From Bdellovibrionales bacterium (GTDB taxonomy: Bacteria > Bdellovibrionota > Bdellovibrionia > Bdellovibrionales > Bdellovibrionaceae), in NCBI GenBank assembly GCA_018266295.1, contig JAFEAQ010000019.1, positions 372,001 to 436,000 on the forward strand: a stretch of DNA of 64,000 bases, given 5' to 3'. The translations under genes and the position numbers were made by a program. Below the pieces are notes generated by a model. The model made no database searches, was not told the DNA's origin, and was given only the letters and a program-made list of their open reading frames with translations. Below are positions 1-64,000 of this stretch, piece after piece; positions within the stretch are counted from its first letter, which is position 1; each line of letters starts with the position of its first letter.

Positions 1-972
1 AGTCAGGTTCTGCTTGACGGTCGCGGCCGCTGGCTTTGTGAATTCGGTGTTCTGCATCCAGTTGTCAGTGACTTCCGTAGAACGAACCGCTGCTTTTTGC
101 GTCGGGCTTAATCCTTTGGCGTCCATTTTCACAGACGCCAAAAACTTCTGCAGGCGGGAAGGGGATTTCAAAATCTCTTCACCGGTTACTTTCGTGCGAG
201 CAATCACACCCAAAGTCACTGCTTCAGCAAGCTCATTCTGTTTTTGGCTTAAGCGTGCGTCCACAACTTGGGGCTGCAATCTCCAGAAAGATTGAAAGAT
301 GGAAGTGAACTGATCCAGCGCCAACCACGTTTCTTTCGCAGGCATGCCCGGTTCGAATTCCGCCGTGCGAGTGACACTGAAAACAAGCTTTCCTTGCATC
401 AGGTCGCAGGCAAATGCATTCATGTTAGAAAGATCCATACGCAAAACACCATCGGCAGATTGCTGCAATTGAGCATTCATGATCTCTTCGTAGTAGTCCG
501 TGAGCAAACGGCCTTTGGACTTTGAAATCGCATCGACGTCATTGATAGACCAAACGGCCCCTTTTTTATCGAAGGTGATCTTTGCTGGGCCGATCGTCAC
601 AGGGTTTTCAAAGCTGTTCATATCCGGGCCAAAAAGAGGCTTATTGTTTGTGATCAACGGATTGGTTTGAACTACAAGTTGGGCCTTAAATTTTTTATCG
701 AGGAAGACCGCGTTTTGGCAAAGGTCATTCGTATCTTTGCCGTCGGCTTCGACAGTTAGAACCGGTCTTTTAGCAGCTAAAAAAGTATTAAAACCCAAGA
801 AGCGATACTGTCCGCTCGGAAGTTTCACGACGTCCGCCTTGATGTAGCCGCCGCTATCCAGTGTCATCGTTTCTTTTTTCAAGTTCGGAGCAAGGTCGAT
901 CAGGTTTTGCCAGTCGGTCGCAAAAGCGGCCGAGCTGACAAGGAATGTTGAAATAATAAGAGTGGTTTTCAT
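1..972 (-). CDS. Exported protein of unknown function, 3' end cut by window
   Basis: The reading frame is open from an ATG at 972 down to base 1 (324 codons), so the C-terminus lies outside the window. Residues 1-18 (MKTTLIISTFLVSSAAFA) form a clear Sec signal peptide, so the product is predicted to be periplasmic or outer-membrane associated. The mature part begins TDWQNLIDLAP and has no motif I recognise. It lies 15 bp downstream of the next minus-strand exported gene and is probably the last or a late member of that transcription unit. No function is assigned; the exported location is well supported, the role is unknown. Confidence 0.75.
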   Translation of the reverse strand, partial: MKTTLIISTFLVSSAAFATDWQNLIDLAPNLKKETMTLDSGGYIKADVVKLPSGQYRFLGFNTFLAAKRPVLTVEADGKDTNDLCQNAVFLDKKFKAQLVVQTNPLITNNKPLFGPDMNSFENPVTIGPAKITFDKKGAVWSINDVDAISKSKGRLLTDYYEEIMNAQLQQSADGVLRMDLSNMNAFACDLMQGKLVFSVTRTAEFEPGMPAKETWLALDQFTSIFQSFWRLQPQVVDARLSQKQNELAEAVTLGVIARTKVTGEEILKSPSRLQKFLASVKMDAKGLSPTQKAAVRSTEVTDNWMQNTEFTKPAAATVKQNLT

Positions 973-987
973 TCTAAGCTCCGTTCA

Positions 988-2427
988 TTAGTACACAAAG
1001 GTTGAAGAGTGCAGAACAGTGCTTGTTTGGTTTGTCTCAAACAAGATTTGTTCTTCGATGTAAGAGTTATCCGCTTGGTTTTGCGCCAATTGGCTGACAC
1101 CGTCGCGGTCCATTTGCACGATGATTGGCTGCGTACTGCAGCTCGAGCTTGCGCCGATACCCAAGAAGCCAGAGTTGCTGTGGCAAACACGGCGTTGGCC
1201 AACAACCACGTCCTCAGATCCATTCGCAACTTCTTTCGCGCGAGGGGCCGGGTCGTCCGAGAAGATACCCATTTGCTTTAACTTGTCTTCGGCGCGTTCA
1301 AAGTAGTTTTTGATCACTTTAGCAACCAAGGCAGAAACCGGACTGACTTCGCCGTCTTCAGTGTTTGTCATCAGGCTCATCAAGTCATACTCTTTACCTT
1401 TGTCATCTAAAGAGATGTTGATGCTGCCTTCAAGACCGCCGGTGATAACATCTTCAGTGAATTCGCGGCGCTGGAATTTGCCTTTTTGAATCACGCTGCT
1501 GATATTTCTGAGGAAGTCCGCTGTTTTGATTTTCGCATCAACGAAAAGCTTGATACCGGTTTGCACTTTCACATTGTAGTACATGTTAATCGCCACCGAC
1601 TGAGAGATGATGTCGTTGATGTTGGCTGTTTTTTGTCTATTGCGGCAGTAAACCGAGGTTGAGATGTCTACGATCCCGCTCAAGCCGCCACCCATTGAAA
1701 CGTAAGTCGCGTTGGGATCTTCTGATGCCACATTTGTTGAGGCGGGTTTGTAACCAGGGAAGTTCACTTTCAAAACCGCGCGGCCCGCGTAGCTACCGGC
1801 ATCTGGATTAGAAATAACCAGCGTTGAATCAGCAAGCTGCGCCGGCATAAAACGAACCGGATAAGTTGCGCCGGTGTTTTGACCTGGAACAAGGTTCGCC
1901 GTTTGGAAAGCAAGCACACTGTTCATCACATTGTTAGCCAGAGAATACTTTACGCGAACCGCAGCCATGTCGTCATAAGGCTTAAAGATACCGCGAATTT
2001 CTTTTTTGTATTTGTCGATCTGAAGGCGGGCTTCTTTAATCTGAGCTTCAAGAGCTTTTTGTTGTTCGGCGTTGGCATTACCGAGCTTAGCGACAGCCGC
2101 TTCAACTTGGTTTTCGAGGCTTGTGATTTTAGAGCGATAGTTCGCAAGCGAAGCGGATTGTTGATCCAGAGCCGTACAGAAACCATTGTCAGAGCCTGCA
2201 AGCATTACTGGGGCAGAGATAATCGCCGAGATCTGCTGTGGTGGCAAAATGAAAGCCGTGCTGCAGTCCTTACTGAAGTACACTTGTGATTTGCTAAGAC
2301 CTTGCGGAACATTGATGTCACAAGCTTTTTCAGTTTTAAGAACCGCGAACTGACCTTCTTCAGGACCGGCATAAGCTTTTGGCATTGTAGACAATGCGAT
2401 GGCCGTGCCTAAAATTAGTTTTTTCAT
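988..2427 (-). CDS. Exported protein of unknown function with central coiled coil
   Basis: 479 residues beginning with a signal peptide (MKKLILGTAIALSTMPKAYA, cleavage before GPEEG). Residues of about 90-145 are rich in Lys, Glu, Gln and Ala in a heptad-like pattern and probably form a coiled coil. The rest is Ser/Thr/Asn-rich without a recognisable enzyme motif. Two Cys near the C-terminus (RVCHSNSGFLG, SSSCSTQ) may form a disulfide. The ATG at 2427 is preceded by AAGGAG. The gene is 30 bp downstream of another exported gene and 15 bp upstream of the truncated one, suggesting co-transcription. A surface or periplasmic structural role is conceivable but is inference only. Confidence 0.75.
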   Translation of the reverse strand: MKKLILGTAIALSTMPKAYAGPEEGQFAVLKTEKACDINVPQGLSKSQVYFSKDCSTAFILPPQQISAIISAPVMLAGSDNGFCTALDQQSASLANYRSKITSLENQVEAAVAKLGNANAEQQKALEAQIKEARLQIDKYKKEIRGIFKPYDDMAAVRVKYSLANNVMNSVLAFQTANLVPGQNTGATYPVRFMPAQLADSTLVISNPDAGSYAGRAVLKVNFPGYKPASTNVASEDPNATYVSMGGGLSGIVDISTSVYCRNRQKTANINDIISQSVAINMYYNVKVQTGIKLFVDAKIKTADFLRNISSVIQKGKFQRREFTEDVITGGLEGSINISLDDKGKEYDLMSLMTNTEDGEVSPVSALVAKVIKNYFERAEDKLKQMGIFSDDPAPRAKEVANGSEDVVVGQRRVCHSNSGFLGIGASSSCSTQPIIVQMDRDGVSQLAQNQADNSYIEEQILFETNQTSTVLHSSTFVY

Positions 2428-2457
2428 GTAGTATTCTCCTTAAAGTATTTTTAAGTT

Positions 2458-3039
2458 TTAGTTATAAAGTAGATGCATCCAGGATTTGATTTTGTGTTTG
2501 ACTGGATGGCCGTTGACTTCGTTTTCGCGTTCGGTACCGCAGATGATCCATTTCTTCGCGATCTTCTTGGCTCTTTGCATTTCGCTGCTGTAGCCGACCT
2601 CAATATATTCCAGCTTTTTCAAATCAGAGGTCTTTACGAATTCCACAGCCCAGCGCTCATCGTGGCCAGTGGCTTGATCGTAATTAGTGTCTTGGAATTT
2701 ATAGTGAAGCATGCGAGCGTTTTGCATTTCGATCTGGCGGGTCTTTGAGCTTTTAAACTCAGGAACATAGAACGGAATATATCTTTCAAAACCGTCTTTA
2801 TCGACGATGAGCATGTCAGCGACGATGTTCTCGCGATTTTCTTCTTCGCCGCCGTTCATGTTACAAGTTTGAATTTCCACGTAACAGCTGCCGAGTTGAT
2901 AGCGGCCCTGCATCTCTTGCAGGAATTCAATCATACGGCGGTCTTTTTGATCAGCCAGTGCGTGGGCCGGGCAGTTTCCGAGTCCGGCCAGGCTTTGCTG
3001 ACTTAATAGAAGCACGAGAGTGCCTATCATTCTTTTCAT
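2458..3039 (-). CDS. Exported protein of unknown function
   Basis: 193 residues with an N-terminal signal peptide (MKRMIGTLVLLLSQQSLAG). The ATG follows an AGGGGG ribosome binding site. The mature protein has several Cys residues (NCPAH, SCYVEIQTCNMNGG, IICGTE) that could form disulfides in the periplasm. No domain is recognised. It is the first gene after the REP-like element at 3178-3231 and reads into the 988-2427 gene with a 30 bp gap. Confidence 0.72.
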   Translation of the reverse strand: MKRMIGTLVLLLSQQSLAGLGNCPAHALADQKDRRMIEFLQEMQGRYQLGSCYVEIQTCNMNGGEEENRENIVADMLIVDKDGFERYIPFYVPEFKSSKTRQIEMQNARMLHYKFQDTNYDQATGHDERWAVEFVKTSDLKKLEYIEVGYSSEMQRAKKIAKKWIICGTERENEVNGHPVKHKIKSWMHLLYN

Positions 3040-3177
3040 GAGTCCCCCTATTCAAAGTTGACGGGAGCCCACTAAAGCAAGGCCGATACCACAGGTTTCG
3101 GACCTCAGATCGAATTAAACTGTCCGGGACTCCGGCGGATTCCGGAATCTAGGACGGACAAGTCTTAAATTTTGGAA

Positions 3178-3231
3178 AGTGCCAGGTCCTCTTTCTGGGA
3201 ACATGGCGACAAGAAACAGGGCCTGGCACCT
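3178..3231. repeat. REP-like inverted repeat (copy 1)
   Basis: Two imperfect inverted arms of about 23 bp (3178-3200, core GTGCCAGGTCCTCTTTCT; 3209-3231, reading AGGTGCCAGGCCCTGTTTCT on the minus strand) flank an 8 bp centre. The right arm is repeated base for base over 23 bp at 13542-13564. Both copies start within 2 bp of a stop codon. This is the behaviour of REP-type palindromes mobilised by Y1/RAYT transposases; no such transposase is in the window. Confidence 0.7.
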
Positions 3232-3233
3232 GA

Positions 3234-3950
3234 TTAGCGGCAGAGGCAGGCCATCTCGCGGCAAGAAAGGGTTTTGCCACCGGGATTGAAAATTTGGAAC
3301 TCAAACACCTTGTCGTTAATCTTTGTCAGAACCATGCTCGTGCCGTCCTTCAAAGTCTTGGTGTCTTTTGTTTCATGATAAATGATCGTGCCTTGGCTGA
3401 TCAGGGACTGAACAAACTCAGGCTTTGGATTGTAAGTCTGCTCCGGCTTCAGATCGATACGTTCAGGCAAGCCATCCGCATCCATTTTATAGTAACGAAG
3501 TTCACGGGCGTTTTTATGATTCGTATTATCCGCAATGATCATGTGCAAGCGGCGCTGGCTGCCATCGGGGAGCTGAATGTGAGTGTTCTCAAGCTGAAAC
3601 TGGCTTTTCACCACCGGGTTGGTTTTCTCAAGCTCACTCACGAGATCATCCGGAGTCGCACTTTTACCAAGCTCCGGCCCCATACAGGCCGTGGCCTTTT
3701 CTTGAAACCCAGCCTGGGATCCTGCGGTTGATTGCGAATCTTCCAGTTGAACAGCCGTCGGAGAAGACGGGTGAGTTTCTAATTTGAGAGCCTCCGGCTT
3801 TTCAGTCGTTGGAATGACTTCCTCTTGTCTCTGCTGCTCTTTCAACTTTTCTTGAAAGAGAATGTGCAGAAAGAAGTGGTCCACCGCAAGGCCTACGAAA
3901 AAGAGAGTCACTATAATGAGGCCCCAGCGGATTTGCTTATTTTTATCCAT
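3234..3950 (-). CDS. Membrane-anchored protein of unknown function
   Basis: 238 residues. A short charged N-terminus (MDKNKQIRWG) is followed by one transmembrane helix (about residues 9-30) and a charged, low-complexity linker rich in Gln, Glu, Pro and Ser (about 32-85), then a compact C-terminal domain ending LSCREMACLCR. The topology suggests a single-pass inner-membrane protein with its domain in the periplasm. The C-terminal Cys cluster could form disulfides or bind metal. The gene is 4 bp downstream of the 3955-5289 gene, so the two are almost certainly co-transcribed and translationally coupled. A REP-like palindrome starts 2 bp after its stop. Confidence 0.75.
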   Translation of the reverse strand: MDKNKQIRWGLIIVTLFFVGLAVDHFFLHILFQEKLKEQQRQEEVIPTTEKPEALKLETHPSSPTAVQLEDSQSTAGSQAGFQEKATACMGPELGKSATPDDLVSELEKTNPVVKSQFQLENTHIQLPDGSQRRLHMIIADNTNHKNARELRYYKMDADGLPERIDLKPEQTYNPKPEFVQSLISQGTIIYHETKDTKTLKDGTSMVLTKINDKVFEFQIFNPGGKTLSCREMACLCR

Positions 3951-3954
3951 AGTT

Positions 3955-5289
3955 TTAGTCTGCCTGTTTCAAATCTGGTTTCCAAATATCCCAGCTTTGG
4001 CAAGCTTGTGCGCGTTGTGAAGGACCAGCCAGGGAACCCCAGCGGTATTCCACGTCGTCCATCGGGTTGTTTGAAAAACGACCAGCGAAGATTCTGCGTT
4101 TCACTTCAGCAAGATCGATTTTCTTACCCGGAGCATACTCAATAGCACACCAAGAGGAGCCATCTAATTGAGAGGCTTGCATTCTATCCGTCTCTTCCTT
4201 TGCCGAAAGCTGAATAAATGGGAATACCTTATTCAACTGAATTTTCATATCGTCGGTCAAAGCATTTTCATGTCCACTTTTAAGGATATCCTTATACGCG
4301 CGGCGAAGGGCCGCAATATCATCGAATAAACGGTGGTCGCGGTTCGGCGTCGAGTAAGTATCGTAATTGCTAAAATCCATACAAGCGCCTTCAGGCATGC
4401 TACGGAGGAAATTAACTCCATCGTTCACTGAAGTAATGCGGTTTTTAGTCGCTTCGCACACTGTCTGAGAAAGACGACGCATCATTTGATCTTCGGTCTC
4501 TTCACGCAGTGCAAGTTTCTTTTGAACGGTCTTCTGCCACACGTCTAATGGAATCGCGAATTGCTCTTCGCTGTAGCCGGGAACTTGCCACGCCGGAAGA
4601 TTGATGAACTCAATCGGTCTCCAGTAACGGAAGCCCGCTTCGCTTTCAGGCGTGAAGTTGCCTTCGAAAACCCACGCAGGGTTTGGCCAAGAAACGCGCT
4701 CTTGCAAACCGAAGCCGGACTGACGGCCTACGGTCGAGTTAAAGATCAAATGTGGAACGCCGATCGCCTGGATTTCTTTAATCGTCCAAGAGTGGTGATT
4801 GACTTCCGTCGTGCGGATTAAGCCGCCGGAATGAATGGTATCACGACTAATCGCCACTGGATAAGTATCGTTCGGCAAAGAGTGCGTACTCACGATATTG
4901 AAAACATACACGAGGTAATTTTTCAAACGGCGAAGCTCGTCGGAATATTTATCCCAGCGTTGCATTTTGTTGGTGATCAGCGAGCGCTTGCGAGTTGTCG
5001 GGTCCTGAAAGGCAAAAGGAAGTTTGTTCTCGTAAGAGTAAATTAAGCGCATCGAGTACACGGTGTCAGCGCAATCTGCGCGGAGTCCATAGTATGGATT
5101 TGCCTGGCCGTTTGGGAGCGTCTGACGAGCGAAGAAATCGGCAGTCCAGTTCTTAGCAACCCACTCTGCGTAGCCTTTTTCCCATTGGTCATTCCATTCA
5201 TTCACTGCAGTCCACACTTCAGCTTTTGCACTAGGGGCAAAGATTGCCATGGACAATAGAACGGAAGTAAAAAGGTTTTTGATTTTCAT
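3955..5289 (-). CDS. Exported protein, possible papain-fold cysteine hydrolase
   Basis: 444 residues with a signal peptide (MKIKNLFTSVLLSMAIFAPSAKA). After a Trp/Asn-rich N-terminus comes YYGLRADCADTVYSMRLIYS, a Cys at the start of a predicted helix; later come NHHSWTIKEIQAIGVPHLIF and NSTVG. Cys-helix, then His at a strand, then a polar residue is the order of catalytic residues in NlpC/P60 and other papain-fold enzymes, so a secreted cell-wall peptidase or amidase is possible. This is inference from spacing, not a family match. The ATG follows AAGGAGCAGCTT. It probably heads the minus-strand exported-protein unit. Confidence 0.7.
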   Translation of the reverse strand: MKIKNLFTSVLLSMAIFAPSAKAEVWTAVNEWNDQWEKGYAEWVAKNWTADFFARQTLPNGQANPYYGLRADCADTVYSMRLIYSYENKLPFAFQDPTTRKRSLITNKMQRWDKYSDELRRLKNYLVYVFNIVSTHSLPNDTYPVAISRDTIHSGGLIRTTEVNHHSWTIKEIQAIGVPHLIFNSTVGRQSGFGLQERVSWPNPAWVFEGNFTPESEAGFRYWRPIEFINLPAWQVPGYSEEQFAIPLDVWQKTVQKKLALREETEDQMMRRLSQTVCEATKNRITSVNDGVNFLRSMPEGACMDFSNYDTYSTPNRDHRLFDDIAALRRAYKDILKSGHENALTDDMKIQLNKVFPFIQLSAKEETDRMQASQLDGSSWCAIEYAPGKKIDLAEVKRRIFAGRFSNNPMDDVEYRWGSLAGPSQRAQACQSWDIWKPDLKQAD

Positions 5290-5780
5290 AAGCTGCTCCT
5301 TTGGCAGAGTACTTAATTACTTGTTCGAGTCCTTGTCCACTGTGATTTTACTTGAGCCATTTTTGAGTCTTGACTGAGATTCCTGATCGAAGCAAAGACT
5401 CGGTAAACTCTTTGGTCCGGGCAGTTAAAAAACCGTTAAGAAATTCAAAATTTCAAACGATAATACCTGCATGTGGACTAAAGCGGGTTTTGTATTACTT
5501 TTCATCCTTTGTCTTGTTCTCCAGTTTCTCTACTGGAGCTAAATCACTTATTTTCCGGGACAATAATCATTTATAACAAGGACTATGCCAGGCCCCTAGG
5601 GGCTCAGCGGCTCCTGAATGCATCTCAGGTTGGGTGAAAAAGGGCGGGCGCATTTACGCTCTTCGCTGTTCAGGGGGTCGACATGGGGACGAATGTGTTC
5701 CGAATGGGCTAGGTGCTGTCCCATTTTGATACACTCTCGCGAGGGCCTCTTTCATACTGGAGTTATCAGCGGAGTGCAGC
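5290..5780. other. Divergent intergenic region, no gene supported
   Basis: About 490 bp between divergent genes must carry promoters for both. I see a 7-bp-arm hairpin at 5519-5538 and a perfect 12 bp palindrome GCCCCTAGGGGC at 5592-5603. The short frames here lack plausible starts, ribosome binding sites or composition. Nothing else is recognised. Confidence 0.4.
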
Positions 5781-6992
5781 TTGAATCTTCGGAATGCGGC
5801 GATCATCTTTGTTTTTTCATTTTTGGCGTTGGCTCTTTTTCTCGATCGGCCTTCGCGCCTGATTTTCGATGAGCAGTTTTATGTCCCTGCCGCTCGCAGC
5901 ATTCATGAAACGGGCAAAGATCCAAATTTTCAGCATCCACCAGTCGCAAAAGAACTCGTGGCCGTGAGTATGGCTGCGGTTGGCGACACGTCCTGGGGCT
6001 GGCGCCTTGCGAGTGTTGTGATGGGAGCTGCCACGCTGGTCGCGGTCTATTACTTGGTTTTATTATTTGCGAGTCCGTTGAGCGCTTGGGTCGCGGTGTT
6101 GTTGGTTTTCACGAATGGGCTTTTCTTTACTCTGTCGCGCCTCGCTCTGCTGGAGATTTTCACCTTCGGTCTTAGCTTTATTGCGTTCACTTTTTTCATG
6201 TACCGTATCTATGGCAAAAAGATTTCTGCAATCCAGGCACTAATGATACCAGGAGCACTATTCGGACTCGCCCTCGCAGCGAAGTGGTCGGCGTTGGTGC
6301 CAATCGTCCTCTGCGTTGGCGGGGGAGTGTGGCTGAGAAGGTTCAGTCTTTCGCAGTGGGGATTTTTTGCTCTGTGTGTAGTGCTCTATTACTTTGCGCC
6401 GTTCTTGTTGCTGAAATCAGACATGTCGGTGTGGAGTCAGCATCAGGCCATGTGGGCTTTCCATTACCCCGAGGTTTACCAGAGCGACATCATGGAGCGT
6501 ACATCGCAGTGGTGGGAATGGACTTTCGACACGCACCCGATGTGGCTCGCGGTTTTGCCGAATGAAGCCCACGAGTCTGGAAAATTCTTGGGTGTCATGA
6601 TTTTCGGAAATCCGTTTGTAATTTGGACGGGCTGGCTCGGTGTGGCCGCCTGTGTTTTCGTGGCTGCGAAAAATCGTTTCAAACTCAATAGTGTGAATGC
6701 ATGGTTGCCAGCAATGGCAGTCGCACCATGGCTGGTATGGGCGATCGCTGCAAGGCCAGTGACTTATTACTATTATTTCTTACCGACCTCTGTATTCCTC
6801 GCGCTGGCACTGGTTGCTGGTGTTGACGTTTTCGTCAAACGAGGAGTGCTCACGAATAAAAAAGCCCAGAGCTTTTTAGTTCTCTGGGCAGGATTGTCTT
6901 TGATTTATTTCTTATACCACTGGCCTCTCATGACGGGCCAAGAATTCTCAGCGGACCAATTCCAAAAATGGTATCCCTACCTAGGATTCTAA
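5781..6992 (+). CDS. PMT-family (GT39-like) membrane glycosyltransferase
   Basis: 403 residues with about ten hydrophobic segments. The first luminal loop has FDEQFYVPAARS (D30, E31), followed by FQHPPVAKELVA. The acidic pair and the HPP-x-x-K motif are signatures of dolichyl-phosphate-mannose protein mannosyltransferases, the GT-C fold family that moves a sugar from a polyprenyl-phosphate carrier to protein. The protein is shorter than classical PMTs and lacks a MIR domain, as many bacterial members do. I chose the TTG at 5781 because GGAG lies 6 bp upstream and the next ATG would remove the catalytic DE. It likely acts at the periplasmic face of the inner membrane; the acceptor is unknown. 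Confidence 0.82.
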   Translation: MNLRNAAIIFVFSFLALALFLDRPSRLIFDEQFYVPAARSIHETGKDPNFQHPPVAKELVAVSMAAVGDTSWGWRLASVVMGAATLVAVYYLVLLFASPLSAWVAVLLVFTNGLFFTLSRLALLEIFTFGLSFIAFTFFMYRIYGKKISAIQALMIPGALFGLALAAKWSALVPIVLCVGGGVWLRRFSLSQWGFFALCVVLYYFAPFLLLKSDMSVWSQHQAMWAFHYPEVYQSDIMERTSQWWEWTFDTHPMWLAVLPNEAHESGKFLGVMIFGNPFVIWTGWLGVAACVFVAAKNRFKLNSVNAWLPAMAVAPWLVWAIAARPVTYYYYFLPTSVFLALALVAGVDVFVKRGVLTNKKAQSFLVLWAGLSLIYFLYHWPLMTGQEFSADQFQKWYPYLGF

Positions 6993-7081
6993 AAACAGCC
7001 CTGTGGCCGTAAACTATTTCTTTGTTGATCAGATCCGTGGACTTCGCTATCTTTTTTTGCGGTAGATAGTGAGGAGGCCAG

Positions 7082-7498
7082 ATGAAAGATCAGCTTTGGA
7101 TTGAACCGGTTGGTGGGGTTATTATTGCGCGAATGCGCGGAGTTCCGACGGAGGCTCTCCTCAAGGAATGCCAGGAGCGAATTCTCAATCTCGTCAAGGA
7201 CACGGAACAGGGTTTGATCCTCCATGACTGCCTTGAAATGGAAACTCCCCAAGTCGAAGTGCCTATTGCCCAGTGGAAATTGGATGAGCAGGTCTCATCA
7301 GTTCACCTACGTCGTGCAGTGGTCGTTCCAAATACGCGCTTAGCTTATCTGGCTCGGCTTGCCTTTGGCGAAGGTGACGTCAAAGTATTTTACAATGATA
7401 TGGCAGCGGCTCTTGCTTGGTTAAAAAACGGGGAACCATCACCAGAGACGTTGAAAGGTCTTTCTCCGAAGGAAAATCTAGGCACAGTAAGGCACTAG
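7082..7498 (+). CDS. Small cytoplasmic protein, possibly STAS/SpoIIAA-like
   Basis: 138 residues with no signal peptide or membrane segment. The alternation (VGGVIIARMRG, RILNLVKDTEQGLILHDCLEMETP, LRRAVVVPNTRLAYLARLAF, VKVFYNDMAAALAWL) resembles the beta-alpha pattern of the SpoIIAA/STAS-like family often found as small stand-alone proteins in Proteobacteria. The ATG has a strong AGGAGG about 6 bp upstream. It is a single gene ending at a strong terminator shared with lpdA. The family assignment is tentative. Confidence 0.7.
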   Translation: MKDQLWIEPVGGVIIARMRGVPTEALLKECQERILNLVKDTEQGLILHDCLEMETPQVEVPIAQWKLDEQVSSVHLRRAVVVPNTRLAYLARLAFGEGDVKVFYNDMAAALAWLKNGEPSPETLKGLSPKENLGTVRH

Positions 7499-7538
7499 GG
7501 GATCTAAATCACTTTTAAACTAGCTTAAATAATTTTAG

Positions 7539-7574
7539 AAATGCGCTGACTTAAAAAAATCAGCGCATTTTTTA
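7539..7574. terminator. Bidirectional intrinsic terminator
   Basis: AAATGCGCTGA at 7539-7549 pairs with TCAGCGCATTT at 7560-7570, followed by a T-run on the plus strand and with an A-run before the stem that serves lpdA on the minus strand. It separates the converging 7082-7498 gene and lpdA. Confidence 0.85.
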
Positions 7575-7592
7575 TTTCGCGGGGATCCGCAA

Positions 7593-9005
7593 TTACATCT
7601 GACGTTGGCGTTTTTCCACAGCCAAAGCCGCTTCACGAACCGCTTCGCTCAGAGTCGGGTGGGCGTGGAAGGATCTTGCGAGATCTTCGCTGCTGCCGCC
7701 GAATTCCATGCACACAACGACTTCATGAATCAGCTCAGAAACGCCTGGGCCCACTAAGTGCGCGCCCAAAATTCTGTCGGTGCGTTTGTCAGCGATGATT
7801 TTCACGAAACCTTCGGTGAAACCTTTCGCGCGGGCGCGACCGTTTGCCAAGAATGGGAATTTACCAACAGCGTATTCGATGCCTTGAGCTTTGCATTGCT
7901 CTTCAGTCAAACCGACAGAAGCGATTTCAGGATGAGTGTAGATGATACCTGGAACCGTGTCGTAGTTCACGTGACCCGCTTTGCCAGCAAGCATTTCGGC
8001 AAGGGCAACGCCTTCTTCTTCTGCTTTGTGGGCAAGCATCGGGCCGGCAACAACGTCACCGATGGCGAAGATGCCTGGAACGGTTGTTTGGTAATGCTTA
8101 TCAATCACGATGCGGCCTTGTGGATCTTTTTGGATGCCAACTTCTTCGCAACCAAGACCTGTCGAGAAGGCCTTACGGCCCGTCGCTACAAGCACCACGT
8201 CTGTGGTCATTGTTTGTGATTTACCGTCAGCCAAAGCTTCGTAAGTCACTTCAACGCCTTTGTCAGAAGATTTTGAGCCCGTGACTTTTGTCGAAAGCAA
8301 GAATTTCACGCCCTCTTTTTCCATGTTCTTCTTAAGAACGCTCATGCAATCTTGGTCCATCGCACCGCCGAGACGATCTGCGTACTCGATCACTGTCACT
8401 TCAGAACCGAGGCGTTGCCATACAGAACCAAGCTCAAGCCCGATCACGCCGCCACCGACAACGATCATCGTCTTTGGAACTTTTGAAAGAGCCAAGGCGC
8501 CGGTGTTAGAAACAATTTTCTGCTCGTCGAATTTCAAGAATGGCAATTCCACAGGAACAGAACCTGTGGCGATCATGATGAATTTTGTTGTGAGGACTTG
8601 CTTTGAACCATCCGCCGCTGTCACTTCAACAGAACCGGCCTTCAAGATTTTACCGAAGCCTTGGAAAGAGGTGATCTTGTTTTTCTTAAACAAGAAAGCG
8701 ATACCTTCGGTGTTTTGTTTTACCACTTTGTCTTTACGAGCCATCATCGTCGGCAAATCAAGTTCCACTTTGCTGAGCTTGATACCGTGGCCAGCGAAAT
8801 CGTGCTGAGCAGCTTCATAGTGCTCAGAGCTTTCAAGCAACGCTTTAGAAGGGATGCAACCGACGTTCAAGCATGTGCCGCCGAAGGTTTTGTCTTTTTC
8901 GATCACTGCTACTTTGAATCCCAACTGTGCAGCACGGATAGCACCGACATAGCCACCAGGACCAGAACCGATAACGACAAGATCAAATTGAGTAGAGTCC
9001 GACAT
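7593..9005 (-). CDS. lpdA: Dihydrolipoyl dehydrogenase (E3)
   Basis: 470 residues, the usual length for the FAD-dependent E3 subunit that reoxidises dihydrolipoamide in 2-oxoacid dehydrogenase complexes. An N-terminal FAD-binding GSGPGG, the redox disulfide GGTCLNVGC (C45, C50), a second Rossmann motif VVGGGVIGLELGS for NAD, and the C-terminal HAHPTLSE with the catalytic His are all visible. I place the start at the ATG at 9005: it follows AAAGGGAA and gives the family N-terminus MSDSTQFDLVVIG. A longer frame to 9086 only adds unrelated sequence. The odhA/odhB genes for its likely partners are about 5 kb away on the same strand, not adjacent. Confidence 0.95.
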   Translation of the reverse strand: MSDSTQFDLVVIGSGPGGYVGAIRAAQLGFKVAVIEKDKTFGGTCLNVGCIPSKALLESSEHYEAAQHDFAGHGIKLSKVELDLPTMMARKDKVVKQNTEGIAFLFKKNKITSFQGFGKILKAGSVEVTAADGSKQVLTTKFIMIATGSVPVELPFLKFDEQKIVSNTGALALSKVPKTMIVVGGGVIGLELGSVWQRLGSEVTVIEYADRLGGAMDQDCMSVLKKNMEKEGVKFLLSTKVTGSKSSDKGVEVTYEALADGKSQTMTTDVVLVATGRKAFSTGLGCEEVGIQKDPQGRIVIDKHYQTTVPGIFAIGDVVAGPMLAHKAEEEGVALAEMLAGKAGHVNYDTVPGIIYTHPEIASVGLTEEQCKAQGIEYAVGKFPFLANGRARAKGFTEGFVKIIADKRTDRILGAHLVGPGVSELIHEVVVCMEFGGSSEDLARSFHAHPTLSEAVREAALAVEKRQRQM

Positions 9006-9180
9006 AAGTAGTTCCCTTTTTAGAGTGAAGATTACCTTTCCGGTATACGCTATTTGCACCCCTTTGGCACGCGGGAAGCTTCGCATTACAGACTTGTGGG
9101 GAGACGGGTTTTTCGGCCTCGACGGGACCTAGGCCTCAACTCAAATCCTGTTCCCAAGCCCACAGGCTCTTGTTAGACTT

Positions 9181-9723
9181 TTGAGTGTGCAAAAACTGAT
9201 TTCTTACAATGCAAATGACAAGGCTTCCTTCTCTTTGGAGGCTGATATTCACCTCACGGGCCCAGAGCTTGTGCTCGAGTTTAGTTTGAAAGACCCTCAA
9301 GGGCTCTTCGAACTGCCTAAAACGACGGCTGCGTGGAGCCGATCGCAAGTGGCGCGCCAAGACGGGCTCTGGCAAGCGACCTGTTTTGAGGCTTTTTTGC
9401 AACCCTCAGGGCAGGCGAAGTACTACGAATTCAACTTTGCTCTGAATCCGGCATGGAATGGCTATGAGTTTACCGCTTATCGCGAGCCGCAGCCTCCCAA
9501 GGCCACAGCGGATTTTGTTTTGAAAGCGATGAGCTGGAACTCTGAGCAAAAACACTTGATCGTGCGCTTTGAAAACAAAAGTGGTGCGACGAAATTCCAA
9601 GCGGGCCTCACTGCGATCTTGCAAGAAAAGTCTGGCATTAAACATTACTATGCAGTCGCGCACAAAGGACCGAAACCGGATTTCCATCTATCTGAAAGCT
9701 TTATTCTGCAACGAGGATCATAA
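9181..9723 (+). CDS. DOMON-like domain protein
   Basis: 180 residues without a signal peptide. The sequence GLWQATCFEAFLQPSG..YYEFNFALNPAWNGYEFTAYREP matches the DOMON-like/CBM9-like beta-sandwich seen in proteobacterial proteins of unknown function: a W-x-x-x-CFE start, then a Y-E-F-N-x-x-x-x-x-W-N-x-Y block. The start is taken as TTG at 9181; a GTG two codons later is an alternative. The stop is 2 bp from the NamZ-like gene, so the two are co-transcribed. A sugar- or cofactor-binding role next to a muramidase is inference. Confidence 0.78.
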   Translation: MSVQKLISYNANDKASFSLEADIHLTGPELVLEFSLKDPQGLFELPKTTAAWSRSQVARQDGLWQATCFEAFLQPSGQAKYYEFNFALNPAWNGYEFTAYREPQPPKATADFVLKAMSWNSEQKHLIVRFENKSGATKFQAGLTAILQEKSGIKHYYAVAHKGPKPDFHLSESFILQRGS

Positions 9724-9725
9724 CA

Positions 9726-10919
9726 ATGAAAATGGGTTTGGAAGTTCTCTTAGAGGACAAAAAGGTAGTTCAAAGTCTCAAGAAAAAACGCGTGGCGCTT
9801 GTTTGCCATCCGGCGAGTGTCGACAGTAAACTTCGCCACAGCTTTGATGTGCTTCACCAAAAGATCGGTCTTGCTTCGGCGTTTGGTCCTCAGCACGGCG
9901 TGAAGGGCGAAAAACAAGACAACATGATTGAGAGCTCGGACTTCTTACACCCGGAGTACAAGATTCCGGTGTTTTCACTGTACGGCGAAGTGCGCATGCC
10001 CAGTCCAAAGATGATGGAAACTTTCGACGTCGTCCTTTTTGATCTGCAGGATCTTGGCTGCCGTATTTACACCTTCATCACGACCTTGCTTTATGTGATG
10101 CAAGAATGTGCGAAGTACAAAAAGCAAATCATCGTTCTGGATCGCCCGAATCCTGCGGGGCGCCCGATTGAGGGTTATTCTTTGCGCCCGGGCTGGGAAT
10201 CTTTCGTCGGCGCTGCGGAGTTTCCGATGCGCCATGGTCTTACTTGTGGCGAAATGGCTTTATATTACAAAGATCGGTTCAATCTCGATGTGGATTTAAA
10301 GATCATCAAAATGAAAGGCTATAGCCCAGATAAGAAACCGGGCTTTGGCTGGCCGATGGATCGCTCGTGGGTGAATCCGTCACCGAATGCGCCGACTTTG
10401 AATATGGCACGCGCTTACCCGGGCACTGTGATGATCGAAGGCACCACCTTAAGCGAAGGCCGCGGAACCACGCGTGCTCTCGAACAAGTCGGTGCCAGTG
10501 ATGTGGACTATGCAGCAGTGTTAAAGCTCATGCAGAAGAAAGCTCCGCAATGGCTCAAGGGGGTTGTGCTTCGTGAATGTTATTTTGAGCCGACTTTCCA
10601 TAAGCACGAGAAAAAACTCTGTCATGGTTTCATGTTTCATACGGATTTACCGGAGTACAAACATGAGCAGTTCAAGCCTTACCGAATAATCGCATTGATG
10701 ATGAAGTGCATTCGTGAGCTTTATCCGAAGTACAATCTCTATCGTGATTTTGCTTACGAATACACTGTCGGGAAGCTTGCTTTTGACGTGATTAACGGTG
10801 GTCCCGAGCTGCGTGAATGGATCGAGAATCCCAACGCAAAACCGGCAGACCTTGATAAGGCTCTAAAAAAAGACGAGCAGGCGTGGGCGAAGACCCGCAA
10901 AAAGTATTTACTGTACTAG
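9726..10919 (+). CDS. NamZ-like exo-beta-N-acetylmuramidase (DUF1343)
   Basis: 397 residues matching the DUF1343 family. Visible blocks include VALVCHPASVD, FGPQHGVKG, PVFSLYGEVRMPSPKMM, DVVLFDLQDLGCRIYTFITTL, VLDRPNPAGR and EGTTLSEGRGTT. Characterised members (NamZ of Bacillus subtilis, family GH171) remove MurNAc from the non-reducing ends of peptidoglycan fragments. There is no signal peptide here, so it probably acts on imported muropeptides in the cytoplasm, which would suit a predator digesting prey wall; that is inference. It follows the DOMON-like gene by 2 bp and precedes an exported protein by 9 bp. Confidence 0.9.
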   Translation: MKMGLEVLLEDKKVVQSLKKKRVALVCHPASVDSKLRHSFDVLHQKIGLASAFGPQHGVKGEKQDNMIESSDFLHPEYKIPVFSLYGEVRMPSPKMMETFDVVLFDLQDLGCRIYTFITTLLYVMQECAKYKKQIIVLDRPNPAGRPIEGYSLRPGWESFVGAAEFPMRHGLTCGEMALYYKDRFNLDVDLKIIKMKGYSPDKKPGFGWPMDRSWVNPSPNAPTLNMARAYPGTVMIEGTTLSEGRGTTRALEQVGASDVDYAAVLKLMQKKAPQWLKGVVLRECYFEPTFHKHEKKLCHGFMFHTDLPEYKHEQFKPYRIIALMMKCIRELYPKYNLYRDFAYEYTVGKLAFDVINGGPELREWIENPNAKPADLDKALKKDEQAWAKTRKKYLLY

Positions 10920-10928
10920 GAGTTTGAA

Positions 10929-11492
10929 ATGCTTCGTTTGATTTTGCTTCTTTCGCTTTTAAGTCCCGTCGTGCACGCGCAGGAAGAAAAACGTGTCATT
11001 GCAGAAACACGCCAAGAACAAGACCAAATCCAGCGTGAACGAGAGCGCGGCATGCACCTGCGCCCCCAGTTGGGAAATTCATGGCCGGCTCAGGAAAATG
11101 GCCCTGGATTTTATCCAACCCAAAGCCGTCTGACAGGTTCTGGTGGATTCATGAAGAACTCGGAACCGGGAATGAATTTTACCAATGATCTTCGCTGGTC
11201 CTTTGGGTGTTCTGGCGCGGGAGTTGTGGGCGAGATCCCGGCGAAGTTTAAAAATGTTACCTGGAGAATCAAAGGAAAGGCGCCAACCACGAATATCGAT
11301 AAGGGCATCACACAAACGGACCAAGGCGGTCTCGCGGTTGTCGTGATCAATTCAAACCTTAAAGATCTTTCCGAAGTGACGTTCGAACTGACGATCGAGG
11401 GGCAAACAAAAACCGTCGTCGCGGGCACGGGGCCGTATGTGTTCTCAGATTTGCCGATGTCAGCTTGCACAGCTTCAGCGAAGCCGAAATAA
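10929..11492 (+). CDS. Exported protein of unknown function
   Basis: 187 residues with a signal peptide (MLRLILLLSLLSPVVHA, cleavage before QEEK). A charged stretch (EEKRVIAETRQEQDQIQRERERG) precedes a beta-rich region with one Cys near WSFGCSGAG and one near the C-terminus (SACTAS). No family is recognised. It sits 9 bp after the NamZ-like gene and 3 bp before the YkgJ-type gene, in a four-gene plus-strand unit. Confidence 0.75.
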   Translation: MLRLILLLSLLSPVVHAQEEKRVIAETRQEQDQIQRERERGMHLRPQLGNSWPAQENGPGFYPTQSRLTGSGGFMKNSEPGMNFTNDLRWSFGCSGAGVVGEIPAKFKNVTWRIKGKAPTTNIDKGITQTDQGGLAVVVINSNLKDLSEVTFELTIEGQTKTVVAGTGPYVFSDLPMSACTASAKPK

Positions 11493-11495
11493 CCT

Positions 11496-12155
11496 GTGAC
11501 AAAGACGACGTTCTTTAATCAACACACAAAGCTCACACGCTCTTTGAAGAAGTTCATTCTTGATTACGAAGAACAACTGGCGACGGAGATCTTTGAACAG
11601 TTTCTTGAGAATCTGCATGAAGAGCTGCAAAATGCTTCGCATGCACTCTCAGAAAGCTCTCCTGGTGTGATGCGCGCCCTGAAGCTGCAAGAGCTTGTTG
11701 ATGCCGAGATCGCCGAAGGCTCGGACATTCCAGTGAGCTGCGCAAAAGGATGTTCGGCGTGTTGTCATATGGAAGTCGAAATCACCAGCTATGAGGCTGA
11801 AGTGTTAAAGCACCTGATTGAAGATGGGATGTCGATTGATCGCGATCGCCTGCAGCAGCAAAGTCAAAGAGCCTTGCAAGATCCTGAGTGGCGTAAGGGC
11901 ATGCGCAATGAAATCAACAAATGTGTGTTTCTGAATCACGAAGGCGCTTGCCGAATTTATGAAAACCGTCCGGTCATGTGTCGCCGTCATTCTGTCACGT
12001 CAGCACCTGAAAACTGTGAGTTTCTCGAGAGTAAAATAGTCATTCGGTACTTCCCTAAAGTGGATTTGCTGATCAGTGCCGCGAATGAAGATCCGGCTCT
12101 AGAGATCGGTCCTTTGGCGAAAATGCTGGAACTCACGCTTTCCCAAAAGCGTTAG
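11496..12155 (+). CDS. YkgJ-type Cys-cluster (zinc/iron-chelating) protein
   Basis: 219 residues. A helical N-terminus precedes VSCAKGCSACCHMEVEIT, then NKCVFLNHEGACRIYENRPVMCRRH. This C-x-x-x-C-x-x-CC ... C-x-x-x-x-x-x-x-C-x-x-Y-x-x-RP-x-x-C-R layout is the YkgJ (UPF0153) family, thought to hold zinc or an iron-sulfur cluster; its substrate is not established. The start is a GTG at 11496, 3 bp after the preceding stop. It is the last gene of the 9181-12155 unit. Confidence 0.85.
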   Translation: MTKTTFFNQHTKLTRSLKKFILDYEEQLATEIFEQFLENLHEELQNASHALSESSPGVMRALKLQELVDAEIAEGSDIPVSCAKGCSACCHMEVEITSYEAEVLKHLIEDGMSIDRDRLQQQSQRALQDPEWRKGMRNEINKCVFLNHEGACRIYENRPVMCRRHSVTSAPENCEFLESKIVIRYFPKVDLLISAANEDPALEIGPLAKMLELTLSQKR

Positions 12156-12289
12156 ATTGTTCTTTGTCATCCTTGGACGGTTTTACGAACGAATTTTCAC
12201 TTACAATTCATAATAAAACAATCTGCGATTCAAACGCCTTACGGAAAGTATTGGGACCATACAAAACATAACTCATCTAAGGAGTCATT

Positions 12290-12847
12290 ATGCGTACCCC
12301 AATCCAAAGAAATCGCCGTGAACTTTCACCATTTCAAGATCGTCGTGATCTGATGTCCCGATTCAATGAATTTTTCAACGACTGGGACAGAGATATCTTT
12401 CAAGGCCGCGGTCTTGAGCGTTTAGAGAAGGACCTGGAGCGAACGGATTTTTCTCCGTCCGTGGATGTCGAAGAGAACGACGAAATGTTCTTGGTATCCG
12501 CGGATATTCCAGGCGTTAAAAAAGAAGATTTAAAAATTGATTTGAATGGCAATATGCTTCGCGTGAGCGGTGAGCGTAAGCGTGAGATCAAAGAGGAGGG
12601 CTATTATGAACGCTCTTCTGGCAGATTCTCTCGTAGCTTTACGCTGCCTGAGAATGTGGATGCGAGTAAAATTGAAGCGAATTTCGAAGATGGCGTTCTG
12701 AGAATTGTCTTACCAAAAACAGAGGTTAAAGGTTCTCAAGAGATCAAGGTTCAATCGGGTCAGCCCCAAGGTTTGATTGATCGTTTCTTACACAGAGAAA
12801 AAACTGTGAAAACCGAAGAAAAAACAAAAGAGAAAGAAAAACACTAA
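12290..12847 (+). CDS. Small heat-shock protein (Hsp20)
   Basis: 185 residues. A polar N-terminal arm (RRDLMSRFNEFFNDWDRDIF) leads to an alpha-crystallin domain from about residue 55 (SVDVEENDEMFLVSADIPGVKKEDLKIDL) to about 150, including FEDGVLRIVLPKTE, the conserved A-x-x-x-x-GVL-type motif. A basic/acidic tail rich in Lys and Glu follows. It is an ATP-independent holdase in the cytoplasm. The ATG follows AAGGAG. A hairpin terminator follows the stop. A second Hsp20 is at 27499-27966. Confidence 0.93.
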   Translation: MRTPIQRNRRELSPFQDRRDLMSRFNEFFNDWDRDIFQGRGLERLEKDLERTDFSPSVDVEENDEMFLVSADIPGVKKEDLKIDLNGNMLRVSGERKREIKEEGYYERSSGRFSRSFTLPENVDASKIEANFEDGVLRIVLPKTEVKGSQEIKVQSGQPQGLIDRFLHREKTVKTEEKTKEKEKH

Positions 12848-12851
12848 ATGA

Positions 12852-12873
12852 GAAGGGCCCTAAAGGGCCCTTT
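12852..12873 (+). terminator. Hairpin after hsp20
   Basis: AAGGGCCC (12852-12859) pairs with GGGCCCTT (12864-12871) around a TAAA loop, 4 bp after the hsp20 stop. There is no long T-run, so it may be a weak terminator or an mRNA-stabilising hairpin. Confidence 0.6.
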
Positions 12874-12886
12874 GACTTAGGAAGAT

Positions 12887-13543
12887 ATGGATCGTTTTCA
12901 AAACCGCAAAGAAGCCGGGCAGCTGCTTGCAGAGCAGTTGTTGGTTTTTAAAAAAGACAACCCGCTGATTCTCGCGATTCCGCGAGGCGGTGTTCCTGTG
13001 GCTGTCGAGGTCTCTCGGCGGCTGGGGGCGGATTTGGATTTGATGTTTGTGAAAAAGATCGGAGCTCCGACGAATCCGGAGCTTGCGATCGGGGCTATTT
13101 GTGAAGACGGCAGGCCTTGGCTCAATAGCCGGATTGTCAGTCTGCTCGGAATTAAAACCGCGGCCCTCAAGGAACTTTCCGATGAGAAAAGCGAAGAGGT
13201 TCGCACGCAAGCGCGGCGTTTGCGCGGCTCGCGCCCGGCGATCCCGGTTGCGGGACGCACCTTGATTCTGATCGATGACGGCATTGCGACAGGAGCCACA
13301 TTGCTGGCGGCAATTCATTTACTGCGGGCGCAAAATCCTGAGAAAATCATCGTGGCGGCCCCTGTAGCCCCTGTGGCAAGCATTGAAGAACTCGAGAAAG
13401 CCTCTGACGGCGTGATCTGTTTAAAAACGCCCTTTCATTTTTATGGCGTCGGTGAATGGTACGTTGAATTTCCTCAGGTCCCAGACCGCGAAGTCCTTCG
13501 CCTGATGCAACAGCCCCCCGCCGAACCAGAGCTCCACCCCTAG
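12887..13543 (+). CDS. Phosphoribosyltransferase-domain protein
   Basis: 218 residues. ILAIPRGGVPVAVEVSRRLGADLDLMFVKKIGAP is the N-terminal part of the type I PRTase fold, and TLILIDDGIATGATL is the PRPP-binding loop, with two acidic residues followed by GIATGAT. Such stand-alone PRTases are common in Bacteria, often next to stress genes or hydrolases; their substrate is mostly unknown. It lies 39 bp after hsp20 beyond a hairpin. The second REP-like copy overlaps its stop codon. Confidence 0.88.
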   Translation: MDRFQNRKEAGQLLAEQLLVFKKDNPLILAIPRGGVPVAVEVSRRLGADLDLMFVKKIGAPTNPELAIGAICEDGRPWLNSRIVSLLGIKTAALKELSDEKSEEVRTQARRLRGSRPAIPVAGRTLILIDDGIATGATLLAAIHLLRAQNPEKIIVAAPVAPVASIEELEKASDGVICLKTPFHFYGVGEWYVEFPQVPDREVLRLMQQPPAEPELHP

Positions 13544-13564
13544 GTGCCAGGCCCTGTTTCTTGT
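13542..13564. repeat. REP-like half element (copy 2)
   Basis: These 23 bp are identical, in inverse orientation, to the right arm of the palindrome at 3209-3231 (starts AGGTGCCAGGCCCTGTTTCT). It begins inside the TAG stop of the phosphoribosyltransferase gene. No second arm is seen, so it is a half element. Confidence 0.7.
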
Positions 13565-13630
13565 TGCGGCGCAACTCATGCAGATTCTATTCATAATTGA
13601 CTTTGGGGATTCAGAATTCGAAGCTCGCTC

Positions 13631-13972
13631 ATGCCTTTTATCGTGAATATGATTATTTCTGCGGGTGTGATTAGTTTCTGTGTGTGGCTGGCGAAAAATT
13701 CGCCGAGTCTTGCCGGCTTTGTGATTTCTCTGCCAATTTCAACATTGTTGGTTTTAGCTCTGACACAAATTCAAAGCGGGGATAGTGGCAATGGAGTAGA
13801 ACTCGCGAAAAGCGTGTTCATCGCGGTGCCGGCATCGCTGTTATTTTTTATCCCATTCTTGCTGTCAGAGCGTTTGAAGCTGTCGTTCTGGGTCTGCTAT
13901 AGCTCTGGCCTCGTTCTCCTGGGTGTAGCCTATTTTATTCATAAATATTTGTACGGGCTTTTTTCGAAATAG
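13631..13972 (+). CDS. Small integral membrane protein
   Basis: 113 residues with four hydrophobic segments (about 3-20, 27-46, 62-80, 87-108) and short polar connections. The motif SPSLAGFVISLPISTLLVLALTQ resembles small four-helix membrane proteins of the DUF3147/GlpM-like type, but I would not press this. The start at 13631 gives a natural first helix. It is followed by a strong terminator shared with odhB. Confidence 0.72.
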   Translation: MPFIVNMIISAGVISFCVWLAKNSPSLAGFVISLPISTLLVLALTQIQSGDSGNGVELAKSVFIAVPASLLFFIPFLLSERLKLSFWVCYSSGLVLLGVAYFIHKYLYGLFSK

Positions 13973-13984
13973 CTGTGCGTAAAT

Positions 13985-14014
13985 AAAAAAGCCCGGTTCA
14001 TCACCGGGCTTTTT
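13985..14014. terminator. Bidirectional intrinsic terminator
   Basis: GCCCGGT (13991-13997) pairs with ACCGGGC (14003-14009), with an A-run before and a T-run after the stem. It separates the converging membrane-protein gene and odhB. Confidence 0.9.
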
Positions 14015-14038
14015 GAAGTTTTTTTTAGACTTCGAGCC

Positions 14039-15337
14039 TTATACTTCAAGCAAGAGGCGCTCTGGATCTTCAACGTTCTCTTTGATACGAACGAGGAAAC
14101 TCACAGCTTCTTTGCCATCGATAATTCTGTGATCGTAAGTCAAAGCCACGTACATCATTGGACGAACTTCAACCTTCCCATTGATCGCAACAGGGCGGTC
14201 TTGGATTTTATGCAAGCCAAGGATCGCACTCTGAGGAGCGTTCAAAATCGGAGTCGACATCAAAGAACCGAAGACGCCACCGTTTGTGATTGAGAAAGTA
14301 CCGCCATTGAGATCATCAATAGAGATCTTGCCGTCACGGCCTTTTGTTGCCAAATCACGGATTGCAAGCTCAACACCTGCAAGTGACAAGTTATCAGCGT
14401 CCTTGATATTTGGAACCATCAAGCCTTTTTCAGTCGATACCGCGATACCGATATTGTAGTAGTTATGGAACTCGATATCGCCGCCAGTGATCCATGCATT
14501 CACAGCAGGGAATTCTTTGAGTGCTTCAACCGCTGCTTTCACGAAGAAGCCGTTGAAACCCAAGTTCACGCCGTATTTTTCTTTGAATTTGTCTTTGTAC
14601 TTCGCGCGAAGCTCCGTTGCCTTAGACATATCGATTTCGTTGAAAGTCGTGAGCAAAGCAGCTGTGTGCTGAGCTTGAACCAACTTTTCAGCGATACGCT
14701 TACGGATCGTTGTCATAGGAACGAGTTTTTTATCGCCCTGCTTAGAGGGACCGCGAGGAACTGGAACTACTGTTGGAGCCGCAGGAGCTTTCGCTTCTTT
14801 TGCAGCCGGAGCCGGTGCTGGAGTAGCAACAGCTGGAGCCGCGCCCGCGCCAGGAGAAGCAAATAACACATCACCTTTTGTCAGGCGGCCGTCTTTGCCA
14901 GTGCCAGCGATCGTTGAAGGATCCAAACCTTTTTCCGTCACGATGCGGTTTACAGCAGGTGACAAATGTTGAGAAGAAGCACCCGCTGGAGCTTGTGGCG
15001 TCGCAGACGGTGGAGGCGTTGTCGGCGGAGCTGCTGGCTTATCGAAAGCCGCTGCCGCTGCAGAAGCCGCCGCGCTCACGTTCGCACTTGCAGTCGGTTT
15101 GGCATCTGTATCGATGTAACCAACAACCGCACCGATTTTCACGGTTTGGCCTGCAGGAGTCGCGATGTGAAGAACACCGTCGTTTTCGGCAACAACTTCA
15201 ACGCTGGCCTTGTCGGTCTCGATCATCATCAAGATTTCATTGCGCTTGACGAATTCGCCGTCTTTTTTAGTCCAGCTACCGATTGTAGCTTCACTGATAG
15301 ATTCACCAACAGTGGGAATTTTTAAATCGATTTTCAT
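14039..15337 (-). CDS. odhB: 2-oxoglutarate dehydrogenase E2, dihydrolipoyl succinyltransferase
   Basis: 432 residues in the usual order: lipoyl domain with the attachment lysine in ETDKASVEV (K43), an Ala/Pro-rich flexible linker, a peripheral-subunit-binding domain ([18 protein letters not shown], about 124-157), a second Ala/Pro linker, and the catalytic domain ending YDHRIIDG (H403, D407). It transfers the succinyl group from lipoamide to CoA in the TCA cycle. The start is 5 bp downstream of the odhA stop, so the two are co-transcribed. The pairing with a SucA-type E1 supports the oxoglutarate rather than pyruvate assignment. Confidence 0.95.
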
Positions 15338-15342
15338 AGTTG

Positions 15343-18051
15343 TTACCCCTTAAAGCATCCTTGAATAATTTCGTTTTGTTCAACTTGGTGTCTGTAGATA
15401 GATCCTGTCGCTGGCGAAGAGCGCTCTGGGCGGCCAACGTATTTGAAATCTATTGTCAGACCTTCTTGTGCCAAGACTTCGAAGAACTTGAAGTACACGT
15501 TCTGGTAAGAGCCCATATTTTTTGGCTCTTCCTGAGACCAGATGAGTGTCGTCAACTTCGGATAAGACTTCAGCACGTCCGCAACTTGTTTTGCTGGGAA
15601 CGGGTAGACCTGTTCCAAGCGAACCAAAGCCACGTTTTCTTTTTTGTTCTTTTCGCGTTCTTCGAGCAAATCATAATACAGCTTACCGCTGACAAATACG
15701 ACAGTGTCTACTTTCGACTTGTCGACTGTGTCAGGAATCACCTCTTGGAATTGGCCGTTTGCCAGGTCTTCCAAAGTTGAAACTGCTTTTGGATAACGGA
15801 GCAATTTCTTAGGACTCATCACGATGAGCGGCTTACGGAAGTCCCGCTTCATTTGACGGCGAAGAGCATGGAAGATCTGCGCCGGAGTTGTAAGGTTCAC
15901 AACCTGCATGTTGTTCTGAGCGCAAAGCTGGAGGAAGCGTTCCATGCGAGCTGAGCTATGCTCAGGGCCTTGGCCTTCATATCCGTGAGGAAGGAGAAGT
16001 ACCAAGCCGCACATCTGTTGCCATTTTGATTCGCCAGAAGTCAGGAACTGATCGATGATGATTTGCGCGCCGTTGGCGAAGTCACCGAACTGAGCTTCCC
16101 ACAAAGTCAGGAATGTAGGGTCGCAGATCGCATTGCCGTACTCGTAACCAAGAACCGCGTACTCAGACAAGATAGAGTCATAAACACAGAACTCCACTTT
16201 ATCGCCGTTGATTTGATCAAGAGCAAAGTAAGATTCATTTGTTTTTACATCATACAAACCCGCATGACGGTGAGTGAATGTACCGCGTACGCAGTCCTGA
16301 CCTGTCAAGCGCACCGAAGTGCCTTCAGAGAGCAGAGAACCGTAAGCCAAGAGTTCACCCATGCCCCAGTCGATAGGCTCTTTACCCGCAGCCATGGCTT
16401 TGCGAGTTTCAAGAAGTTTAATGAGTTTTGGATGCGGAGTGAAGGTCGCAGGGTATTCACCAAGTTTTGTACCGACATCTTTCAAAACTTTGATATCCAC
16501 TTTCGTGTTTACTGGTTTCAAAAGATCGTCGCCAGAACCTTTGCGCAAGCCTTTCCAGAAACCCTCGAATTTGAATGGCTGGATTTTCGGCGGAGTCTTT
16601 TTAGTTTCTTCGTAAACTTTTTGAAGAGCATCCATACGTTCTTGGAAAGAATCGTCGTAGAATTTCTGATCGATCACGTTTTCACGGATCAATTGCTTTC
16701 CGTAGATTTCACGGAGAGTCGGGTGCTTTTTAATAATGTCATACATCAACGGCTGAGTGAATGCAGGTTCGTCCCCTTCGTTGTGACCGAATCTGCGGTA
16801 GCAGATCATGTTCACGACGATATCGCGGCCGCTTTCTTGACGGAAGCGAAGAGCGATATCCATCGCGCGCACGCAAGCTTCAGTGTCGTCGCCATTCACG
16901 TGGATCACCGGAGTTGCCAAAACTTTTGCCGTGTCAGAAGCATAGTGAGAAGAACGGCCGTTTTCTGGATTTGTGGTGAAGCCCACCTGGTTGTCGACAA
17001 CGATATGGATCGTACCGCCCACCGTGTAGCCTTTGACTTGGGACATTTGGAAAGTCTCAAGGTTCACGCCTTGAGAAGAGAACGCCGCGTCCCCGTGAAT
17101 CAAAACTGGGATCACGGATTTGCGCTCTTTGGTGTCCTTGCGACGACGTTGAGCTGCGCGAGCCATTCCCAAAACAACTGGGTTCACCGCTTCTAAGTGA
17201 GAGGGGTTGAACGCCAAAGTCACTTGGCATTTGCCGTTCGGAGTGTCTTTTTGTGCAACGTAACCCAAATGGTATTTTACGTCGCCGTCGAAATCATCAA
17301 TTGGAACTGCCAGTTCTGTCGGACCGTTGAAGTCAGCAAAGATGTACTCTGTCGCTTTACCCATGAAGTTTGCAAGAACGTTCACGCGACCACGATGGGC
17401 CATACCGATCATCACTTCTTGCACTTTCAAACCAGTGCCACGTTGAACCAATGTTTCAAGCATTGGCATCATGCCGTCAGCACCTTCGATCGAGAAGCGC
17501 TTCGTTCCAACGTACCGAGTGTGAATGAATTTTTCCAAAGACTCTGTACGGTTTAAAGAAGTGAAAGTGGCTTTTTTCTCTTCGTTTGTGAGTTTGAACT
17601 GAGAAGCTTCGAATTCTTTGATGAACCAGTTGCGAACTTCTGGAAGAGCTTCTGCCACCTGAACGCTGATCTTGCCGCAGTAGCAAGCGCGAAGGTGAGC
17701 GATGATCTCACGCAAAGAAGCGTTTGGTTTGCCGATGATTTTACCGATCTGGAATTTCTGTTCCAGGTCTTTGTCAGAAAGATTGAAACGAGTCAAAGCC
17801 AACTGATCCGATGGAGACGGAGTGTTCGTGAGTGGATCGAGCTGTGCTTCGAAGTGACCGTAGTTACGGTAAGCAGTGATCAAGTGGTAAACATCGAGTT
17901 CTTTCTCAGAAAGACCGAGGCTGCCATCTTGAGCGAACTCCAAACCTTGGAAGAAATACTGCCAGTCTTGACCGACACTTTCCGGATTGGATTTGAACTG
18001 TTTGTAGAGATCCTCAATGATTTCTAAATTAGCGCGACTTGCAAGGTTCAC
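15343..18051 (-). CDS. odhA: 2-oxoglutarate dehydrogenase E1
   Basis: 902 residues from the GTG at 18051, close to the SucA family length of about 930. The N-terminal segment [31 protein letters not shown] matches the family. Visible later are the His-rich active-site blocks ([32 protein letters not shown]), the thiamine diphosphate region ([15 protein letters not shown]), [19 protein letters not shown], and the C-terminal transketolase-like part ([21 protein letters not shown]). I prefer the GTG because AAAAGGAA lies 6 bp upstream and the 15 codons to the ATG at 18096 are not family-like. It decarboxylates 2-oxoglutarate in the TCA cycle. Confidence 0.95.
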
Positions 18052-18144
18052 GGCGGTTCCTTTTGTTGGGCGTATTGATGAACAATGTTTTTTCAAAATC
18101 TTCAGTCGTCGTCACTGACTAATGCGTGGCAAAAATCAAAGCTT

Positions 18145-18171
18145 TTGATGAACACCGAACCCCCTTATGAT
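18145..18171 (+). promoter_or_regulatory. Possible gpmA promoter
   Basis: TTGATG at 18145-18150 and TATGAT at 18166-18171, spacing 15 bp, lie in the 249 bp odhA-gpmA divergent region. The spacing is short, so this is tentative. Confidence 0.3.
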
Positions 18172-18300
18172 AATCCTTTTTCAGTCAAAGGAGAACCGGT
18201 ATAACGCCTGAAGGGAGACTAAAGTAGATGCTCTTTTTGAGGCAAAGTTTTCCTAAACTTTTAGACCCCTCAACTTTCGGACCACGCAAGGGAGATGTGA

Positions 18301-19047
18301 ATGTACAAACTGGTGCTAATTCGCCACGGCGAGAGTCAATGGAATCAAGAAAACCGCTTTACGGGCTGGCAAGACGTCGATCTTTCTGAAAAAGGTCGAG
18401 CTGAAGCACTAAAAGGCGGCAATGCTCTCAAGGAAAAAGGCTTCAAATTCGACGTTGCTTACACCAGCGTGTTGAAGCGAGCGATTCACACTCTTGATTA
18501 TGTCCTTAATCAGGTGGACCAAGTGTGGCTTCCTGTCCACAAAGAGTGGCGTCTCAACGAGCGTCACTATGGCGCTCTGCAAGGGCTAAACAAGGCTGAG
18601 ACTGCCGCAAAACACGGCGAAGAGCAGGTTAAAATTTGGCGCCGTAGCTATGACACTCCACCTCCACCAATGGATAAAAACGATCCTCGTCATCCTTCAC
18701 ACGATCCACGTTACAAAGGCGTTCCAGCAAATGAGCTTCCGAGCGGGGAATCTTTGAAAGACACCGTTGCTCGTTTCTTGCCGCTTTGGAAAAACACCAT
18801 CGCTCCTGAAATCAAAGCCGGCAAAAAAGTTCTGATCGTGGCCCACGGAAACTCTCTCCGAGCCTTGATGCAGCACTTAGAAAACATGACCCCTGATGAG
18901 ATCATGGGCGTCAATATGCCGACAGGCATTCCGATGGTCTACGAACTCGACAAAGACTTCAAAGTTCTCAAAAAAGAGTTCGTCGGCGATCCAGAAGAAG
19001 TCAAAGCTGCGATGGACGCGGTCGCCAACCAAGGGAAAGCCAAGTAA
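18301..19047 (+). CDS. gpmA: 2,3-bisphosphoglycerate-dependent phosphoglycerate mutase
   Basis: 248 residues, the family's typical length. The phosphohistidine motif [27 protein letters not shown] is at residues 5-31, [18 protein letters not shown] carries the catalytic Glu, and [17 protein letters not shown] is the second catalytic His. It interconverts 3- and 2-phosphoglycerate in glycolysis. GGGAG lies upstream of the ATG. It is divergent from odhA. A small frame starts in the last base of its stop codon (TAATG). Confidence 0.96.
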
Positions 19048-19211
19048 TGGCTTCCACCTTCGCCTCGGAAAAACAGCGCAAACTCTTTGCCGCCATTGAA
19101 AACTGCGGCGAGCTGGTGTTTGCGGCGGGTCCCCGGGGCGGAAGCCGGCAATCTTATCGAGTAGCCGCTGCTTGCGCGGTTTCGCAAGTTCCCACGTACG
19201 TCACGGCATAA
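19047..19211 (+). CDS. Possible small ORF or gene remnant overlapping gpmA stop
   Basis: A 54-codon frame begins with an ATG sharing one base with the gpmA TAA and reads [34 protein letters not shown]... before running 58 bp into the 3' end of the converging exported-protein gene. The first 35 residues look like real protein while the last 15 look like a shadow frame. It may be a gene whose 3' part was lost when the converging gene was joined. No function is seen. Confidence 0.3.
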   Translation: MASTFASEKQRKLFAAIENCGELVFAAGPRGGSRQSYRVAAACAVSQVPTYVTA

Positions 19212-19438
19212 TATTCTACATAGCCGCCGTCGCCACCGGCATCTTCACACGTTGTTGAAGACGCACCTGTCAGTACCAGTCCCTGTTCTTTACAAGAATT
19301 CGCCAGAGAGTCTTTTGCGATCTCAAATGAGGCGCTGTCATTGCATGAAAACGGCACACGAGTGTTGGTATATGTAACCTGAGAGGCCCACGTTAAAGCG
19401 GGAAACAGGATGAAAGTCATAAGCAGTGCAGTTTTCAA
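19154..19438 (-). CDS. Small exported Cys-containing protein
   Basis: 94 residues from a TTG at 19438, chosen because AAAGGAGA lies about 5 bp upstream and the product then starts with a good signal peptide (MKTALLMTFILFPALTWA). A longer ATG frame to 19462 places that ribosome binding site inside the gene. The mature part has four Cys (FSCNDSAS, NSCKEQG, TTCEDAGG, GTCETA), probably two disulfides. The sequence SFEIAKDSLANSCKEQG looks like a small periplasmic domain found in repeats in other exported proteins. Function unknown. Confidence 0.68.
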   Translation of the reverse strand: MKTALLMTFILFPALTWASQVTYTNTRVPFSCNDSASFEIAKDSLANSCKEQGLVLTGASSTTCEDAGGDGGYVEYYAVTYVGTCETAQAAATR

Positions 19439-19527
19439 GATCTCTCCTTTGTTTAAAGCCATCTTAGCTAAAAAACAGGCATAAATAAAGTGACTTATAA
19501 CTGATATATGAGTAACTAATAGTTACT

Positions 19528-20358
19528 ATGAAGCTTGAGAATCTGAACCTAGCCTATCTAAAGTATTTCATTGATGCGGTTGAGAGCAAAAGCCTGACAA
19601 GGTCGGCGGAGATCAATCACGTTTCTAGGCCCGCGGTCAGTAAGGCCATCCAGCGTCTCGAAGACTGGGCGGGGTTTGCGCTCGTCACTCATGAGAAAAA
19701 GCTCTTTCAGCTCACAAAAAACGGCGAGAACTTCTATCGCTATGCCAAGGGCGCTTTTCAGCAAATGGAAAATGTCTTTTCTAAGGAAGTCCAAGACTCG
19801 GGCAGCATTAAAGTCGGCTGCTCGGCAAGTTTGGCTGATACTTTTCTGACGCCGGTTTTGAAAACTCTCGAGGGGCTTGAGACAGCAAAAATCAAAGTCG
19901 GTCCCTCTTTACGCATTCGCCATCTTTTGCACGAAGATGAAATCCGCCTGGGGCTTGTGATCGACAATGTCGATGATTCCCGGCTTGAAAGGGAAGTCAT
20001 TTACAAAGGCCAATTCCTTTTTGCCTCAAAGAGCGGGGAGTTCTCGGATTTGCTGATCACCACTGAAGATCGCCCCGAAGTGGCGACGGCTCGCAGGTAT
20101 TTGGCGGCAAAGAATAAGAAAATAAAGCGGCATATTGAAGTTGAAAGTTGGACGCTGGCTTTGAAGCTCGCACAAACACTGTCGGGGACCTGTCTTGTGC
20201 CGGATTTTATGATTCAGAATACGCTCAAAAAAATATCAACCGCTGGTTTTAAGCACGGCTGCGAAATTGCCCTGATCCATAAAGGCCGGCAGTTCATGAG
20301 TGCGCTGGATACGAAGTGCATGGATTTAAGCCGAGCCTTGGCGAAGGAGCTGAGATAG
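19528..20358 (+). CDS. LysR-type transcriptional regulator
   Basis: 276 residues, slightly shorter than the usual 300. The N-terminal winged helix-turn-helix is clear: LNLAYLKYFIDAVESKSLTRSAEINHVSRPAVSKAIQRLEDWAGFALVTHEKKLFQLTKNGENFYRYAK. The effector domain begins about residue 90 (GSIKVGCSASLADTFLTPVLKTLEG). The target is unknown; the divergent neighbour across 89 bp is the small exported protein at 19154-19438, and LysR regulators often control a divergent gene. A hairpin overlaps its stop. Confidence 0.9.
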   Translation: MKLENLNLAYLKYFIDAVESKSLTRSAEINHVSRPAVSKAIQRLEDWAGFALVTHEKKLFQLTKNGENFYRYAKGAFQQMENVFSKEVQDSGSIKVGCSASLADTFLTPVLKTLEGLETAKIKVGPSLRIRHLLHEDEIRLGLVIDNVDDSRLEREVIYKGQFLFASKSGEFSDLLITTEDRPEVATARRYLAAKNKKIKRHIEVESWTLALKLAQTLSGTCLVPDFMIQNTLKKISTAGFKHGCEIALIHKGRQFMSALDTKCMDLSRALAKELR

Positions 20359-20370
20359 TTACTCAGCTCC
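20346..20370. terminator. Hairpin between convergent genes
   Basis: GGAGCTGAG (20346-20354) pairs perfectly with CTCAGCTCC (20362-20370) across the LysR gene's stop. No T-run follows on either side, so termination is uncertain. Confidence 0.45.
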
Positions 20371-20380
20371 CGCAGCGAGT

Positions 20381-20842
20381 CTATTTGATAGAGCAAGTCT
20401 CTTTGATGACAGTCTTAAATTTGAAGAAGCCTTTTTCTTCAACGATAACTTGAACAGCTTGAATGGCCCCTTGATTCTTTGCTACGTGCAAAGTAGTGCG
20501 GGCATCGCTTGAGTATTGTTCTTCTGCCTTATGAAAAGAAACAGCTGAGACGATATTATTTTGGCTTGAGATACTCTGCAGAGTATAGCCGAAGCCAATC
20601 TGGAATGCACCTGAGCGTCGAGAGTCTAAATCGCCATTGGATTTTAAGACCGAAAGGGCCGCGCTGAAGCTGGTATTGCTTGCGCTAAGCTCCACTTGGC
20701 AAGGTTTGTTGTCTTGGGTTTTGCCCGACAGTGAAGCGGTATTTTTGCCAGAGGGGATGAGGTCCTGTAAATCTGAAGGAATCCCAGCCAATGCAGAAAA
20801 GCCTGATAAAACGACTGTTGTGAACACGATGAAGTTCTTCAT
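20381..20842 (-). CDS. Exported protein of unknown function
   Basis: 153 residues. The ATG at 20842 is preceded by AAAGGAAC and gives the signal peptide MKNFIVFTTVVLSGFSALA; a longer frame to 20875 would bury both. The mature protein is Ser/Thr-rich and beta-prone, with two Cys (KPCQVELS and a C-terminal ETCSIK) that could form a disulfide. No family recognised. It is convergent with the LysR gene. Confidence 0.72.
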   Translation of the reverse strand: MKNFIVFTTVVLSGFSALAGIPSDLQDLIPSGKNTASLSGKTQDNKPCQVELSASNTSFSAALSVLKSNGDLDSRRSGAFQIGFGYTLQSISSQNNIVSAVSFHKAEEQYSSDARTTLHVAKNQGAIQAVQVIVEEKGFFKFKTVIKETCSIK

Positions 20843-21041
20843 TAAAAGTTCCTTTCGAAAATTGATTATTTGCATAGGCGAAAGTTAGCCTTTGAAACGA
20901 ATGTAAACAAGACAATGTGTTGAACGCGGGACTCTCTCATATTTTTTGGTGAAAATATTCAAGGACCTTAGAGAAAGTAGCAAGCCAATGACGAGAAGCT
21001 CTCGGGTATAGACTTCGAAAAAAAGGGAGCAGTGAAGAATA

Positions 21042-21071
21042 GAGCCCAGGGCATGAATGAACCTTGGGCTC
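21042..21071 (-). terminator. Strong hairpin after the 21080-21397 gene
   Basis: A 10 bp stem, GAGCCCAGGG (21042-21051) with CCTTGGGCTC (21062-21071), lies 9 bp past the stop of the minus-strand gene. The following minus-strand sequence has only a short T-rich stretch. Confidence 0.6.
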
Positions 21072-21079
21072 GCAGAAAA

Positions 21080-21397
21080 CTAGTTTCTAGAGATGTAGCG
21101 GCAAACGTAGCCAGACTGTGCGAAGTTCGGACGTACAGATGTAGAAATAGACTGGCCAGGGCCAACCAATTTATCAATACGGTTTGTCACTGTGAAATCA
21201 GCATCACCGTGACCGCCAACGCGCACGAAAGTGAATTCAACATACTTCATATCCAAAGGACTATTGGACTTGTTAGTGAAATCACAAGAGTAGCTTGCTC
21301 CATGTTGAGTCAACTTACCGTAGTGACTGTCCATGAACCATCTTGCCTGAGCAGAAACCGCTGCGAATGTAAGAGCCAAAGCCAACATAGCTTTCAT
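21080..21397 (-). CDS. Small exported protein
   Basis: 105 residues with a signal peptide (MKAMLALALTFAAVSAQA). The mature part (RWFMDSHYGKLTQHGASYSCDFTNKSNSPLDMKYVEFTFVR) is a small beta-rich domain with two Cys (SYSCDF, YVCRY) spaced for a disulfide. The ATG follows ACGGAGG. No family recognised. It appears monocistronic, ending in a strong hairpin. Confidence 0.72.
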   Translation of the reverse strand: MKAMLALALTFAAVSAQARWFMDSHYGKLTQHGASYSCDFTNKSNSPLDMKYVEFTFVRVGGHGDADFTVTNRIDKLVGPGQSISTSVRPNFAQSGYVCRYISRN

Positions 21398-21720
21398 TGA
21401 GAACCTCCGTTGTTATTGCCCGATATCAAATCTAGGAAAGCTCTTTCCTGCAAGCATATCTTTATAAGCGCAGCGTGCTTCCAAATACAAAAAGGGAGTG
21501 AGCACTGTCGAATGTGGGTTGTGTTCACGGACATGACTCTGAGCCCGTCCCGATGTGAGATCGGGTCCTGTTGTTCCCGTTGACGGGTGTCGAGTCGTTC
21601 AACGGCTGACTAGCATTAGGAGGATTCCACAGCGACTGCGAAAATTCCCATAAATACGCACCTGTTGCTCCGGATTTCTCAGTTATATTGAGGAGGTATT
21701 AAACGCACACGGGGGTCATC
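21398..21720. other. Intergenic region with a predicted branched RNA structure
   Basis: Within this 323 bp divergent region, GACTC (21535-21539) can pair with GAGTC (21592-21596) and enclose two hairpins: CCCGAT/ATCGGG with a GTGAG loop (21549-21565) and CCCG/CGGG with a TTGA loop (21576-21587). This forms a three-way junction upstream of the AgmX-like gene. No known riboswitch consensus was recognised. AGGAGG occurs at 21618-21623 and a GAGGAGG-like site lies before 21721. Confidence 0.35.
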
Positions 21721-22344
21721 ATGAAATTCGCACTTTATTTTCTGATGTTCTTTGCGGCCTTAGCATCCTACGCCGGTGAGGATTTAGATCTTGGACTGAC
21801 TCAGGCCGAGAATCATCCGTACGAAGTCGACGAGCTGGATTCGTCCTTTCAGGACAACCAGGTGAAAGCACCGGTTGCCAATACCGACAAAGCCAACACG
21901 GTGATGAAAATCGAAATGAACCAGGCAGAGCCGTCACTTCTGACTCCGGACCAGACAATGACGGATGCGGAGAAACTCGCTTTGGACAACCAACGCCGTC
22001 AAAAAGCCATTCGTAAAGAGCTGGCCGAGGGTGCCAGCATGGTGAAGTCGTGCATTACACGTAATAATAAGAACTTCCGTGGGACGCATGTGACTTTGCG
22101 CTGGATGGTTTCTCCGATGGGGAAAGTTCAAGAAGCGAAAATCACTTCAACCGATATCGGTGATCTCGCGATCCGCGATTGCATTAAGCGCGCGGCCGCA
22201 AACTTTGACTTTAGCGACGCCCGCGGGGATAAGTTTAAAAAATCGGTTGTCGAGTATACTTTCAAATTCAACAATAAGAATAATAAGTCACAAAAGACCA
22301 GTCAGAACTCTGGCAGCGGTCATACGATCGCTGATTCCAAGTAA
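21721..22344 (+). CDS. Exported AgmX/PglI-type TonB-like C-terminal domain protein
   Basis: 207 residues with a signal peptide (MKFALYFLMFFAALASYAG). A disordered acidic region (about 20-85) precedes a C-terminal domain, GASMVKSCITRNNKNFRGTHVTLRWMVSPMGKVQEAKITSTDIGDLAIRDCIKRAAANFDF. The SCI ... W-x-V-x-x-x-G-V/K-x-x-A ... DCI pattern fits the AgmX/PglI C-terminal domain of myxobacterial and bdellovibrio gliding or motility complexes. A Ser/Asn/Lys-rich tail follows. The domain call is fairly good; a gliding role is only inherited from the family. Confidence 0.75.
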   Translation: MKFALYFLMFFAALASYAGEDLDLGLTQAENHPYEVDELDSSFQDNQVKAPVANTDKANTVMKIEMNQAEPSLLTPDQTMTDAEKLALDNQRRQKAIRKELAEGASMVKSCITRNNKNFRGTHVTLRWMVSPMGKVQEAKITSTDIGDLAIRDCIKRAAANFDFSDARGDKFKKSVVEYTFKFNNKNNKSQKTSQNSGSGHTIADSK

Positions 22345-22487
22345 GAAGATTCTATCTAGGAACCTTCTGCGGTTTTTCCATTTGCAATGTTAAGCTGCAG
22401 GGGTTCCGTTCTGTTCTACGAAGCACTTTGACTTTAAGAAGGCCCCCACGAAAACTCTAGAGCAAATAAGCAACTCTGGAGGATTCG

Positions 22488-23642
22488 ATGAAATTAGGAA
22501 TCTTGCTTTCAAGCCTTGTCGTACTCTCTCTGCTTGGCTGCACTAAAAAATCAGATGAAATTAAAATAGGCGTATATGGTCCGTTCTCGGGTGGTTCGGC
22601 TCCGATGGGACTGTCCATGCGAAATGGCGTGCAACTTGCGACCGATGAAATCAACGCCAGCGGCGGCATCCTGGGTAAAAAAGTCGTCATGGTGGACCGC
22701 GATGATGAGGCCAAGAACGAGCGCGGCGGCCAGATCATGCAAGAGTTCCTCGATAAAGAAAACGTCGTCGCGGTGCTTGGTCCTATCAACACCGGCGTTG
22801 CCGATGCCAGCACTCAGTACCCGAACCAAAAGAAAGTGCCTCAGATTATCAATGTCAGCGCCGGCGCCAAGGTGAATGAACTCTTCGCCGGTGGCAAAGA
22901 GAACTACGTCTTTCGCATCGCTGCGAATGATGACATCCAATCCAAGGTGATCGTGAACGAAGCTTTAAAGCGCGGCTATAAGAGGCCCGCCCTGCTTTGC
23001 GATGACACGAACTACGGTCAGAACGGGCGCGAGAAAATGGAAAATGCCCTTGCCGCAGCCAATGTAAAACCCGTGTATGTCGGAAAGTTTAAAATCAAAG
23101 ACACAGATATGAGCGCTCAGCTTCAAGAGGCTAAAGCGGCAAAGGCCGATGTGATTTTGGCTTACGGCATCGGCCCTGAGCTTGCGGCGGTGTCAAATTC
23201 GATGGTGCGTATCGGCTGGAAGCCTGAGATGATCGGCAGCTGGACGCTGGCAATGTCTAACTACATCACGAATGCCGGTAAAAACGGCGACGGCACGAAA
23301 ATGCCTCAAACATTTATTGAAGCGGCCGCAACGACCGAAAAACAGAAAAAATTCATTGAAGATTACAAAAAGAAATTCAACGAGTCGCCAATCACCTCCG
23401 CCGTTTCAGCAGCGCAAGGCTATGACTCTATGTATCTCTTAAAGTTGGCGATCACGCAAGCAGGCAGTACCGACGGTAAAAAGATCAAGGACGCCCTTGA
23501 GAACCTGAACGGGACCTACGAAGGCATCACAGGCACTTACAATAAGCCGTTCTCTGCAACGGACCACGAAGCGATTAAAGAGGCCAACGTGATGCTCGGA
23601 ATGGTGAAGGACGGAAACGTTATTCAAGCGGATAAAAAGTAG
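22488..23642 (+). CDS. livK: Branched-chain amino acid ABC transporter, substrate-binding lipoprotein
   Basis: 384 residues. A lipoprotein signal ends at LSLLGC (C18), so the protein is tethered in the periplasm. The mature part (IKIGVYGPFSGGSAPMGLSMRNGVQLATDEINASGGILGKKV) is the type I periplasmic binding fold of the Leu/Ile/Val family, followed by LGPINTGVADASTQYPNQKKVPQI. It captures branched-chain amino acids or a related compound for the permease encoded 6 bp downstream. The ATG follows GGAGG. Ligand specificity cannot be read from sequence. Confidence 0.92.
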   Translation: MKLGILLSSLVVLSLLGCTKKSDEIKIGVYGPFSGGSAPMGLSMRNGVQLATDEINASGGILGKKVVMVDRDDEAKNERGGQIMQEFLDKENVVAVLGPINTGVADASTQYPNQKKVPQIINVSAGAKVNELFAGGKENYVFRIAANDDIQSKVIVNEALKRGYKRPALLCDDTNYGQNGREKMENALAAANVKPVYVGKFKIKDTDMSAQLQEAKAAKADVILAYGIGPELAAVSNSMVRIGWKPEMIGSWTLAMSNYITNAGKNGDGTKMPQTFIEAAATTEKQKKFIEDYKKKFNESPITSAVSAAQGYDSMYLLKLAITQAGSTDGKKIKDALENLNGTYEGITGTYNKPFSATDHEAIKEANVMLGMVKDGNVIQADKK

Positions 23643-23648
23643 TCCGCT

Positions 23649-24545
23649 ATGACAGAGATTCTCCAGATCTTAGTCACAGGCAGTGTGTTTGGCATTATCT
23701 ATGCCCTCATTGCCTTTGGCTACAATCTGACCTTCTCAACTTCAAAAACGATTAACTTCTCTCTCGGCAATATTATCATGTTAGGCGGCGTGGTGGGATT
23801 TTCCTGCTATGTTGATATTAGATCTGGCGCACTGATTGGAACACCTTACATTGTTCCGATCATCGCAGTCCTCGTTGCCGGTGTGATTGCCGGAGCTGCC
23901 GTTCACTCCTTTGCGGTGGAGCCTTCGCTCAAACTCAAATCAGAATACACCTGGGTGCTTGCGACGCTTGCTTTCGGGATTATTATCCGTAACGGCGCTG
24001 AGCAGCTCTGGTCCACGGGGGATTACCGCTTTCCTTCGCCGTTGGGAGATGATCCGCTTCGCTTTGCGGGGGTGGGTATTTATCCTCAGGAAATTCTAAC
24101 GGTCGTGGTGGCAACACTGATTGTTTTTAGTATCGAGGCTTTTAAAAAGTACACGATCTACGGAAAAGCTATCCAAGCCGTCAGCGAGGACAAAGAGACC
24201 GCGATGCTGATGGGAATTCCCCAGCGCCAAGTGGTTCGGATCTCTTTTATGATGAGTGGCTGCATTGCGACGATGGCGGGTCTTTTGATTGCGCCGCTGA
24301 CCTTCGTGTCGGCTTCGATGGGAACGGGAATTGGGATCAAGGCGTATGCGGTTTCGATCATCGGCGGTCTTGAATCCGGTAAGGGACTTGTCGTTGGCGG
24401 ATTGATTTTGGGAATCTCAGAATTTCTGACGGCCCGGTATATTTCGAGTGGTTATAAAGAGCTGCCGGGATTCATTTTGCTGATTCTTGTGATCCTTGTA
24501 AAACCCAGCGGCCTCTTCGGCAGAAAGGTCATCAAAAAGGTGTAG
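23649..24545 (+). CDS. livH: Branched-chain amino acid ABC transporter permease LivH
   Basis: 298 residues with eight or nine hydrophobic segments. The opening GSVFGIIYALIAFGYNLTFSTSKTINFSLGNIIMLGG is the LivH family signature. The EAA-type cytoplasmic loop is near GKAIQAVSEDKETAMLMGIPQRQVVRISFMMSGCIATMAGLL. It forms the transmembrane channel with the LivM part of the next gene. It is 6 bp after livK and 2 bp before the livM-livG fusion. Confidence 0.93.
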   Translation: MTEILQILVTGSVFGIIYALIAFGYNLTFSTSKTINFSLGNIIMLGGVVGFSCYVDIRSGALIGTPYIVPIIAVLVAGVIAGAAVHSFAVEPSLKLKSEYTWVLATLAFGIIIRNGAEQLWSTGDYRFPSPLGDDPLRFAGVGIYPQEILTVVVATLIVFSIEAFKKYTIYGKAIQAVSEDKETAMLMGIPQRQVVRISFMMSGCIATMAGLLIAPLTFVSASMGTGIGIKAYAVSIIGGLESGKGLVVGGLILGISEFLTARYISSGYKELPGFILLILVILVKPSGLFGRKVIKKV

Positions 24546-24547
24546 AC

Positions 24548-26386
24548 ATGAATCCGAAGCTGCTGACCTTGTTGAAGTGCATTCTGTATCTTTTGCCGCT
24601 GCTGTTACCGGTCTTCGTTGATAACGAGTACTACGTCCATGGCATTCTCGGGCGGATTATTATTTATACCATCTTGGTTGTGTCGCTGGATTTGGTAACG
24701 GGTTACATCGGTGATATTTCCATCGGTCACGCGGGCCTTTTTGCCGTGGGCGCTTACACGATGGCGATTCTGAGTGCGCGGGCGGCGGATAATCAAGGCG
24801 GCTCGATCACGACATTTTATGAATGGCCTTTTTGGCTTTCGATGATGGCGGCTATTGTTGCTGCGGGATTTTTCGGTTTCTTACTGGGGTTTCCCTCACT
24901 AAAAGCTTCGGGACCCTATCTTGCTGTGACCACCATTGCTTACGGAATCATTATTCATACAGTGATTAATGAGCAAGAACTGCTGACGAATGGTACGAAG
25001 GGCATTCAGATGTCGAACCTTTCCGTCGGTGGCTTATCGCTGGGCGGGAATTATTTTATCTGGCTGATCTATCCGTGTTTGCTTTTAGTGATGTACTTTA
25101 AGCGCAATCTGGCACGCAGTTTCTGGGGCCGCGCTTTTGAAGCCATTAAGTACAGCAGCATAGCCGCTGAGAGCTGCGGAGTGAGTCGGTTTTATTTCAA
25201 AATTGCGGCGTTTGTTTTATCGGCCAGTATCGCAGGGCTTGCCGGTGCACTCTTTACTCATTTAGATAACTATATTGCACCCAATACATTTAATCTCGAT
25301 TTTTCGATTCTTGCGTTGATGGCGTTGATCTTTGGCGGGGTTCGCTCAACGCTGGGGAACTTTATCGGGATGTCCCTCGTGGTGATTTTACCGGATCTCT
25401 TTACGTGGTTTAAAGATTATCGCTTGATGGTGTTTGGCATATTGCTTTTGCTGGCGCTCTTCTTTTTGCCGGCGGGGATTGCGGGTCTCATTCGCTTGAA
25501 ATTAGAAAAGCGCTGGCCCGGGTTTCGCACTCATTATGATTTCGAAAAACTCAAAGAGCTCGGCCAAGGCGTGCAGCTTTTTAATCAGGAAAAAGCCGAA
25601 AAAGGCAAAGAGCCTCTGAAGCTCACGGCCCTTGAAATGCGCTTCGGCGGACTCGTCGCCGTAAATAAGCTCGATCTTGTCGTCAGTCCCGGGACGATTC
25701 ACGGACTCATGGGTCCGAATGGCTCAGGAAAGTCGACGACTGTGAATCTCATCACTGGCATCTATACGCCGACGCAGGGGCAGGTGCTGGTCTTTGGTGA
25801 AAGCGTGAACAAGGTGAGCCCTCACCGGCGTTCGCTTTTGGGAGTGGCTCGCACATTTCAGAACTTGCAACTCTTTGGCGATCTGACGGTGCTTGAAAAT
25901 GTGCTTGTTGGTTTGCATAACCACTATCGCTCCAGTCTCTGGGCGATTTTGTTGGGGCTTCCGAAGGTGCGTAAAGAAGAACTGCGCTATCAAGCGGAAG
26001 CTTACAAATGGCTTGAGTTTGTCGGCATCGCGCACTTGGCGGAAGAGAAAGCCAAGAATCTTGCCTATGGGCAGGCCCGACGGCTTGAGATCGCCCGTGC
26101 GCTAGCCTTGCGGCCGAAGTTACTGTTGCTTGATGAGCCGGCGGCGGGACTTACTTCGAAAGAGATCCAGGAGTTCAATTCTGTGATCATGAAAGTGAAA
26201 CAAGAAGGCATGGCGGTTCTTTTGATTGAACATCATATGGAGATGATGATGCAGATTTCAGATGAAATCACCGTACTGGATTTCGGCAAAAAAATCGCCG
26301 GGGGTTCTCCTCGCGAGGTTCAGAAAAATCCCCTCGTGATTCAGGCTTACTTAGGAAAAGAAGGAGCCGAGCATGCTGGAGGTTAA
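24548..26386 (+). CDS. livM: LivM-LivG fusion: permease plus ATPase
   Basis: 612 residues fusing two usually separate subunits. Residues 1-320 are the LivM permease (GYIGDISIGHAGLFAVGAYTMAILSA; EAA-loop GRAFEAIKYSSIAAESCGVSRFYFKIAAFVLSASIAGLAGAL). After a charged linker, about 355-612 are the LivG ATPase: Walker A GPNGSGKST, Q-loop ARTFQNLQLFG, signature LAYGQARRLEIARAL (degenerate from LSGGQ), Walker B LLLLDEPAAGL and the switch His in IEHHMEMMM. The fusion is known in several lineages. The 3' end overlaps livF by 14 bp. Confidence 0.93.
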   Translation: MNPKLLTLLKCILYLLPLLLPVFVDNEYYVHGILGRIIIYTILVVSLDLVTGYIGDISIGHAGLFAVGAYTMAILSARAADNQGGSITTFYEWPFWLSMMAAIVAAGFFGFLLGFPSLKASGPYLAVTTIAYGIIIHTVINEQELLTNGTKGIQMSNLSVGGLSLGGNYFIWLIYPCLLLVMYFKRNLARSFWGRAFEAIKYSSIAAESCGVSRFYFKIAAFVLSASIAGLAGALFTHLDNYIAPNTFNLDFSILALMALIFGGVRSTLGNFIGMSLVVILPDLFTWFKDYRLMVFGILLLLALFFLPAGIAGLIRLKLEKRWPGFRTHYDFEKLKELGQGVQLFNQEKAEKGKEPLKLTALEMRFGGLVAVNKLDLVVSPGTIHGLMGPNGSGKSTTVNLITGIYTPTQGQVLVFGESVNKVSPHRRSLLGVARTFQNLQLFGDLTVLENVLVGLHNHYRSSLWAILLGLPKVRKEELRYQAEAYKWLEFVGIAHLAEEKAKNLAYGQARRLEIARALALRPKLLLLDEPAAGLTSKEIQEFNSVIMKVKQEGMAVLLIEHHMEMMMQISDEITVLDFGKKIAGGSPREVQKNPLVIQAYLGKEGAEHAGG

Positions 26387-27095
26387 AAATCTGATTGTAA
26401 ACTACGGCGGCATTCAGGCGCTCAAAGGAGTTTCACTCTGGGTTCAGCCCGGAGAATTGGTCGCACTGATTGGGGCCAATGGGGCCGGAAAGACTTCTCT
26501 GCTTAGATCCATCTCTGGACTTGTCACTCCGCGCGAGGGAACTGTCGCTCTGTTTGGTAAATCTGTTGCAGAAATCCCACCCCACAAAAGAGTTGAGTGG
26601 GGGCTTGCGCATTGCCCAGAAGCTCGGCACGTCTTTGCGCAACAGTCTGTTTACGACAATCTTGTTTTGGGCGCTTACATCCGCACCAAAAAAGAGAAAA
26701 TGAAAGAGATCCAACAAACAATTGAAGAGATTTTTACGATCTTTCCAAAACTCAAAGAGCGCCAAAAGCAACTTGCGGGAACTCTTTCCGGTGGCGAGCA
26801 GCAGATGCTTGCGATTGGCCGGGCGCTGATGTTGAAGCCACGAATTTTGATGCTGGATGAGCCTTCCATGGGATTAGCTCCGGTGATTATTGATGAGGTC
26901 TTTCATGTCATCGAAAGAATCAAAGCGCGCAAAGAGGTCTCAATCCTGCTCGTTGAGCAACTGGCATATCGTGCGCTCAGTGTTGCTGATCGTGGTTACG
27001 TGTTAGAGCAAGGGCTCATACGCCTCGAGGGACCCGCGCAAGATCTGCTGACCAATCCCGAAGTGAAGGCCGCGTACCTCGGCGTTGCAAAATAA
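26373..27095 (+). CDS. livF: Branched-chain amino acid ABC transporter ATPase LivF
   Basis: 240 residues. Walker A GANGAGKTS (about 37-45), signature LSGGEQQML, Walker B ILMLDEPSMGLAP and the switch region LLVEQ are present. LivF pairs with the LivG domain of the preceding fusion to drive uptake. The ATG lies inside the livM-livG 3' end, a 14 bp overlap typical of translational coupling. It closes the liv operon. Confidence 0.93.
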   Translation: MLEVKNLIVNYGGIQALKGVSLWVQPGELVALIGANGAGKTSLLRSISGLVTPREGTVALFGKSVAEIPPHKRVEWGLAHCPEARHVFAQQSVYDNLVLGAYIRTKKEKMKEIQQTIEEIFTIFPKLKERQKQLAGTLSGGEQQMLAIGRALMLKPRILMLDEPSMGLAPVIIDEVFHVIERIKARKEVSILLVEQLAYRALSVADRGYVLEQGLIRLEGPAQDLLTNPEVKAAYLGVAK

Positions 27096-27498
27096 GTGTT
27101 AAAGATTCTAAACAACAGCCTCTTTATTGCACCTACAAGTGACAGAAATCGTCTCCTATTTGCTACAATCACATTATCGCACTTCGTTCGATAACAAAGT
27201 TTCTTAACATGAATAAGAGTAACGTTCGCGTTGTGTTTTTTCGCTAGTTTCATTCGGAAGAGACAGGCATACTGTGACTGTCTCCTTGGTGTTGTTTTAG
27301 GTTACGGCCCTGTCAGCAGAGTAGATGTTCAAGCGGAAGTTGGATACGGTTTCAGTGGTATACGGATGTTGAAGTTGTATGTTGTTTCGTCAGGGCCGTG
27401 TTTTTTTTCGCAATATCTTCTTAATTCCTCCCATTCTTAGTCATAAGTCACCCGTAGAATAACAGTGTTAAAAGCTGTGCTTTTGCTTGGGGGTTCTT
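27096..27498. other. Intergenic region livF-hsp20 with a candidate RNA gene
   Basis: About 400 bp without a protein gene. A possible promoter has GTGACA (27139-27144) and TACAAT (27164-27169), 19 bp apart. The downstream structured RNA is listed separately. The remainder up to 27498 shows only the GGGGG ribosome binding site of the second hsp20. Confidence 0.5.
27173..27408 (+). ncRNA. Candidate structured small RNA with intrinsic terminator
   Basis: Three stems occur in order: TTATCG/CGATAA around 27174-27194, GAGACAG/CTGTCTC at 27260-27284, and a 9 bp G+C-rich stem ACGGCCCTG (27304-27312) with CAGGGCCGT (27391-27399) enclosing 78 nt, followed directly by eight T at 27401-27408. A TACAAT -10 box lies a few bases upstream of the start. 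No known class (6S, tmRNA, SRP RNA, RNase P, GEMM riboswitch) was matched. It could be an independent sRNA or a leader; the terminator falls 90 bp before hsp20. Confidence 0.45.
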
Positions 27499-27966
27499 AT
27501 GAGATACATGCCCACGATTCGCTCCGGGCGTAGCAGTTCGGGCAGTCACAAAATCCTGGCACGCTTTGATGATTTTTTTAATCGCTTTGAAAAAGCCTAC
27601 TTCGATCATCAACGAGAACTCGCTGAGCATGAGAACGAAGCTCTGAGCGCCTTTATCCCCGATGTCGATGTTGAAGAATCAGAAACGATGTTTCTGATCA
27701 CAGTGGATATTCCTGGCTTGAAAAGCAACGAGGTCCGTATTGACTTGAGTGGCAGTCAATTGCGAATCTCCGGCGAACGCCGACGCGCCACCCATGCCGA
27801 CAATGAAAGTTACTACGAGCGCGCACACGGGAAGTTTCAACGAAGCTTCACCATTCCAGACAATATCGATACCAACAAGATCACAGCTCATTTTGATGAC
27901 GGCGTCCTTAGGGTACTGCTGCCAAAACTGCATCTCACGGAGTTTCAAGAAATCAAAGTTATATAA
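27499..27966 (+). CDS. Small heat-shock protein (Hsp20), second copy
   Basis: 155 residues from the ATG at 27499, which follows GGGGG by 5 bp; a TTG four codons earlier lacks a site. A polar arm (KILARFDDFFNRFEKAYFDHQREL) precedes an alpha-crystallin domain (PDVDVEESETMFLITVDIPGLKSNEVRIDL ... HFDDGVLRVLLPKL). Unlike the 12290 copy it has no Lys/Glu tail. It is followed after 14 bp by a tandem universal stress protein, so the pair is probably a stress operon. Confidence 0.93.
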   Translation: MRYMPTIRSGRSSSGSHKILARFDDFFNRFEKAYFDHQRELAEHENEALSAFIPDVDVEESETMFLITVDIPGLKSNEVRIDLSGSQLRISGERRRATHADNESYYERAHGKFQRSFTIPDNIDTNKITAHFDDGVLRVLLPKLHLTEFQEIKVI

Positions 27967-27980
27967 CAACGGAGAGACCT

Positions 27981-29060
27981 ATGTTGAACGATCGATTTAA
28001 AATGAAAAAAATAATCTGGTCCATTGATGCTTTTGAAGAAAAAGAAGACCTTCAGGAGAAAGCAGCAAGGGTCCTGGGGGTCTTCCAGAATAAGACTTAC
28101 GCGCAAATCGAGCCGGTGTTTGTGCTGGGCTCGACAGAAATGAACTGGCCGGTGGATTACAGCACCGAATGGATGCGCGAGTTTCAACAAAACCTGCGCG
28201 TGCACCTCGAAGAGGTGCTGCTCACGACCGGCTTTCCGCACATTCTGACTCCGAAGATTCTGGTGGAACCTTTGGCTTCAACGGCGGCGGCGGTTGAAAC
28301 ACTGCTGGATTACGCTAGTAAGCAACACGCCGATATGATTATTGTCAGCAGTCACGGGCGAAAAGGCCTTGATCGGTTCTTCTTAGGAAGTTTTGCTGAG
28401 ACCTTGCTGGTTCACTCCTCAGTGCCTGTCTTGGTGATCGGGGCCGGGATTAAAATGGAGCCGCAGTTTAGTAAAATTCTTTTTCCGACGGAGTTCGGCG
28501 ATTATGCGCGGGAAGTTTTTCGCAGAACAGTGTCAGCGGCAAAACAAATGAACGCGTCTGTCACGATTTATCATGCAGTGCCGATGCCGGCGCGTATCGT
28601 GATGGATTCGGGGTACTATCCTTCGCTTTACGGTGTTGAAGGTGAAATGGTTTCGCTCGAAGACTTCTTGCGCATTCAAGCGGATCATCAAAAGAAGCGT
28701 GCGCAGAACTGGGCCGATTGGGCGAAGTCTGAAGGCGTGCTATGCGAAATTCTCATCGAAACCGTCGGTGAGCAAGTCGACGATCTGATTTGCCGTCAAG
28801 CGACGACCACAGGTTCCGATCTCATCATCATGGAAGGGCAGAGTGGGCCGATTAAGGTCGCGCTCCTCGGCAGTATCGCCCGTAACGTCGTGCGCGCGGC
28901 TCCGTGCCCTGTGCTGGTCTTCCCACGCAATGCGCTTATTGAAAAAGAAAAAGAGGGCGCACCGATCGAAGCCGAGGAAAGCACTTCGGTGAACCGGGAG
29001 CCTTCTGTGGATTTAGGCTTTGCCAACAAACTGACGGACTCGCGGGATTTTGAGATTTAA
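27981..29060 (+). CDS. Tandem universal stress protein
   Basis: 359 residues with two UspA domains. The first (about 8-155) ends MIIVSSHGRKGLDRFFLGSFAETLLVHSSVPVLVIG; the second (about 160-320) ends LIIMEGQSGPIKVALLGSIARNVVRAAPCPVLVFPRN. Both show the G-2x-G-9x-G(S/T)-type nucleotide-binding loop in part; the second has GQSGPIKVALLGS, a diverged form. A Glu-rich tail follows. Role: cytoplasmic stress protein of uncertain biochemical activity. It is co-transcribed with the preceding hsp20 (14 bp gap). Confidence 0.9.
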   Translation: MLNDRFKMKKIIWSIDAFEEKEDLQEKAARVLGVFQNKTYAQIEPVFVLGSTEMNWPVDYSTEWMREFQQNLRVHLEEVLLTTGFPHILTPKILVEPLASTAAAVETLLDYASKQHADMIIVSSHGRKGLDRFFLGSFAETLLVHSSVPVLVIGAGIKMEPQFSKILFPTEFGDYAREVFRRTVSAAKQMNASVTIYHAVPMPARIVMDSGYYPSLYGVEGEMVSLEDFLRIQADHQKKRAQNWADWAKSEGVLCEILIETVGEQVDDLICRQATTTGSDLIIMEGQSGPIKVALLGSIARNVVRAAPCPVLVFPRNALIEKEKEGAPIEAEESTSVNREPSVDLGFANKLTDSRDFEI

Positions 29061-29098
29061 GAGTTGCCAGGGTTTTGCCATGGGGCTACAAAAAACCT

Positions 29099-30331
29099 AT
29101 GGCAAATCTACTTGTGACAAATATCAGCGAGTTATTGACCCTAGCCCCAGCGATGGCAAAGGAAGGCCGCAAGGTCACCGAGTCTGATCTGGGAATTGCG
29201 CAACAGCAAGCGATGTATATTGAGAAGGGCCGTATCGCCTGGATCGGTCCTCACAAGAAAATTCCTAAAGATTTAGCCAAGAAGAAACTTAAAGAAATTT
29301 CCGCAAAAGGCAGGACCGTTTTACCGGGCCTTGTCGAGTGTCATACTCATTTGGTTTTTGCCGGCAGCCGTGCGGCTGAGTTTGAGCTTCGCAATAATGG
29401 TGTGAGCTATCAAGAAATCGCAAAAAAAGGCGGCGGCATTCTTTCAACGATGAAGCAAACCCGTGCAATGCCCGTAGCGCAGATGAAAGTGCTTTCGCAA
29501 AAGCGCGCGGATATCTTTGCCGGTCAAGGTGTGACGACTCTTGAAATCAAGTCAGGCTATGCGTTGGATGAAAAAAACGAATTGAAAGTTTTAAAGGTGG
29601 CAAAGTCGCTTGCAGGCCCGCGGATTGTGACGACCTTCTTGGGCGCGCACGCAAAACCTCCCGAGTTTGACTCTTACAAGGCTTATCTGGATTTTTTGAA
29701 AGAAAAAGTTCTGCCTCAGGTGAAAAAGCAGAAGCTTTCAAATCGCGTCGATATCTATGTCGAAAACGGTTTCTTCGATAAAGACGACTCCCGCGAGTTT
29801 TTAAAAGCAGCTCAATCCTTGGGTTTTCAAGTTCTCATGCACGCCGATCAGCTCACTCTCAGTGGTGGAGCTGATCTTGGTGTGGAGTTGGGAGCTCTGT
29901 CGGGCGATCACTTGATTCAGATTGGGAATGCGCAGATTCAGAAACTTGCCAAGTCACAGGTGACTTGTGTTTTGTTGCCGGCGGCAGACTTATATATGAG
30001 ATGTAAATATCCACCGGCGCGTGAGTTGATTGATAGCGGTGCGCGCGTGGCCTTGGCGACGGACTTCAACCCGGGGACCTCTCCCACGCAGGATGTGAAC
30101 CTGGTGGGGCTGCTGGCGCGCTTAGAAATGAAGATGACTCTGCCTGAAGTGATCGCGGCCTACACGGTGGGCGGCGCTTATGCGCTCAATCTGCAATCTG
30201 AGGTCGGTTCTTTGGAGCTTGGCAAGAGTGCTGATTTTATGTGCATCGATTCTGACTGGCGGCAGTTGTTTTACTCCATCGGCGAGCGTTCCCCGACCTT
30301 GGTCTACCAGAGTGGAAACAAGATCTTTTAG
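29099..30331 (+). CDS. hutI: Imidazolonepropionase
   Basis: 410 residues from the ATG at 29099 (MANLLVTNISELLTL, the family N-terminus); a TTG at 29075 is an alternative start. It is an amidohydrolase: the metal ligands ECHTHLVFAGSR, the substrate region ELRNNGVSYQEIAKKGGGILSTM, LGAHAKPPEF, MHADQLTLSGGADLGVELGALSGDHL and the ALATDFNPGTSPT block are all visible. It opens the imidazolone ring in histidine degradation. No hutH, hutU or hutG is nearby in the window. Confidence 0.93.
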   Translation: MANLLVTNISELLTLAPAMAKEGRKVTESDLGIAQQQAMYIEKGRIAWIGPHKKIPKDLAKKKLKEISAKGRTVLPGLVECHTHLVFAGSRAAEFELRNNGVSYQEIAKKGGGILSTMKQTRAMPVAQMKVLSQKRADIFAGQGVTTLEIKSGYALDEKNELKVLKVAKSLAGPRIVTTFLGAHAKPPEFDSYKAYLDFLKEKVLPQVKKQKLSNRVDIYVENGFFDKDDSREFLKAAQSLGFQVLMHADQLTLSGGADLGVELGALSGDHLIQIGNAQIQKLAKSQVTCVLLPAADLYMRCKYPPARELIDSGARVALATDFNPGTSPTQDVNLVGLLARLEMKMTLPEVIAAYTVGGAYALNLQSEVGSLELGKSADFMCIDSDWRQLFYSIGERSPTLVYQSGNKIF

Positions 30332-30459
30332 AATTCTTAACAGAACTAAATAACGCATTGATTCCTAAAATTTAAGATTCTTAAAAAAGGTTTGAAAAAG
30401 GGAACCAAGTATTCCTAGTCTTAGAAATTGAAAGATATTTCTAGAGGGGAAAAATAATC

Positions 30460-30891
30460 ATGAAGTCGTCTTATTCTACTTTGATGCAGTCGAAGTTTTT
30501 TAACCCGGCTTTCAATTCAGCCATCTTCGACGGACCGATTCGTATCTATTTTGCTCAATTCCACGAATCTTTGGCATTGAAGATCTACTTCATGATCCAA
30601 CAGAAGCTGAATAACGAAGTGGCGCGCGCTAAAGAGATTTCAAAGGCCACCGGCGCAAATATCCTTGTGATGGTTTATCCTTCTGAAGAAAGCTTCCTCA
30701 TGTCTTTTGAAAGTCAAAATCAAACGGCTCATCCACTGGCTTTAGAAAAGTGGAATGAAGATGTGGTTGTGGGCCTTCGAGGCCCTTTGGAAGACAATCA
30801 TCTCGATCTTTTGGTTGAAACCATCGGTTTAGCGATTCAAAATTGGAAACCTTCTCTCAAAGCGGTCTCTGAGCTTCAGCACGAAGCTTAA
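30460..30891 (+). CDS. Cytoplasmic protein of unknown function
   Basis: 143 residues, no signal peptide or strong membrane helix. The sequence (FDGPIRIYFAQFHESLALKIYFMIQQKLNNEVARAKEISKATGANILVMVYPSEESFLMSF) suggests an alpha/beta fold and is unfamiliar. The start ATG follows AGAGGGG. The stop is 4 bp before a class-III-pilin-like peptide gene, suggesting a shared role or at least co-transcription. No function assigned. Confidence 0.7.
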   Translation: MKSSYSTLMQSKFFNPAFNSAIFDGPIRIYFAQFHESLALKIYFMIQQKLNNEVARAKEISKATGANILVMVYPSEESFLMSFESQNQTAHPLALEKWNEDVVVGLRGPLEDNHLDLLVETIGLAIQNWKPSLKAVSELQHEA

Positions 30892-30895
30892 TTCA

Positions 30896-31096
30896 ATGAA
30901 AACAAAATCCCTGACAAACAGACGCGGTCAAGTGGTGGTGGAGTACGTTTTACTCCTCGTCATCGCTGTGGCGGTGGCGGCCTTGATCACGAAGGAACTC
31001 GTGCGTCGCGACCCGGACTCTCCGGGAGTTCTTATTAAAAAATGGGATGATATTCTCAAAGAGATCGGCAGCGATCTTCCTGACAAATCTAATTAG
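30896..31096 (+). CDS. Small Flp/TadE-like pilin-type peptide
   Basis: 66 residues. RRGQVVVEYVLLLVIAVAVAALITKELVRR combines a basic N-terminus, a Gly-Gln pair followed by a Glu five residues on, and a single hydrophobic helix. This is the layout of Flp pilins and TadE/F pseudopilins processed by a TadV-type prepilin peptidase. The C-terminal 30 residues are short and polar. No other tad gene is in the window. It follows the 30460-30891 gene by 4 bp. Confidence 0.65.
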   Translation: MKTKSLTNRRGQVVVEYVLLLVIAVAVAALITKELVRRDPDSPGVLIKKWDDILKEIGSDLPDKSN

Positions 31097-31203
31097 TTAT
31101 AAAAAATCGAACAAAGACCCGGCTCTTCGTCGTAGAAATTCCCCGACGTAGGATTTGGAGTTTCTCAAATTTGCACTCCCGGCCTGTTAAGAAATCTTTT
31201 CCG

Positions 31204-31211
31204 GCCGATAA
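31204..31211 (+). promoter_or_regulatory. FliA (sigma-28)-type -10 box
   Basis: GCCGATAA is an exact match to the sigma-28 -10 consensus. The upstream region has TTAAGAAA about 17 bp away, only a loose -35. The ATG of the lipoprotein gene starts 8 bp after the box, so the transcript would have almost no leader. Confidence 0.5.
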
Positions 31212-31219
31212 AAGTTTAT

Positions 31220-31852
31220 ATGTTTTGGCGTCGGTTTGTTTGTCTTTTTTCAATGTCTATGATGATGGCTGGGTGCGGAGCCGGGACGGGGAAAAATCCT
31301 CATCCTGAAGATCTGCTGGCGCAGATCGTGCCGTATTGGGTGAGCATCACTTACACGCTCAATGGTCAGAAAGAAGAGTTGATGCCACCGTACCTGGTGA
31401 CTCAGGCGATCTTTGCCGATGCTGCGACCGGGACTTGCACGGGGAACACGATGGAGGTCGTCTTCTCCGGCGGCTACAATCCTGAAAAAGTTTTTAATCT
31501 TGTGATGACGGGTGTGGATGCGACTTCGAGTTTTTCGGGAGGCAGTTTTTCTTTTACGGCGTGTATGTCGCCTGGAGTGGCGGCGGCGATCACGATCACG
31601 GCCTATGACAAAGACGGCAAGGCGATTCGCTCGCCATTGACTGTGTCAGTGGCGGCAATGACGGCCACGAAAACCTTGGGCTACGGACATCCGCGCTATC
31701 CCAACACGGGTTTTGAGGTTGTTGCAGCTGGTAAGCAAACCACCAATGGCACCGTCGTTATGACGAATATCGCAGCTAAGAAAACCACGTCGACGGGAAA
31801 TACGGGCTATACCATGGATACGGGCTTCGTAATGGGAGTTGTGCATGAGTAA
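31220..31852 (+). CDS. Lipoprotein of unknown function, partner of fibre protein
   Basis: 210 residues. The lipoprotein signal is MFWRRFVCLFSMSMMMAGC with the lipobox MAGC (C19). The mature domain is Thr/Gly-rich and beta-prone with two Cys (TGTCTGN, FTACMSPG). No ribosome binding site precedes the ATG at 31220; the FliA-like -10 box is 8 bp upstream. The stop overlaps the start of the fibre-like gene by 8 bp, so the two are translationally coupled. It may anchor or chaperone the fibre at the cell surface; that is inference from linkage. Confidence 0.75.
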   Translation: MFWRRFVCLFSMSMMMAGCGAGTGKNPHPEDLLAQIVPYWVSITYTLNGQKEELMPPYLVTQAIFADAATGTCTGNTMEVVFSGGYNPEKVFNLVMTGVDATSSFSGGSFSFTACMSPGVAAAITITAYDKDGKAIRSPLTVSVAAMTATKTLGYGHPRYPNTGFEVVAAGKQTTNGTVVMTNIAAKKTTSTGNTGYTMDTGFVMGVVHE

Positions 31853-33395
31853 ATTCTTTTTTCTTTTAACTTTTATTTTCGCCGCTCAGTCTGCATCAGC
31901 GCAGTATTTTAATAATCGCGCAGTGGTACAAGGTTATCTGAAACAAGGTACGACGGCTTTGAATGATACAGCTGGTTTTCCGATGCGCTTTATTGTGAAG
32001 CGCGGAACGACAGAGGTTTGGTGCCAGACATCTTCTTCGTCAGTGCCGGTGGTGAATGGTGTTTTCAATGTGGTGTTATCTGGCAATGCGAATTGTGACT
32101 CTTTAACAGCGGCGTTGAGCCCGTCGGTGTTTTCACATACGGCGAACACAGATACTTTCACCTTTGATGTGGTGGTTGATATCTTGAAAGACGGCTTTGG
32201 CGGCGCGGATGATGCCACGTTCGCGGGGATTGATATCGTCTCTTCACCCATGGCGATGTATGCGAATGCTGCGAATTCGGCACTCACTGCGGTGACAGCC
32301 ACCAATGCCACCAATGCGACGAATGCAACAACGGCGACGACAGCAACGACGGCAGGTAATGTGACCGGCACCGTGGCCTTAGCCAATGGGGGTACGGGAG
32401 CAACGACGGCGGCGGCTGCAAGAGCGGCTTTGGGCTTGGGCTCACTTGCCACCGTGAATACTTCCGGTGTTGCCACTCAGTATTTGAAAGGTGATGGGAC
32501 TTGGGGAACTCCGGCCAGTGCGCCGGTGACGAGTGTGGCAGGCCGTACAGGGGCTGTGACACTGACAACGGCGGATGTCAGCGGCCTTGGAACTTCGGCG
32601 ACAATGACAGCAACTGCGTTTGCACAATCAGCGAATAATCTTTCAGATCTTGCCGATGCAGCCACTGCTCGGGGGAATTTGAATGCGGCTGCAAAAGGTG
32701 CCAACACCGATATTACCTCCGTGGCTTTAACAGGAGCAGGCACTGCTTTAGCAGTCACTAATAATGCTACGATCGGCGGCACACTGACGGTGACAGGAAC
32801 TCTGAGTGCGAACCTCACTGGCAACGTCACTGGAAATTTGACCGGGGTCGCACGCCAGGCCTCTTCGCGAGTGGCTCTGGCAACCACGGGGAGTGGGACC
32901 GCGTATGTTCTGACGAACACAGTGGGCATTGCCACAGGACCGGTTGCGGGCACCATGGTCAGCTTTAAGTTTCATACAACCAACACTGGAGCGGCGACAT
33001 TGAACGTCGATGGCACCGGCGCAAAGAGTCTTTTCAGCAAACGTCGTGGTGTGGCCGTGTCGGCAGGAGACTTGGTCTCTGGCAGCTTTGTGACGGCTGT
33101 ATATGATGGCACAAACTGGGTTGTGGATATTCCGGATCTTTACTTCACAGCTTCTAGTTTAAGTTGTGGAACTTCGGTGACGGCAAATCAAACGGCCAAC
33201 TGCACGGCGATTACGGCGGCGAATGTGAACGCCGGGGACTTGGTCCAGTGTTCACCGAGCGCAGATCCAAATTCTAAAGTCCAATGGAGTGCCTTTGCAA
33301 CCGCGGGTAGCATCACCATCCGGGTGGGTTGTAATAATAATACCAGTGCCTGCACGATGACGGCGGTAAACTGGAAATGCATTGTTATGAAATAG
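31845..33395 (+). CDS. Exported phage-tail-fibre-like adhesin
   Basis: 516 residues from the ATG at 31845, which has GGGAG 6 bp upstream. A signal peptide (MSKFFFLLTFIFAAQSASA) is followed by a beta domain (about 20-145), then a low-complexity Ala/Asn/Thr tract (ATNATNATNATTATTATTAGN) and typical tail-fibre segments: GTVALANGGTGATTAAAARAALGLGSLA, APVTSVAGRTGAVTLTTADVSGLG, NNLSDLADAATARGNL. The C-terminal third (about 330-516) is a globular beta tip with several Cys. This shaft-plus-tip plan matches the trimeric fibre proteins described as mosaic adhesive trimers in Bdellovibrio bacteriovorus, used on prey contact. Confidence 0.8.
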   Translation: MSKFFFLLTFIFAAQSASAQYFNNRAVVQGYLKQGTTALNDTAGFPMRFIVKRGTTEVWCQTSSSSVPVVNGVFNVVLSGNANCDSLTAALSPSVFSHTANTDTFTFDVVVDILKDGFGGADDATFAGIDIVSSPMAMYANAANSALTAVTATNATNATNATTATTATTAGNVTGTVALANGGTGATTAAAARAALGLGSLATVNTSGVATQYLKGDGTWGTPASAPVTSVAGRTGAVTLTTADVSGLGTSATMTATAFAQSANNLSDLADAATARGNLNAAAKGANTDITSVALTGAGTALAVTNNATIGGTLTVTGTLSANLTGNVTGNLTGVARQASSRVALATTGSGTAYVLTNTVGIATGPVAGTMVSFKFHTTNTGAATLNVDGTGAKSLFSKRRGVAVSAGDLVSGSFVTAVYDGTNWVVDIPDLYFTASSLSCGTSVTANQTANCTAITAANVNAGDLVQCSPSADPNSKVQWSAFATAGSITIRVGCNNNTSACTMTAVNWKCIVMK

Positions 33396-33433
33396 GCCTT
33401 GTTTTTCCGCCGGAAACTTCATCAAATAAAGTC

Positions 33434-34681
33434 ATGCAAATAAAACAAGTGGATATCTTGATTGTCGGAGCTGGCATCATCGGCAGCTCTATTGGTGCGG
33501 AGCTCTCTCGTCGTGGCGCAAAGGTTTGTGTCATCGATAAAGGCACCGTCGGCAAAGGTTGTTCTTACGGAAACGCAGGCTGGATGACTCCGTGTTTTGC
33601 GATGCCTCTGCCGATGCCGGGCATGCTTTTAAAATCTATGAAATGGCTGATGGACCCGCAAAGTCCGCTGTATATTAAGCCCTCTTTCTCGTGGGACTTG
33701 GCTTCGTGGATGATGAGCTTTCTTAAAGCCATGAACGAAACACAAGCCCGCCGCGCGGTGGAGTGCTTGGTGGTGTTGTCGCAAAAGAGCCTCGAAGAAT
33801 ACCAGAAGCTCGGGCAGAAATATCCCGAGATCCGCTTTGAACAAAAAGGCCTCTTGATGGTCAGCCGTACGGAAGCTGGTGTGGCTTCTGCCGTCGAAGA
33901 ACTCAATTATGTGAAAAACCTCGGCGTGCCGGGAAAAGTTTTAAATAGCGATGACATTCAAGCGATGGAGCCGGCCTTGAAGGCGCCGCTCTTGGGTGGC
34001 GTATACTTCTCGCACGAAGCGATGGCGGAGCCTTTCTTGGTTGTGCAAGCGATGGCGCAAGAAATCCGCAGCCACGGTGGTGAGATTTTAGAAAACACCG
34101 AACTTCACGACATGGTTGTGAATAACGGCAAGATCGAAAAAGTTCTAACTTCGGCAGGCGAGATCCATGCAAAGCAAGTCATCGTCGCCACCGGCAGCTG
34201 GTCGAAGAGCATGGCAAAGATGCTGCGCCTTCGCGTGCCGATTTTGGGTGGCAAGGGTTATGCGATGATCGTTCCGAAACTTGAAAAGCAACCGCAGTAT
34301 CCGATGATGCTGGTTGAAAAAAAGATCGCGATCACGCCTCGCCAAAACACGTTGCGCATTGCCGGGACTTTGGAGCTCGTCGATCAGGATTTCTCTATCA
34401 CCCAAAAGCGCGTTGAAAACATCAAGCGTGGCGCCCGTGAATTCCTGCATCTGCCGGAAGAGTTGCAAGTGCAAGAGCTCTGGGCGGGACTTCGTCCATG
34501 CACGCCAGACGGTGTGCCATTGATCGGCCGTCATGACCGGATCAATAACCTTGTGCTGGCAGTAGGGCATCAAATGCTCGGCCTGCAAAGTGGATCGGGC
34601 ACGGGCTTACTCGTTGCGGATGTGGTTGAAAATAAAACGCCGTTCGTTGATATGGGTGTGTTGAATCCGAACCGGTTTTAA
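33434..34681 (+). CDS. dadA: D-amino acid dehydrogenase-like FAD oxidoreductase
   Basis: 415 residues. DILIVGAGIIGSSIGAELSRRGAKVCVIDKG is the FAD-binding Rossmann motif, GKGCSYGNAGWMTP matches the DadA signature, and the C-terminal ELWAGLRPCTPDGVPLIGRHDRINNLVLAVGHQMLGLQSGSGTG is the DAO family flavin-contact region. It deaminates D-amino acids (commonly D-Ala), which could come from prey peptidoglycan. I chose the ATG at 33434; a frame from 33377 overlaps the fibre gene and adds non-family residues. The exact substrate is not readable. Confidence 0.87.
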   Translation: MQIKQVDILIVGAGIIGSSIGAELSRRGAKVCVIDKGTVGKGCSYGNAGWMTPCFAMPLPMPGMLLKSMKWLMDPQSPLYIKPSFSWDLASWMMSFLKAMNETQARRAVECLVVLSQKSLEEYQKLGQKYPEIRFEQKGLLMVSRTEAGVASAVEELNYVKNLGVPGKVLNSDDIQAMEPALKAPLLGGVYFSHEAMAEPFLVVQAMAQEIRSHGGEILENTELHDMVVNNGKIEKVLTSAGEIHAKQVIVATGSWSKSMAKMLRLRVPILGGKGYAMIVPKLEKQPQYPMMLVEKKIAITPRQNTLRIAGTLELVDQDFSITQKRVENIKRGAREFLHLPEELQVQELWAGLRPCTPDGVPLIGRHDRINNLVLAVGHQMLGLQSGSGTGLLVADVVENKTPFVDMGVLNPNRF

Positions 34682-34757
34682 GGTTTAAGTCTAGATATAT
34701 ACATATTCTTGTTTGTAAACATTGAGTTGCATTGTCCACTCATTGGATAATGTAATT

Positions 34758-35954
34758 GTGATACGTAATATTCTCACACGTATAAATTTTGGAATTGAAA
34801 GACGAAATCCTGCTATCGATTTCCTCCGCGGTCTTTCAATTTTCGTTGTCGTTCTGCTTCACTTCGGAATGTATTATACGTCAGAAGTTCCAGGGGTTCC
34901 CAGAGTCTTTTCTTTTGCATATTGGGGGTATTTTGCAAGAAATGGCTATCTCGGAGTTTCTGCATTCTTTGTCATCTCAGGTTATTTAATCACAAGTAGG
35001 TCATTGGCTCGTTTTCAAGATCTTTCTCTGATCAAGTTTGACGATTTTTATAGCTCTCGCTTTGCACGAATAGCTCCGCCCTTATTGCTTTTAGTAGGTG
35101 TGAATTTGTTACTGTACTATCTTGATGAGCCGGGATTTCAGATTCAGAACCTCGATAAGTTTGCCGCATGGGAAATTTTTGTGGGTGCAGTCACAATGCG
35201 TCTGAATCTCTATTGGAGCCCGTCCGTCACCGGACTTGGGCTCGGAGTTTTGTGGTCTCTGTCTATAGAGGAGGCTTTCTATGTGGGCTTTCCTATTCTC
35301 GCAAAAATTACTAGAAAACTGGCAGTGCTGGTTGCATCGCTAATTGGCCTTGTTGTGTATGCACTAGTTCACAGGTATCAAACATCTTATCCTGAAACCT
35401 TCTTTGGGTATTTTAGTTGTTTTGATATGCTTGCCTTTGGCTCTCTCGCTGCGATCTTTCAGAATAGATTTCCGAAATTTAAGACGAAGATGCAAAAGCC
35501 CTGGTTAAATATTTTTGCACTTATCTGCATGATCATATTTTACATTTCTCATCATGATCGTGAGTGGGAAGTGTGGGGCTCAAGTGTCTTCGGTCCAATG
35601 GTTGTACTGTTCATTCTTTCCGCGGCTCCTCAAGGAGACTCTAAAATGTATACAGGATGGTTCTCTCGGTTGATGCGGGTAATGGGCCTTTATTGCTATG
35701 AAATCTATTTGCTTCACATTGTAGTGATTCAATTGACGACACACTATGTTTTTCCAGAGTTGAATTCCACAGACTTCTTTAAAGGAGCAGTGGACATTTT
35801 CTTCTTTTTGGTGTGGGGAATAACTCTCGTAATATCAATTCTGATAGCGGAGTATTTTTCAGAACCTGCGCGCCAGTTTTGCTTACGAATGTATCGGCGT
35901 CTTCATGCAAAGTATTTAACCACAGAAACGGACTTTCAAGTTCTTCGTGAATAA
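34758..35954 (+). CDS. Membrane acyltransferase (acyltransferase 3 family)
   Basis: About 398 residues with ten hydrophobic segments. RRNPAIDFLRGLSIFVVVLLHFGMYY carries the family R-x-x-D-x-L-R-G ... H pattern, and RNGYLGVSAFFVISGYLITSR with FYSSRFARIAPPLLLLV follows. Members O-acetylate or acylate surface glycans, lipids or peptidoglycan. The start is uncertain between GTG 34758 and TTG 34722. The gene and its upstream region look clearly more A+T-rich by eye than neighbours, a hint of horizontal gain. It ends in a strong terminator. Confidence 0.88.
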   Translation: MIRNILTRINFGIERRNPAIDFLRGLSIFVVVLLHFGMYYTSEVPGVPRVFSFAYWGYFARNGYLGVSAFFVISGYLITSRSLARFQDLSLIKFDDFYSSRFARIAPPLLLLVGVNLLLYYLDEPGFQIQNLDKFAAWEIFVGAVTMRLNLYWSPSVTGLGLGVLWSLSIEEAFYVGFPILAKITRKLAVLVASLIGLVVYALVHRYQTSYPETFFGYFSCFDMLAFGSLAAIFQNRFPKFKTKMQKPWLNIFALICMIIFYISHHDREWEVWGSSVFGPMVVLFILSAAPQGDSKMYTGWFSRLMRVMGLYCYEIYLLHIVVIQLTTHYVFPELNSTDFFKGAVDIFFFLVWGITLVISILIAEYFSEPARQFCLRMYRRLHAKYLTTETDFQVLRE

Positions 35955-35955
35955 A

Positions 35956-35983
35956 GAAAAACCCCGAGTGATCGGGGTTTTTT
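35956..35983. terminator. Bidirectional intrinsic terminator
   Basis: An A-run, AACCCCGA, a GTGA loop and TCGGGGTT, then a T-run; it lies between the converging acyltransferase and His/Pro-rich genes. Confidence 0.9.
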
Positions 35984-35988
35984 GCTTT

Positions 35989-36186
35989 CTAGCGACCGTG
36001 ATGTGGGCCTGGCATGATCGGGCCATGGCCTGGGCCGTGAATTGGATGGTGCGGGTGATGTGGCGGTGGAGGAGGAGGTGGTGGACGATGCGGACCATGA
36101 TGAGGTGGGCGGAAAGCGTCGAAAGCGAAAGCGCCTCCGCTCATTGCTGTCACGAACAAGAAAACGGCTAAGAAAGATTTTTTCAC
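35989..36186 (-). CDS. His/Pro-rich small exported protein
   Basis: 65 residues from a GTG at 36186 with AAGGGGAA 5 bp upstream. The signal peptide is MKKSFLAVFLFVTAMSGGAFA. The 44-residue mature part is almost entirely His, Pro and Gly (for example RPPHHGPHR, an eight-Pro run, HHPHHPIHGPGHG), with 11 His. Such composition suggests binding of nickel, zinc or copper in the periplasm. A perfect palindrome lies 27 bp upstream of the start. Function inferred from composition only. Confidence 0.72.
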   Translation of the reverse strand: MKKSFLAVFLFVTAMSGGAFAFDAFRPPHHGPHRPPPPPPPPHHPHHPIHGPGHGPIMPGPHHGR

Positions 36187-36510
36187 ATGTTCCCCTTGGT
36201 TGGTGTTGAGTGCGACAAATTTTGTCGACGTTCATTTTCTAGCAAAGGGCCTTTTGTTGAATCAATGAAACAATGGTGGAATCACTTCCAGAATTCTCGT
36301 GAGTGTGCGTTCATTTGCCAAGCATAATGGCACCAGCAAAAAACAATTATGGAAGGGTGTTTTGATTCTAAGCGAATCATTTGAGAAACTAAGGAATAGT
36401 GGAAGATAACGTCATCTCAAATCGATGCACTTTTAAGTAGGTCATCTTGGGACGAGAGGATTCACCGTCGAAACTCGTCTTATCTAGGAAGCTCTCAAAA
36501 GGGGGTTCCT
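36187..36510. other. Divergent intergenic region
   Basis: 324 bp between the His/Pro-rich gene and the 36511 gene. A promoter and palindrome for the former are listed separately. For the latter only the AAAGGGGG ribosome binding site is clear. No further gene seen. Confidence 0.4.
36213..36265 (-). promoter_or_regulatory. Predicted promoter and palindromic operator of the His/Pro-rich gene
   Basis: On the minus strand, TTGATT (36260-36265) and CTAGAA (36237-36242) are 17 bp apart. Ten bases past the -10 is a perfect 7-1-7 palindrome, CGACAAA-T-TTTGTCG on the plus strand (36213-36227), the position of a repressor site just downstream of the start of transcription. Confidence 0.45.
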
Positions 36511-36756
36511 ATGCGGATCGTAACTTTAGTTGTTATTGCACTTCTTATTACGGGTATTAGTTTCGCTGACGATCGTTTGGATCAAGTTCCTGCTATGTCC
36601 GGTAAAGTTGAAATTATGGATCAGCTCGGACTGATACAGCACGCAGACCCTACGGCGCGAGTGATGATTCCGCCACGAAAGAAAACTCAGAAGGCGGCTC
36701 CTCCTGTGCAAGTCAGAATTCACCACTTGGCTGATATCATGACGGATGGGGATTAG
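36511..36756 (+). CDS. Small exported protein
   Basis: 81 residues with a signal peptide (MRIVTLVVIALLITGISFA). The mature part is basic and short (DDRLDQVPAMSGKVEIMDQLGLIQHADPTARVMIPPRKKTQKAAPPVQVRIHHL...). The ATG follows AAAGGGGG. The stop overlaps the converging acyltransferase stop by 4 bp. No family recognised. Confidence 0.65.
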   Translation: MRIVTLVVIALLITGISFADDRLDQVPAMSGKVEIMDQLGLIQHADPTARVMIPPRKKTQKAAPPVQVRIHHLADIMTDGD

Positions 36757-37520
36757 AACAAAGACTTTCTTTTGCGAAGCTCGTTGTGAAGAGCGGCTTG
36801 CATTTTTTCCTGGATTTCATCGCAAATATCGCGGATGAGATTCATATCCGTCGTGGCTTTCTTGCCGTACGGAAGCTGAATGGGCTCAAGAAAAATAATT
36901 TTCCATTTCACCGGCAGTGGTACTACATTGAGTGGCAGTGGAATCACCAGGCCTTTTAAAAATTTGGTGAGCTTAAGCTGGCTCAAGTTGATTTGACTTT
37001 CTTCAGCGCCGATCACCAGACATGGAACAATGGGGGCGCCGGTTTCTAAAGCCATGCGCACAAAACCGCGACGGAACTCTTGCAGCTCGTACATCTTTTG
37101 TGTCGGTTTAAAGTTGCCAGCTTCGCCCTCTGGAAAGATCACGATCAAATGGCTCTTTTTTAGCTCCGCTACGCCGTTGCTGTAAGTGGCTTCGGTAAAG
37201 CCCATTTTCTGTGCGGGCAGGGCGGTGGTCTTCGTCAAGAACCAGAAATGATGGGTGAGGACGCGGGGAATGCGCTTGGCGTTCTGTGCGAGGATGTGCG
37301 CAAGAAGTGCCGCATCAATTCCCATATAGCCCGAGTGGTTGGGGGCGACAATCACAGGTCCTTTGCGGGGTATGTTCTCTAGGCCCTCGATTTCCAAGCG
37401 GAAATATTTACGGACGAGCTCCATCAGCCAACGCGGAAGAACGCGAAAGAGCAACACATCCCGATCGAGATTCTTCAGATTAAAAACTTTTTCGTTGGGT
37501 TTCCTAAAAAAATTTATCAT
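36753..37520 (-). CDS. Lysophospholipid acyltransferase family protein (PlsC-like)
   Basis: 255 residues. PVIVAPNHSGYMGIDAALL (N61, H62, D69) is the N-H ... D catalytic motif in the longer-spaced form, and LIVIFPEGEAGNFKPT is the second motif. The enzyme probably acylates a lysolipid at the inner membrane; the substrate is unknown. I set the start at the ATG at 37520; the frame stays open to 37856 but would run antisense through glpK. Starts of this gene and glpK are only 27 bp apart, so their promoters must overlap each other's coding sequence or lie further inside. Confidence 0.85.
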   Translation of the reverse strand: MINFFRKPNEKVFNLKNLDRDVLLFRVLPRWLMELVRKYFRLEIEGLENIPRKGPVIVAPNHSGYMGIDAALLAHILAQNAKRIPRVLTHHFWFLTKTTALPAQKMGFTEATYSNGVAELKKSHLIVIFPEGEAGNFKPTQKMYELQEFRRGFVRMALETGAPIVPCLVIGAEESQINLSQLKLTKFLKGLVIPLPLNVVPLPVKWKIIFLEPIQLPYGKKATTDMNLIRDICDEIQEKMQAALHNELRKRKSLF

Positions 37521-37547
37521 GATGGTTGGTGCCCAGGGAGTTTGTCT

Positions 37548-39029
37548 ATGTCTCGTTATATCATTTCCATTGATCAAGGTACAACTAGCACGCGTACAGC
37601 GATTGTGAACCAAGCCGGAGGTCTCGTCGGTCAGCAGAACGAAGATTTCCGCCAAATATTCCCGCAACCGGGTTGGGTCGAGCATGACCCTGAAGATATC
37701 TGGAAGACAACGCTCAATACTCTGAAGAAAACCATGGAGCAGACTCGCATTCGCGGGGATCAGATTGCCGCAATCGGCATTACGAATCAAAGAGAAACCG
37801 TGGTTGTGTGGGATCGCAAAACCGGCAAGCCGATTTACAACGCCATCGTGTGGCAATGTCGTCGGACGCAGGACGTTTGTGAGAAATTGAAACGTAATAA
37901 TAAAGAAAAAGTCATCAACAAGAAAACGGGCCTAGTGATCGATCCGTATTTCTCAGCGACAAAGATCCAATGGATCTTAAAAAACGTCCCAGGCGCCAAA
38001 GAGCGTGCTCGCAAGGGTGAACTTGCGGCGGGCACGATTGATACGTTCTTGCTGTGGCGTCTTACGGGCGGCGAGTCGCACAAGACGGATGTCAGCAATG
38101 CTTCGCGCACGATGCTAATGAATATTCACACGGGCTGGTGGGACGACGAATTGCTGAAGCTCTTCGAAGTTCCAGAGTCTTTGTTGCCAGAGATCGCGCC
38201 TTCAAGCGGTGAATTCGGTGTGACGAAGGGCCTTGATGTGATTCCAGATGGAATCCCTGTCGCGGGTATTGCGGGTGATCAGCAAGCGGCCTTGTTTGGA
38301 CAGACTTGTTTTGATGCGGGCGATGTGAAATGTACCTTCGGCACGGGCAGCTTTATTTTGCTCAATACTGGTTCGAAGCCCGTGGCATCGAAATCACGAT
38401 TGCTCACGACGATTGCGTGGAAACTGCGTGATCAAAAAATGACTTACGCTGTAGAGGGCGGAGCTTTCATCTGCGGAGCTGCGGTTCAGTGGCTGCGCGA
38501 TGGTTTGCAATTCTTTCAGCATAGTTCGGAAGTGGAGCAACTTGCGGCTTCAGTGCCAAGTAGTGAAGGCGTCGAGTTCGTACCGGCACTGACAGGCTTG
38601 GGTGCGCCACATTGGAACCCAGAGGCCCGTGGCGTGTTGTGGGGTTTGACCCGCGGTACGACGAAGGCGCATGTCGCGCGCGCGACGTTGGAAGCGATGG
38701 CTTTGCAGAATGTCGACATCTTGACGGCAATGCAAAAGGATCTTGGTAAGAAGTTGCGTTCTATCAAAGTGGACGGTGGTGCTTCGGCGAATAACTTATT
38801 GATGCAGATGCAGGCTGACTATTCGGCGACGGAAGTGGTGCGCCCACAGATCGTCGAAAGCACGGCGATCGGTGCCGCGTATCTTGCGGGTCTCGGTGTT
38901 GGATTCTGGAAAGATGTGAATGAAATCAAAAAGATCTGGAAGAGCGATAGAGCTTTCAAAGTCGAAATGGCGGCGAAGGATCGTAAGACGCGTCTTGATC
39001 GCTGGGAAAAAGCGGTGAAGAAGGCTTAG
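37548..39029 (+). CDS. glpK: Glycerol kinase
   Basis: 493 residues, the expected length. SIDQGTTSTRTAIVNQAG is the N-terminal ATPase phosphate-loop, followed by GWVEHDPEDIW, AIGITNQRETVVVWDRKTGKPIYNAIVWQCRRT (glycerol contact), DTFLLWRLTGG, and GTGSFILLNTG and VDGGASANNLLMQMQAD further on. It phosphorylates glycerol to glycerol-3-phosphate in the cytoplasm. The ATG at 37548 has AGGGAG about 8 bp upstream; a TTG two codons earlier is less likely. It is divergent from a PlsC-like acyltransferase, both acting on glycerolipid building blocks. Confidence 0.96.
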   Translation: MSRYIISIDQGTTSTRTAIVNQAGGLVGQQNEDFRQIFPQPGWVEHDPEDIWKTTLNTLKKTMEQTRIRGDQIAAIGITNQRETVVVWDRKTGKPIYNAIVWQCRRTQDVCEKLKRNNKEKVINKKTGLVIDPYFSATKIQWILKNVPGAKERARKGELAAGTIDTFLLWRLTGGESHKTDVSNASRTMLMNIHTGWWDDELLKLFEVPESLLPEIAPSSGEFGVTKGLDVIPDGIPVAGIAGDQQAALFGQTCFDAGDVKCTFGTGSFILLNTGSKPVASKSRLLTTIAWKLRDQKMTYAVEGGAFICGAAVQWLRDGLQFFQHSSEVEQLAASVPSSEGVEFVPALTGLGAPHWNPEARGVLWGLTRGTTKAHVARATLEAMALQNVDILTAMQKDLGKKLRSIKVDGGASANNLLMQMQADYSATEVVRPQIVESTAIGAAYLAGLGVGFWKDVNEIKKIWKSDRAFKVEMAAKDRKTRLDRWEKAVKKA

Positions 39030-39061
39030 GACTTTTTCTTGAGTTTTGAATTCACAATTTG

Positions 39062-39092
39062 AAAACGAGTTCTGAAAAGAACTCGTTTTTTT
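39062..39092 (+). terminator. Intrinsic terminator after glpK
   Basis: AAAACGAGTTCT pairs perfectly with AGAACTCGTTTT around a GAAA tetraloop, followed by further T. Confidence 0.92.
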
Positions 39093-39350
39093 ATTTTCGT
39101 ATTAGAAGAAAAATTCTCTTGCAGCCTATTTTTGGCTCTTTCAATCTGCATAAATTGCGTTTTGATTTCCTCCTTGTGATGGATGGTGCGAAAGACCTGA
39201 TCGCGGTTCTCAGAGGAGATAAACGCGTTTTAGCCACCTTCAAGATCTTGCTCTGAATAGCACTTGTCTAATAGAAAAAACCTAAAATTCAATCTCAAAA
39301 ACCCGTGGTAGATTACCTCTGAAATTTTACATCCGCTACGGAGGTAATGT
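39093..39350 (+). promoter_or_regulatory. Leader of the HNH gene with ribosome-site-sequestering hairpin
   Basis: ATTACCTC at 39312-39319 is exactly complementary to GAGGTAAT at 39341-39348. The second arm contains the GGAGG ribosome binding site (39340-39344) of the ATG at 39351; the loop is 21 nt. If formed, the stem would hide the site. Nothing else is recognised in the 258 bp after the glpK terminator. Confidence 0.5.
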
Positions 39351-40274
39351 ATGCAAAGATCTTTTAGAGTGAATCACCTTTCAAATTCAGAGTTGCTTTT
39401 GCGCTTTAATAAACTTGTGCAAACTGAAAGGAAAATCACTCATCTGGTTTTAGAGTGTATTGCGGAAATTGATACGCGACGCCTTTATTTGGAGAAGGCC
39501 TATCCAAGTCTTTATGAATTTTTGGTTAAAGAATTTGGCTATAGCCCTTCGGCAGCAGTGAGGAGAATAGAGTCTGCAAGGCTTTTGCGGGAAGTGCCTG
39601 AGGTGGCGGTAAAAATTGAAAGCGGCGCTATTAACCTTTCTCAGCTCTCGAAAGTACAGCAGGCAGTGAGAGTGGTGCAAAAAACTCAAGAGAGAAAGAT
39701 GGATACTCAGGAAAAGACTGAGCTTATTGCTCTTATTGAAAATACCACCCAAGAGCAAACGCAAGTGATCCTGAACCAGAAACTTTCTATTCCCATCACG
39801 ACTGTATGTAAGCAAAGACATCATGCGGATGAGTCTGTGACTTTAACCATTCACCTCACTAAAGAACAGATGGAGATTTTGACTCATGCTCGGAATTTAA
39901 TTTCGCACGCAGTTCCAGATAAAAACTGGAGTCAGGTATTCAGCTACCTAGCGCAAAAAGAAATCACTCGTAGGACCGCTCTGAGGAAGAGAGCGCCTGC
40001 TCAATGTGTCCTAAAAGCCGATTCTACAACCGCCACGGTGGTTGGAAAACCGCTGACTCAGGCTGTGAAAAAGTCAGTTTTTGCTCGCCAGGCTTGTTGT
40101 CAGTTTAGAGATCCTAGCTCGGGTAAAGTCTGTGGGAGTAAGCGCTTTTTGCAGGTGGATCATAGGCGGCCTCAATGGGCTGGGGGAAGCAATGATCTTT
40201 CAAACCTGCAGGTGCTCTGCGCTCAGCATAATCAATACAAATACCGTCGAGAGAGTTTTTGTAGTTATTCATGA
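39351..40274 (+). CDS. HNH endonuclease-domain protein
   Basis: 307 residues. The N-terminal 200 residues are helical and contain a DUF222-like/helix-turn-helix-like part (LYEFLVKEFGYSPSAAVRRIESARLLREVPEVAVKIESGAINLSQLSKVQQAV). The C-terminal nuclease has ACCQFRDPSSGKVCGSKRFLQVDHRRPQWAGGSNDLSNLQVLCAQHNQYK, with the catalytic DH, the central N and the last H plus two Cys pairs for zinc. Multi-copy HNH genes of this shape are frequent in Bdellovibrio; their biological role is not established. The ribosome binding site can be hidden in a hairpin. Confidence 0.87.
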   Translation: MQRSFRVNHLSNSELLLRFNKLVQTERKITHLVLECIAEIDTRRLYLEKAYPSLYEFLVKEFGYSPSAAVRRIESARLLREVPEVAVKIESGAINLSQLSKVQQAVRVVQKTQERKMDTQEKTELIALIENTTQEQTQVILNQKLSIPITTVCKQRHHADESVTLTIHLTKEQMEILTHARNLISHAVPDKNWSQVFSYLAQKEITRRTALRKRAPAQCVLKADSTTATVVGKPLTQAVKKSVFARQACCQFRDPSSGKVCGSKRFLQVDHRRPQWAGGSNDLSNLQVLCAQHNQYKYRRESFCSYS

Positions 40275-40505
40275 AGGCATCGGACGAAGATGAGGCAAAT
40301 CGCGAGATGCCTCATTCCCCCGCCGCATAATAACCCTCCTCCTATTCATTTCACTCCCATTCCACATTCGTCTATACAGTAGACGTTCCTGAATTAAAGC
40401 GCCTGTTCGCCGGGGAAAATCGTTAGGATTGGGTGCGGATGTCGCTTTTTTCGGTAATCTCTCGCTAGAGCGCTTATAACTAGCTCACTCACAAATGAGG
40501 TTTTT

Positions 40506-41111
40506 ATGAAAAAACTCGGTCTTGTCCTTACCACGGTTTTATTTAGTACTCAGGTTTTCGCGGCGGCCACTCTCCGCGTTCCATTGCTCTTGAATGACGG
40601 CCGTAGCGATAAGAATGTTCCTGTCGCAGCCCTCAATGCCAAGCTCGCAGCTAAAGGCATCCAAGGCTTCCCGGAATCACTCGATATCACCGCAGACACT
40701 GGTTATCAGACCTTTGATGCTGCTCAAAAGAAGCTCGCTCAGATCCTGCAATCTTTGGGTGAAGATCCCAATGAAATGAGCTTCGTTACAGGTCTCTTCC
40801 CGACGGAAATCGACACCGCTCAATCGAAAACTTGCTACACCGGCAACCCAACGGAAGTGCCAGACGCGATCAGAAGCTTGATCGATATCGGTTACTCCGA
40901 CCAGCTCAATATGTTTGCGTTGAAGTACAAGCAAACGGCGACGGCGATTGACGAAAACACAGACCTCACTGATTCAGACACTCAGGATTTCTTAAATGGC
41001 TCTGATCTCTGGAAAAACTGGAAGGGCCAAGGAGAATCGATCCTGATCCTGTCTTCCATCGGCGACGGTGGCGACGATCTCCAAGAGTCTTTGATTCCGA
41101 GATGTAAATAA
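40506..41111 (+). CDS. Exported protein of unknown function
   Basis: 201 residues with a signal peptide (MKKLGLVLTTVLFSTQVFA). The mature protein is alpha/beta in appearance (LRVPLLLNDGRSDKNVPVAALNAKLAAKGIQGFPESLDIT...), with two Cys (SKTCYTGN and IPRC near the end). The ATG follows TGAGG. No family recognised. Monocistronic by spacing. Confidence 0.72.
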   Translation: MKKLGLVLTTVLFSTQVFAAATLRVPLLLNDGRSDKNVPVAALNAKLAAKGIQGFPESLDITADTGYQTFDAAQKKLAQILQSLGEDPNEMSFVTGLFPTEIDTAQSKTCYTGNPTEVPDAIRSLIDIGYSDQLNMFALKYKQTATAIDENTDLTDSDTQDFLNGSDLWKNWKGQGESILILSSIGDGGDDLQESLIPRCK

Positions 41112-41139
41112 ACGGTATCCAGGCCGCTTTGGCAGGTTG

Positions 41140-41179
41140 AATCAACATAGTTGACAAAAGCAACTATGTTGATTACACA
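41140..41179 (+). promoter_or_regulatory. MarR-GNAT promoter with perfect palindromic operator
   Basis: Arms of 14 bp, AATCAACATAGTTG (41140-41153) and CAACTATGTTGATT (41161-41174), flank a 7 bp centre. A consensus -35 TTGACA (41151-41156) lies inside, with a TACACA -10 at 41174-41179, spacing 17. The arrangement fits autorepression by the MarR protein encoded 7 bp downstream. Confidence 0.75.
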
Positions 41180-41185
41180 GGTCGC

Positions 41186-42115
41186 ATGAAAAAGAACCTG
41201 CAAAAGAACGTCTTTACGATCCGCAGTTTCAGCCGTAGCTACACGGATAAACTCGGAATCCTCAATGAAAAGCCCTATGATCCATCGTTAAACCTGACGG
41301 AATCCCGGATTGTGTATGAGCTCGCTCAGCATCAACAGCTTCGCTCGAAGGATCTGCTGGGTTTGCTAAGTTTGGATAAAGGATATCTCAGCCGAGCTCT
41401 GGCTTCTTTGAAAAAGAGAAAGATATTAACCGAGCATCAAGGCACCGAAGACACCCGGGAAAAGTGGCTCAGCCTGACCGAGAAGGGCTCGCAGCTTTTT
41501 GAAAAGATCGACGGAATTTCTATTGAGAGAACCGAAGAAGTCTTGCAGCACCTTTCGCCCTTTCAGCGTTCTGAACTGAATCAGCATTTGGCAGCCGCGC
41601 AACTCATTTTAGATCCAAAACAGAAAATCGATATTTCCGAAGTACAAATTCGTGATTTAAAACCCGGCGACCTTGGCTGGGTTATTTCTCGCCATGGCGA
41701 GATCTATGCGGCTGAGTATGGCTGGACTATCGACTTCGAATTTCTAGTGGCTGACATCGCCAGCCGGTTTGCGCAAAAAAATGATCCAAAGTTTGAGAGG
41801 GCATGGATTGCAGAGGCCCGAGGACTGCGCTTAGGCTGCGTCTTTTTAGTAAAAGAGGACGCTAAAACAGCAAAGCTTCGAATTCTGCTTGTCGATCCGA
41901 TGGCGCGCGGCCTTGGGTTGGGATCCCGTTTAGTTCAAGAATGCATTCGCTTTGCCAAAAGCTGCGGCTATAAGCAAGTCACCTTGTGGACGAATGATAT
42001 TCTGACTTCAGCCCGAAAAATCTATGAAGCTGAAGGCTTTGTTTTAGAGAAAGAGGAAAAGCACACAAGCTTTGGAAAAAAACTCAACGGGCAGTATTGG
42101 TCTAAAACGCTTTAG
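41186..42115 (+). CDS. MarR-family regulator fused to a GNAT acetyltransferase
   Basis: 309 residues. Residues 1-150 are a MarR-type winged helix (NLTESRIVYELAQHQQLRSKDLLGLLSLDKGYLSRALASLKKRKILTEHQGTEDTREKWLSLTEKG). Residues 155-309 are a GNAT domain with the acetyl-CoA loop ARGLGLGSRLVQECIRFAKSCGYKQVTLWT and the C-terminal ARKIYEAEGFVLEKEEKHTSFGK. Such fusions are known; a few bind small molecules or acetylate them. No ribosome binding site lies between the predicted -10 and the ATG, so the transcript may be leaderless. A perfect operator overlaps the promoter. Confidence 0.9.
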   Translation: MKKNLQKNVFTIRSFSRSYTDKLGILNEKPYDPSLNLTESRIVYELAQHQQLRSKDLLGLLSLDKGYLSRALASLKKRKILTEHQGTEDTREKWLSLTEKGSQLFEKIDGISIERTEEVLQHLSPFQRSELNQHLAAAQLILDPKQKIDISEVQIRDLKPGDLGWVISRHGEIYAAEYGWTIDFEFLVADIASRFAQKNDPKFERAWIAEARGLRLGCVFLVKEDAKTAKLRILLVDPMARGLGLGSRLVQECIRFAKSCGYKQVTLWTNDILTSARKIYEAEGFVLEKEEKHTSFGKKLNGQYWSKTL

Positions 42116-42167
42116 GCCTCATAAATAGTCCTCGCCAAAATCCGCCACAGGCGCTAATCTCGGGCCT

Positions 42168-43049
42168 GTGGGAAAATTCAATAAGGTAAACATCGAAATC
42201 GGCAATATCTGCAATCTTCAGTGCAGCTTCTGTCCCCCCGTGGAGCGAGAGAAGGCCATGATGAGTATTGAGATGTTTACCTCGATCATCGAGCAAGTAG
42301 CCCCTCTGACAGAACAAGTGACCCTGCACCTGATGGGCGATCCCTTAGTTCACCCAAAGCTTGCCGAGTTCCTGACAGTCTGCGAACGCTTTCAAGTGCC
42401 GGTGTTTTTCGTGACCAACGGAGTTCTCCTCAACACCGTTCGCGAAGAGCTGTTACTAAATCCCATCATCCGCCAAGTTAATTTCTCGCTGCATAGTTTT
42501 CACGATAATTACGGCGATAAAGATCCAAGCATTTATCTCGGCAAGATTTTTAAATTCACCGAACGCGCTTTTGTTGAGCGTCCCGAGTTGTACATCAACT
42601 ACCGCCTGTGGAATCTCGAAGCTCCGGTCGGAGTCGGGGCGCAGAACCGCTCGATGCTCGAACGCGTGTGCCAGCACTTTAATTATGAATTCAATCGCCA
42701 GATTGATGTGCGCCAAAATAAAAGTGTGCGCATCAAGAACCGCTTGCACTTGCACTTTGATACCGAGTTCACATGGCCCGCCCTCGATCTACCTTTGCTT
42801 GGTGGCCGCGGTACTTGTTACGGACTTTCAAGTCATTTCGGAATTCTCGCCGACGGCACGGTGGTGCCATGCTGTCTTGATAAAGAAGGCAAGATTCCGC
42901 TCGGCAATGTGAAAGAAGCGCCGATCACAGATATTCTTGCAAACGAGCGTTCCACAAAAATCCTCAAAGGCTTCCGAGATAATAAACTCGTTGAAAAACT
43001 CTGCCAGCGCTGCAATTACATCACGCGCTTTGCTGATCCTGTCATTTAG
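42168..43049 (+). CDS. Radical SAM/SPASM-domain protein
   Basis: 293 residues from a GTG. The [4Fe-4S] motif C-x-x-x-C-x-x-C is in NICNLQCSFCPP (C15, C19, C22), followed by the radical SAM beta/alpha barrel (LHLMGDPLVHPKLAEFL, the GGEP-equivalent). The C-terminus has GTCYGLSSHFGILADGTVVPCCLDKEGKIPLGNVKE ... LCQRCNYITRF, the SPASM-type Cys cluster that holds an auxiliary cluster. SPASM enzymes often modify peptides or sugars; no substrate peptide is apparent nearby. It is 52 bp after the MarR-GNAT gene. Confidence 0.88.
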   Translation: MGKFNKVNIEIGNICNLQCSFCPPVEREKAMMSIEMFTSIIEQVAPLTEQVTLHLMGDPLVHPKLAEFLTVCERFQVPVFFVTNGVLLNTVREELLLNPIIRQVNFSLHSFHDNYGDKDPSIYLGKIFKFTERAFVERPELYINYRLWNLEAPVGVGAQNRSMLERVCQHFNYEFNRQIDVRQNKSVRIKNRLHLHFDTEFTWPALDLPLLGGRGTCYGLSSHFGILADGTVVPCCLDKEGKIPLGNVKEAPITDILANERSTKILKGFRDNKLVEKLCQRCNYITRFADPVI

Positions 43050-43146
43050 AGCCAATCTGCGCCTGTTTCGGTGAGCACGGAACTTGCTTTAGAGAAAAAC
43101 GGTGAGTTTAACCAGCCGTTTTGGCTCCAAAGTAAAGGATCGTAGA

Positions 43147-44052
43147 ATGTTAACAACTACCAAAAGAGTTTTGGCAGCGGCACTGGCGCTTTCGTCGCTG
43201 GTGGCAAGTAACCCTTCCTTGGCTGCGCTTGAAGGTTCAGCCCGCATCAATCAAGTGACGCGTAAATCTGGTGGCCAACTTTATCGTGCTTACTTAGCTA
43301 GTCCGATTTCGCTTTCTCGTGTTTCCATTGATGTTCTTTCGGCGAAAGCCAAAATCCATGACGCCGCCATCGTGACTGCATCCATGGCGAGCATTCCGCT
43401 TTATAACTTGCAGGAGACCGCTGTGATCCCAGCCGGGAAGAGCGCGGTCTCTGAATATATTAATCGCAATGACTTGATCATCGCTGTCGATGTTCAAGCA
43501 GAATCTTTCGGTGCCGTTGCAGATTTGCGCTTGCGCGTGGCTTCGGAAGATGGTGCACCTAAAATCTCGGCGGTGATTCCGCAAGATAGCTCCGGTTCTT
43601 TGAACCCAGCTCCGCCTTCATCGCCTCAGCCACCGCCATACTACCCACAACCAACTCCGCCGCCACCACCACCTCCACCAACGCCGACTCCGCCAGAAGT
43701 GGTGTACTTGAGCTATCCGTTCTCAAACCGTGGCAATCAGAAAATTTCTTGCTCAGCAACCGACAAGGGCTGGGAAGAGCACTGGGGCGGGCACGGCAGC
43801 TGCGGTGAGTGCTTGAAGAAACACGGTGAGTGCATTGAAACTTGCACAGCAACCGACGTGGTTGTGTACGGCACAGGCTATGATGTTTACGGACGCATTG
43901 CGAAGTTCGAAGGCCGCGGTGGTGATTCTTACGATGCTCGTCGCGATATGCAGCAAGTGTGTGATTACTACCGTCTGACTCGCTGTGAATCTGATCCTGG
44001 AAAATCAGACTCGACAAACAGTGACGTGGTTTCAAGACGTTCTTGCAAATAG
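43147..44052 (+). CDS. Exported two-domain protein with proline-rich linker
   Basis: 301 residues from the ATG at 43147, which has AAAGGA upstream and gives a signal peptide (MLTTTKRVLAAALALSSLVASNPSLA). Residues about 27-150 form a beta-sandwich-like domain (ALEGSARINQVTRKSGGQLYRAYLASPISLSRVSIDVLSAKAKIHDAAI). A proline-rich linker spans about 154-183. The C-terminal domain (about 185-301) has eight or so Cys (KISCSATDKGW, GSCGECLKKHGECIETCTATD, QVCDYYRLTRCESD), disulfide-rich. Looks like a surface or periplasmic binding protein; function unknown. Confidence 0.73.
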   Translation: MLTTTKRVLAAALALSSLVASNPSLAALEGSARINQVTRKSGGQLYRAYLASPISLSRVSIDVLSAKAKIHDAAIVTASMASIPLYNLQETAVIPAGKSAVSEYINRNDLIIAVDVQAESFGAVADLRLRVASEDGAPKISAVIPQDSSGSLNPAPPSSPQPPPYYPQPTPPPPPPPPTPTPPEVVYLSYPFSNRGNQKISCSATDKGWEEHWGGHGSCGECLKKHGECIETCTATDVVVYGTGYDVYGRIAKFEGRGGDSYDARRDMQQVCDYYRLTRCESDPGKSDSTNSDVVSRRSCK

Positions 44053-44055
44053 TCC

Positions 44056-44307
44056 CTACTTAAAAAGTTTGATGTCGAACTTCTTCGTGGCCTTCGGGCT
44101 GCGAAGTTCGGTGGCCAATTTCAGTGCCAGATTGCCGGCCTCTGAACGGACCAGATAGGCCGGTTTTTCTAAAGTTCCATGACGGGTGATTTTTTTACCT
44201 TTGATTTCCTTGGTCACGGACTCCGTATAGACTTCTTCGACGGTGCCCGAAACCGGCTTACCGAGCCATAGCCATTCGACTTTGCTTTTTTGTTTGAATT
44301 TTTCCAT
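44056..44307 (-). CDS. Hypervirulence-associated TUDOR-domain protein (DUF2945)
   Basis: 83 residues. VEWLWLGKPVSGTVEEVYTESVTKEIKGKKITRHGTLEKPAYLVRSEAGNLALKLATELRS matches the DUF2945 (HVA1 TUDOR) family: V-x-W-x-W ... G-x-V-x-x-V-Y ... T-x-x-I-K-G-x-x-x-T-R-x-G-T ... P-A-Y-L-x ... L-K-L-x-x-E-L. These are small cytoplasmic proteins of unknown biochemistry, common in bacteria with stress or redox genes. It lies 20 bp downstream of the lipocalin gene on the same strand. Confidence 0.85.
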   Translation of the reverse strand: MEKFKQKSKVEWLWLGKPVSGTVEEVYTESVTKEIKGKKITRHGTLEKPAYLVRSEAGNLALKLATELRSPKATKKFDIKLFK

Positions 44308-44327
44308 AGTGTCTTTCGCTTCTGCTC

Positions 44328-44864
44328 TTAAGACTGAGGCACCTTTTGGATTTTATTAATGTCATATCCCATGGCTTCAAGTTTTTTATAGATGGCGTCT
44401 AAAGTTTCGGGCGGCAGAGTTTTACCACGTGCCATGATCCAGACGTAGTTTCGGCTTGGTACGCCGATCACGGTGTAAGAATAATCCGGGGCTAAATCAA
44501 TCACGAGATAGGCAAATTTGAGCGGCCACCACGGCTGAACTCTCCACTCGGCGTTGGTTTTTTCATCGTAGATCCATGCCTTCTGGGGATAGCTTTTAAG
44601 TTCTCCACCCGGGTGATCTTTGCGATAGTGAAAATCGACATCAATGCGCTTTTCCTTCTCGTTCCAAGTGTAAGCCTCCACCGCATTGGTCGCGCCCTTT
44701 TCAACAAAGGTCGGAATATTGGCAATCACAAACCATGGCCCCATAAATTTCGGAATGTCGACATAACTCACTGTTTTGAGCGGTTCGGTGTGTTTCATGG
44801 TTTCGCAACCTCCCAGTAAAAAAATCAGACACAAAAGTGAACAGAGGACTTTGAGATTTTTCAT
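44328..44864 (-). CDS. blc: Outer-membrane lipocalin lipoprotein
   Basis: 178 residues. A lipobox LGGC gives a lipidated Cys at C20. MGPWFVIANIPTFVEKGATNAVEAYTWNEKEKRIDVDF holds the lipocalin G-x-W motif and the family start, and YSYTVIGVPSRNYVWIMARG is the third conserved region. Bacterial Blc binds lysophospholipids or fatty acids at the outer membrane. It is 9 bp downstream of the MerR/B12 regulator gene and so may be in its transcript, linking it with the divergent lipid-modification operon. Confidence 0.92.
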   Translation of the reverse strand: MKNLKVLCSLLCLIFLLGGCETMKHTEPLKTVSYVDIPKFMGPWFVIANIPTFVEKGATNAVEAYTWNEKEKRIDVDFHYRKDHPGGELKSYPQKAWIYDEKTNAEWRVQPWWPLKFAYLVIDLAPDYSYTVIGVPSRNYVWIMARGKTLPPETLDAIYKKLEAMGYDINKIQKVPQS

Positions 44865-44873
44865 AAAACCTCC

Positions 44874-45794
44874 TTATTCAAGCTGCTTAAGGTAAGCAAT
44901 ATACTCTTCCATGGACTTCAAATATGTCACGGGTCGCTCCAATTTAGCTTTAAACTCAAAAGTGTTCCGGCCAGCAATAAGAATGTGAACTTTCTTTGGC
45001 AAATTCTTGTCGAGAAAATTCACATAGGAGTAAAGACTTTCTTTTGCACCTTCTTTTTCTGAAACCGTGCTTGCAAGAAGAAGGTGAGTGGCCTTATAGC
45101 GAATGCAGCTCTCGCACAGGTCCATCTTCGGAGTGCTAGGGCCCAAAAAAAGAGTCTTCACTGAATTCTCGGCGGCAAGGGTTGCAGAGATCACAATCCC
45201 CATATCATGTAGATCTCCCTCGGGAGTTGTCATCACCAGACGGGATTCTGATTTTGCTTTGCGAGATTTTGCACGCATCAGCACAAGCTGCTCTTTGACG
45301 AGGGCTGAAAGAATATGCTCTTGCGCTACGGTAAATTGACCCTCGCCCACCAGGTAACCCATGTGACCCACTAAGGGCATCAATGTTTGTTGGATAAACG
45401 GCTCGGCCTTCATAGCACTTCTTTTTTTGTCTAAAAGATCTTTGATTTCATCCCACAAAAAAAGCTGAGCTTTTCCCATGACGGTTTTTAAAAAACCATC
45501 TTGAACACGCTCTTCGTTGCTGGAAGACAAAGTTTCGGTCTCTGGAACAAGGGCTTTAAGTTCCTTTAAAGAAAGACCCGCAATATCGCCGATGCGATGG
45601 CCCTTTGTGCTGAGTTCATCCAAGAGCCGGGCTTTTTCAATATCTTGCAAAGTGTAAAGGCGGCGGCCCGTGTCAGTTCTTTGAGGGTTAAAGGCCTGGT
45701 AACGGTTTTCCCAGCCACGCAAGGTGAACTCGGAAAGTCCAGTGATCTCAATAAGCTGTCGTATAGAGAAAAATTCTTTGGGCCGACTCGACAT
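44874..45794 (-). CDS. MerR-type regulator with cobalamin-binding domain (CarH/LitR-like)
   Basis: 306 residues. Residues 8-75 are a MerR helix-turn-helix (FFSIRQLIEITGLSEFTLRGWENRY ... GRRLYTLQDIEKARLL). A four-helix-bundle part (about 100-180) has the EH pair (E159, H160), and TPEGDLHDMGI contains the cobalamin motif DxHxxG (D194, H196, G199). This is the CarH/LitR light-sensing repressor architecture. The Trp that caps the adenosyl group, ten residues before the Glu of the EH pair in CarH, is Val149 here. So it may bind cobalamin without classical light-triggered release. It is divergent from a lipid-modification operon, and a palindrome overlaps both promoters. The predicted -10 is only 7 bp from the ATG. 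Confidence 0.88.
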   Translation of the reverse strand: MSSRPKEFFSIRQLIEITGLSEFTLRGWENRYQAFNPQRTDTGRRLYTLQDIEKARLLDELSTKGHRIGDIAGLSLKELKALVPETETLSSSNEERVQDGFLKTVMGKAQLFLWDEIKDLLDKKRSAMKAEPFIQQTLMPLVGHMGYLVGEGQFTVAQEHILSALVKEQLVLMRAKSRKAKSESRLVMTTPEGDLHDMGIVISATLAAENSVKTLFLGPSTPKMDLCESCIRYKATHLLLASTVSEKEGAKESLYSYVNFLDKNLPKKVHILIAGRNTFEFKAKLERPVTYLKSMEEYIAYLKQLE

Positions 45795-45801
45795 ATTTCT
45801 A

Positions 45802-45846
45802 ATAATAAATCACGGACTTGGTTTTGTATAGAAAATTCTATACAAT
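45802..45846. promoter_or_regulatory. Divergent promoters sharing one palindromic operator
   Basis: Arms TTGTATAGAA (45824-45833) and TTCTATACAA (45836-45845) are perfect inverted repeats separated by 2 bp. Plus strand: TTGGTT (45818-45823) and TACAAT (45841-45846), 17 bp apart, with the palindrome filling the spacer. Minus strand: TATACA (45825-45830) inside the palindrome and TATTAT (45802-45807), also 17 bp apart. A regulator bound here would control both directions. Confidence 0.75.
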
Positions 45847-45887
45847 ATCAGTCACATCATATAACTCCCTTACGGGCGAGGTGAATC

Positions 45888-47150
45888 GTGAAAATAGCGG
45901 TGATCGGCGGGGGAATCAGTGGTCTTGGCAGTGCGTGGATTCTGAGCCAGAAACACGAAGTGCATCTTTTTGAGTCGGAAAACCGTCTCGGCGGACACGC
46001 TCACACCGTGCAAGTACAAAGCGTGCAGGCCGGAAAAGTTCCTGTGGATACGGGATTTTTGGTCTATAATGATCTGACTTACCCACATTTGCGTTCGTTC
46101 TTTAAAGAGCTGCAAGTTGAAACTGTTGAATCAGACATGTCCTTGGCGGTTCGTTCCCTATACCAGGGCCTTGAGTGGGCGGGCACGAACCTCGACACGG
46201 TCTTTGCTCAACGAAGAAATCTTTTGCGTCCGCGCTTCTTACAAATGCTGGCGGATATTTTACGCTTTCACCGTGAATCCGAAGAAAATCTTCGTCAGGC
46301 CCAGCAGCTCGGTTGGTCCCTCGGTGAACTTCTGAAGCGTGGAAAGTATAGCGAAGCTTTCCGTAAAGATTATCTCTTACCCATCGGTGCGGCAATCTGG
46401 TCGACTCCAGAGAAAGGGATGGAAAGTTTCCCGGCTTCTACCTTCTTAGCTTTCTTTATTAATCACCGGCTTTTGCAAATCAACGAACGCCCGGTATGGC
46501 GAACCGTCAAAGGCGGCTCGATTGAATATGTCCAAAAAGTTGCCGCGAAGATTCCATTTATTCACACTGGCGTAGCTGTGTCTGAGGTGCAAAGACAGTC
46601 TCAGGGAGTGCAGGTTCGAGTCGGTGGCGAGAGCCTGAACTTTGATGCGGTGGTTTTTGCCACTCACGCTCCGGTCACCAGCAGGATTTTGCGTGGTCAG
46701 AGCCCGCTTGAACGAAAGGTTTTGAGCGCAGTTCAAACTCAGAACAATCGCACCATCCTTCATCAGGATGAAAGCTTTATGCCTGAAAGAAAGAAGTGTT
46801 GGTCTTCGTGGAATGTTCTAAGTGCTCCACCCCAAGAAGAGCATGAGGCCGTATCTCTGACTTATTTTATTAATAAGCTCCAGCCTTTGGGCACGCCTGA
46901 GAACTATTTTGTCACCTTGAATCCACGGAAAGAAATTCATCAACCCCTGGGTGAATTTGATTATGCTCATCCACAGTTTGATCAAAAAGCGATTGAAGCA
47001 CAGACTTTATTGCCGGAAATTCAAGGGCAAGGGGGCGTTTATTTTGCGGGTGCATGGACTCGCTATGGATTTCATGAAGACGGCCTCTTAAGTGCGGTCC
47101 GAGTGGCAGAGCTTTTCGGCATTCAGCCACAGTGGTGGGAACGGTTATGA
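45888..47150 (+). CDS. FAD-dependent amine-oxidase-like protein (UfaD/COG2907 type)
   Basis: 420 residues from a GTG. KIAVIGGGISGLGSAWILSQKHEVHLFESENRLGGHAHTV is an FAD-binding Rossmann motif of the amine-oxidase/phytoene-desaturase class. PVDTGFLVYNDLTYPHLRSFFKEL is the diagnostic block of the COG2907 family. A C-terminal flavin motif YFAGAWTRYGFHEDGLLSAVRVAELF follows. In alphaproteobacteria a relative (UfaD) dehydrogenates a methylated fatty acyl chain on the way to furan fatty acids. First gene of the operon; its stop overlaps the DUF1365 start by 4 bp. Confidence 0.9.
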   Translation: MKIAVIGGGISGLGSAWILSQKHEVHLFESENRLGGHAHTVQVQSVQAGKVPVDTGFLVYNDLTYPHLRSFFKELQVETVESDMSLAVRSLYQGLEWAGTNLDTVFAQRRNLLRPRFLQMLADILRFHRESEENLRQAQQLGWSLGELLKRGKYSEAFRKDYLLPIGAAIWSTPEKGMESFPASTFLAFFINHRLLQINERPVWRTVKGGSIEYVQKVAAKIPFIHTGVAVSEVQRQSQGVQVRVGGESLNFDAVVFATHAPVTSRILRGQSPLERKVLSAVQTQNNRTILHQDESFMPERKKCWSSWNVLSAPPQEEHEAVSLTYFINKLQPLGTPENYFVTLNPRKEIHQPLGEFDYAHPQFDQKAIEAQTLLPEIQGQGGVYFAGAWTRYGFHEDGLLSAVRVAELFGIQPQWWERL

Positions 47151-47896
47151 GCCAAGCTTTTTTCTTGCACGGTCATGTGGGGCATTCCCGCTTAGGAATC
47201 AAAGAAAATGGATTCCGATATCCGATTTTTAATTATCTTTTCTGTTGTCGGGATGAAGAGTCGATATCCTCAGAATTACGCCAAAGATTTCATCGGGTCC
47301 TCGGCCTGCGAGCCAGGGACTATTTAGACGGCCAGGCTGAGTCTTTCGATCGAGGAATTCGCGAGTTTTTAAAGATTCATTGCAAATATGAGGTTGAAGA
47401 AGTTTGGCTGCAAACGTGCCCACGAATGTTCGGCTATGTTTTTAATCCCGTGAGCTTCTGGTTCTGTAAAAGAAACGGAGAGCTCGAGGCCGTTCTTGTT
47501 GAGGTTAACAATACATTTGGCGAACGACATTTTTACTGGCTGTATAAGCCTGGAGAAATGATTCATCCATTTCAGTGGCTGCGCGCTGAAAAAGTTTTTC
47601 ACGTCAGTCCCTTTTACCCCGTGGATGGATACTATGAGTTTCGCTTTCAATTCACCGGAGAGAAATCACGGGTTGATATTGTTTATTTCTCAGAAGCCGG
47701 CAAGATTCGCCTGATCACATGGATTAAAGGAAATCTTAAACCACAGGCCAAGCAGACTCTGTTTTCATTGCTATGGCGCTATGGCTGGATGACCCCGCTT
47801 GTGGTCTTACGCATTCATTGGCAGGCACTGAAGCTATGGTGCAAACGAGTTTCATTCTTTTCAAAACCAGAACCCCCGACCAAGGAGATCACATGA
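47147..47896 (+). CDS. DUF1365 protein
   Basis: 249 residues from an ATG overlapping the upstream stop (ATGA). AFFLHGHVGHSRLGIKENGFRYPIFNYLF and FGYVFNPVSFWFCKRNGELEAVLVEVNNTFGERHFYW are the DUF1365 (COG3496) family blocks; HVSPFYPVDGYYEFRF follows. The family is nearly always beside a COG2907 flavoprotein and a cyclopropane-synthase-like methyltransferase, and it was found in light- or singlet-oxygen-induced operons; its biochemistry is not settled. The stop overlaps the methyltransferase ATG by 4 bp. Confidence 0.92.
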   Translation: MSQAFFLHGHVGHSRLGIKENGFRYPIFNYLFCCRDEESISSELRQRFHRVLGLRARDYLDGQAESFDRGIREFLKIHCKYEVEEVWLQTCPRMFGYVFNPVSFWFCKRNGELEAVLVEVNNTFGERHFYWLYKPGEMIHPFQWLRAEKVFHVSPFYPVDGYYEFRFQFTGEKSRVDIVYFSEAGKIRLITWIKGNLKPQAKQTLFSLLWRYGWMTPLVVLRIHWQALKLWCKRVSFFSKPEPPTKEIT

Positions 47897-49065
47897 AAAG
47901 TCTTTCAATTAAGGCCAGACTTTTTTTAAGGCTTTTAAAAAATACCAAAGGCGGTACCGTGCGCGTGGTTTTCCCAGACGGCACCCAAGACATTTTTGGC
48001 GCGGGACTTCCGGAAGTCTCTGTCGAGGCCCGTGACTGGCAAGTTTTTGATGAAATGGTTGATAAAGGGGATCTTGGCCTTGCGGAGACGATCATCTCGG
48101 GCCGTCTTGTCGTGAGCGACGTCAGCCAGCTGGTTCAGTGGGCTTGTCGCAATGATCAGGACCTTGCCAGATTCATCCATGGGACATGGTATGGAACTTT
48201 GGCCGATCGCTTCCGCCGGGTCTTGACTCGCAATAGCCGTGACGGAGCTAAACGCAACATCATGGCTCACTATGATTTAGGAAATGAATTCTATAAACTT
48301 TGGCTCGATCCAACCATGACGTACTCATCGGCGCTATATACGGAGGCCGATCAAGATTTAACGGTGGCGCAACTGCAGAAATACGATCGCATTATTGATC
48401 AGCTGGGAATTAATGCCGGAGATCATATTCTGGAGATCGGTTGCGGTTGGGGTGGGTTTTTCAGTCGAGCAGTCGAACGCACGGGGTGTAAGGTCACGGC
48501 GGTGATGAATTCACCGGCTCAGGCTAAGCACAACCGTGAGATGATCGCGCGCAAAGGCCTTGAAGGACAAGTTGAGCTTCGCCAGCAAGACTATCGCGAT
48601 ATCGAAGGCCGGTTTGACAAGATTGTTTCTATTGAAATGATCGAAGCCGTCGGTGAGACTTACTGGAAAACTTTTTTTGATAAAGTGTCGGCCTCTTTAA
48701 AATCAGGAGGGCAGGCGATGATTCAGTCCATCACCATTCAAGATTCTCTCTTTGATAATTACCGCGAAAAAACGGACTTTATCCAGCGCTATATTTTCCC
48801 GGGAGGAATGCTTTTGGCGCCTAAGGTGTTTAACTCCTACGGAGGGAACAGCGGTCTGAAAGTGGCAGCGCCCTTTGAGTTTGGTCTTTCTTATGCCGAG
48901 ACTCTGAACCGGTGGCTTCAAAGCTTCAACGACAAAGAACAAGACGTCCGCGCACTGGGATTTGATGATCATTTCATGCGTCTCTGGCGCTTGTACCTTT
49001 CTTATTGTGAAGGAGCCTTCCGCGCGGGGCGAATCAATGTCGGTCACTATCATTTGCAAAAGTAA
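47893..49065 (+). CDS. Cyclopropane-fatty-acid-synthase-like methyltransferase
   Basis: 390 residues from the ATG at 47893 (AAGGAG upstream, 4 bp overlap with the previous stop). NIMAHYDLGNEFYKLWLDPTMTYSSALY is the CFA synthase substrate-side motif, and LEIGCGWGGFFSRAVERTGCKVTAV is the SAM-binding loop; IVSIEMIEAVGETYW and QSITIQD follow. The enzyme transfers a methyl(ene) group to the double bond of an unsaturated phospholipid acyl chain. In this neighbourhood it is a candidate for UfaM-type methylation or classical cyclopropanation. Confidence 0.92.
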   Translation: MKSLSIKARLFLRLLKNTKGGTVRVVFPDGTQDIFGAGLPEVSVEARDWQVFDEMVDKGDLGLAETIISGRLVVSDVSQLVQWACRNDQDLARFIHGTWYGTLADRFRRVLTRNSRDGAKRNIMAHYDLGNEFYKLWLDPTMTYSSALYTEADQDLTVAQLQKYDRIIDQLGINAGDHILEIGCGWGGFFSRAVERTGCKVTAVMNSPAQAKHNREMIARKGLEGQVELRQQDYRDIEGRFDKIVSIEMIEAVGETYWKTFFDKVSASLKSGGQAMIQSITIQDSLFDNYREKTDFIQRYIFPGGMLLAPKVFNSYGGNSGLKVAAPFEFGLSYAETLNRWLQSFNDKEQDVRALGFDDHFMRLWRLYLSYCEGAFRAGRINVGHYHLQK

Positions 49066-49083
49066 ATAAAAGGGGGATGTTGT

Positions 49084-50130
49084 ATGGTTCTCGGATTTTT
49101 TATCGATTTAATGGAGAGGGGATTGTTACCTCAGTCTTGCATTCGTTGGGGAATTCGTCATCTCTGTCACACGCGCCTCAAGAGTCTTGCCAGTGACAAT
49201 CCCGAACAGGAACAAGAGAGGGATTCTCGTTACATTCAAGAACTCAAGCAGTCGGCCATTGCCTTTGCTACTCAGAAGGCCAATCAGCAGCACTATGAAA
49301 TCCCAGCTGAGTTTTATAATCTTGTTCTGGGACCACGGCGCAAATATAGTTCCGGCTTCTGGCCTGAAAACTGCCAAAGTCTCGCCGAGTCTGAAGATCA
49401 AGCTTTAGAAATTTCCATTCAACGGGCCGAGATCGAAGACGGTATGAGCATCCTTGATTTGGGCTGTGGCTGGGGCTCGATGACTTTGAAACTGGCTGAA
49501 ATGTTCCCGAATGCGAATATAAAAGCACTTTCAAACTCTTCATCGCAGCGGGAGTTTATCATGGCCGAAGCTCAGCGGCGTGGGTTTATGAATATCCAAG
49601 TCGTGACTGGTGATATCAGCGTTTTCGCCGGTCAAGGTTGGGAATCCACCTTTGATCGGGTGGTGAGTATTGAAATGCTTGAACATGTTCGCAACTACGA
49701 AGCCCTTTTTGAAAAAATCAGCGGTTGGCTTAAGCCCGGCGGCAAAATGTTTGTTCATATTTTTTCTCACCGTCAGCATGCTTACCCCTTTGACGTCGAG
49801 GGTGAGGATAACTGGATGGGAAGATATTTTTTCACCGGCGGGCAAATGCCGAGCCACCATCTTCTGACTCGCTTTCAAAAACATCTCCTTCTTGAGGACG
49901 AATGGGCTTGGAGTGGTCGGCATTATCAGAAGACTTCTGAAGCGTGGTTACGGAATATGGATCTGCATAGGGGCCAAATTCTGGAAATCTTTAAAAAGGT
50001 CTATGGCGAAAACGAAGCTTCACGCTGGCTGGAACGCTGGAGAGTATTCTTTATGTCTTGCGCGGAGCTCTTTGGCTATCGTCAGGGAAGAGAATGGGGC
50101 GTATCTCATTACCGATTCGTGAAAAGATAG
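49084..50130 (+). CDS. Second CFA-like SAM methyltransferase
   Basis: 348 residues. HYEIPAEFYNLVLGPRRKYSSGFWPENCQSLAESEDQALEISIQRAEIEDGMSILDLGCGWGSMTLKLAEMFPNANIKALSNSSSQREFI resembles the cyclopropane-synthase/coclaurine N-methyltransferase-like branch rather than classical CFA synthase. SIEMLEHVRNYEALFEKISGWLKPGGKMFVHIFSH follows. SAM use is certain; the methyl acceptor is unknown. It is 18 bp after the first methyltransferase. Two such enzymes in one operon could act in sequence on one lipid. Confidence 0.9.
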   Translation: MVLGFFIDLMERGLLPQSCIRWGIRHLCHTRLKSLASDNPEQEQERDSRYIQELKQSAIAFATQKANQQHYEIPAEFYNLVLGPRRKYSSGFWPENCQSLAESEDQALEISIQRAEIEDGMSILDLGCGWGSMTLKLAEMFPNANIKALSNSSSQREFIMAEAQRRGFMNIQVVTGDISVFAGQGWESTFDRVVSIEMLEHVRNYEALFEKISGWLKPGGKMFVHIFSHRQHAYPFDVEGEDNWMGRYFFTGGQMPSHHLLTRFQKHLLLEDEWAWSGRHYQKTSEAWLRNMDLHRGQILEIFKKVYGENEASRWLERWRVFFMSCAELFGYRQGREWGVSHYRFVKR

Positions 50131-50139
50131 GAGGTTCAG

Positions 50140-50934
50140 ATGGATTTCTCACTGTCGATTGTCGCCGCAGTTGTATTAATGCTGGTGGTAATGTCTGTCA
50201 CTTGGCTATTGGCGAAGCGCTGGGATAACTACAGCATTGTCGATGCTGCCTGGGCAGGATCTTTTGCCATCATCGCATTGTTTTTTGCCCTGACTCAGCC
50301 CGGGTTGCTGCTACGGAAAACTCTCATGCTTTTTGCCGTGGGAATTTGGAGTTTGCGCTTAGCCATTTTTCTAACACGCCGGATTCGCAGTCATCATCCG
50401 GTGGAGGACTCTCGGTATCAGCAGCTCCGGGCTGAGTACGGAAAGCACGCACCGGCGCGGTTCTTTTTATTCTTTCAATATCAGGCTTTGAGTGTTGTTT
50501 TGTTGGCGATTCCTTTTTTAGAAGTCTTTCGGTCGGACATAGGCTCTTTAAGCGGTGTTGAGATCGCCGGGTTTTTATTGATTTGCTTGTCTTTGATCGG
50601 CGAAAGCATCGCAGACGCTCAAGCACAGAAATTTAAGCAGAATCCCGAGAATAAAAATAAAACCTGCCAAGTGGGGCTCTGGCGTTACTCGCGTCACCCG
50701 AATTATTTTTTTGAAAGCTGTGTGTGGTGGGGATTTTACCTCTTTGCAATCGGTGCTGCCGGCGCTTATTACACTGTCTATGCGCCTTTGATTATTTTAT
50801 TTTTGCTCTTGAAGGTCACTGGAGTACCACCATCGGAGGCCGCTGCTTTGAAAAAACGCGGTGAGGAGTACCGTCGTTATCAGCAAACAACTTCAATGTT
50901 TGTCCCATGGTTTCCGAAAAAGGACCCTCATTGA
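50140..50934 (+). CDS. DUF1295 membrane protein (steroid 5-alpha-reductase-like)
   Basis: 264 residues with six or seven membrane segments. WDNYSIVDAAWAGSF near the start and GLWRYSRHPNYFFESCVWWGFYLFAIG, then KKRGEEYRRYQQTTSMFVPWFPKK, are the DUF1295 (COG3752) hallmarks; the RHPNY region is also seen in isoprenylcysteine methyltransferases and sterol reductases. It probably reduces or modifies a membrane lipid. It is 9 bp after the second methyltransferase; the stop overlaps the next start by one base (TGATG). Confidence 0.9.
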   Translation: MDFSLSIVAAVVLMLVVMSVTWLLAKRWDNYSIVDAAWAGSFAIIALFFALTQPGLLLRKTLMLFAVGIWSLRLAIFLTRRIRSHHPVEDSRYQQLRAEYGKHAPARFFLFFQYQALSVVLLAIPFLEVFRSDIGSLSGVEIAGFLLICLSLIGESIADAQAQKFKQNPENKNKTCQVGLWRYSRHPNYFFESCVWWGFYLFAIGAAGAYYTVYAPLIILFLLLKVTGVPPSEAAALKKRGEEYRRYQQTTSMFVPWFPKKDPH

Positions 50935-51392
50935 TGATGAAACGAGTGCAGACTTTTTTGCAGGATCAACTTCGCCAGGGTACAAGCCCCCAGGCTTTGG
51001 CTCTCACTATTGCCGTCGGAGCAGCTATTGCAGTTTTTCCGACTCTCGGCGCGACCACTTTGCTTTGTTTTCTCGCGGGTGTTGTTTTGAAATTGAATCA
51101 ACCTGCACTTCAAGTGATTAACTATGCGTTAGCGCCACTCCAGCTTCTGTTGATTCCATTTTTTCTAAAGTTGGGGGCGTGGATTTGCCGGGTGCCGGCG
51201 GTCTCAGTCAACCCTCAAACGATGATCGCTGAATTCTGGGCTAGTCCTGGAAAGTTTCTGGCCGACTACGGATGGGCAGGGCTTCAGGCCATTCTTGCGT
51301 GGATTGTGGTGGCTCCGTTCATCGTCCTTATCACACGCTTTGTGATGAAATATTTAATCGATAAAGCGCAAAAAATACGGAGCCCGAAATGA
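50934..51392 (+). CDS. DUF2062 small membrane protein
   Basis: 152 residues. FLQDQLRQGTSPQALALTIAVGAAIAVFPTLGATTLLCFLAGVVLKLNQPALQVINYALAPLQLLLIPFFLKLG matches DUF2062: the G-x-x-x-x-x-x-A-x-x-x-x-x-G-x-x-x-x-x-x-P opening and N-x-x-x-x-P in helix two. Three membrane helices are predicted. Function of the family is unknown. The ATG overlaps the preceding TGA; a second ATG follows directly. The stop overlaps the next start by 4 bp. Confidence 0.85.
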   Translation: MMKRVQTFLQDQLRQGTSPQALALTIAVGAAIAVFPTLGATTLLCFLAGVVLKLNQPALQVINYALAPLQLLLIPFFLKLGAWICRVPAVSVNPQTMIAEFWASPGKFLADYGWAGLQAILAWIVVAPFIVLITRFVMKYLIDKAQKIRSPK

Positions 51393-52120
51393 AATTCTAT
51401 TCGTTGATCATTTCTTTTTTGCTCTCTATTTCGGCGACGGTTTGGTCGGCCAGTGAAACGATTGTGTCTCGCTTATTTCCCATTGGCCAGACGGAGCAAA
51501 AGCCTCTGTACACTCAAACCACTCAAATTGAAAAAAACGGTCCGGAGTCTTTCACTTCCAACGCGCGCATTGAAGATGCCAAAGGCCAGATCATGATGAC
51601 AGAAGTGGTGGTGGTGAAAGAAGGGACCTTGGTTTCTCAAAAAGTCACTCAGCTACAAACTTCTCAAGCCTGGGATTTAGCCGTTCAAGCAAAGAAAGCC
51701 ACTTATCAAAGTTTTAAGCTGAAGGGCGACGGCTCTAGGGATAAAACCAGCGAAAATTCTGTCGAGATGGCTGAAGACTTTATCAATGGACCGATGATTG
51801 AACTCTTCATTGTCAAACACTGGCAGACTCTGATTGAAGGAAAGACGGTCAAGGCTCATTTGAGTGTGCTTGAGCTCGAAAAACCAGTCTCGTTTGAATT
51901 TAAGAAAGAGGCGGACAGCTCACGTGGCGGGCAAAAAGTTTTAGTGGTTCAAATGAGGCCGGCTAATTTCTTGATCGCGATGCTGGTCGATCCGATTCGT
52001 CTCGAATTTAGTTATGAGGGAAAAAGGCTCGTTTACTTTAAGGGCCGCACACCCTTAAAGATTCAAGAGGGAGGTAAAAATATCCCTCTTGATGCAGAAA
52101 TTCTTTATTCGGTTCAGTAG
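51389..52120 (+). CDS. Exported protein closing the lipid operon
   Basis: 243 residues with a signal peptide (MKFYSLIISFLLSISATVWS). The mature domain is beta-rich (SETIVSRLFPIGQTEQKPLYTQTTQIEKNGPESFTSNARIEDAKGQIMMTEVVVVKEGTLVS). Similar periplasmic proteins (DUF6134-like) sit beside this class of clusters, but I cannot confirm the family. The start overlaps the DUF2062 stop by 4 bp, so it is translationally coupled. It could bind or carry the modified lipid. It abuts the converging 52121 gene. Confidence 0.72.
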   Translation: MKFYSLIISFLLSISATVWSASETIVSRLFPIGQTEQKPLYTQTTQIEKNGPESFTSNARIEDAKGQIMMTEVVVVKEGTLVSQKVTQLQTSQAWDLAVQAKKATYQSFKLKGDGSRDKTSENSVEMAEDFINGPMIELFIVKHWQTLIEGKTVKAHLSVLELEKPVSFEFKKEADSSRGGQKVLVVQMRPANFLIAMLVDPIRLEFSYEGKRLVYFKGRTPLKIQEGGKNIPLDAEILYSVQ

Positions 52121-52519
52121 TTATTCGCGTTCTGCAACAACGCTCAAGCTGAATGAATCTTTCACGTCCCCAGGGCGGCCGACGGCAACTTCGGCTTTGC
52201 TGTTTTCAGCCGTCATGATTTGCGGCTGGCCTAGAACTTTACGCTCGCCGTTTTCAATCACACCCACGATGAATTTCATCAAAATTGCTTTGCGCCCTTT
52301 GATTTGGCCTTGGCCTTCACTCGGAGTCACGGCGATGAAAGTCTCGCGGCCATCGTCGCCTTTTTGCGTGACCATCGCTTCTTCGCCCGCGTTGGTGATG
52401 ATCTTTACGGTTGCAACGTACTTGCCGTTGATACTGAGATCGCTATTGATTTTGTAAGTCTCTGTGGCCGCAAAAGAGAAAGAAGGAAGCAAAGCCAATG
52501 TGAAAATCATTTTCTTCAT
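52121..52519 (-). CDS. Exported protein of unknown function
   Basis: 132 residues with a signal peptide (MKKMIFTLALLPSFSFA). The mature part (ATETYKINSDLSINGKYVATVKIITNAGEEAMVTQKGDDGRETFIAVTPSEGQGQIKGRKAILMKF) is beta-rich without Cys. It is 8 bp downstream of the cyclic-nucleotide-binding gene and part of the radA transcript by spacing. Function unknown. Confidence 0.75.
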   Translation of the reverse strand: MKKMIFTLALLPSFSFAATETYKINSDLSINGKYVATVKIITNAGEEAMVTQKGDDGRETFIAVTPSEGQGQIKGRKAILMKFIVGVIENGERKVLGQPQIMTAENSKAEVAVGRPGDVKDSFSLSVVAERE

Positions 52520-52527
52520 ATTGATTC

Positions 52528-52938
52528 CTATTTCTGACGCTCAAGGAACTGATCGCTTGCACGCAATTGATCAGTCATGTTTTTAAGACGAACCACGAAA
52601 GACTTCATCATACAAGCGGCCCATACCGGAAGCTCCGACAACAACTGCTCATACCCTTCGGCAGAGACTTTAATCACAGAAGTCTCTGTGATCGCTTGTG
52701 CAGAAGCCGAACGGGGTTTGTTATCAAGCAGCGCGAACTCACCGAAGGACTCGCCCTCTTCGACGGTCATGATGTCGATGCGCTTACCGAGTTTGTTTTT
52801 AGTAAAGATTTTCACTTGGCCAGTTTCTACGATGTAGAAGTGGCTTTCGATATCGCCCTCGAAAAAAATAAAGTCATTAGGCGCATAGGTTTCGCGAACA
52901 ATGGCTGTTCCACTGGTTGCAATTGTTTCCGTCGACAT
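52528..52938 (-). CDS. Cyclic-nucleotide-binding-domain protein
   Basis: 136 residues, a stand-alone cNMP-binding domain. FIFFEGDIESHFYIVETGQVKIFTKNKLGKRIDIMTVEEGESFGEFALLDNKPRSASAQAITETSVIKVS shows the PBC-like E and R (FGEFALLDNKPRSASA). No DNA-binding or output domain follows. It may sense cAMP, cGMP or a cyclic GMP-AMP type messenger, all relevant in deltaproteobacteria-like lineages; nucleotide choice cannot be read. It is 21 bp downstream of radA. Confidence 0.88.
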   Translation of the reverse strand: MSTETIATSGTAIVRETYAPNDFIFFEGDIESHFYIVETGQVKIFTKNKLGKRIDIMTVEEGESFGEFALLDNKPRSASAQAITETSVIKVSAEGYEQLLSELPVWAACMMKSFVVRLKNMTDQLRASDQFLERQK

Positions 52939-52959
52939 TTGAAGCTTCCCTCCTACGTT

Positions 52960-54351
52960 CTATATCAGCTTCTGAAGTTCGTGCACGTTGCGTATGTAGC
53001 TCACTTTTTTATCCTTAGAGATTTTGAAATCTCCTAAGTGACGCTTGTTGGAGAAGGGAAGTACAAAATGAGTGAATCCCAGTTTATCGGCTTCTTTCAA
53101 ACGTGTTTCCACGAATGAAACTCCGCGAACTTCGCCGGTCAATCCGATCTCTCCGAAGAACACCGTTTTCGCATCAAGCTCTTTACGGCCTTCCGTCGAA
53201 AGAATCGCAGCTGCCACTGCCAAGTCCGCCGCCGGTTCAACCAGCTTCAGTCCTCCAACCACATTAATAAAAATGTCACTGTGGCTGAGGCGAATGTCAA
53301 GGTGTCGGTCTAGGACCGCGGTGAGCAGGTGCAAGCGGTTCACGTCGATTCCAAGGGCTGTTCGACGTGGCATCGCCATCGGACTTGAGAGCGTTAACGC
53401 CTGAACCTCGCACAAAAGCGGTCTTGTCCCTTCCATCGATGCAAAAACTGCAGAACCAATCAATTGGTTGCCGCGTTCCTCGAGGAAAAGCTCTGAGGGA
53501 TTCGAAACTTCCTCAAGTCCTTTGGCGTTCATCTGAAATACGCCGAGCTCTTGGGCCGCGCCGAAGCGATTTTTTAGGGAGCGGAGTAAACGGAAGTTGT
53601 AAGAAGCGTCACCGTCAAAAGACAACACGCAGTCCACCATGTGTTCCAAAACTTTTGGTCCCGCGATGCTGCCATCTTTTGTGACGTGACCAATCAGGAT
53701 GACCGTGATGTTTTCTTGTTTAGCAAGGCCCATCAGATGCCCCGCGCACTCACGCACTTGTGACACGGACCCGGGAGCGGCCTGAAGGTCGGAAAGATAA
53801 ACGGTCTGAATCGAGTCGACGACCAACACATCCGGCTTTTTGTGGCGAGCCAATTCCATAATCGTATGCAGGTTGCTTTCGCTGCCGATCTCAATCAAAG
53901 GAGATTTGATGCCCAATCTGTGAGCACGGGATCCAGTCTGTGCAACACTTTCTTCGCCGGAAATGTAAAGAACACGGCTTTTGTGTTCAGCCAGTCCTCC
54001 GGCCATTTGCAAAAGCAAAGTACTTTTGCCCACGCCAGGAGATCCGCCCAACAAAACGAAGCTGCCTTTTGCTAAACCACCGCCTAAAACCCGGTTTAAT
54101 TCGCCATAACCCGTATCGAAACGAGTCAGATGCATCTCCTCAAGTCTTTGGTCTAGGGAAACCGGCTTCGATGACACCGTCGCGCGCTCATCGCTGCCGA
54201 CAGACCAGCCCCTGGTTTTGGCTTCGGGGGCCTGGATTTCTTCTACGAAAGTATTCCAGGCTCCGCAGTCGGTACATTTACCTTCCCAACGCGTACGTTG
54301 CGCCCCGCAATTTTGACAGACATAAAGTGTTTTGCTCTTCGATTTTGCCAT
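52960..54351 (-). CDS. radA: DNA repair protein RadA
   Basis: 463 residues. An N-terminal zinc finger (C12, C15, C26, C29; YVCQNCGAQRTRWEGKCTDCGAW), Walker A GGSPGVGKST (102-111), the RadA-specific KNRFG in LRSLKNRFGAAQ, and a C-terminal Lon-like domain (DIFINVVGGLKLVEPAADLAVAAAILS) appear in family order. It promotes branch migration in recombination. The ATG at 54351 is 60 bp from the divergent slt TTG. It likely heads a minus-strand unit with the cNMP and exported proteins. Confidence 0.95.
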   Translation of the reverse strand: MAKSKSKTLYVCQNCGAQRTRWEGKCTDCGAWNTFVEEIQAPEAKTRGWSVGSDERATVSSKPVSLDQRLEEMHLTRFDTGYGELNRVLGGGLAKGSFVLLGGSPGVGKSTLLLQMAGGLAEHKSRVLYISGEESVAQTGSRAHRLGIKSPLIEIGSESNLHTIMELARHKKPDVLVVDSIQTVYLSDLQAAPGSVSQVRECAGHLMGLAKQENITVILIGHVTKDGSIAGPKVLEHMVDCVLSFDGDASYNFRLLRSLKNRFGAAQELGVFQMNAKGLEEVSNPSELFLEERGNQLIGSAVFASMEGTRPLLCEVQALTLSSPMAMPRRTALGIDVNRLHLLTAVLDRHLDIRLSHSDIFINVVGGLKLVEPAADLAVAAAILSTEGRKELDAKTVFFGEIGLTGEVRGVSFVETRLKEADKLGFTHFVLPFSNKRHLGDFKISKDKKVSYIRNVHELQKLI

Positions 54352-54411
54352 GATTATTCGGTATCATTATTTAAGGTGCATTACAAATATTTAAGGTCTC
54401 AGGAGGAGCCC

Positions 54412-56916
54412 TTGCTTAAACAGACTGCCAAAACGAAAAATCCCTCAGGAAGCAGATTCTCAAACTCTCTCTCAAGCATTCTCGTTGGTACTGCGGTGGT
54501 TCTTGCAAGTTCCGCGGCACTCGCAGGCCCGGAGCTCCAGGCAAAAATCCGCGAGCTTAAGCAGAATGGCAAACAAACCGAAGCCATCGAGCTCGTGCAA
54601 AAAGAGTTGCAAAAAAATCCGACCGGAGAAGATCAAAAACTTTTGCCGTACACACTCGCAATGCTTTACTACAACGCCGGTGACTACGAAAAAGCGATCA
54701 CTGCTTTTGATGCTGCTTTGAAAGGAAAATCCAACCTCGAAGAGTATGGGTATTTCTATAAAGGCATGGCGTACTTCAATTTGAAAAAATATGCCGAAGC
54801 TCAGGCCGAGTTCAAACGCGTTGACACGCTTTCGCCGAACGCGAAACTGAAAATCGATTCGATTTCAATGCTTGGCCAAATCGCGCTTCAGCACGGCAAT
54901 TATAAAGAAGCTAAAGCCAACTTCCAAAAAATCGAAAAGCGAACTCGCGGCACCGAAGAGTATCCTGAAGTTCTTTATTTCATGGCTTTGGCAGAGCAGG
55001 GCGGCGGCAGTCACAAACAAATGTGCAAGTGGGCCGAAAAGCTTTACGAGCGCTATCCAACGTATCCAAAAGTTCAGGACTGGGGTTTTGATCTTGCTGA
55101 AAATAAAATCGGCGAGAAGCCAAGCCAATGTCCTTCAGAGCTTGATGATTTCAAAACTCGCATCCGTTATTTGATCTTTGCCGGTTACGATAAAAAAGCC
55201 CAAGATGAAATCAACGGTATCCGCGAGCGCCTCAACAAAGAAGATCCGTATTTGGCAGACCAAGTTCAGGCTCAGTTCTTTGCCCAACAAGGAGAGCTCA
55301 CAAAAGCTTACAACTTGTTAAAACCATACTACGAAGCAAAGAAAAATAACTTCGGTTATTTAATGAGCTTTGCGTCCGTGTCCGCCCGCGCCGGTGAAGT
55401 GCAAGCGGCTGTGGGTTCTTATTACGCGGCTTACAAGATGAGCCCGCGTGCGAAGCAGGCCAAAGAAGCTCTTTATCAGTCGGCGTTTTTAAGCTACCAA
55501 TTCCAGGATTACGACGGAGCTGCTCGCCGCTTTAAAGAGTTCATGAAGGTGTATCCGAACTCGGCATTGAACATAGATGCAAAATGGCAGCTAGCTTGGA
55601 TTAAATATCTTAAAGGCGATTACCAAGGTGCATACAAAGCGTTTGCGCAGCTTCAGTCTGAAAAAGGCCGTGGCCGCCGTCATCGCGTTCGTTATCCGGC
55701 GGATCGTATGACTTACTGGATGGCGATGAGTCTATATCGTCAGGAAAAATTCGATCAAGCAAAAGTAAACTTTGAAAAACTCGCTCGCGATCCATTGATG
55801 GGTTACTACTCCATCGCGGCTCAGTACCGTTTGAAGAAGATGCAGTCGATGCAGCCCAAGGTTGCAAACCGCGGCTCGGTTCAAGACGTATCCATGCGCT
55901 GGGTTTCAAGAATGCCGGCGAGTGAATTCATGATTCCTTCGGTCGACGATCAAGCAATGCCGCCAATGGGCTCGCTCGATTCTGAGACCGAAGAGGGGCT
56001 CGTAATGCAAGAACTCAGAGGGGACTCTGAGGAGTCTGAAGCCACCGATACGGCGGACGGCACGGACGATAAGCAAGTCGATGTTGCTGATGAAGAACTC
56101 AATAAAGAAGTTGGCGCAAATCCATTACTGGTGAAGCGCTTTGAAAAAGCCCGCGACCTGATGCAAGTCGGTCTTGAGGACTGGGCGAAGTGGGATCTTT
56201 ACGATATTGAAAAGAAGACCCGCAACAAGGACTTCATGAAGTCTTTGATGACGGAATACAATTCTGTCGGCTACTACCATCGCTCTTCGTATATTGGCCA
56301 AGTTTACTTTTCAGGCCAACGTTCTAATGGCGTCGATGTGGGTCGTAACTTCTGGGAGTTTGCTTATCCAAAGGCGTTCTCTCAGTATGTCGACCGCTAC
56401 TCGAAAGACTTCTCGGTTCCGAGTGAGCTTGTATGGGGGATCATGCGCGCAGAAAGCCAGTACCGCAAAGATGCGATCTCGCCGGTGGGGGCTTTGGGCC
56501 TGATGCAGGTGATGCCGTTCACAGGTTATCGTGTGGCTAATTTGCTTGGTGATAAGGACTTCCAGCCTCGTCAGTTGCTTGAACCAAGTGCGGCGATCAA
56601 AATGGGCAGCCGTTATCTTGCGCGCCTGATGACGAAGTTTGATAACACGATTCCACTCGTGGCGGCGGGTTACAACGCCGGCCCTCACAGAGTGAAGAAT
56701 TGGCTTGCGTCTTTCGGCCACCTTGAGACGGATGAGTTCATTGAGCACATTCCTTTCTTGGAAACCCGTAACTACGTGAAGAAAGTTGTTTCTAACTGCT
56801 ACGTGTACTCACAACTTTACGGAAATAAAAAAGATCTCTTTGCTTATCTCGTAGATCCTGTACCATTTAAGACCGACGGCCAAATGGTACAAAAGGAATC
56901 ATGGGATGACATCTAG
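54412..56916 (+). CDS. slt: TPR-containing Slt-type lytic transglycosylase
   Basis: 834 residues from a TTG at 54412 that has AGGAGGAG 3-5 bp upstream; a longer frame would cross radA's promoter. A signal peptide ends about SSAALAG. Residues of about 40-460 are TPR-like helical repeats (YNAGDYEKAITAFDAALKG, YFKGMAYFNLKKYAEAQAEFKRV). An acidic linker (SEESEATDTADGTDDKQ) follows. The catalytic Slt domain has VWGIMRAESQYRKDAISPVGALGLMQVMP, catalytic E681, then AAGYNAGPHRVKNWL. It cleaves glycan strands to anhydro-muropeptides in the periplasm. The 3' end overlaps the next permease gene by 11 bp. Confidence 0.93.
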   Translation: MLKQTAKTKNPSGSRFSNSLSSILVGTAVVLASSAALAGPELQAKIRELKQNGKQTEAIELVQKELQKNPTGEDQKLLPYTLAMLYYNAGDYEKAITAFDAALKGKSNLEEYGYFYKGMAYFNLKKYAEAQAEFKRVDTLSPNAKLKIDSISMLGQIALQHGNYKEAKANFQKIEKRTRGTEEYPEVLYFMALAEQGGGSHKQMCKWAEKLYERYPTYPKVQDWGFDLAENKIGEKPSQCPSELDDFKTRIRYLIFAGYDKKAQDEINGIRERLNKEDPYLADQVQAQFFAQQGELTKAYNLLKPYYEAKKNNFGYLMSFASVSARAGEVQAAVGSYYAAYKMSPRAKQAKEALYQSAFLSYQFQDYDGAARRFKEFMKVYPNSALNIDAKWQLAWIKYLKGDYQGAYKAFAQLQSEKGRGRRHRVRYPADRMTYWMAMSLYRQEKFDQAKVNFEKLARDPLMGYYSIAAQYRLKKMQSMQPKVANRGSVQDVSMRWVSRMPASEFMIPSVDDQAMPPMGSLDSETEEGLVMQELRGDSEESEATDTADGTDDKQVDVADEELNKEVGANPLLVKRFEKARDLMQVGLEDWAKWDLYDIEKKTRNKDFMKSLMTEYNSVGYYHRSSYIGQVYFSGQRSNGVDVGRNFWEFAYPKAFSQYVDRYSKDFSVPSELVWGIMRAESQYRKDAISPVGALGLMQVMPFTGYRVANLLGDKDFQPRQLLEPSAAIKMGSRYLARLMTKFDNTIPLVAAGYNAGPHRVKNWLASFGHLETDEFIEHIPFLETRNYVKKVVSNCYVYSQLYGNKKDLFAYLVDPVPFKTDGQMVQKESWDDI

Positions 56917-57844
56917 TGGGGACGTGAGAGTTCATATACTGCGTAAGCTCGTTGAAACTCTCACGGCTCTGTTAGCATTGGTTTTTGTTAGCTTCTTGTT
57001 TCTTCATGCCATGCCGGGGGGGCCTTTCGATGATGAGGTCTCTCTAAATCCCCAAGTAAAAGAAAATCTGATTCGCACCTGGGCCCTCGATCAGCCGGTC
57101 GGGACTCAGTTCCTTGCTTATTTTAAAAGCCTTCTTAAGGGTGATCTCGGCAGCTCTATGCACCAAGGCGGGAAGACTGTGGGTGAAATTCTGTCACAGG
57201 GCTTTTCGCAAACGGTCGTCCTCAATGTGCTGGCGATTCTGGTTTCATATCTCTTGGCTTTTGCAACGACCTTTCTGACTTCGGCAAACAAGTACTCTTT
57301 ACTGAGTCGCGGGATTGGCTCGTTGAATATTCTTGCGATTTCATTGCCGTCGTTATTCCTGGGGCCGGTGCTGATTTATTTCTTCGGGTTTTACCTCAAC
57401 CTGCTGCCGACGGCGTTTCTTTCAAGTCCGTTGCATTATATTTTACCGGTTCTGACCTTGAGCATCCGTCCTTGGGCGCAGCTGCACATGCTGCTGGATA
57501 ATTCCTTGCAAGAAACTTTGCAGCTTGATTTCATTCGCACGGCAAAAGCAAAGGGCCTTTCAAAGTTTCAAATTCTGACCGGCCATGCCTATAAGAACTC
57601 CTTGATGCCGGTTCTTTCAATGAGTGGGCCGCTGATTGTCGGCTTGATCTCAGGCTCGTTCCTGGTGGAGGTTCTTTTCTCGGTTCCCGGCCTTGGCCAG
57701 CAATTCGTCGAGAGCCTCAACCTGCGCGACTATCCGGTTGTGATGGGTTTGGTCCTTCTCTATGGCTCAAGCATGATTGTGCTGACGAATGTGTTTGATG
57801 TGATGGCGATGTGGGCCGATCCAAGAATCCGGGGGCAGCGATGA
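56906..57844 (+). CDS. Peptide ABC transporter permease (OppB/DppB type)
   Basis: 312 residues with six membrane segments. FLFLHAMPGGPF, LDQPVGTQFLAYFKSLLKGDLGSSMHQGGKTVGEIL and the EAA loop LDFIRTAKAKGLSKFQILTGHAYKNSLMPVLSM are the OppB/DppB signatures. The start lies inside slt (11 bp overlap), coupling it to a lytic transglycosylase. Import of muropeptides or peptides released by the enzyme is a reasonable inference. No binding protein or ATPase gene is adjacent. Confidence 0.9.
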   Translation: MTSSGDVRVHILRKLVETLTALLALVFVSFLFLHAMPGGPFDDEVSLNPQVKENLIRTWALDQPVGTQFLAYFKSLLKGDLGSSMHQGGKTVGEILSQGFSQTVVLNVLAILVSYLLAFATTFLTSANKYSLLSRGIGSLNILAISLPSLFLGPVLIYFFGFYLNLLPTAFLSSPLHYILPVLTLSIRPWAQLHMLLDNSLQETLQLDFIRTAKAKGLSKFQILTGHAYKNSLMPVLSMSGPLIVGLISGSFLVEVLFSVPGLGQQFVESLNLRDYPVVMGLVLLYGSSMIVLTNVFDVMAMWADPRIRGQR

Positions 57845-58677
57845 AGATTCGCTCGCGTCACGTCGGCCTTGGCTTTCTTTTAGCAATGATCATCCTCGCG
57901 ATGTTCGCTGAGCAGATCAGCGGCGTGCGCTTTGATCATCAAGACACCGAGAGCATCCTGATGCCGCCGGGGGCCCATCACTGGTTTGGCACGGATTCCC
58001 TCGGTCGCGATCTTTTTACCAGAGTCTTCTATGGCGCCCGGGTTTCACTCTTTGTTGCGGTTTTCTCAAGCGGTCTGACGATGCTTTTAGGAATTGCCTT
58101 TGGCGCAATGGCCGGGTGGTTTGAGGGCTTCAGCGAAAGGCTTCTCATTCGCTGCTTGGATGTCCTGCAGGCGATTCCAAGCTTTTTGCTCGTGTCGCTG
58201 CTGTGTTTGTTCTTGCAAGGCCTTTTTGAGGTCGGCGACTTTAATCTGCGAACTCTTTTGGCGCTGACCCTGTCGATCTCACTGGTGCACTGGTTTAATG
58301 TTGCTAAGATCACTCGTGGGCAGACAAAGCAGATCAAAGCATTAAACTACGTCGAAGCCGCCCGCGCCTTAGGGGCGACGCCTTTGCGTATTTTCCAAAA
58401 GCACATTCTGCCGAACATGCAGAGCACGCTGCTCACTCTTTTCGTGATGCAAATCCCGGCAAGTATTCTGTACGAGAGCATGATTAGCTTTGCGGGCTAT
58501 GGCTTGCAGGCGCCGCAAGTCAGCTGGGGAATTCTTTTGCAAGAAGGGTGGAGATCTCTTTCTCAGTTCCCGCACTTGCTGCTGCTCCCGGCTTTAGTTT
58601 TGTTTCTAACGGTCCTTGCCTTCCATCTTATCTTCCATAATCGCCCACCAGAAAAGTTTTTGCAGGAAGTGGACTAG
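57841..58677 (+). CDS. Peptide ABC transporter permease (OppC/DppC type)
   Basis: 278 residues from the ATG at 57841, overlapping the previous stop (ATGA). PPGAHHWFGTDSLGRDLFTRVFYGARVSLFVAVFSSG is the OppC/DppC signature; NYVEAARALGATPLRIFQKHILPNMQSTLLTLF is the EAA loop. It pairs with the preceding OppB-like permease. After the stop there are 100 bp and then a trypsin gene, so the transporter's ATPases and binding protein must be encoded elsewhere. Confidence 0.92.
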   Translation: MKIRSRHVGLGFLLAMIILAMFAEQISGVRFDHQDTESILMPPGAHHWFGTDSLGRDLFTRVFYGARVSLFVAVFSSGLTMLLGIAFGAMAGWFEGFSERLLIRCLDVLQAIPSFLLVSLLCLFLQGLFEVGDFNLRTLLALTLSISLVHWFNVAKITRGQTKQIKALNYVEAARALGATPLRIFQKHILPNMQSTLLTLFVMQIPASILYESMISFAGYGLQAPQVSWGILLQEGWRSLSQFPHLLLLPALVLFLTVLAFHLIFHNRPPEKFLQEVD

Positions 58678-58777
58678 AAACGACACCACTCTTTAGCTCG
58701 ACCTTTGTTTAGAAATTTGCAAATGAATTGAGCAACTCCCCAGACTTTAGAAAGCTATTTCTCGGGGGGAATTTTCT

Positions 58778-59539
58778 ATGAAAATTTATGTCAGTATTGT
58801 AGCGATGCTTTTCGCATCCAATCTCGCGTTCGCAGGTCAACTTGAAACTAAAATCGTGGGTGGCGTTGAAGCTTCCATGGGTGAGTTTCCGTTCATCGTG
58901 TCTTTGCAAGACAGTATGGGTCACTTCTGTGGTGGTTCTTTGATTCGTCAGAACTGGGTTTTGACGGCGGGTCATTGCGTAGCAGACGGTGTCGGTAAAG
59001 TGGTTATCGGTTTGCACAACTTGAATGACACTCGCAATGCCGAGATCATCAAGCCAAAAAGAATCATCCGTCATCCAAAGTACAATGAATCAACAACAGA
59101 TTTCGATTACGCATTGATCGAGCTCAGCCAAAACTCTCGTTATCAGCCCGTTGATTTGAACACTGCTGATATCGCAGTTCCTGCAAGCGGTCCAGAAATC
59201 ATGGCGACGGTTGCTGGCTGGGGTGCAACGAAAGAAACGAACCAAACATTGCCGGCTCGTTTGCAAAAAGTAGAAGTGCCTTTGGTTCCACAGGCTGTCT
59301 GCAATAAAAACTACGGTGGTGGCATCACTGATCGTATGCTTTGTGCGGGTTATGCTCAAGGTGGTAAAGATTCTTGCCAAGGCGACAGCGGCGGCCCCTT
59401 GGTCGCGACTGCTGACGATCACAAAGTCTACTTGATCGGTGTTGTGAGCTGGGGTGAGGGCTGCGCTCGTGCGAACAAGCCAGGCGTTTACAGCAAGGTC
59501 AGCGAAGCCGTGACTTGGATTAATCAAAACGCGAAATAG
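58778..59539 (+). CDS. Secreted trypsin-like serine protease
   Basis: 253 residues with a signal peptide (MKIYVSIVAMLFASNLAFAG) and a very short propeptide (QLETK) before IVGG, so cleavage after K25 by a tryptic activity would create the mature N-terminus. The catalytic triad is H66 (LTAGHC), D110 (DFDYALIEL) and S204 (GDSGGP); D198 in KDSCQGDSGG predicts cleavage after Arg/Lys. Cys pairs are placed as in S1 enzymes. The ATG follows GGGGGG. Probably exported to digest prey protein; that role is inference from lifestyle. Confidence 0.95.
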   Translation: MKIYVSIVAMLFASNLAFAGQLETKIVGGVEASMGEFPFIVSLQDSMGHFCGGSLIRQNWVLTAGHCVADGVGKVVIGLHNLNDTRNAEIIKPKRIIRHPKYNESTTDFDYALIELSQNSRYQPVDLNTADIAVPASGPEIMATVAGWGATKETNQTLPARLQKVEVPLVPQAVCNKNYGGGITDRMLCAGYAQGGKDSCQGDSGGPLVATADDHKVYLIGVVSWGEGCARANKPGVYSKVSEAVTWINQNAK

Positions 59540-59563
59540 TCAGTCAGAAAAAAAATCTATACC

Positions 59564-59597
59564 AAAAAGCCCCGGCAACACACCGGGGCTTTTTTAT
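59564..59597 (+). terminator. Intrinsic terminator after the protease gene
   Basis: AAAAAGCCCCGG pairs with CCGGGGCTTTTT across a 7 nt loop and leads into a T-run. Confidence 0.93.
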
Positions 59598-59685
59598 TTT
59601 CTGTTTCCTCGGGTCAGCAAGACATTCCAAAACGAGATGCTCGTTATATTTTCGACTCGTTTCGGGCGTTTTCGCTTCGTGAAAT

Positions 59686-59714
59686 TTGAGAGATCTTTTT
59701 TTGTTTATTACAAT
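59686..59714 (+). promoter_or_regulatory. Predicted promoter of the prepilin-like gene
   Basis: TTGAGA (59686-59691) and TACAAT (59709-59714) with a 17 bp spacer, 17 bp before the ATG at 59732, which has a GGGGGA ribosome site. Confidence 0.55.
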
Positions 59715-59731
59715 AAAGCCTCGGGGGAAGC

Positions 59732-60571
59732 ATGAATGTTATTTCAAATCAGCGAGGCATCAGCCTCATTGAAACATTAGTGGCGCTCGGAATTGTTGCA
59801 GTCATTTCTATGGCTCTCGCGCAGATGATGAAGGATTCTATCAACGCCACCAATTACTCCGAATCCAAATTCGAAGAAATCGAAATGGCTCGTCAGCTGC
59901 AAATGCAGCTCAGTCTGAAGCCCGGTTGTGAGCAGAACTTCAAAGACAAACAGATTCAATTGCTTGATCCAAATAAATACGGATTTTTGCTGAATCCTGT
60001 GATGAGTGTTCTCGGCGGAGTTACGAACACCGCAGTGAACGCACTTAATAGCATCATGGGGATTGATAACTTCAATACTGTCATAGATAGCAATGGTCGC
60101 CCGATGTTGAGTGTCGGCGATACGATTGGCAACCGGAGCCTTAAAATCACCGGCCTGGGCTTTCATATCGAGTCTCAGGATTGGACGAACTTTCAAAGCG
60201 TGAAAGGCAGTTTACCGGCGAACTCCAAAGGCGCCGTCACTATGGGGAACCTCATCGTTTCAGGCGAGCGGGTTAAAACCAGCTACGGCGGCAAGACCTT
60301 CACACGGGCTTTCCCGATCCGGGTTCTCTTAGACGCTAACGGCAAGGTGAACGGCTGCTATACCGACACGGATGCGGCTGCGGACGCGGCCGTGACGATC
60401 ATTAACAATCAAATCACTCAGGTGGTAAATAACACCATCAACCAGAGCACCACATTGGTGAACAACACCACTGTTAATAACGTCAAAAAGGGCTGTGATG
60501 TGACGGGGATGAATGGGATGGGTTGGTTTGCCTGCCTTGCGATGGCCTTCTTTAGCGGCGCAATGAAGTAG
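59732..60571 (+). CDS. Type IV prepilin-like protein with an N/T-rich tail
   Basis: 279 residues. The N-terminus NQRGISLIETLVALGIVAVISMALAQMM is a prepilin-type leader: cleavage after Gly, Glu at position 5 of the mature protein, and a hydrophobic helix. The body (about 30-215) is a globular pilin-like region with Cys pairs. It ends with an unusual Asn/Thr/Val tract (INNQITQVVNNTINQSTTLVNNTTVNNV) and a hydrophobic Cys-containing tail (GWFACLAMAFFSGAMK). It stands alone, with its own promoter. A minor pilin or pseudopilin role is likely; the tail is unexplained. Confidence 0.8.
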   Translation: MNVISNQRGISLIETLVALGIVAVISMALAQMMKDSINATNYSESKFEEIEMARQLQMQLSLKPGCEQNFKDKQIQLLDPNKYGFLLNPVMSVLGGVTNTAVNALNSIMGIDNFNTVIDSNGRPMLSVGDTIGNRSLKITGLGFHIESQDWTNFQSVKGSLPANSKGAVTMGNLIVSGERVKTSYGGKTFTRAFPIRVLLDANGKVNGCYTDTDAAADAAVTIINNQITQVVNNTINQSTTLVNNTTVNNVKKGCDVTGMNGMGWFACLAMAFFSGAMK

Positions 60572-60651
60572 TGTCGCTGAATGAAGTTAAGACCGGAGTG
60601 TCATAAAGTCTCTGATTGCTATGGCTTAGAATATGCATCAGACTTTTATTG

Positions 60652-61299
60652 ATGAAACGCGCTCTGCTCTTGATGTTCATTCTGATTGGTTTCTCACAGG
60701 CCCGGGCTTACCGGGATGAAATCCCTGACTATGGCGATCTCTTTGTGCCATCGAATCAACCCTTAAAAGCAAGCCCCATCGGCGAGTCCAGAGTTAAAGA
60801 CCATCTAGGCGATACGCTCAAGGTTTCAAGGATGTCCTCGGTTGGAAGTCGCACGCTATTTTCATGGCTCCAGCTTTCGAATTTGCCCTTTATGTATCCA
60901 AAAGATTGCTGTCACTCACGGGCCTATCTGATGTCTGAGTGGATGGCAGCGCGAAGAGTCCTGAATGCCAAGATCTTCGTTCTTGGTGATCTTAATTATA
61001 ATTCGCCGAAATATGGCCCGGTTCACTGGGAGTTTCACGTGGCGCCCGCGGTGCTTGATGAACATGCGCAGTGGGTGATCTTAGATCCGTCCACGCAAAG
61101 CCAGCCGGTCCATCTCAAGCAGTGGCTCGAGAAATTTGTCGGAGCGCCAGGCACTTATAAAGTATATGTGGCAAGCCGCTTCGTTTATAGCGATCAGTCG
61201 TTGATGAATCCGCCGCCTGCAAATTGGAGCGACTACTATGAGAACATCGCCCAAGGCGAGCTCATGGGCTGCGAGGCCGCGCAGAACCGCCGGCCTTAG
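60652..61299 (+). CDS. Probable secreted protein glutaminase (protein deamidase)
   Basis: 215 residues from the ATG at 60652, with a signal peptide (MKRALLLMFILIGFSQARA). YPKDCCHSRAYLMSEWM (C86 or C87), HWEFHVAPAVL (H129) and WVILDPST (D145) give the Cys-His-Asp order and approximate spacing of bacterial protein glutaminases, which deamidate glutamine side chains in proteins. The Cys followed by H/Y-x-R-A is the typical helix start. It overlaps the converging phosphatase-like gene by 4 bp. The call is by motif; substrate unknown. Confidence 0.75.
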   Translation: MKRALLLMFILIGFSQARAYRDEIPDYGDLFVPSNQPLKASPIGESRVKDHLGDTLKVSRMSSVGSRTLFSWLQLSNLPFMYPKDCCHSRAYLMSEWMAARRVLNAKIFVLGDLNYNSPKYGPVHWEFHVAPAVLDEHAQWVILDPSTQSQPVHLKQWLEKFVGAPGTYKVYVASRFVYSDQSLMNPPPANWSDYYENIAQGELMGCEAAQNRRP

Positions 61300-62069
61300 T
61301 TGTTTTTTCTATTCTTACAAATCTCGATGATTTTAGTCTGAACCTGCGCACAGGTGGCTGAGAGTTCACGAGGAGCCTTGCTGCAAGCATCGTATTGAGT
61401 CGGGCAGTAAGCATATTCCGGAATAATGAGTTCCGCGTCTTTCTCAGCAAGAATCGCTTGAGCCACTTTCTCGACATTGGCAGCAGTCAGGCGGCCGTAC
61501 TGATGTTCATTCAGCGCGATATCCATGGCTGTGATGTAATTCACAGTGCCGGGGCGCTCAGCGCGGAAAAGAACTTCGTGCAAATACACCGGCGAGATCT
61601 TATCGCCATATTGCGCGCGAATAGTTTCAGCGATTTCAAGGCTTGGCTCGGAGTTATCAAAAATCACGATGAAGTGACGGCCCGGGTGAGCGGCCAGAAT
61701 TTTTTCAAGGTGTTTTACTTTGAATTTTTCAATCGACCACTCGGTGATCCAGTTACGCAAAGCCAAGTCCGCCGTGGGATACTGCGATTCTTTTAGAAAG
61801 CCACGGATGCGTCCTTCAAACCAGGTTGCAATACCGCTCACAAGCGTGAATTTTACAGGAGTGGTCTCGTCGCTGGTGATCGCTTGATAGAGCTCAGGCA
61901 TGCCGGCAAAGGTTTTATCTTTTTCAAGAATCTTCACCGCAGACTTCGTGAGGCCCGTGTTTTCGGCCTGGCGAAGAACGTCATCAAAGCCGCTAATGAG
62001 AACGGGCTTGGTGGTTTGAGCTTGGGCCGACAGAGTCACAAAAATGAAAAGACTGATGAGGTATTTCAT
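61296..62069 (-). CDS. Exported App1-like phosphatase-domain protein (DUF2183)
   Basis: 257 residues with a signal peptide (MKYLISLFIFVTLSAQA). VLISGFDDVLRQAENTGL replaces the usual D-x-D-D-T of the App1/DUF2183 HAD-type phosphatidate phosphatases; the first Asp is Gly here (SGFDD). HFIVIFDNSEPSLEIAETIRAQYGDKISPVYLHEVLF is the second conserved block. The C-terminal tail has four Cys. Because the first Asp (nucleophile) is missing from D-x-D-D, activity is uncertain. It converges with the glutaminase-like gene. Confidence 0.72.
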   Translation of the reverse strand: MKYLISLFIFVTLSAQAQTTKPVLISGFDDVLRQAENTGLTKSAVKILEKDKTFAGMPELYQAITSDETTPVKFTLVSGIATWFEGRIRGFLKESQYPTADLALRNWITEWSIEKFKVKHLEKILAAHPGRHFIVIFDNSEPSLEIAETIRAQYGDKISPVYLHEVLFRAERPGTVNYITAMDIALNEHQYGRLTAANVEKVAQAILAEKDAELIIPEYAYCPTQYDACSKAPRELSATCAQVQTKIIEICKNRKNN

Positions 62070-62140
62070 GACGGAGAATTTAGACCAAGTCCGAGTGCTT
62101 GTAAATAAGGCCCCATGGGACCGAGTAGAATCTTTCCGCC

Positions 62141-63490
62141 TTAGAGCCCCATCAAATGGGCCGCTTGCACGGTTGAATTGTAATATTGAATTTTGCGAAT
62201 GTAGCGGCTTCGTTGATTACCGTCGGGCTGTGAACCTATATAGCCATAGTTGATCGTCGGAAGCGTGCCTGAAGTATCTGTCGTGATCGCCCCACGATTG
62301 ATGGAGCTTGTGAACGAATTGGCTTTGTAAGTGATGGCCTGGCGGTTCACAGTTCCCGCCGTTGTGATCGCACCACCGGGGCTGAACTGCGAAGTGCTAC
62401 CGACGGTGACGCCACTTGTGACGGTGGTGTTGTTATCAGAAATCTCAATCGAGTTCTGCGCAAAAGTTCCAGAGACATTAGTTGCAAAGAGCCCCAGCAC
62501 GCGGTACGTGGCGCTGCTTTCATTACGCGTATTCATGTACTCCGCAAACAGCGTGCCTTGTGTGCCATCCAGCCACGCCAGTGAGTTGAAGATCAGCGTC
62601 TCGGCATTGCGAGTGACGGGCGAAGTGCTCGGAACCTTAATATAGCTGGTGGGCATAGTGCCTAGTTCTGCTTGAGCGCCCCAGGCGTAGATTTGCGAAA
62701 GATGCCCACTCCCCATATAAATCATAAAGCGCATCACGTTGCTGTTCGTTTTCTGTCCTGTGATATAAACCCGTGTCCAGTTTGTCGTGACGTTCACATC
62801 CTGAGTCACCCAGAGCTGATAAGCTCCCGTGGCCTCTTGCATCGCGAGGCGAATCGTGCCATTGGTGCTGAGAGATTTCACATAAACGCTAAAAACATAG
62901 GAGGTGTTGGCGGAGGTTGTCGGCAGAGTTCCATAGGTCCATGAATCCCCTTGCTGAGTCAAACGATCGGCTGTCATCGTTCCATCCGGTGCGACTGCAA
63001 CGTCTTTTGCAACCAGCATGGGTGTTGCGCCTTCGGTGTTCCAGCAAGTCGCAAGATCAATGTTTTCGCTGCAGACGTTGATATTTGTTGCCGCAGGTTC
63101 TAGCAAAAGCCCGCGTGGCTGCAGCGTCGTCGGATCATAATCAAAGCGGGGAGTGCCCGCCGCAGCGGTTTGCATCACCCCCGAACTATCAAAGTAGGTC
63201 GCCGTCGAAGTGCGTGTAAACGTCAATGTCGAAGGCAGCGAGCTCATTGCCGTGAAATCCCAGTTCAGCACCGGCGGTGGCACGCGAAAAAAGGCAAATG
63301 GTATAATGTGGGAGTAACTCACATCAGCAGCACAGCAAAAGAGGAGTGAAAAGATAAAGAAACGTATGGTGAACTTCACTCTATTCAGGGTATCGAAGTT
63401 CTTTTTCGTCACAATTTCAATTCTCAAAAAGCGCCGAAGGACCTGTGAAATAGTGGTCTTTGTGAAACCGCGGACGAACTCTGAGTTCAT
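62141..63490 (-). CDS. Exported phage-structural (LamG/jelly-roll-like) protein
   Basis: Up to 449 residues. The start is uncertain: the ATG at 63490 leaves a 37-residue basic leader, while GTGs at 63412 or 63379 give a natural signal peptide (VKFTIRFFIFSLLFCCAADVSYS). STLTFTRTSTATYFDSSGVMQTAAAGTPRFDYDPTTLQPRGLLLEPAATN is a block common in phage tail-spike and head-fibre proteins, followed by two jelly-roll-like carbohydrate-binding regions (SWTYGTLPTTSANTSYVFSVYVKSLS; LFAEYMNTRNESSATYRVLGLFATN). No phage genes surround it. A prey-surface adhesin is a plausible role. Confidence 0.75.
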   Translation of the reverse strand: MNSEFVRGFTKTTISQVLRRFLRIEIVTKKNFDTLNRVKFTIRFFIFSLLFCCAADVSYSHIIPFAFFRVPPPVLNWDFTAMSSLPSTLTFTRTSTATYFDSSGVMQTAAAGTPRFDYDPTTLQPRGLLLEPAATNINVCSENIDLATCWNTEGATPMLVAKDVAVAPDGTMTADRLTQQGDSWTYGTLPTTSANTSYVFSVYVKSLSTNGTIRLAMQEATGAYQLWVTQDVNVTTNWTRVYITGQKTNSNVMRFMIYMGSGHLSQIYAWGAQAELGTMPTSYIKVPSTSPVTRNAETLIFNSLAWLDGTQGTLFAEYMNTRNESSATYRVLGLFATNVSGTFAQNSIEISDNNTTVTSGVTVGSTSQFSPGGAITTAGTVNRQAITYKANSFTSSINRGAITTDTSGTLPTINYGYIGSQPDGNQRSRYIRKIQYYNSTVQAAHLMGL

Positions 63491-63532
63491 GGTTCACGAT
63501 GGAGCAGAGAAAGGCATTTGCTAGAGAGAAAA

Positions 63533-63561
63533 GAAAAACCCCGGTTTTGCCGGGGTTTTTT
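63533..63561. terminator. Intrinsic terminator after ychF
   Basis: AAAAACCCCGG pairs with CCGGGGTTTTT around a short T-rich loop. It lies directly after the ychF stop on the minus strand and is followed by a T-run when read on that strand. Confidence 0.88.
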
Positions 63562-63567
63562 TAGAAA

Positions 63568-64000
63568 CTAAACGTTGAATTTGAAGAACAAGATGTCGCC
63601 GTCTTTCACGACGTACTCTTTTCCTTCGACACGGTACTTGCCCGCGTCTTTTACGGCTTGCTCACTCTTCAAAGTGAAGAGATCTTCGCAGTGATAAGTT
63701 TCAGCTTTGATGAAACCGCGTTCGAAGTCCGTGTGAATCACGCCGGCTGCTTGCGGAGCTTTCATGCCGGCACGGATCGTCCATGCACGCACTTCTTTTT
63801 CACCCGCTGTGAAGTAAGTCTGCAAGCCCAACAATTTGTAAGCTTCGCGGATCAAACGATTCAATCCCGGCTCTTCAGCGCCGAGAGCATCCAAGAAATC
63901 TTTGCGCTCTTCTTTTGGCAACTGAGCAATCTCAGCTTCCATTGCAGAACAGATCAAGATCGTTGTGTTACCCTCTTCAGCGGCGCGTTTTTCAACAGCG
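63568..64000 (-). CDS. ychF: GTP/ATP-binding protein YchF, C-terminal part
   Basis: The frame is open to the window edge, so the G domain is missing. The visible part includes [64 protein letters not shown] and the C-terminal TGS domain [30 protein letters not shown] ending [23 protein letters not shown]. This is the conserved YchF/OLA1 C-terminus. The family binds ribosomes and hydrolyses ATP. It terminates at a strong hairpin. Confidence 0.95.

Follow-up and report, generated by a model that had tools for sequence, protein, structure and literature searches.

A seven-gene operon in the 64,000-nucleotide stretch analysed here (the window) appears to encode a complete dimethyl furan fatty-acid pathway under a repressor of the CarA/CarH type, with a role in photo-oxidative membrane protection; we put the probability of this reading at roughly 0.7. 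The operon spans positions 45888–52120 of the forward strand and diverges from the gene for a MerR-family regulator with a cobalamin-binding domain (Table 1). Its genes, in the order ufaD, ufaO, ufaM, fufM, DUF1295, DUF2062 and secreted protein, overlap or are separated by gaps of 18 bp and 9 bp. The ufaO ATG overlaps the ufaD TGA, and a GTG at 47132 gives a longer alternative ufaO start. A sequence-only reading had described a MerR regulator facing a tightly spaced seven-gene operon, and the reading frames, their order and the gaps are as it claimed; Pfam likewise confirmed each family that it named (COG2907-type, DUF1365, CFA-like, DUF1295, DUF2062 and MerR).

Three other genomes of the family (loci L194–L196) carry the lipocalin, MerR, ufaD-ufaO-ufaM-fufM, DUF1295, DUF2062 and secreted-protein genes in the same order, with 47–75% identity between counterparts, and the arrangement is therefore not due to chance. 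Unlike the window lipocalin, those of L194–L196 lie on the other strand. A 'Bdellovibrio beta-sandwich' Pfam domain at 43102–44052 fits the Bdellovibrio lineage.

Table 1. Features of the predicted furan fatty-acid locus, in window positions.
Feature	Position	Strand	Predicted role	Basis
ufaD homologue	45888..47150	+	FAD-dependent, COG2907/amine-oxidase-like acyl desaturase	Pfam, identity
ufaO homologue (DUF1365)	47147..47896	+	O2-dependent furan-forming protein	Pfam, PMC7380195
ufaM homologue ('CFA1')	47893..49065	+	SAM-dependent cis-vaccenoyl methyltransferase	Identity, tree, residues
fufM homologue ('CFA2')	49084..50130	+	Coclaurine-NMT-like; second ring methylation	Identity, tree
DUF1295 membrane protein, steroid-reductase-like	50140..50934	+	Candidate accessory pathway enzyme	Pfam, linkage
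DUF2062 membrane protein	50907..51392	+		Pfam
Secreted protein, possible DUF1849/LolA-like beta-barrel fold	51389..52120	+	Presumably periplasmic	AlphaFold, structure alignment
Blc-type lipocalin lipoprotein	44328..44864	-	Probable regulon member	Pfam
MerR-family regulator, CarH/CarA-type cobalamin-binding domain	44874..45794	-	Putative repressor	Pfam, alignment, AlphaFold
Putative operator, perfect 22-bp palindrome	45824..45845	.		Genome and family pattern search

Furan fatty-acid synthesis has been worked out in two alphaproteobacteria, R. palustris and R. sphaeroides, where it depends on UfaM, UfaD, UfaO and FufM (Lemke 2020, PMC7380195); the same four enzyme families are present in the window. 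In R. palustris, ufaD, ufaO and ufaM are necessary and sufficient for the mono-methyl furan, and the reductant of UfaO is described as unknown (PMC7380195). The window order ufaD-ufaO-ufaM equals that of RPA2571-2570-2569, whereas fufM lies elsewhere in Rhodopseudomonas, together with DUF1295, and both are inside the same operon here. Acting on existing phospholipid chains, UfaM would methylate an unsaturated chain, which in R. sphaeroides is cis-vaccenate, UfaD would desaturate the product to a methylated conjugated diene, UfaO would insert oxygen from O2 and close the furan ring, and FufM would add a second ring methyl to give a dimethyl furan fatty acid.

The profile searches that had been proposed as a check on the furan reading matched the flavoprotein to Pfam Amino_oxidase (1e-24) and the protein encoded next to it to DUF1365 (8e-64). 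The flavoprotein is FAD-binding, amine-oxidase-like and homologous to the ufaO-adjacent protein of furan producers, with 39–44% identity to the Rhodopseudomonas UfaD encoded beside UfaO and UfaM. UfaO contains a DUF1365 domain (PMC7380195). The window's DUF1365 gene, the only one in the whole genome, adjoins ufaD and ufaM, and its product is 35–36% identical to Rhodopseudomonas UfaO. Reference UfaM and UfaD sequences were taken from Rhodopseudomonas genomes and not from R. sphaeroides.

The first methyltransferase ('CFA1') bears on the cyclopropane option that the sequence-only reading had named beside furan. In a rival of this kind, the products would be cyclopropane or simple methyl-branched fatty acids, and the flavoprotein and DUF1365 protein would act outside furan synthesis. 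The protein has a strong CMAS Pfam match and its closest solved relatives are CFA synthases, but it is 40–42% identical to Rhodopseudomonas UfaM versus 32–36% to the CFA synthase of that genus. In the tree it falls with the UfaM of this furan-producing genus (support 100/97), apart from a separately supported CFA clade (96/82). The CFA synthase residues tested were C139, E239, H266, I268 and Y317 (E. coli numbering), at positions that we take to be the bicarbonate site. The window protein has S139, E239, A240, Q266, I268 and Y317, and so departs from this set at 139 and 266 and has Ala for His at 240. CFA synthases carry His at both 240 and 266, whereas S139, A240 and Q266 are UfaM-type residues, the latter two recurring in all 24 UfaM proteins defined by synteny and in all three from Rhodopseudomonas. 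The tree and the active-site residues disfavour a cyclopropane synthase for 'CFA1', and the adjoining UfaD and UfaO homologues further argue against a cyclopropane operon, which we regard as very improbable. The activity predicted for the protein is that which defines UfaM, the conversion of cis-vaccenoyl chains to 11Me-12t-18:1. Elsewhere in the genome, no CMAS-family methyltransferase exceeded the family cut-off.

Both methyltransferases had been described as CFA-like; the family assignment held, but their equivalence did not, as the second ('CFA2') resembles coclaurine N-methyltransferase (PDB 6gkv, E 1e-66; best CFA synthase, E 8e-24). It is 44–48% identical to, and clades at 100/100 support with, a Rhodopseudomonas FufM that was itself inferred from CMAS-family membership, 27–30% identity to UfaM, CNMT-like character and position beside DUF1295, and not from the tag RPA0924. 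Since the solved structures closest to it are those of coclaurine and pavine N-methyltransferases, 'CFA2' might instead methylate nitrogen in, for example, a lipid or small amine, leaving mono-methyl furan chains only. This is unlikely given its identity to the Rhodopseudomonas protein whose family and low UfaM identity point to FufM, and given that, in most of the Bdellovibrionota loci inspected, fufM comes immediately after ufaM. Furthermore, Arabidopsis LIME1 was named FufM-like from 37.87% identity to FufM (PMC10940516). The favoured assignment is thus FufM, defined by methylation of 9M5-FuFA to 9D5-FuFA. Because the DUF1365 protein belongs to the UfaO family and the second methyltransferase matches FufM, the whole known furan pathway is predicted, which strengthens the original furan fatty-acid proposal; neither of these two assignments had been made there. 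The genes ufaD-ufaO-ufaM adjoin fufM in 18/20 sampled Bdellovibrionota and 13/20 Pseudomonadota fufM loci.

The DUF1295 protein (Pfam, 6e-71) belongs to a family whose genes neighbour fufM in the same orientation at 38 of 40 loci across two phyla. In Chlamydomonas, singlet oxygen co-induces DUF1295 with the same gene families in a SAK1-dependent set: CFA1, the coclaurine-NMT-like CFA2/CPLD27 and DUF1365, together with DUF2177 (PMC4067076). The algal genes differ in being nuclear and under another regulator, and the available part of that report does not describe the set as a furan pathway. Gene linkage suggests a conserved membrane protein that works alongside FufM, making DUF1295 a candidate accessory enzyme. 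DUF2062 (Pfam, 1e-12) occurs in 10/20 Bdellovibrionota and 0/20 Pseudomonadota fufM loci.

The secreted-protein gene is present in 8/20 Bdellovibrionota fufM loci, and its product matched no Pfam family, even with the cut-off relaxed to E 5. Alignment of its AlphaFold model (pLDDT 90.8) with the DUF1849 structure 6ntr gave Z 13.4 over 195 residues at rmsd 4.2 (VIA-align), and Foldseek TM to DUF1849 was 0.41–0.44; these values are only suggestive of a DUF1849/LolA-like beta-barrel. The lipocalin gene (Lipocalin_2, 8e-31) follows the regulator gene on its strand after a 9-bp gap, and lipocalins are found at 10/20 Pseudomonadota fufM loci. In two relatives (genomes G201 and G203, loci L195 and L196), a lipocalin pair has its own operator copy just upstream; this shared operator supports the suggestion that the lipocalin joins the system, and makes it a probable regulon member. 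Both the lipocalin and the secreted beta-barrel-like protein would probably bind furan or other lipids, or move them, within the envelope.

The regulator combines Pfam MerR_1 and B12-binding_2. Its AlphaFold model (pLDDT 84) has the CarH architecture of MerR DNA-binding domain, four-helix bundle and Rossmann cobalamin domain, and the cobalamin-binding domain matches CarH with a TM of about 0.83 to the target. Alignment to T. thermophilus CarH and a residue survey showed that EH, DxHxxG and the lower-ligand His are kept, as are two further elements of the photoreceptor signature in the literature, GxxH and GxxxP. The Wx9EH motif (GxxW plus EH) is broken, with Val in place of Trp; this Trp is absent from all Bdellovibrionota homologues examined, which have Val, Ala or another residue. 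Against the CarH B12-binding motif D/ExHx2G-x41-SxT/V-x22-27-GG, DLHDMG is present in the window regulator, Ser is changed to Ala and GG to AG; relatives L194–L196 keep SST, with AG.

GxxW and Wx9EH are described as motifs that define CarH; CarA, in which the Trp is missing, acts independently of B12 (PMC8156234, PMC9304148). The 'B12-type' label of the sequence-only reading is consequently apt for the cobalamin-domain fold, lower-ligand His and EH, but not for the defining Trp. Because Val replaces the capping Trp, the regulator falls outside the CarH definition and is, as judged from its residues, CarA-like: CarA also keeps EH and the B12-motif His and has lost the Trp. The behaviour that defines CarA is B12-independent DNA binding relieved by CarS. 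The window regulator shares its MerR DNA-binding and cobalamin-binding domains with CarA and CarH of Myxococcus and Thermus, and differs from them in its lipid-operon target and in Val at the Trp position. A true AdoCbl photoreceptor, with another residue standing in for the Trp, would be consistent with the retained EH, GxxH, GxxxP and lower-ligand His and with the CarH-like fold. Direct light sensing is nonetheless doubtful, because the adenosyl-capping Trp is missing, throughout the Bdellovibrionota homologues examined, and two B12-motif positions differ. This regulator lies near fufM in only 3/20 sampled Bdellovibrionota fufM loci.

The 93-bp divergent intergenic region contains a perfect 22-bp palindrome, TTGTATAGAA-AA-TTCTATACAA, which overlaps the promoter-like hexamers of the regulator and has no other zero-mismatch match in the genome. 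A perfect 10-bp arm was reached in 0.12% of shuffles. The pattern TGTAYAGAANNNNCTATACA occurs in 10/66 family genomes (reversed control, 0), and at every site inspected the neighbour was this regulator, ufaD, a lipocalin gene, or a paralogue of the regulator that faces the gene for a polyprenyl (possibly carotenoid) synthase. Near-matches with up to three mismatches in the window's own genome were no commoner than for the control (106 vs 185) and give no grounds for proposing a wider regulon. The divergent CarA/CarH-type repressor would bind the palindrome between the two transcripts; light or singlet oxygen endangering the membrane would probably relieve this repression, and the furan lipids, a class of membrane lipid known from other organisms to scavenge singlet oxygen, would then do so here.

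LitR-family regulators control a light-induced cluster of ufaM and FAD-oxidoreductase genes in Pseudomonas (PMC9758184). As in the window, a MerR/LitR-family repressor is encoded beside the cluster and its site overlaps a promoter element, the window operator being putative. Pseudomonas class II LitR, however, has the four-helix bundle only, and a short LOV protein relieves its repression, whereas the window regulator has both cobalamin subdomains; the operators also differ, TTGTATAG-N6-CTATACAA here versus TGTACA-N12-TGTACA. No LOV motif (GxNCRFLQ) was found in the genome at one mismatch, and a Pseudomonas-type LOV antirepressor was rejected on this ground. RpoE-ChrR control was likewise rejected, as TIGR02451 gave no match to a ChrR-type anti-sigma factor in the genome (Caulobacter, the control genome, was positive); the LitR/CarA-like regulator stands here instead of the ChrR of the R. 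palustris/R. sphaeroides system. These known alternative sensors are therefore absent, which counts against the preferred reading. ChrR-like ORFs were seen near ufaD in several Pseudomonadota loci by a heuristic regular expression only, without profile confirmation.

A light or oxidant link for the operon is suggested by its relatives: the same gene families are under light or singlet-oxygen control in Pseudomonas, R. sphaeroides and Chlamydomonas. The operon could instead tune the envelope more generally, in response to growth phase, prey invasion or membrane stress, given that three of the genes here (secreted beta-barrel-like protein, lipocalin and DUF2062) are of envelope type and that a literature search did not turn up any report linking Bdellovibrio to furan fatty acids. 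The control of these families in the relatives makes such a role improbable, as do the paralogous regulator with the same operator facing the polyprenyl synthase gene and a photolyase gene after ufaD-ufaO in locus L037.

Photo-oxidative defence thus remains the preferred reading, and this locus and its relatives bring the four known enzyme types together within a single operon in a phylum other than that of the two alphaproteobacteria. DUF1295 is nominated as a missing partner from its fufM linkage in two phyla and its singlet-oxygen co-induction in an alga. A tentative extension would make DUF1295 an unrecognised component of dimethyl furan fatty-acid synthesis in bacteria and algae, and Trp-less cobalamin-domain repressors a distinct sensor class, controlling through one 22-bp operator a photo-oxidative regulon of furan lipids, lipocalin, DUF3833 and polyprenyl synthase in Bdellovibrio relatives. 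A concrete putative operator and a small candidate regulon are now available for a cobalamin-domain regulator whose mechanism must differ in some respect from that of CarH, so that the claims on lipids and on sensing are both open to tests at the bench. If true, the finding would suggest that relatives of Bdellovibrio, possibly predatory themselves, run a programme of membrane photo-protection.

The arrangement proposed in the sequence-only reading, a MerR regulator facing a tightly packed seven-gene operon, was reproduced by an ORF map, and a Pfam search matched each family named there. Within the operon, neighbouring genes overlap or lie 18 or 9 bp apart. The stop codon of ufaD overlaps the ATG of the DUF1365 gene, and the DUF1365 stop codon overlaps that of the first methyltransferase gene. 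A Blc-type lipocalin gene lies 9 bp beyond the regulator gene on the same strand. A gene for an 83-residue Hva1_TUDOR protein, oriented likewise, comes about 20 bp after the lipocalin gene and may be co-transcribed. As to lineage, the window gave a single hint, a secreted protein rich in proline that carries Pfam's 'Bdellovibrio beta-sandwich' domain.

Coordinates of features in the window and at related loci
Feature	Locus	Position	Strand
Beta-sandwich secreted protein	window	43102-44052	
Hva1_TUDOR protein	window	44056-44307	-
MerR/cobalamin-domain regulator	window	44874-45794	-
Putative operator	window	45824-45845	
Seven-gene operon	window	45888-52120	+
DUF1365 gene, ATG	window	47147	+
Regulator with intact Wx9EH	L244	9986-10900	
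Lipocalin-DUF3833 operon	L279 (G206)	1543-3020	
Operator before polyprenyl synthase gene	L267 (G194), L276 (G021)	around 1501	
Short ufaM-like ORF	L037	9997-10293	
DNA photolyase	L037	10268-11788	

UfaM, UfaD and UfaO, the last of which contains DUF1365, convert cis-vaccenoyl chains into a methyl furan chain; the dimethyl form is produced by a fourth enzyme, FufM (Lemke et al. 2020, PMC7380195). In R. palustris, ufaD-ufaO-ufaM correspond to RPA2571-2569, and RPA0924 is 26% identical to R. sphaeroides UfaM (PMC7380195). Four Rhodopseudomonas reference genomes, found via a light-harvesting gene, were searched with the CMAS profile. One strong match adjoins ufaO and ufaD and is UfaM, a further match in two of the four genomes is an ordinary CFA synthase, and a weaker, CNMT-like match adjoins DUF1295. 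This last protein fits FufM and was taken as the candidate reference because of its low identity to UfaM (27-30%) and because LIME1, a FufM-like protein of Arabidopsis, was assigned at 37.87% identity to FufM (PMC10940516).

The first methyltransferase of the window shares 40-42% identity with Rhodopseudomonas UfaM, compared with 32-36% with CFA synthase, and in a maximum-likelihood tree of 63 sequences it falls in the UfaM clade (100/97), apart from CFA synthases (96/82). It carries Ala240 and Gln266, as do all 24 synteny-defined UfaM and three Rhodopseudomonas UfaM, where CFA synthases have His. The second enzyme is 44-48% identical to candidate FufM, lies in the FufM clade (100/100) and has that group's His-His and Phe268 active site. 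No other CMAS-family methyltransferase was found in the genome above the family cut-off. Together, these observations argue for the order ufaD-ufaO-ufaM-fufM, a predicted complete dimethyl-furan fatty-acid set, and favour the proposed furan operon with a UfaM-like methyltransferase.

FufM-like proteins were found in 66 of 369 genomes of the phylum that were searched. Among 20 Bdellovibrionota fufM loci, taken by FufM score and not at random, ufaD, ufaO and ufaM adjoin fufM in 18, with DUF1295 in 19, DUF2062 in 10 and the secreted protein in eight; 20 Pseudomonadota loci taken likewise have DUF1295 nearby in 19, ufaD/O/M in 13 and a lipocalin in 10. Three genomes of the same family (L194-L196) match the window gene for gene, including lipocalin and regulator. 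At L034, L035 and L041, ufaD-ufaO pairs occur without an adjoining ufaM; in the L034 genome (G057), a separate contig (L200) carries fufM, DUF1295 and the secreted protein. At L037, a DNA photolyase gene directly follows ufaD-ufaO, with a short ufaM-like N-terminal ORF, perhaps a broken ufaM, between them.

A Chlamydomonas study lists CFA1, CFA2, DUF1365, DUF2177 and DUF1295 among SAK1-dependent genes induced by singlet oxygen, and another of its tables names CFA2 a coclaurine N-methyltransferase (PMC4067076). This co-induction independently points to joint action of these families and makes DUF1295 a likely partner in the pathway; one guess is that it supplies electrons to UfaO. A DUF2177 membrane protein, present in that Chlamydomonas set, also recurs at Pseudomonadota furan loci (L245, L253, L255, L259 and L263) and near ufaD in L034. 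For the last operon gene, Pfam gave no match with the cut-off relaxed to E 5. The confident model of its secreted product (pLDDT 90.8) aligns with DUF1849 over 195 residues (Z 13.4, rmsd 4.2), with LolA-type proteins a weaker match. It may plausibly have a periplasmic lipid-related role.

The AlphaFold model of the regulator matches CarH structures (cobalamin-domain TM about 0.83 to target), and the protein retains the lower-ligand His (DLHDMG), the EH pair and GxxxP. CarH is defined by Wx9EH with the B12 motif, whereas CarA has EH and the B12 motif without the Trp and functions independently of B12 (PMC9304148, PMC8156234); a photoreceptor signature GxxW/EH/GxxH/GxxxP has also been described (PMC11796333). 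In the window regulator Val takes the place of the Wx9EH Trp, a residue that the Bdellovibrionota homologues examined lack as well. By these criteria the regulator does not qualify as CarH and is CarA-like. True CarH-type regulators also adjoin these genes: at L244, a Pseudomonadota fufM locus, the neighbouring regulator has an intact Wx9EH and both B12-binding Pfam domains. A Pseudomonas class II LitR cluster contains light-induced ufaM (PMC9758184). Neither a LOV motif nor ChrR was found in the genome. Judged from relatives such as the Pseudomonas cluster, the best guess for the regulator's input is light or singlet oxygen.

The 93-bp divergent region holds a putative operator, a perfect palindrome (TTGTATAGAAAATTCTATACAA) across two 10-base arms, which overlaps a promoter-like site of the regulator. 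It is the sole zero-mismatch match in the genome, and arms as long arose in 0.12% of shuffles. Among 66 genomes from this family, 10 contain the pattern TGTAYAGAANNNNCTATACA and none contains it reversed. Some of the inspected sites separate the regulator from ufaD or fall at the promoter of the regulator itself; at L040 and L042 they separate the regulator from a divergent transcript leading to ufaD. Sites also precede a lipocalin pair (L269, with a matching site, L271, in G203) and, at L279, a lipocalin-DUF3833 operon with another secreted-protein ORF after it, which supports the suggestion that the lipocalin joins the set. At L267 and L276 the operator lies between a paralogous MerR/cobalamin-domain regulator, 31% identical to that of the window, and a facing gene for a polyprenyl synthase, in what may be a carotenoid cluster. 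Across family loci, the pattern makes a strong phylogenetic footprint. The locus, whose functions are all inferred from sequence, is ordinary in its parts and uncommon as a whole, combining a predicted complete dimethyl-furan fatty-acid operon, a conserved extra partner, a CarA-like regulator and a defined operator.
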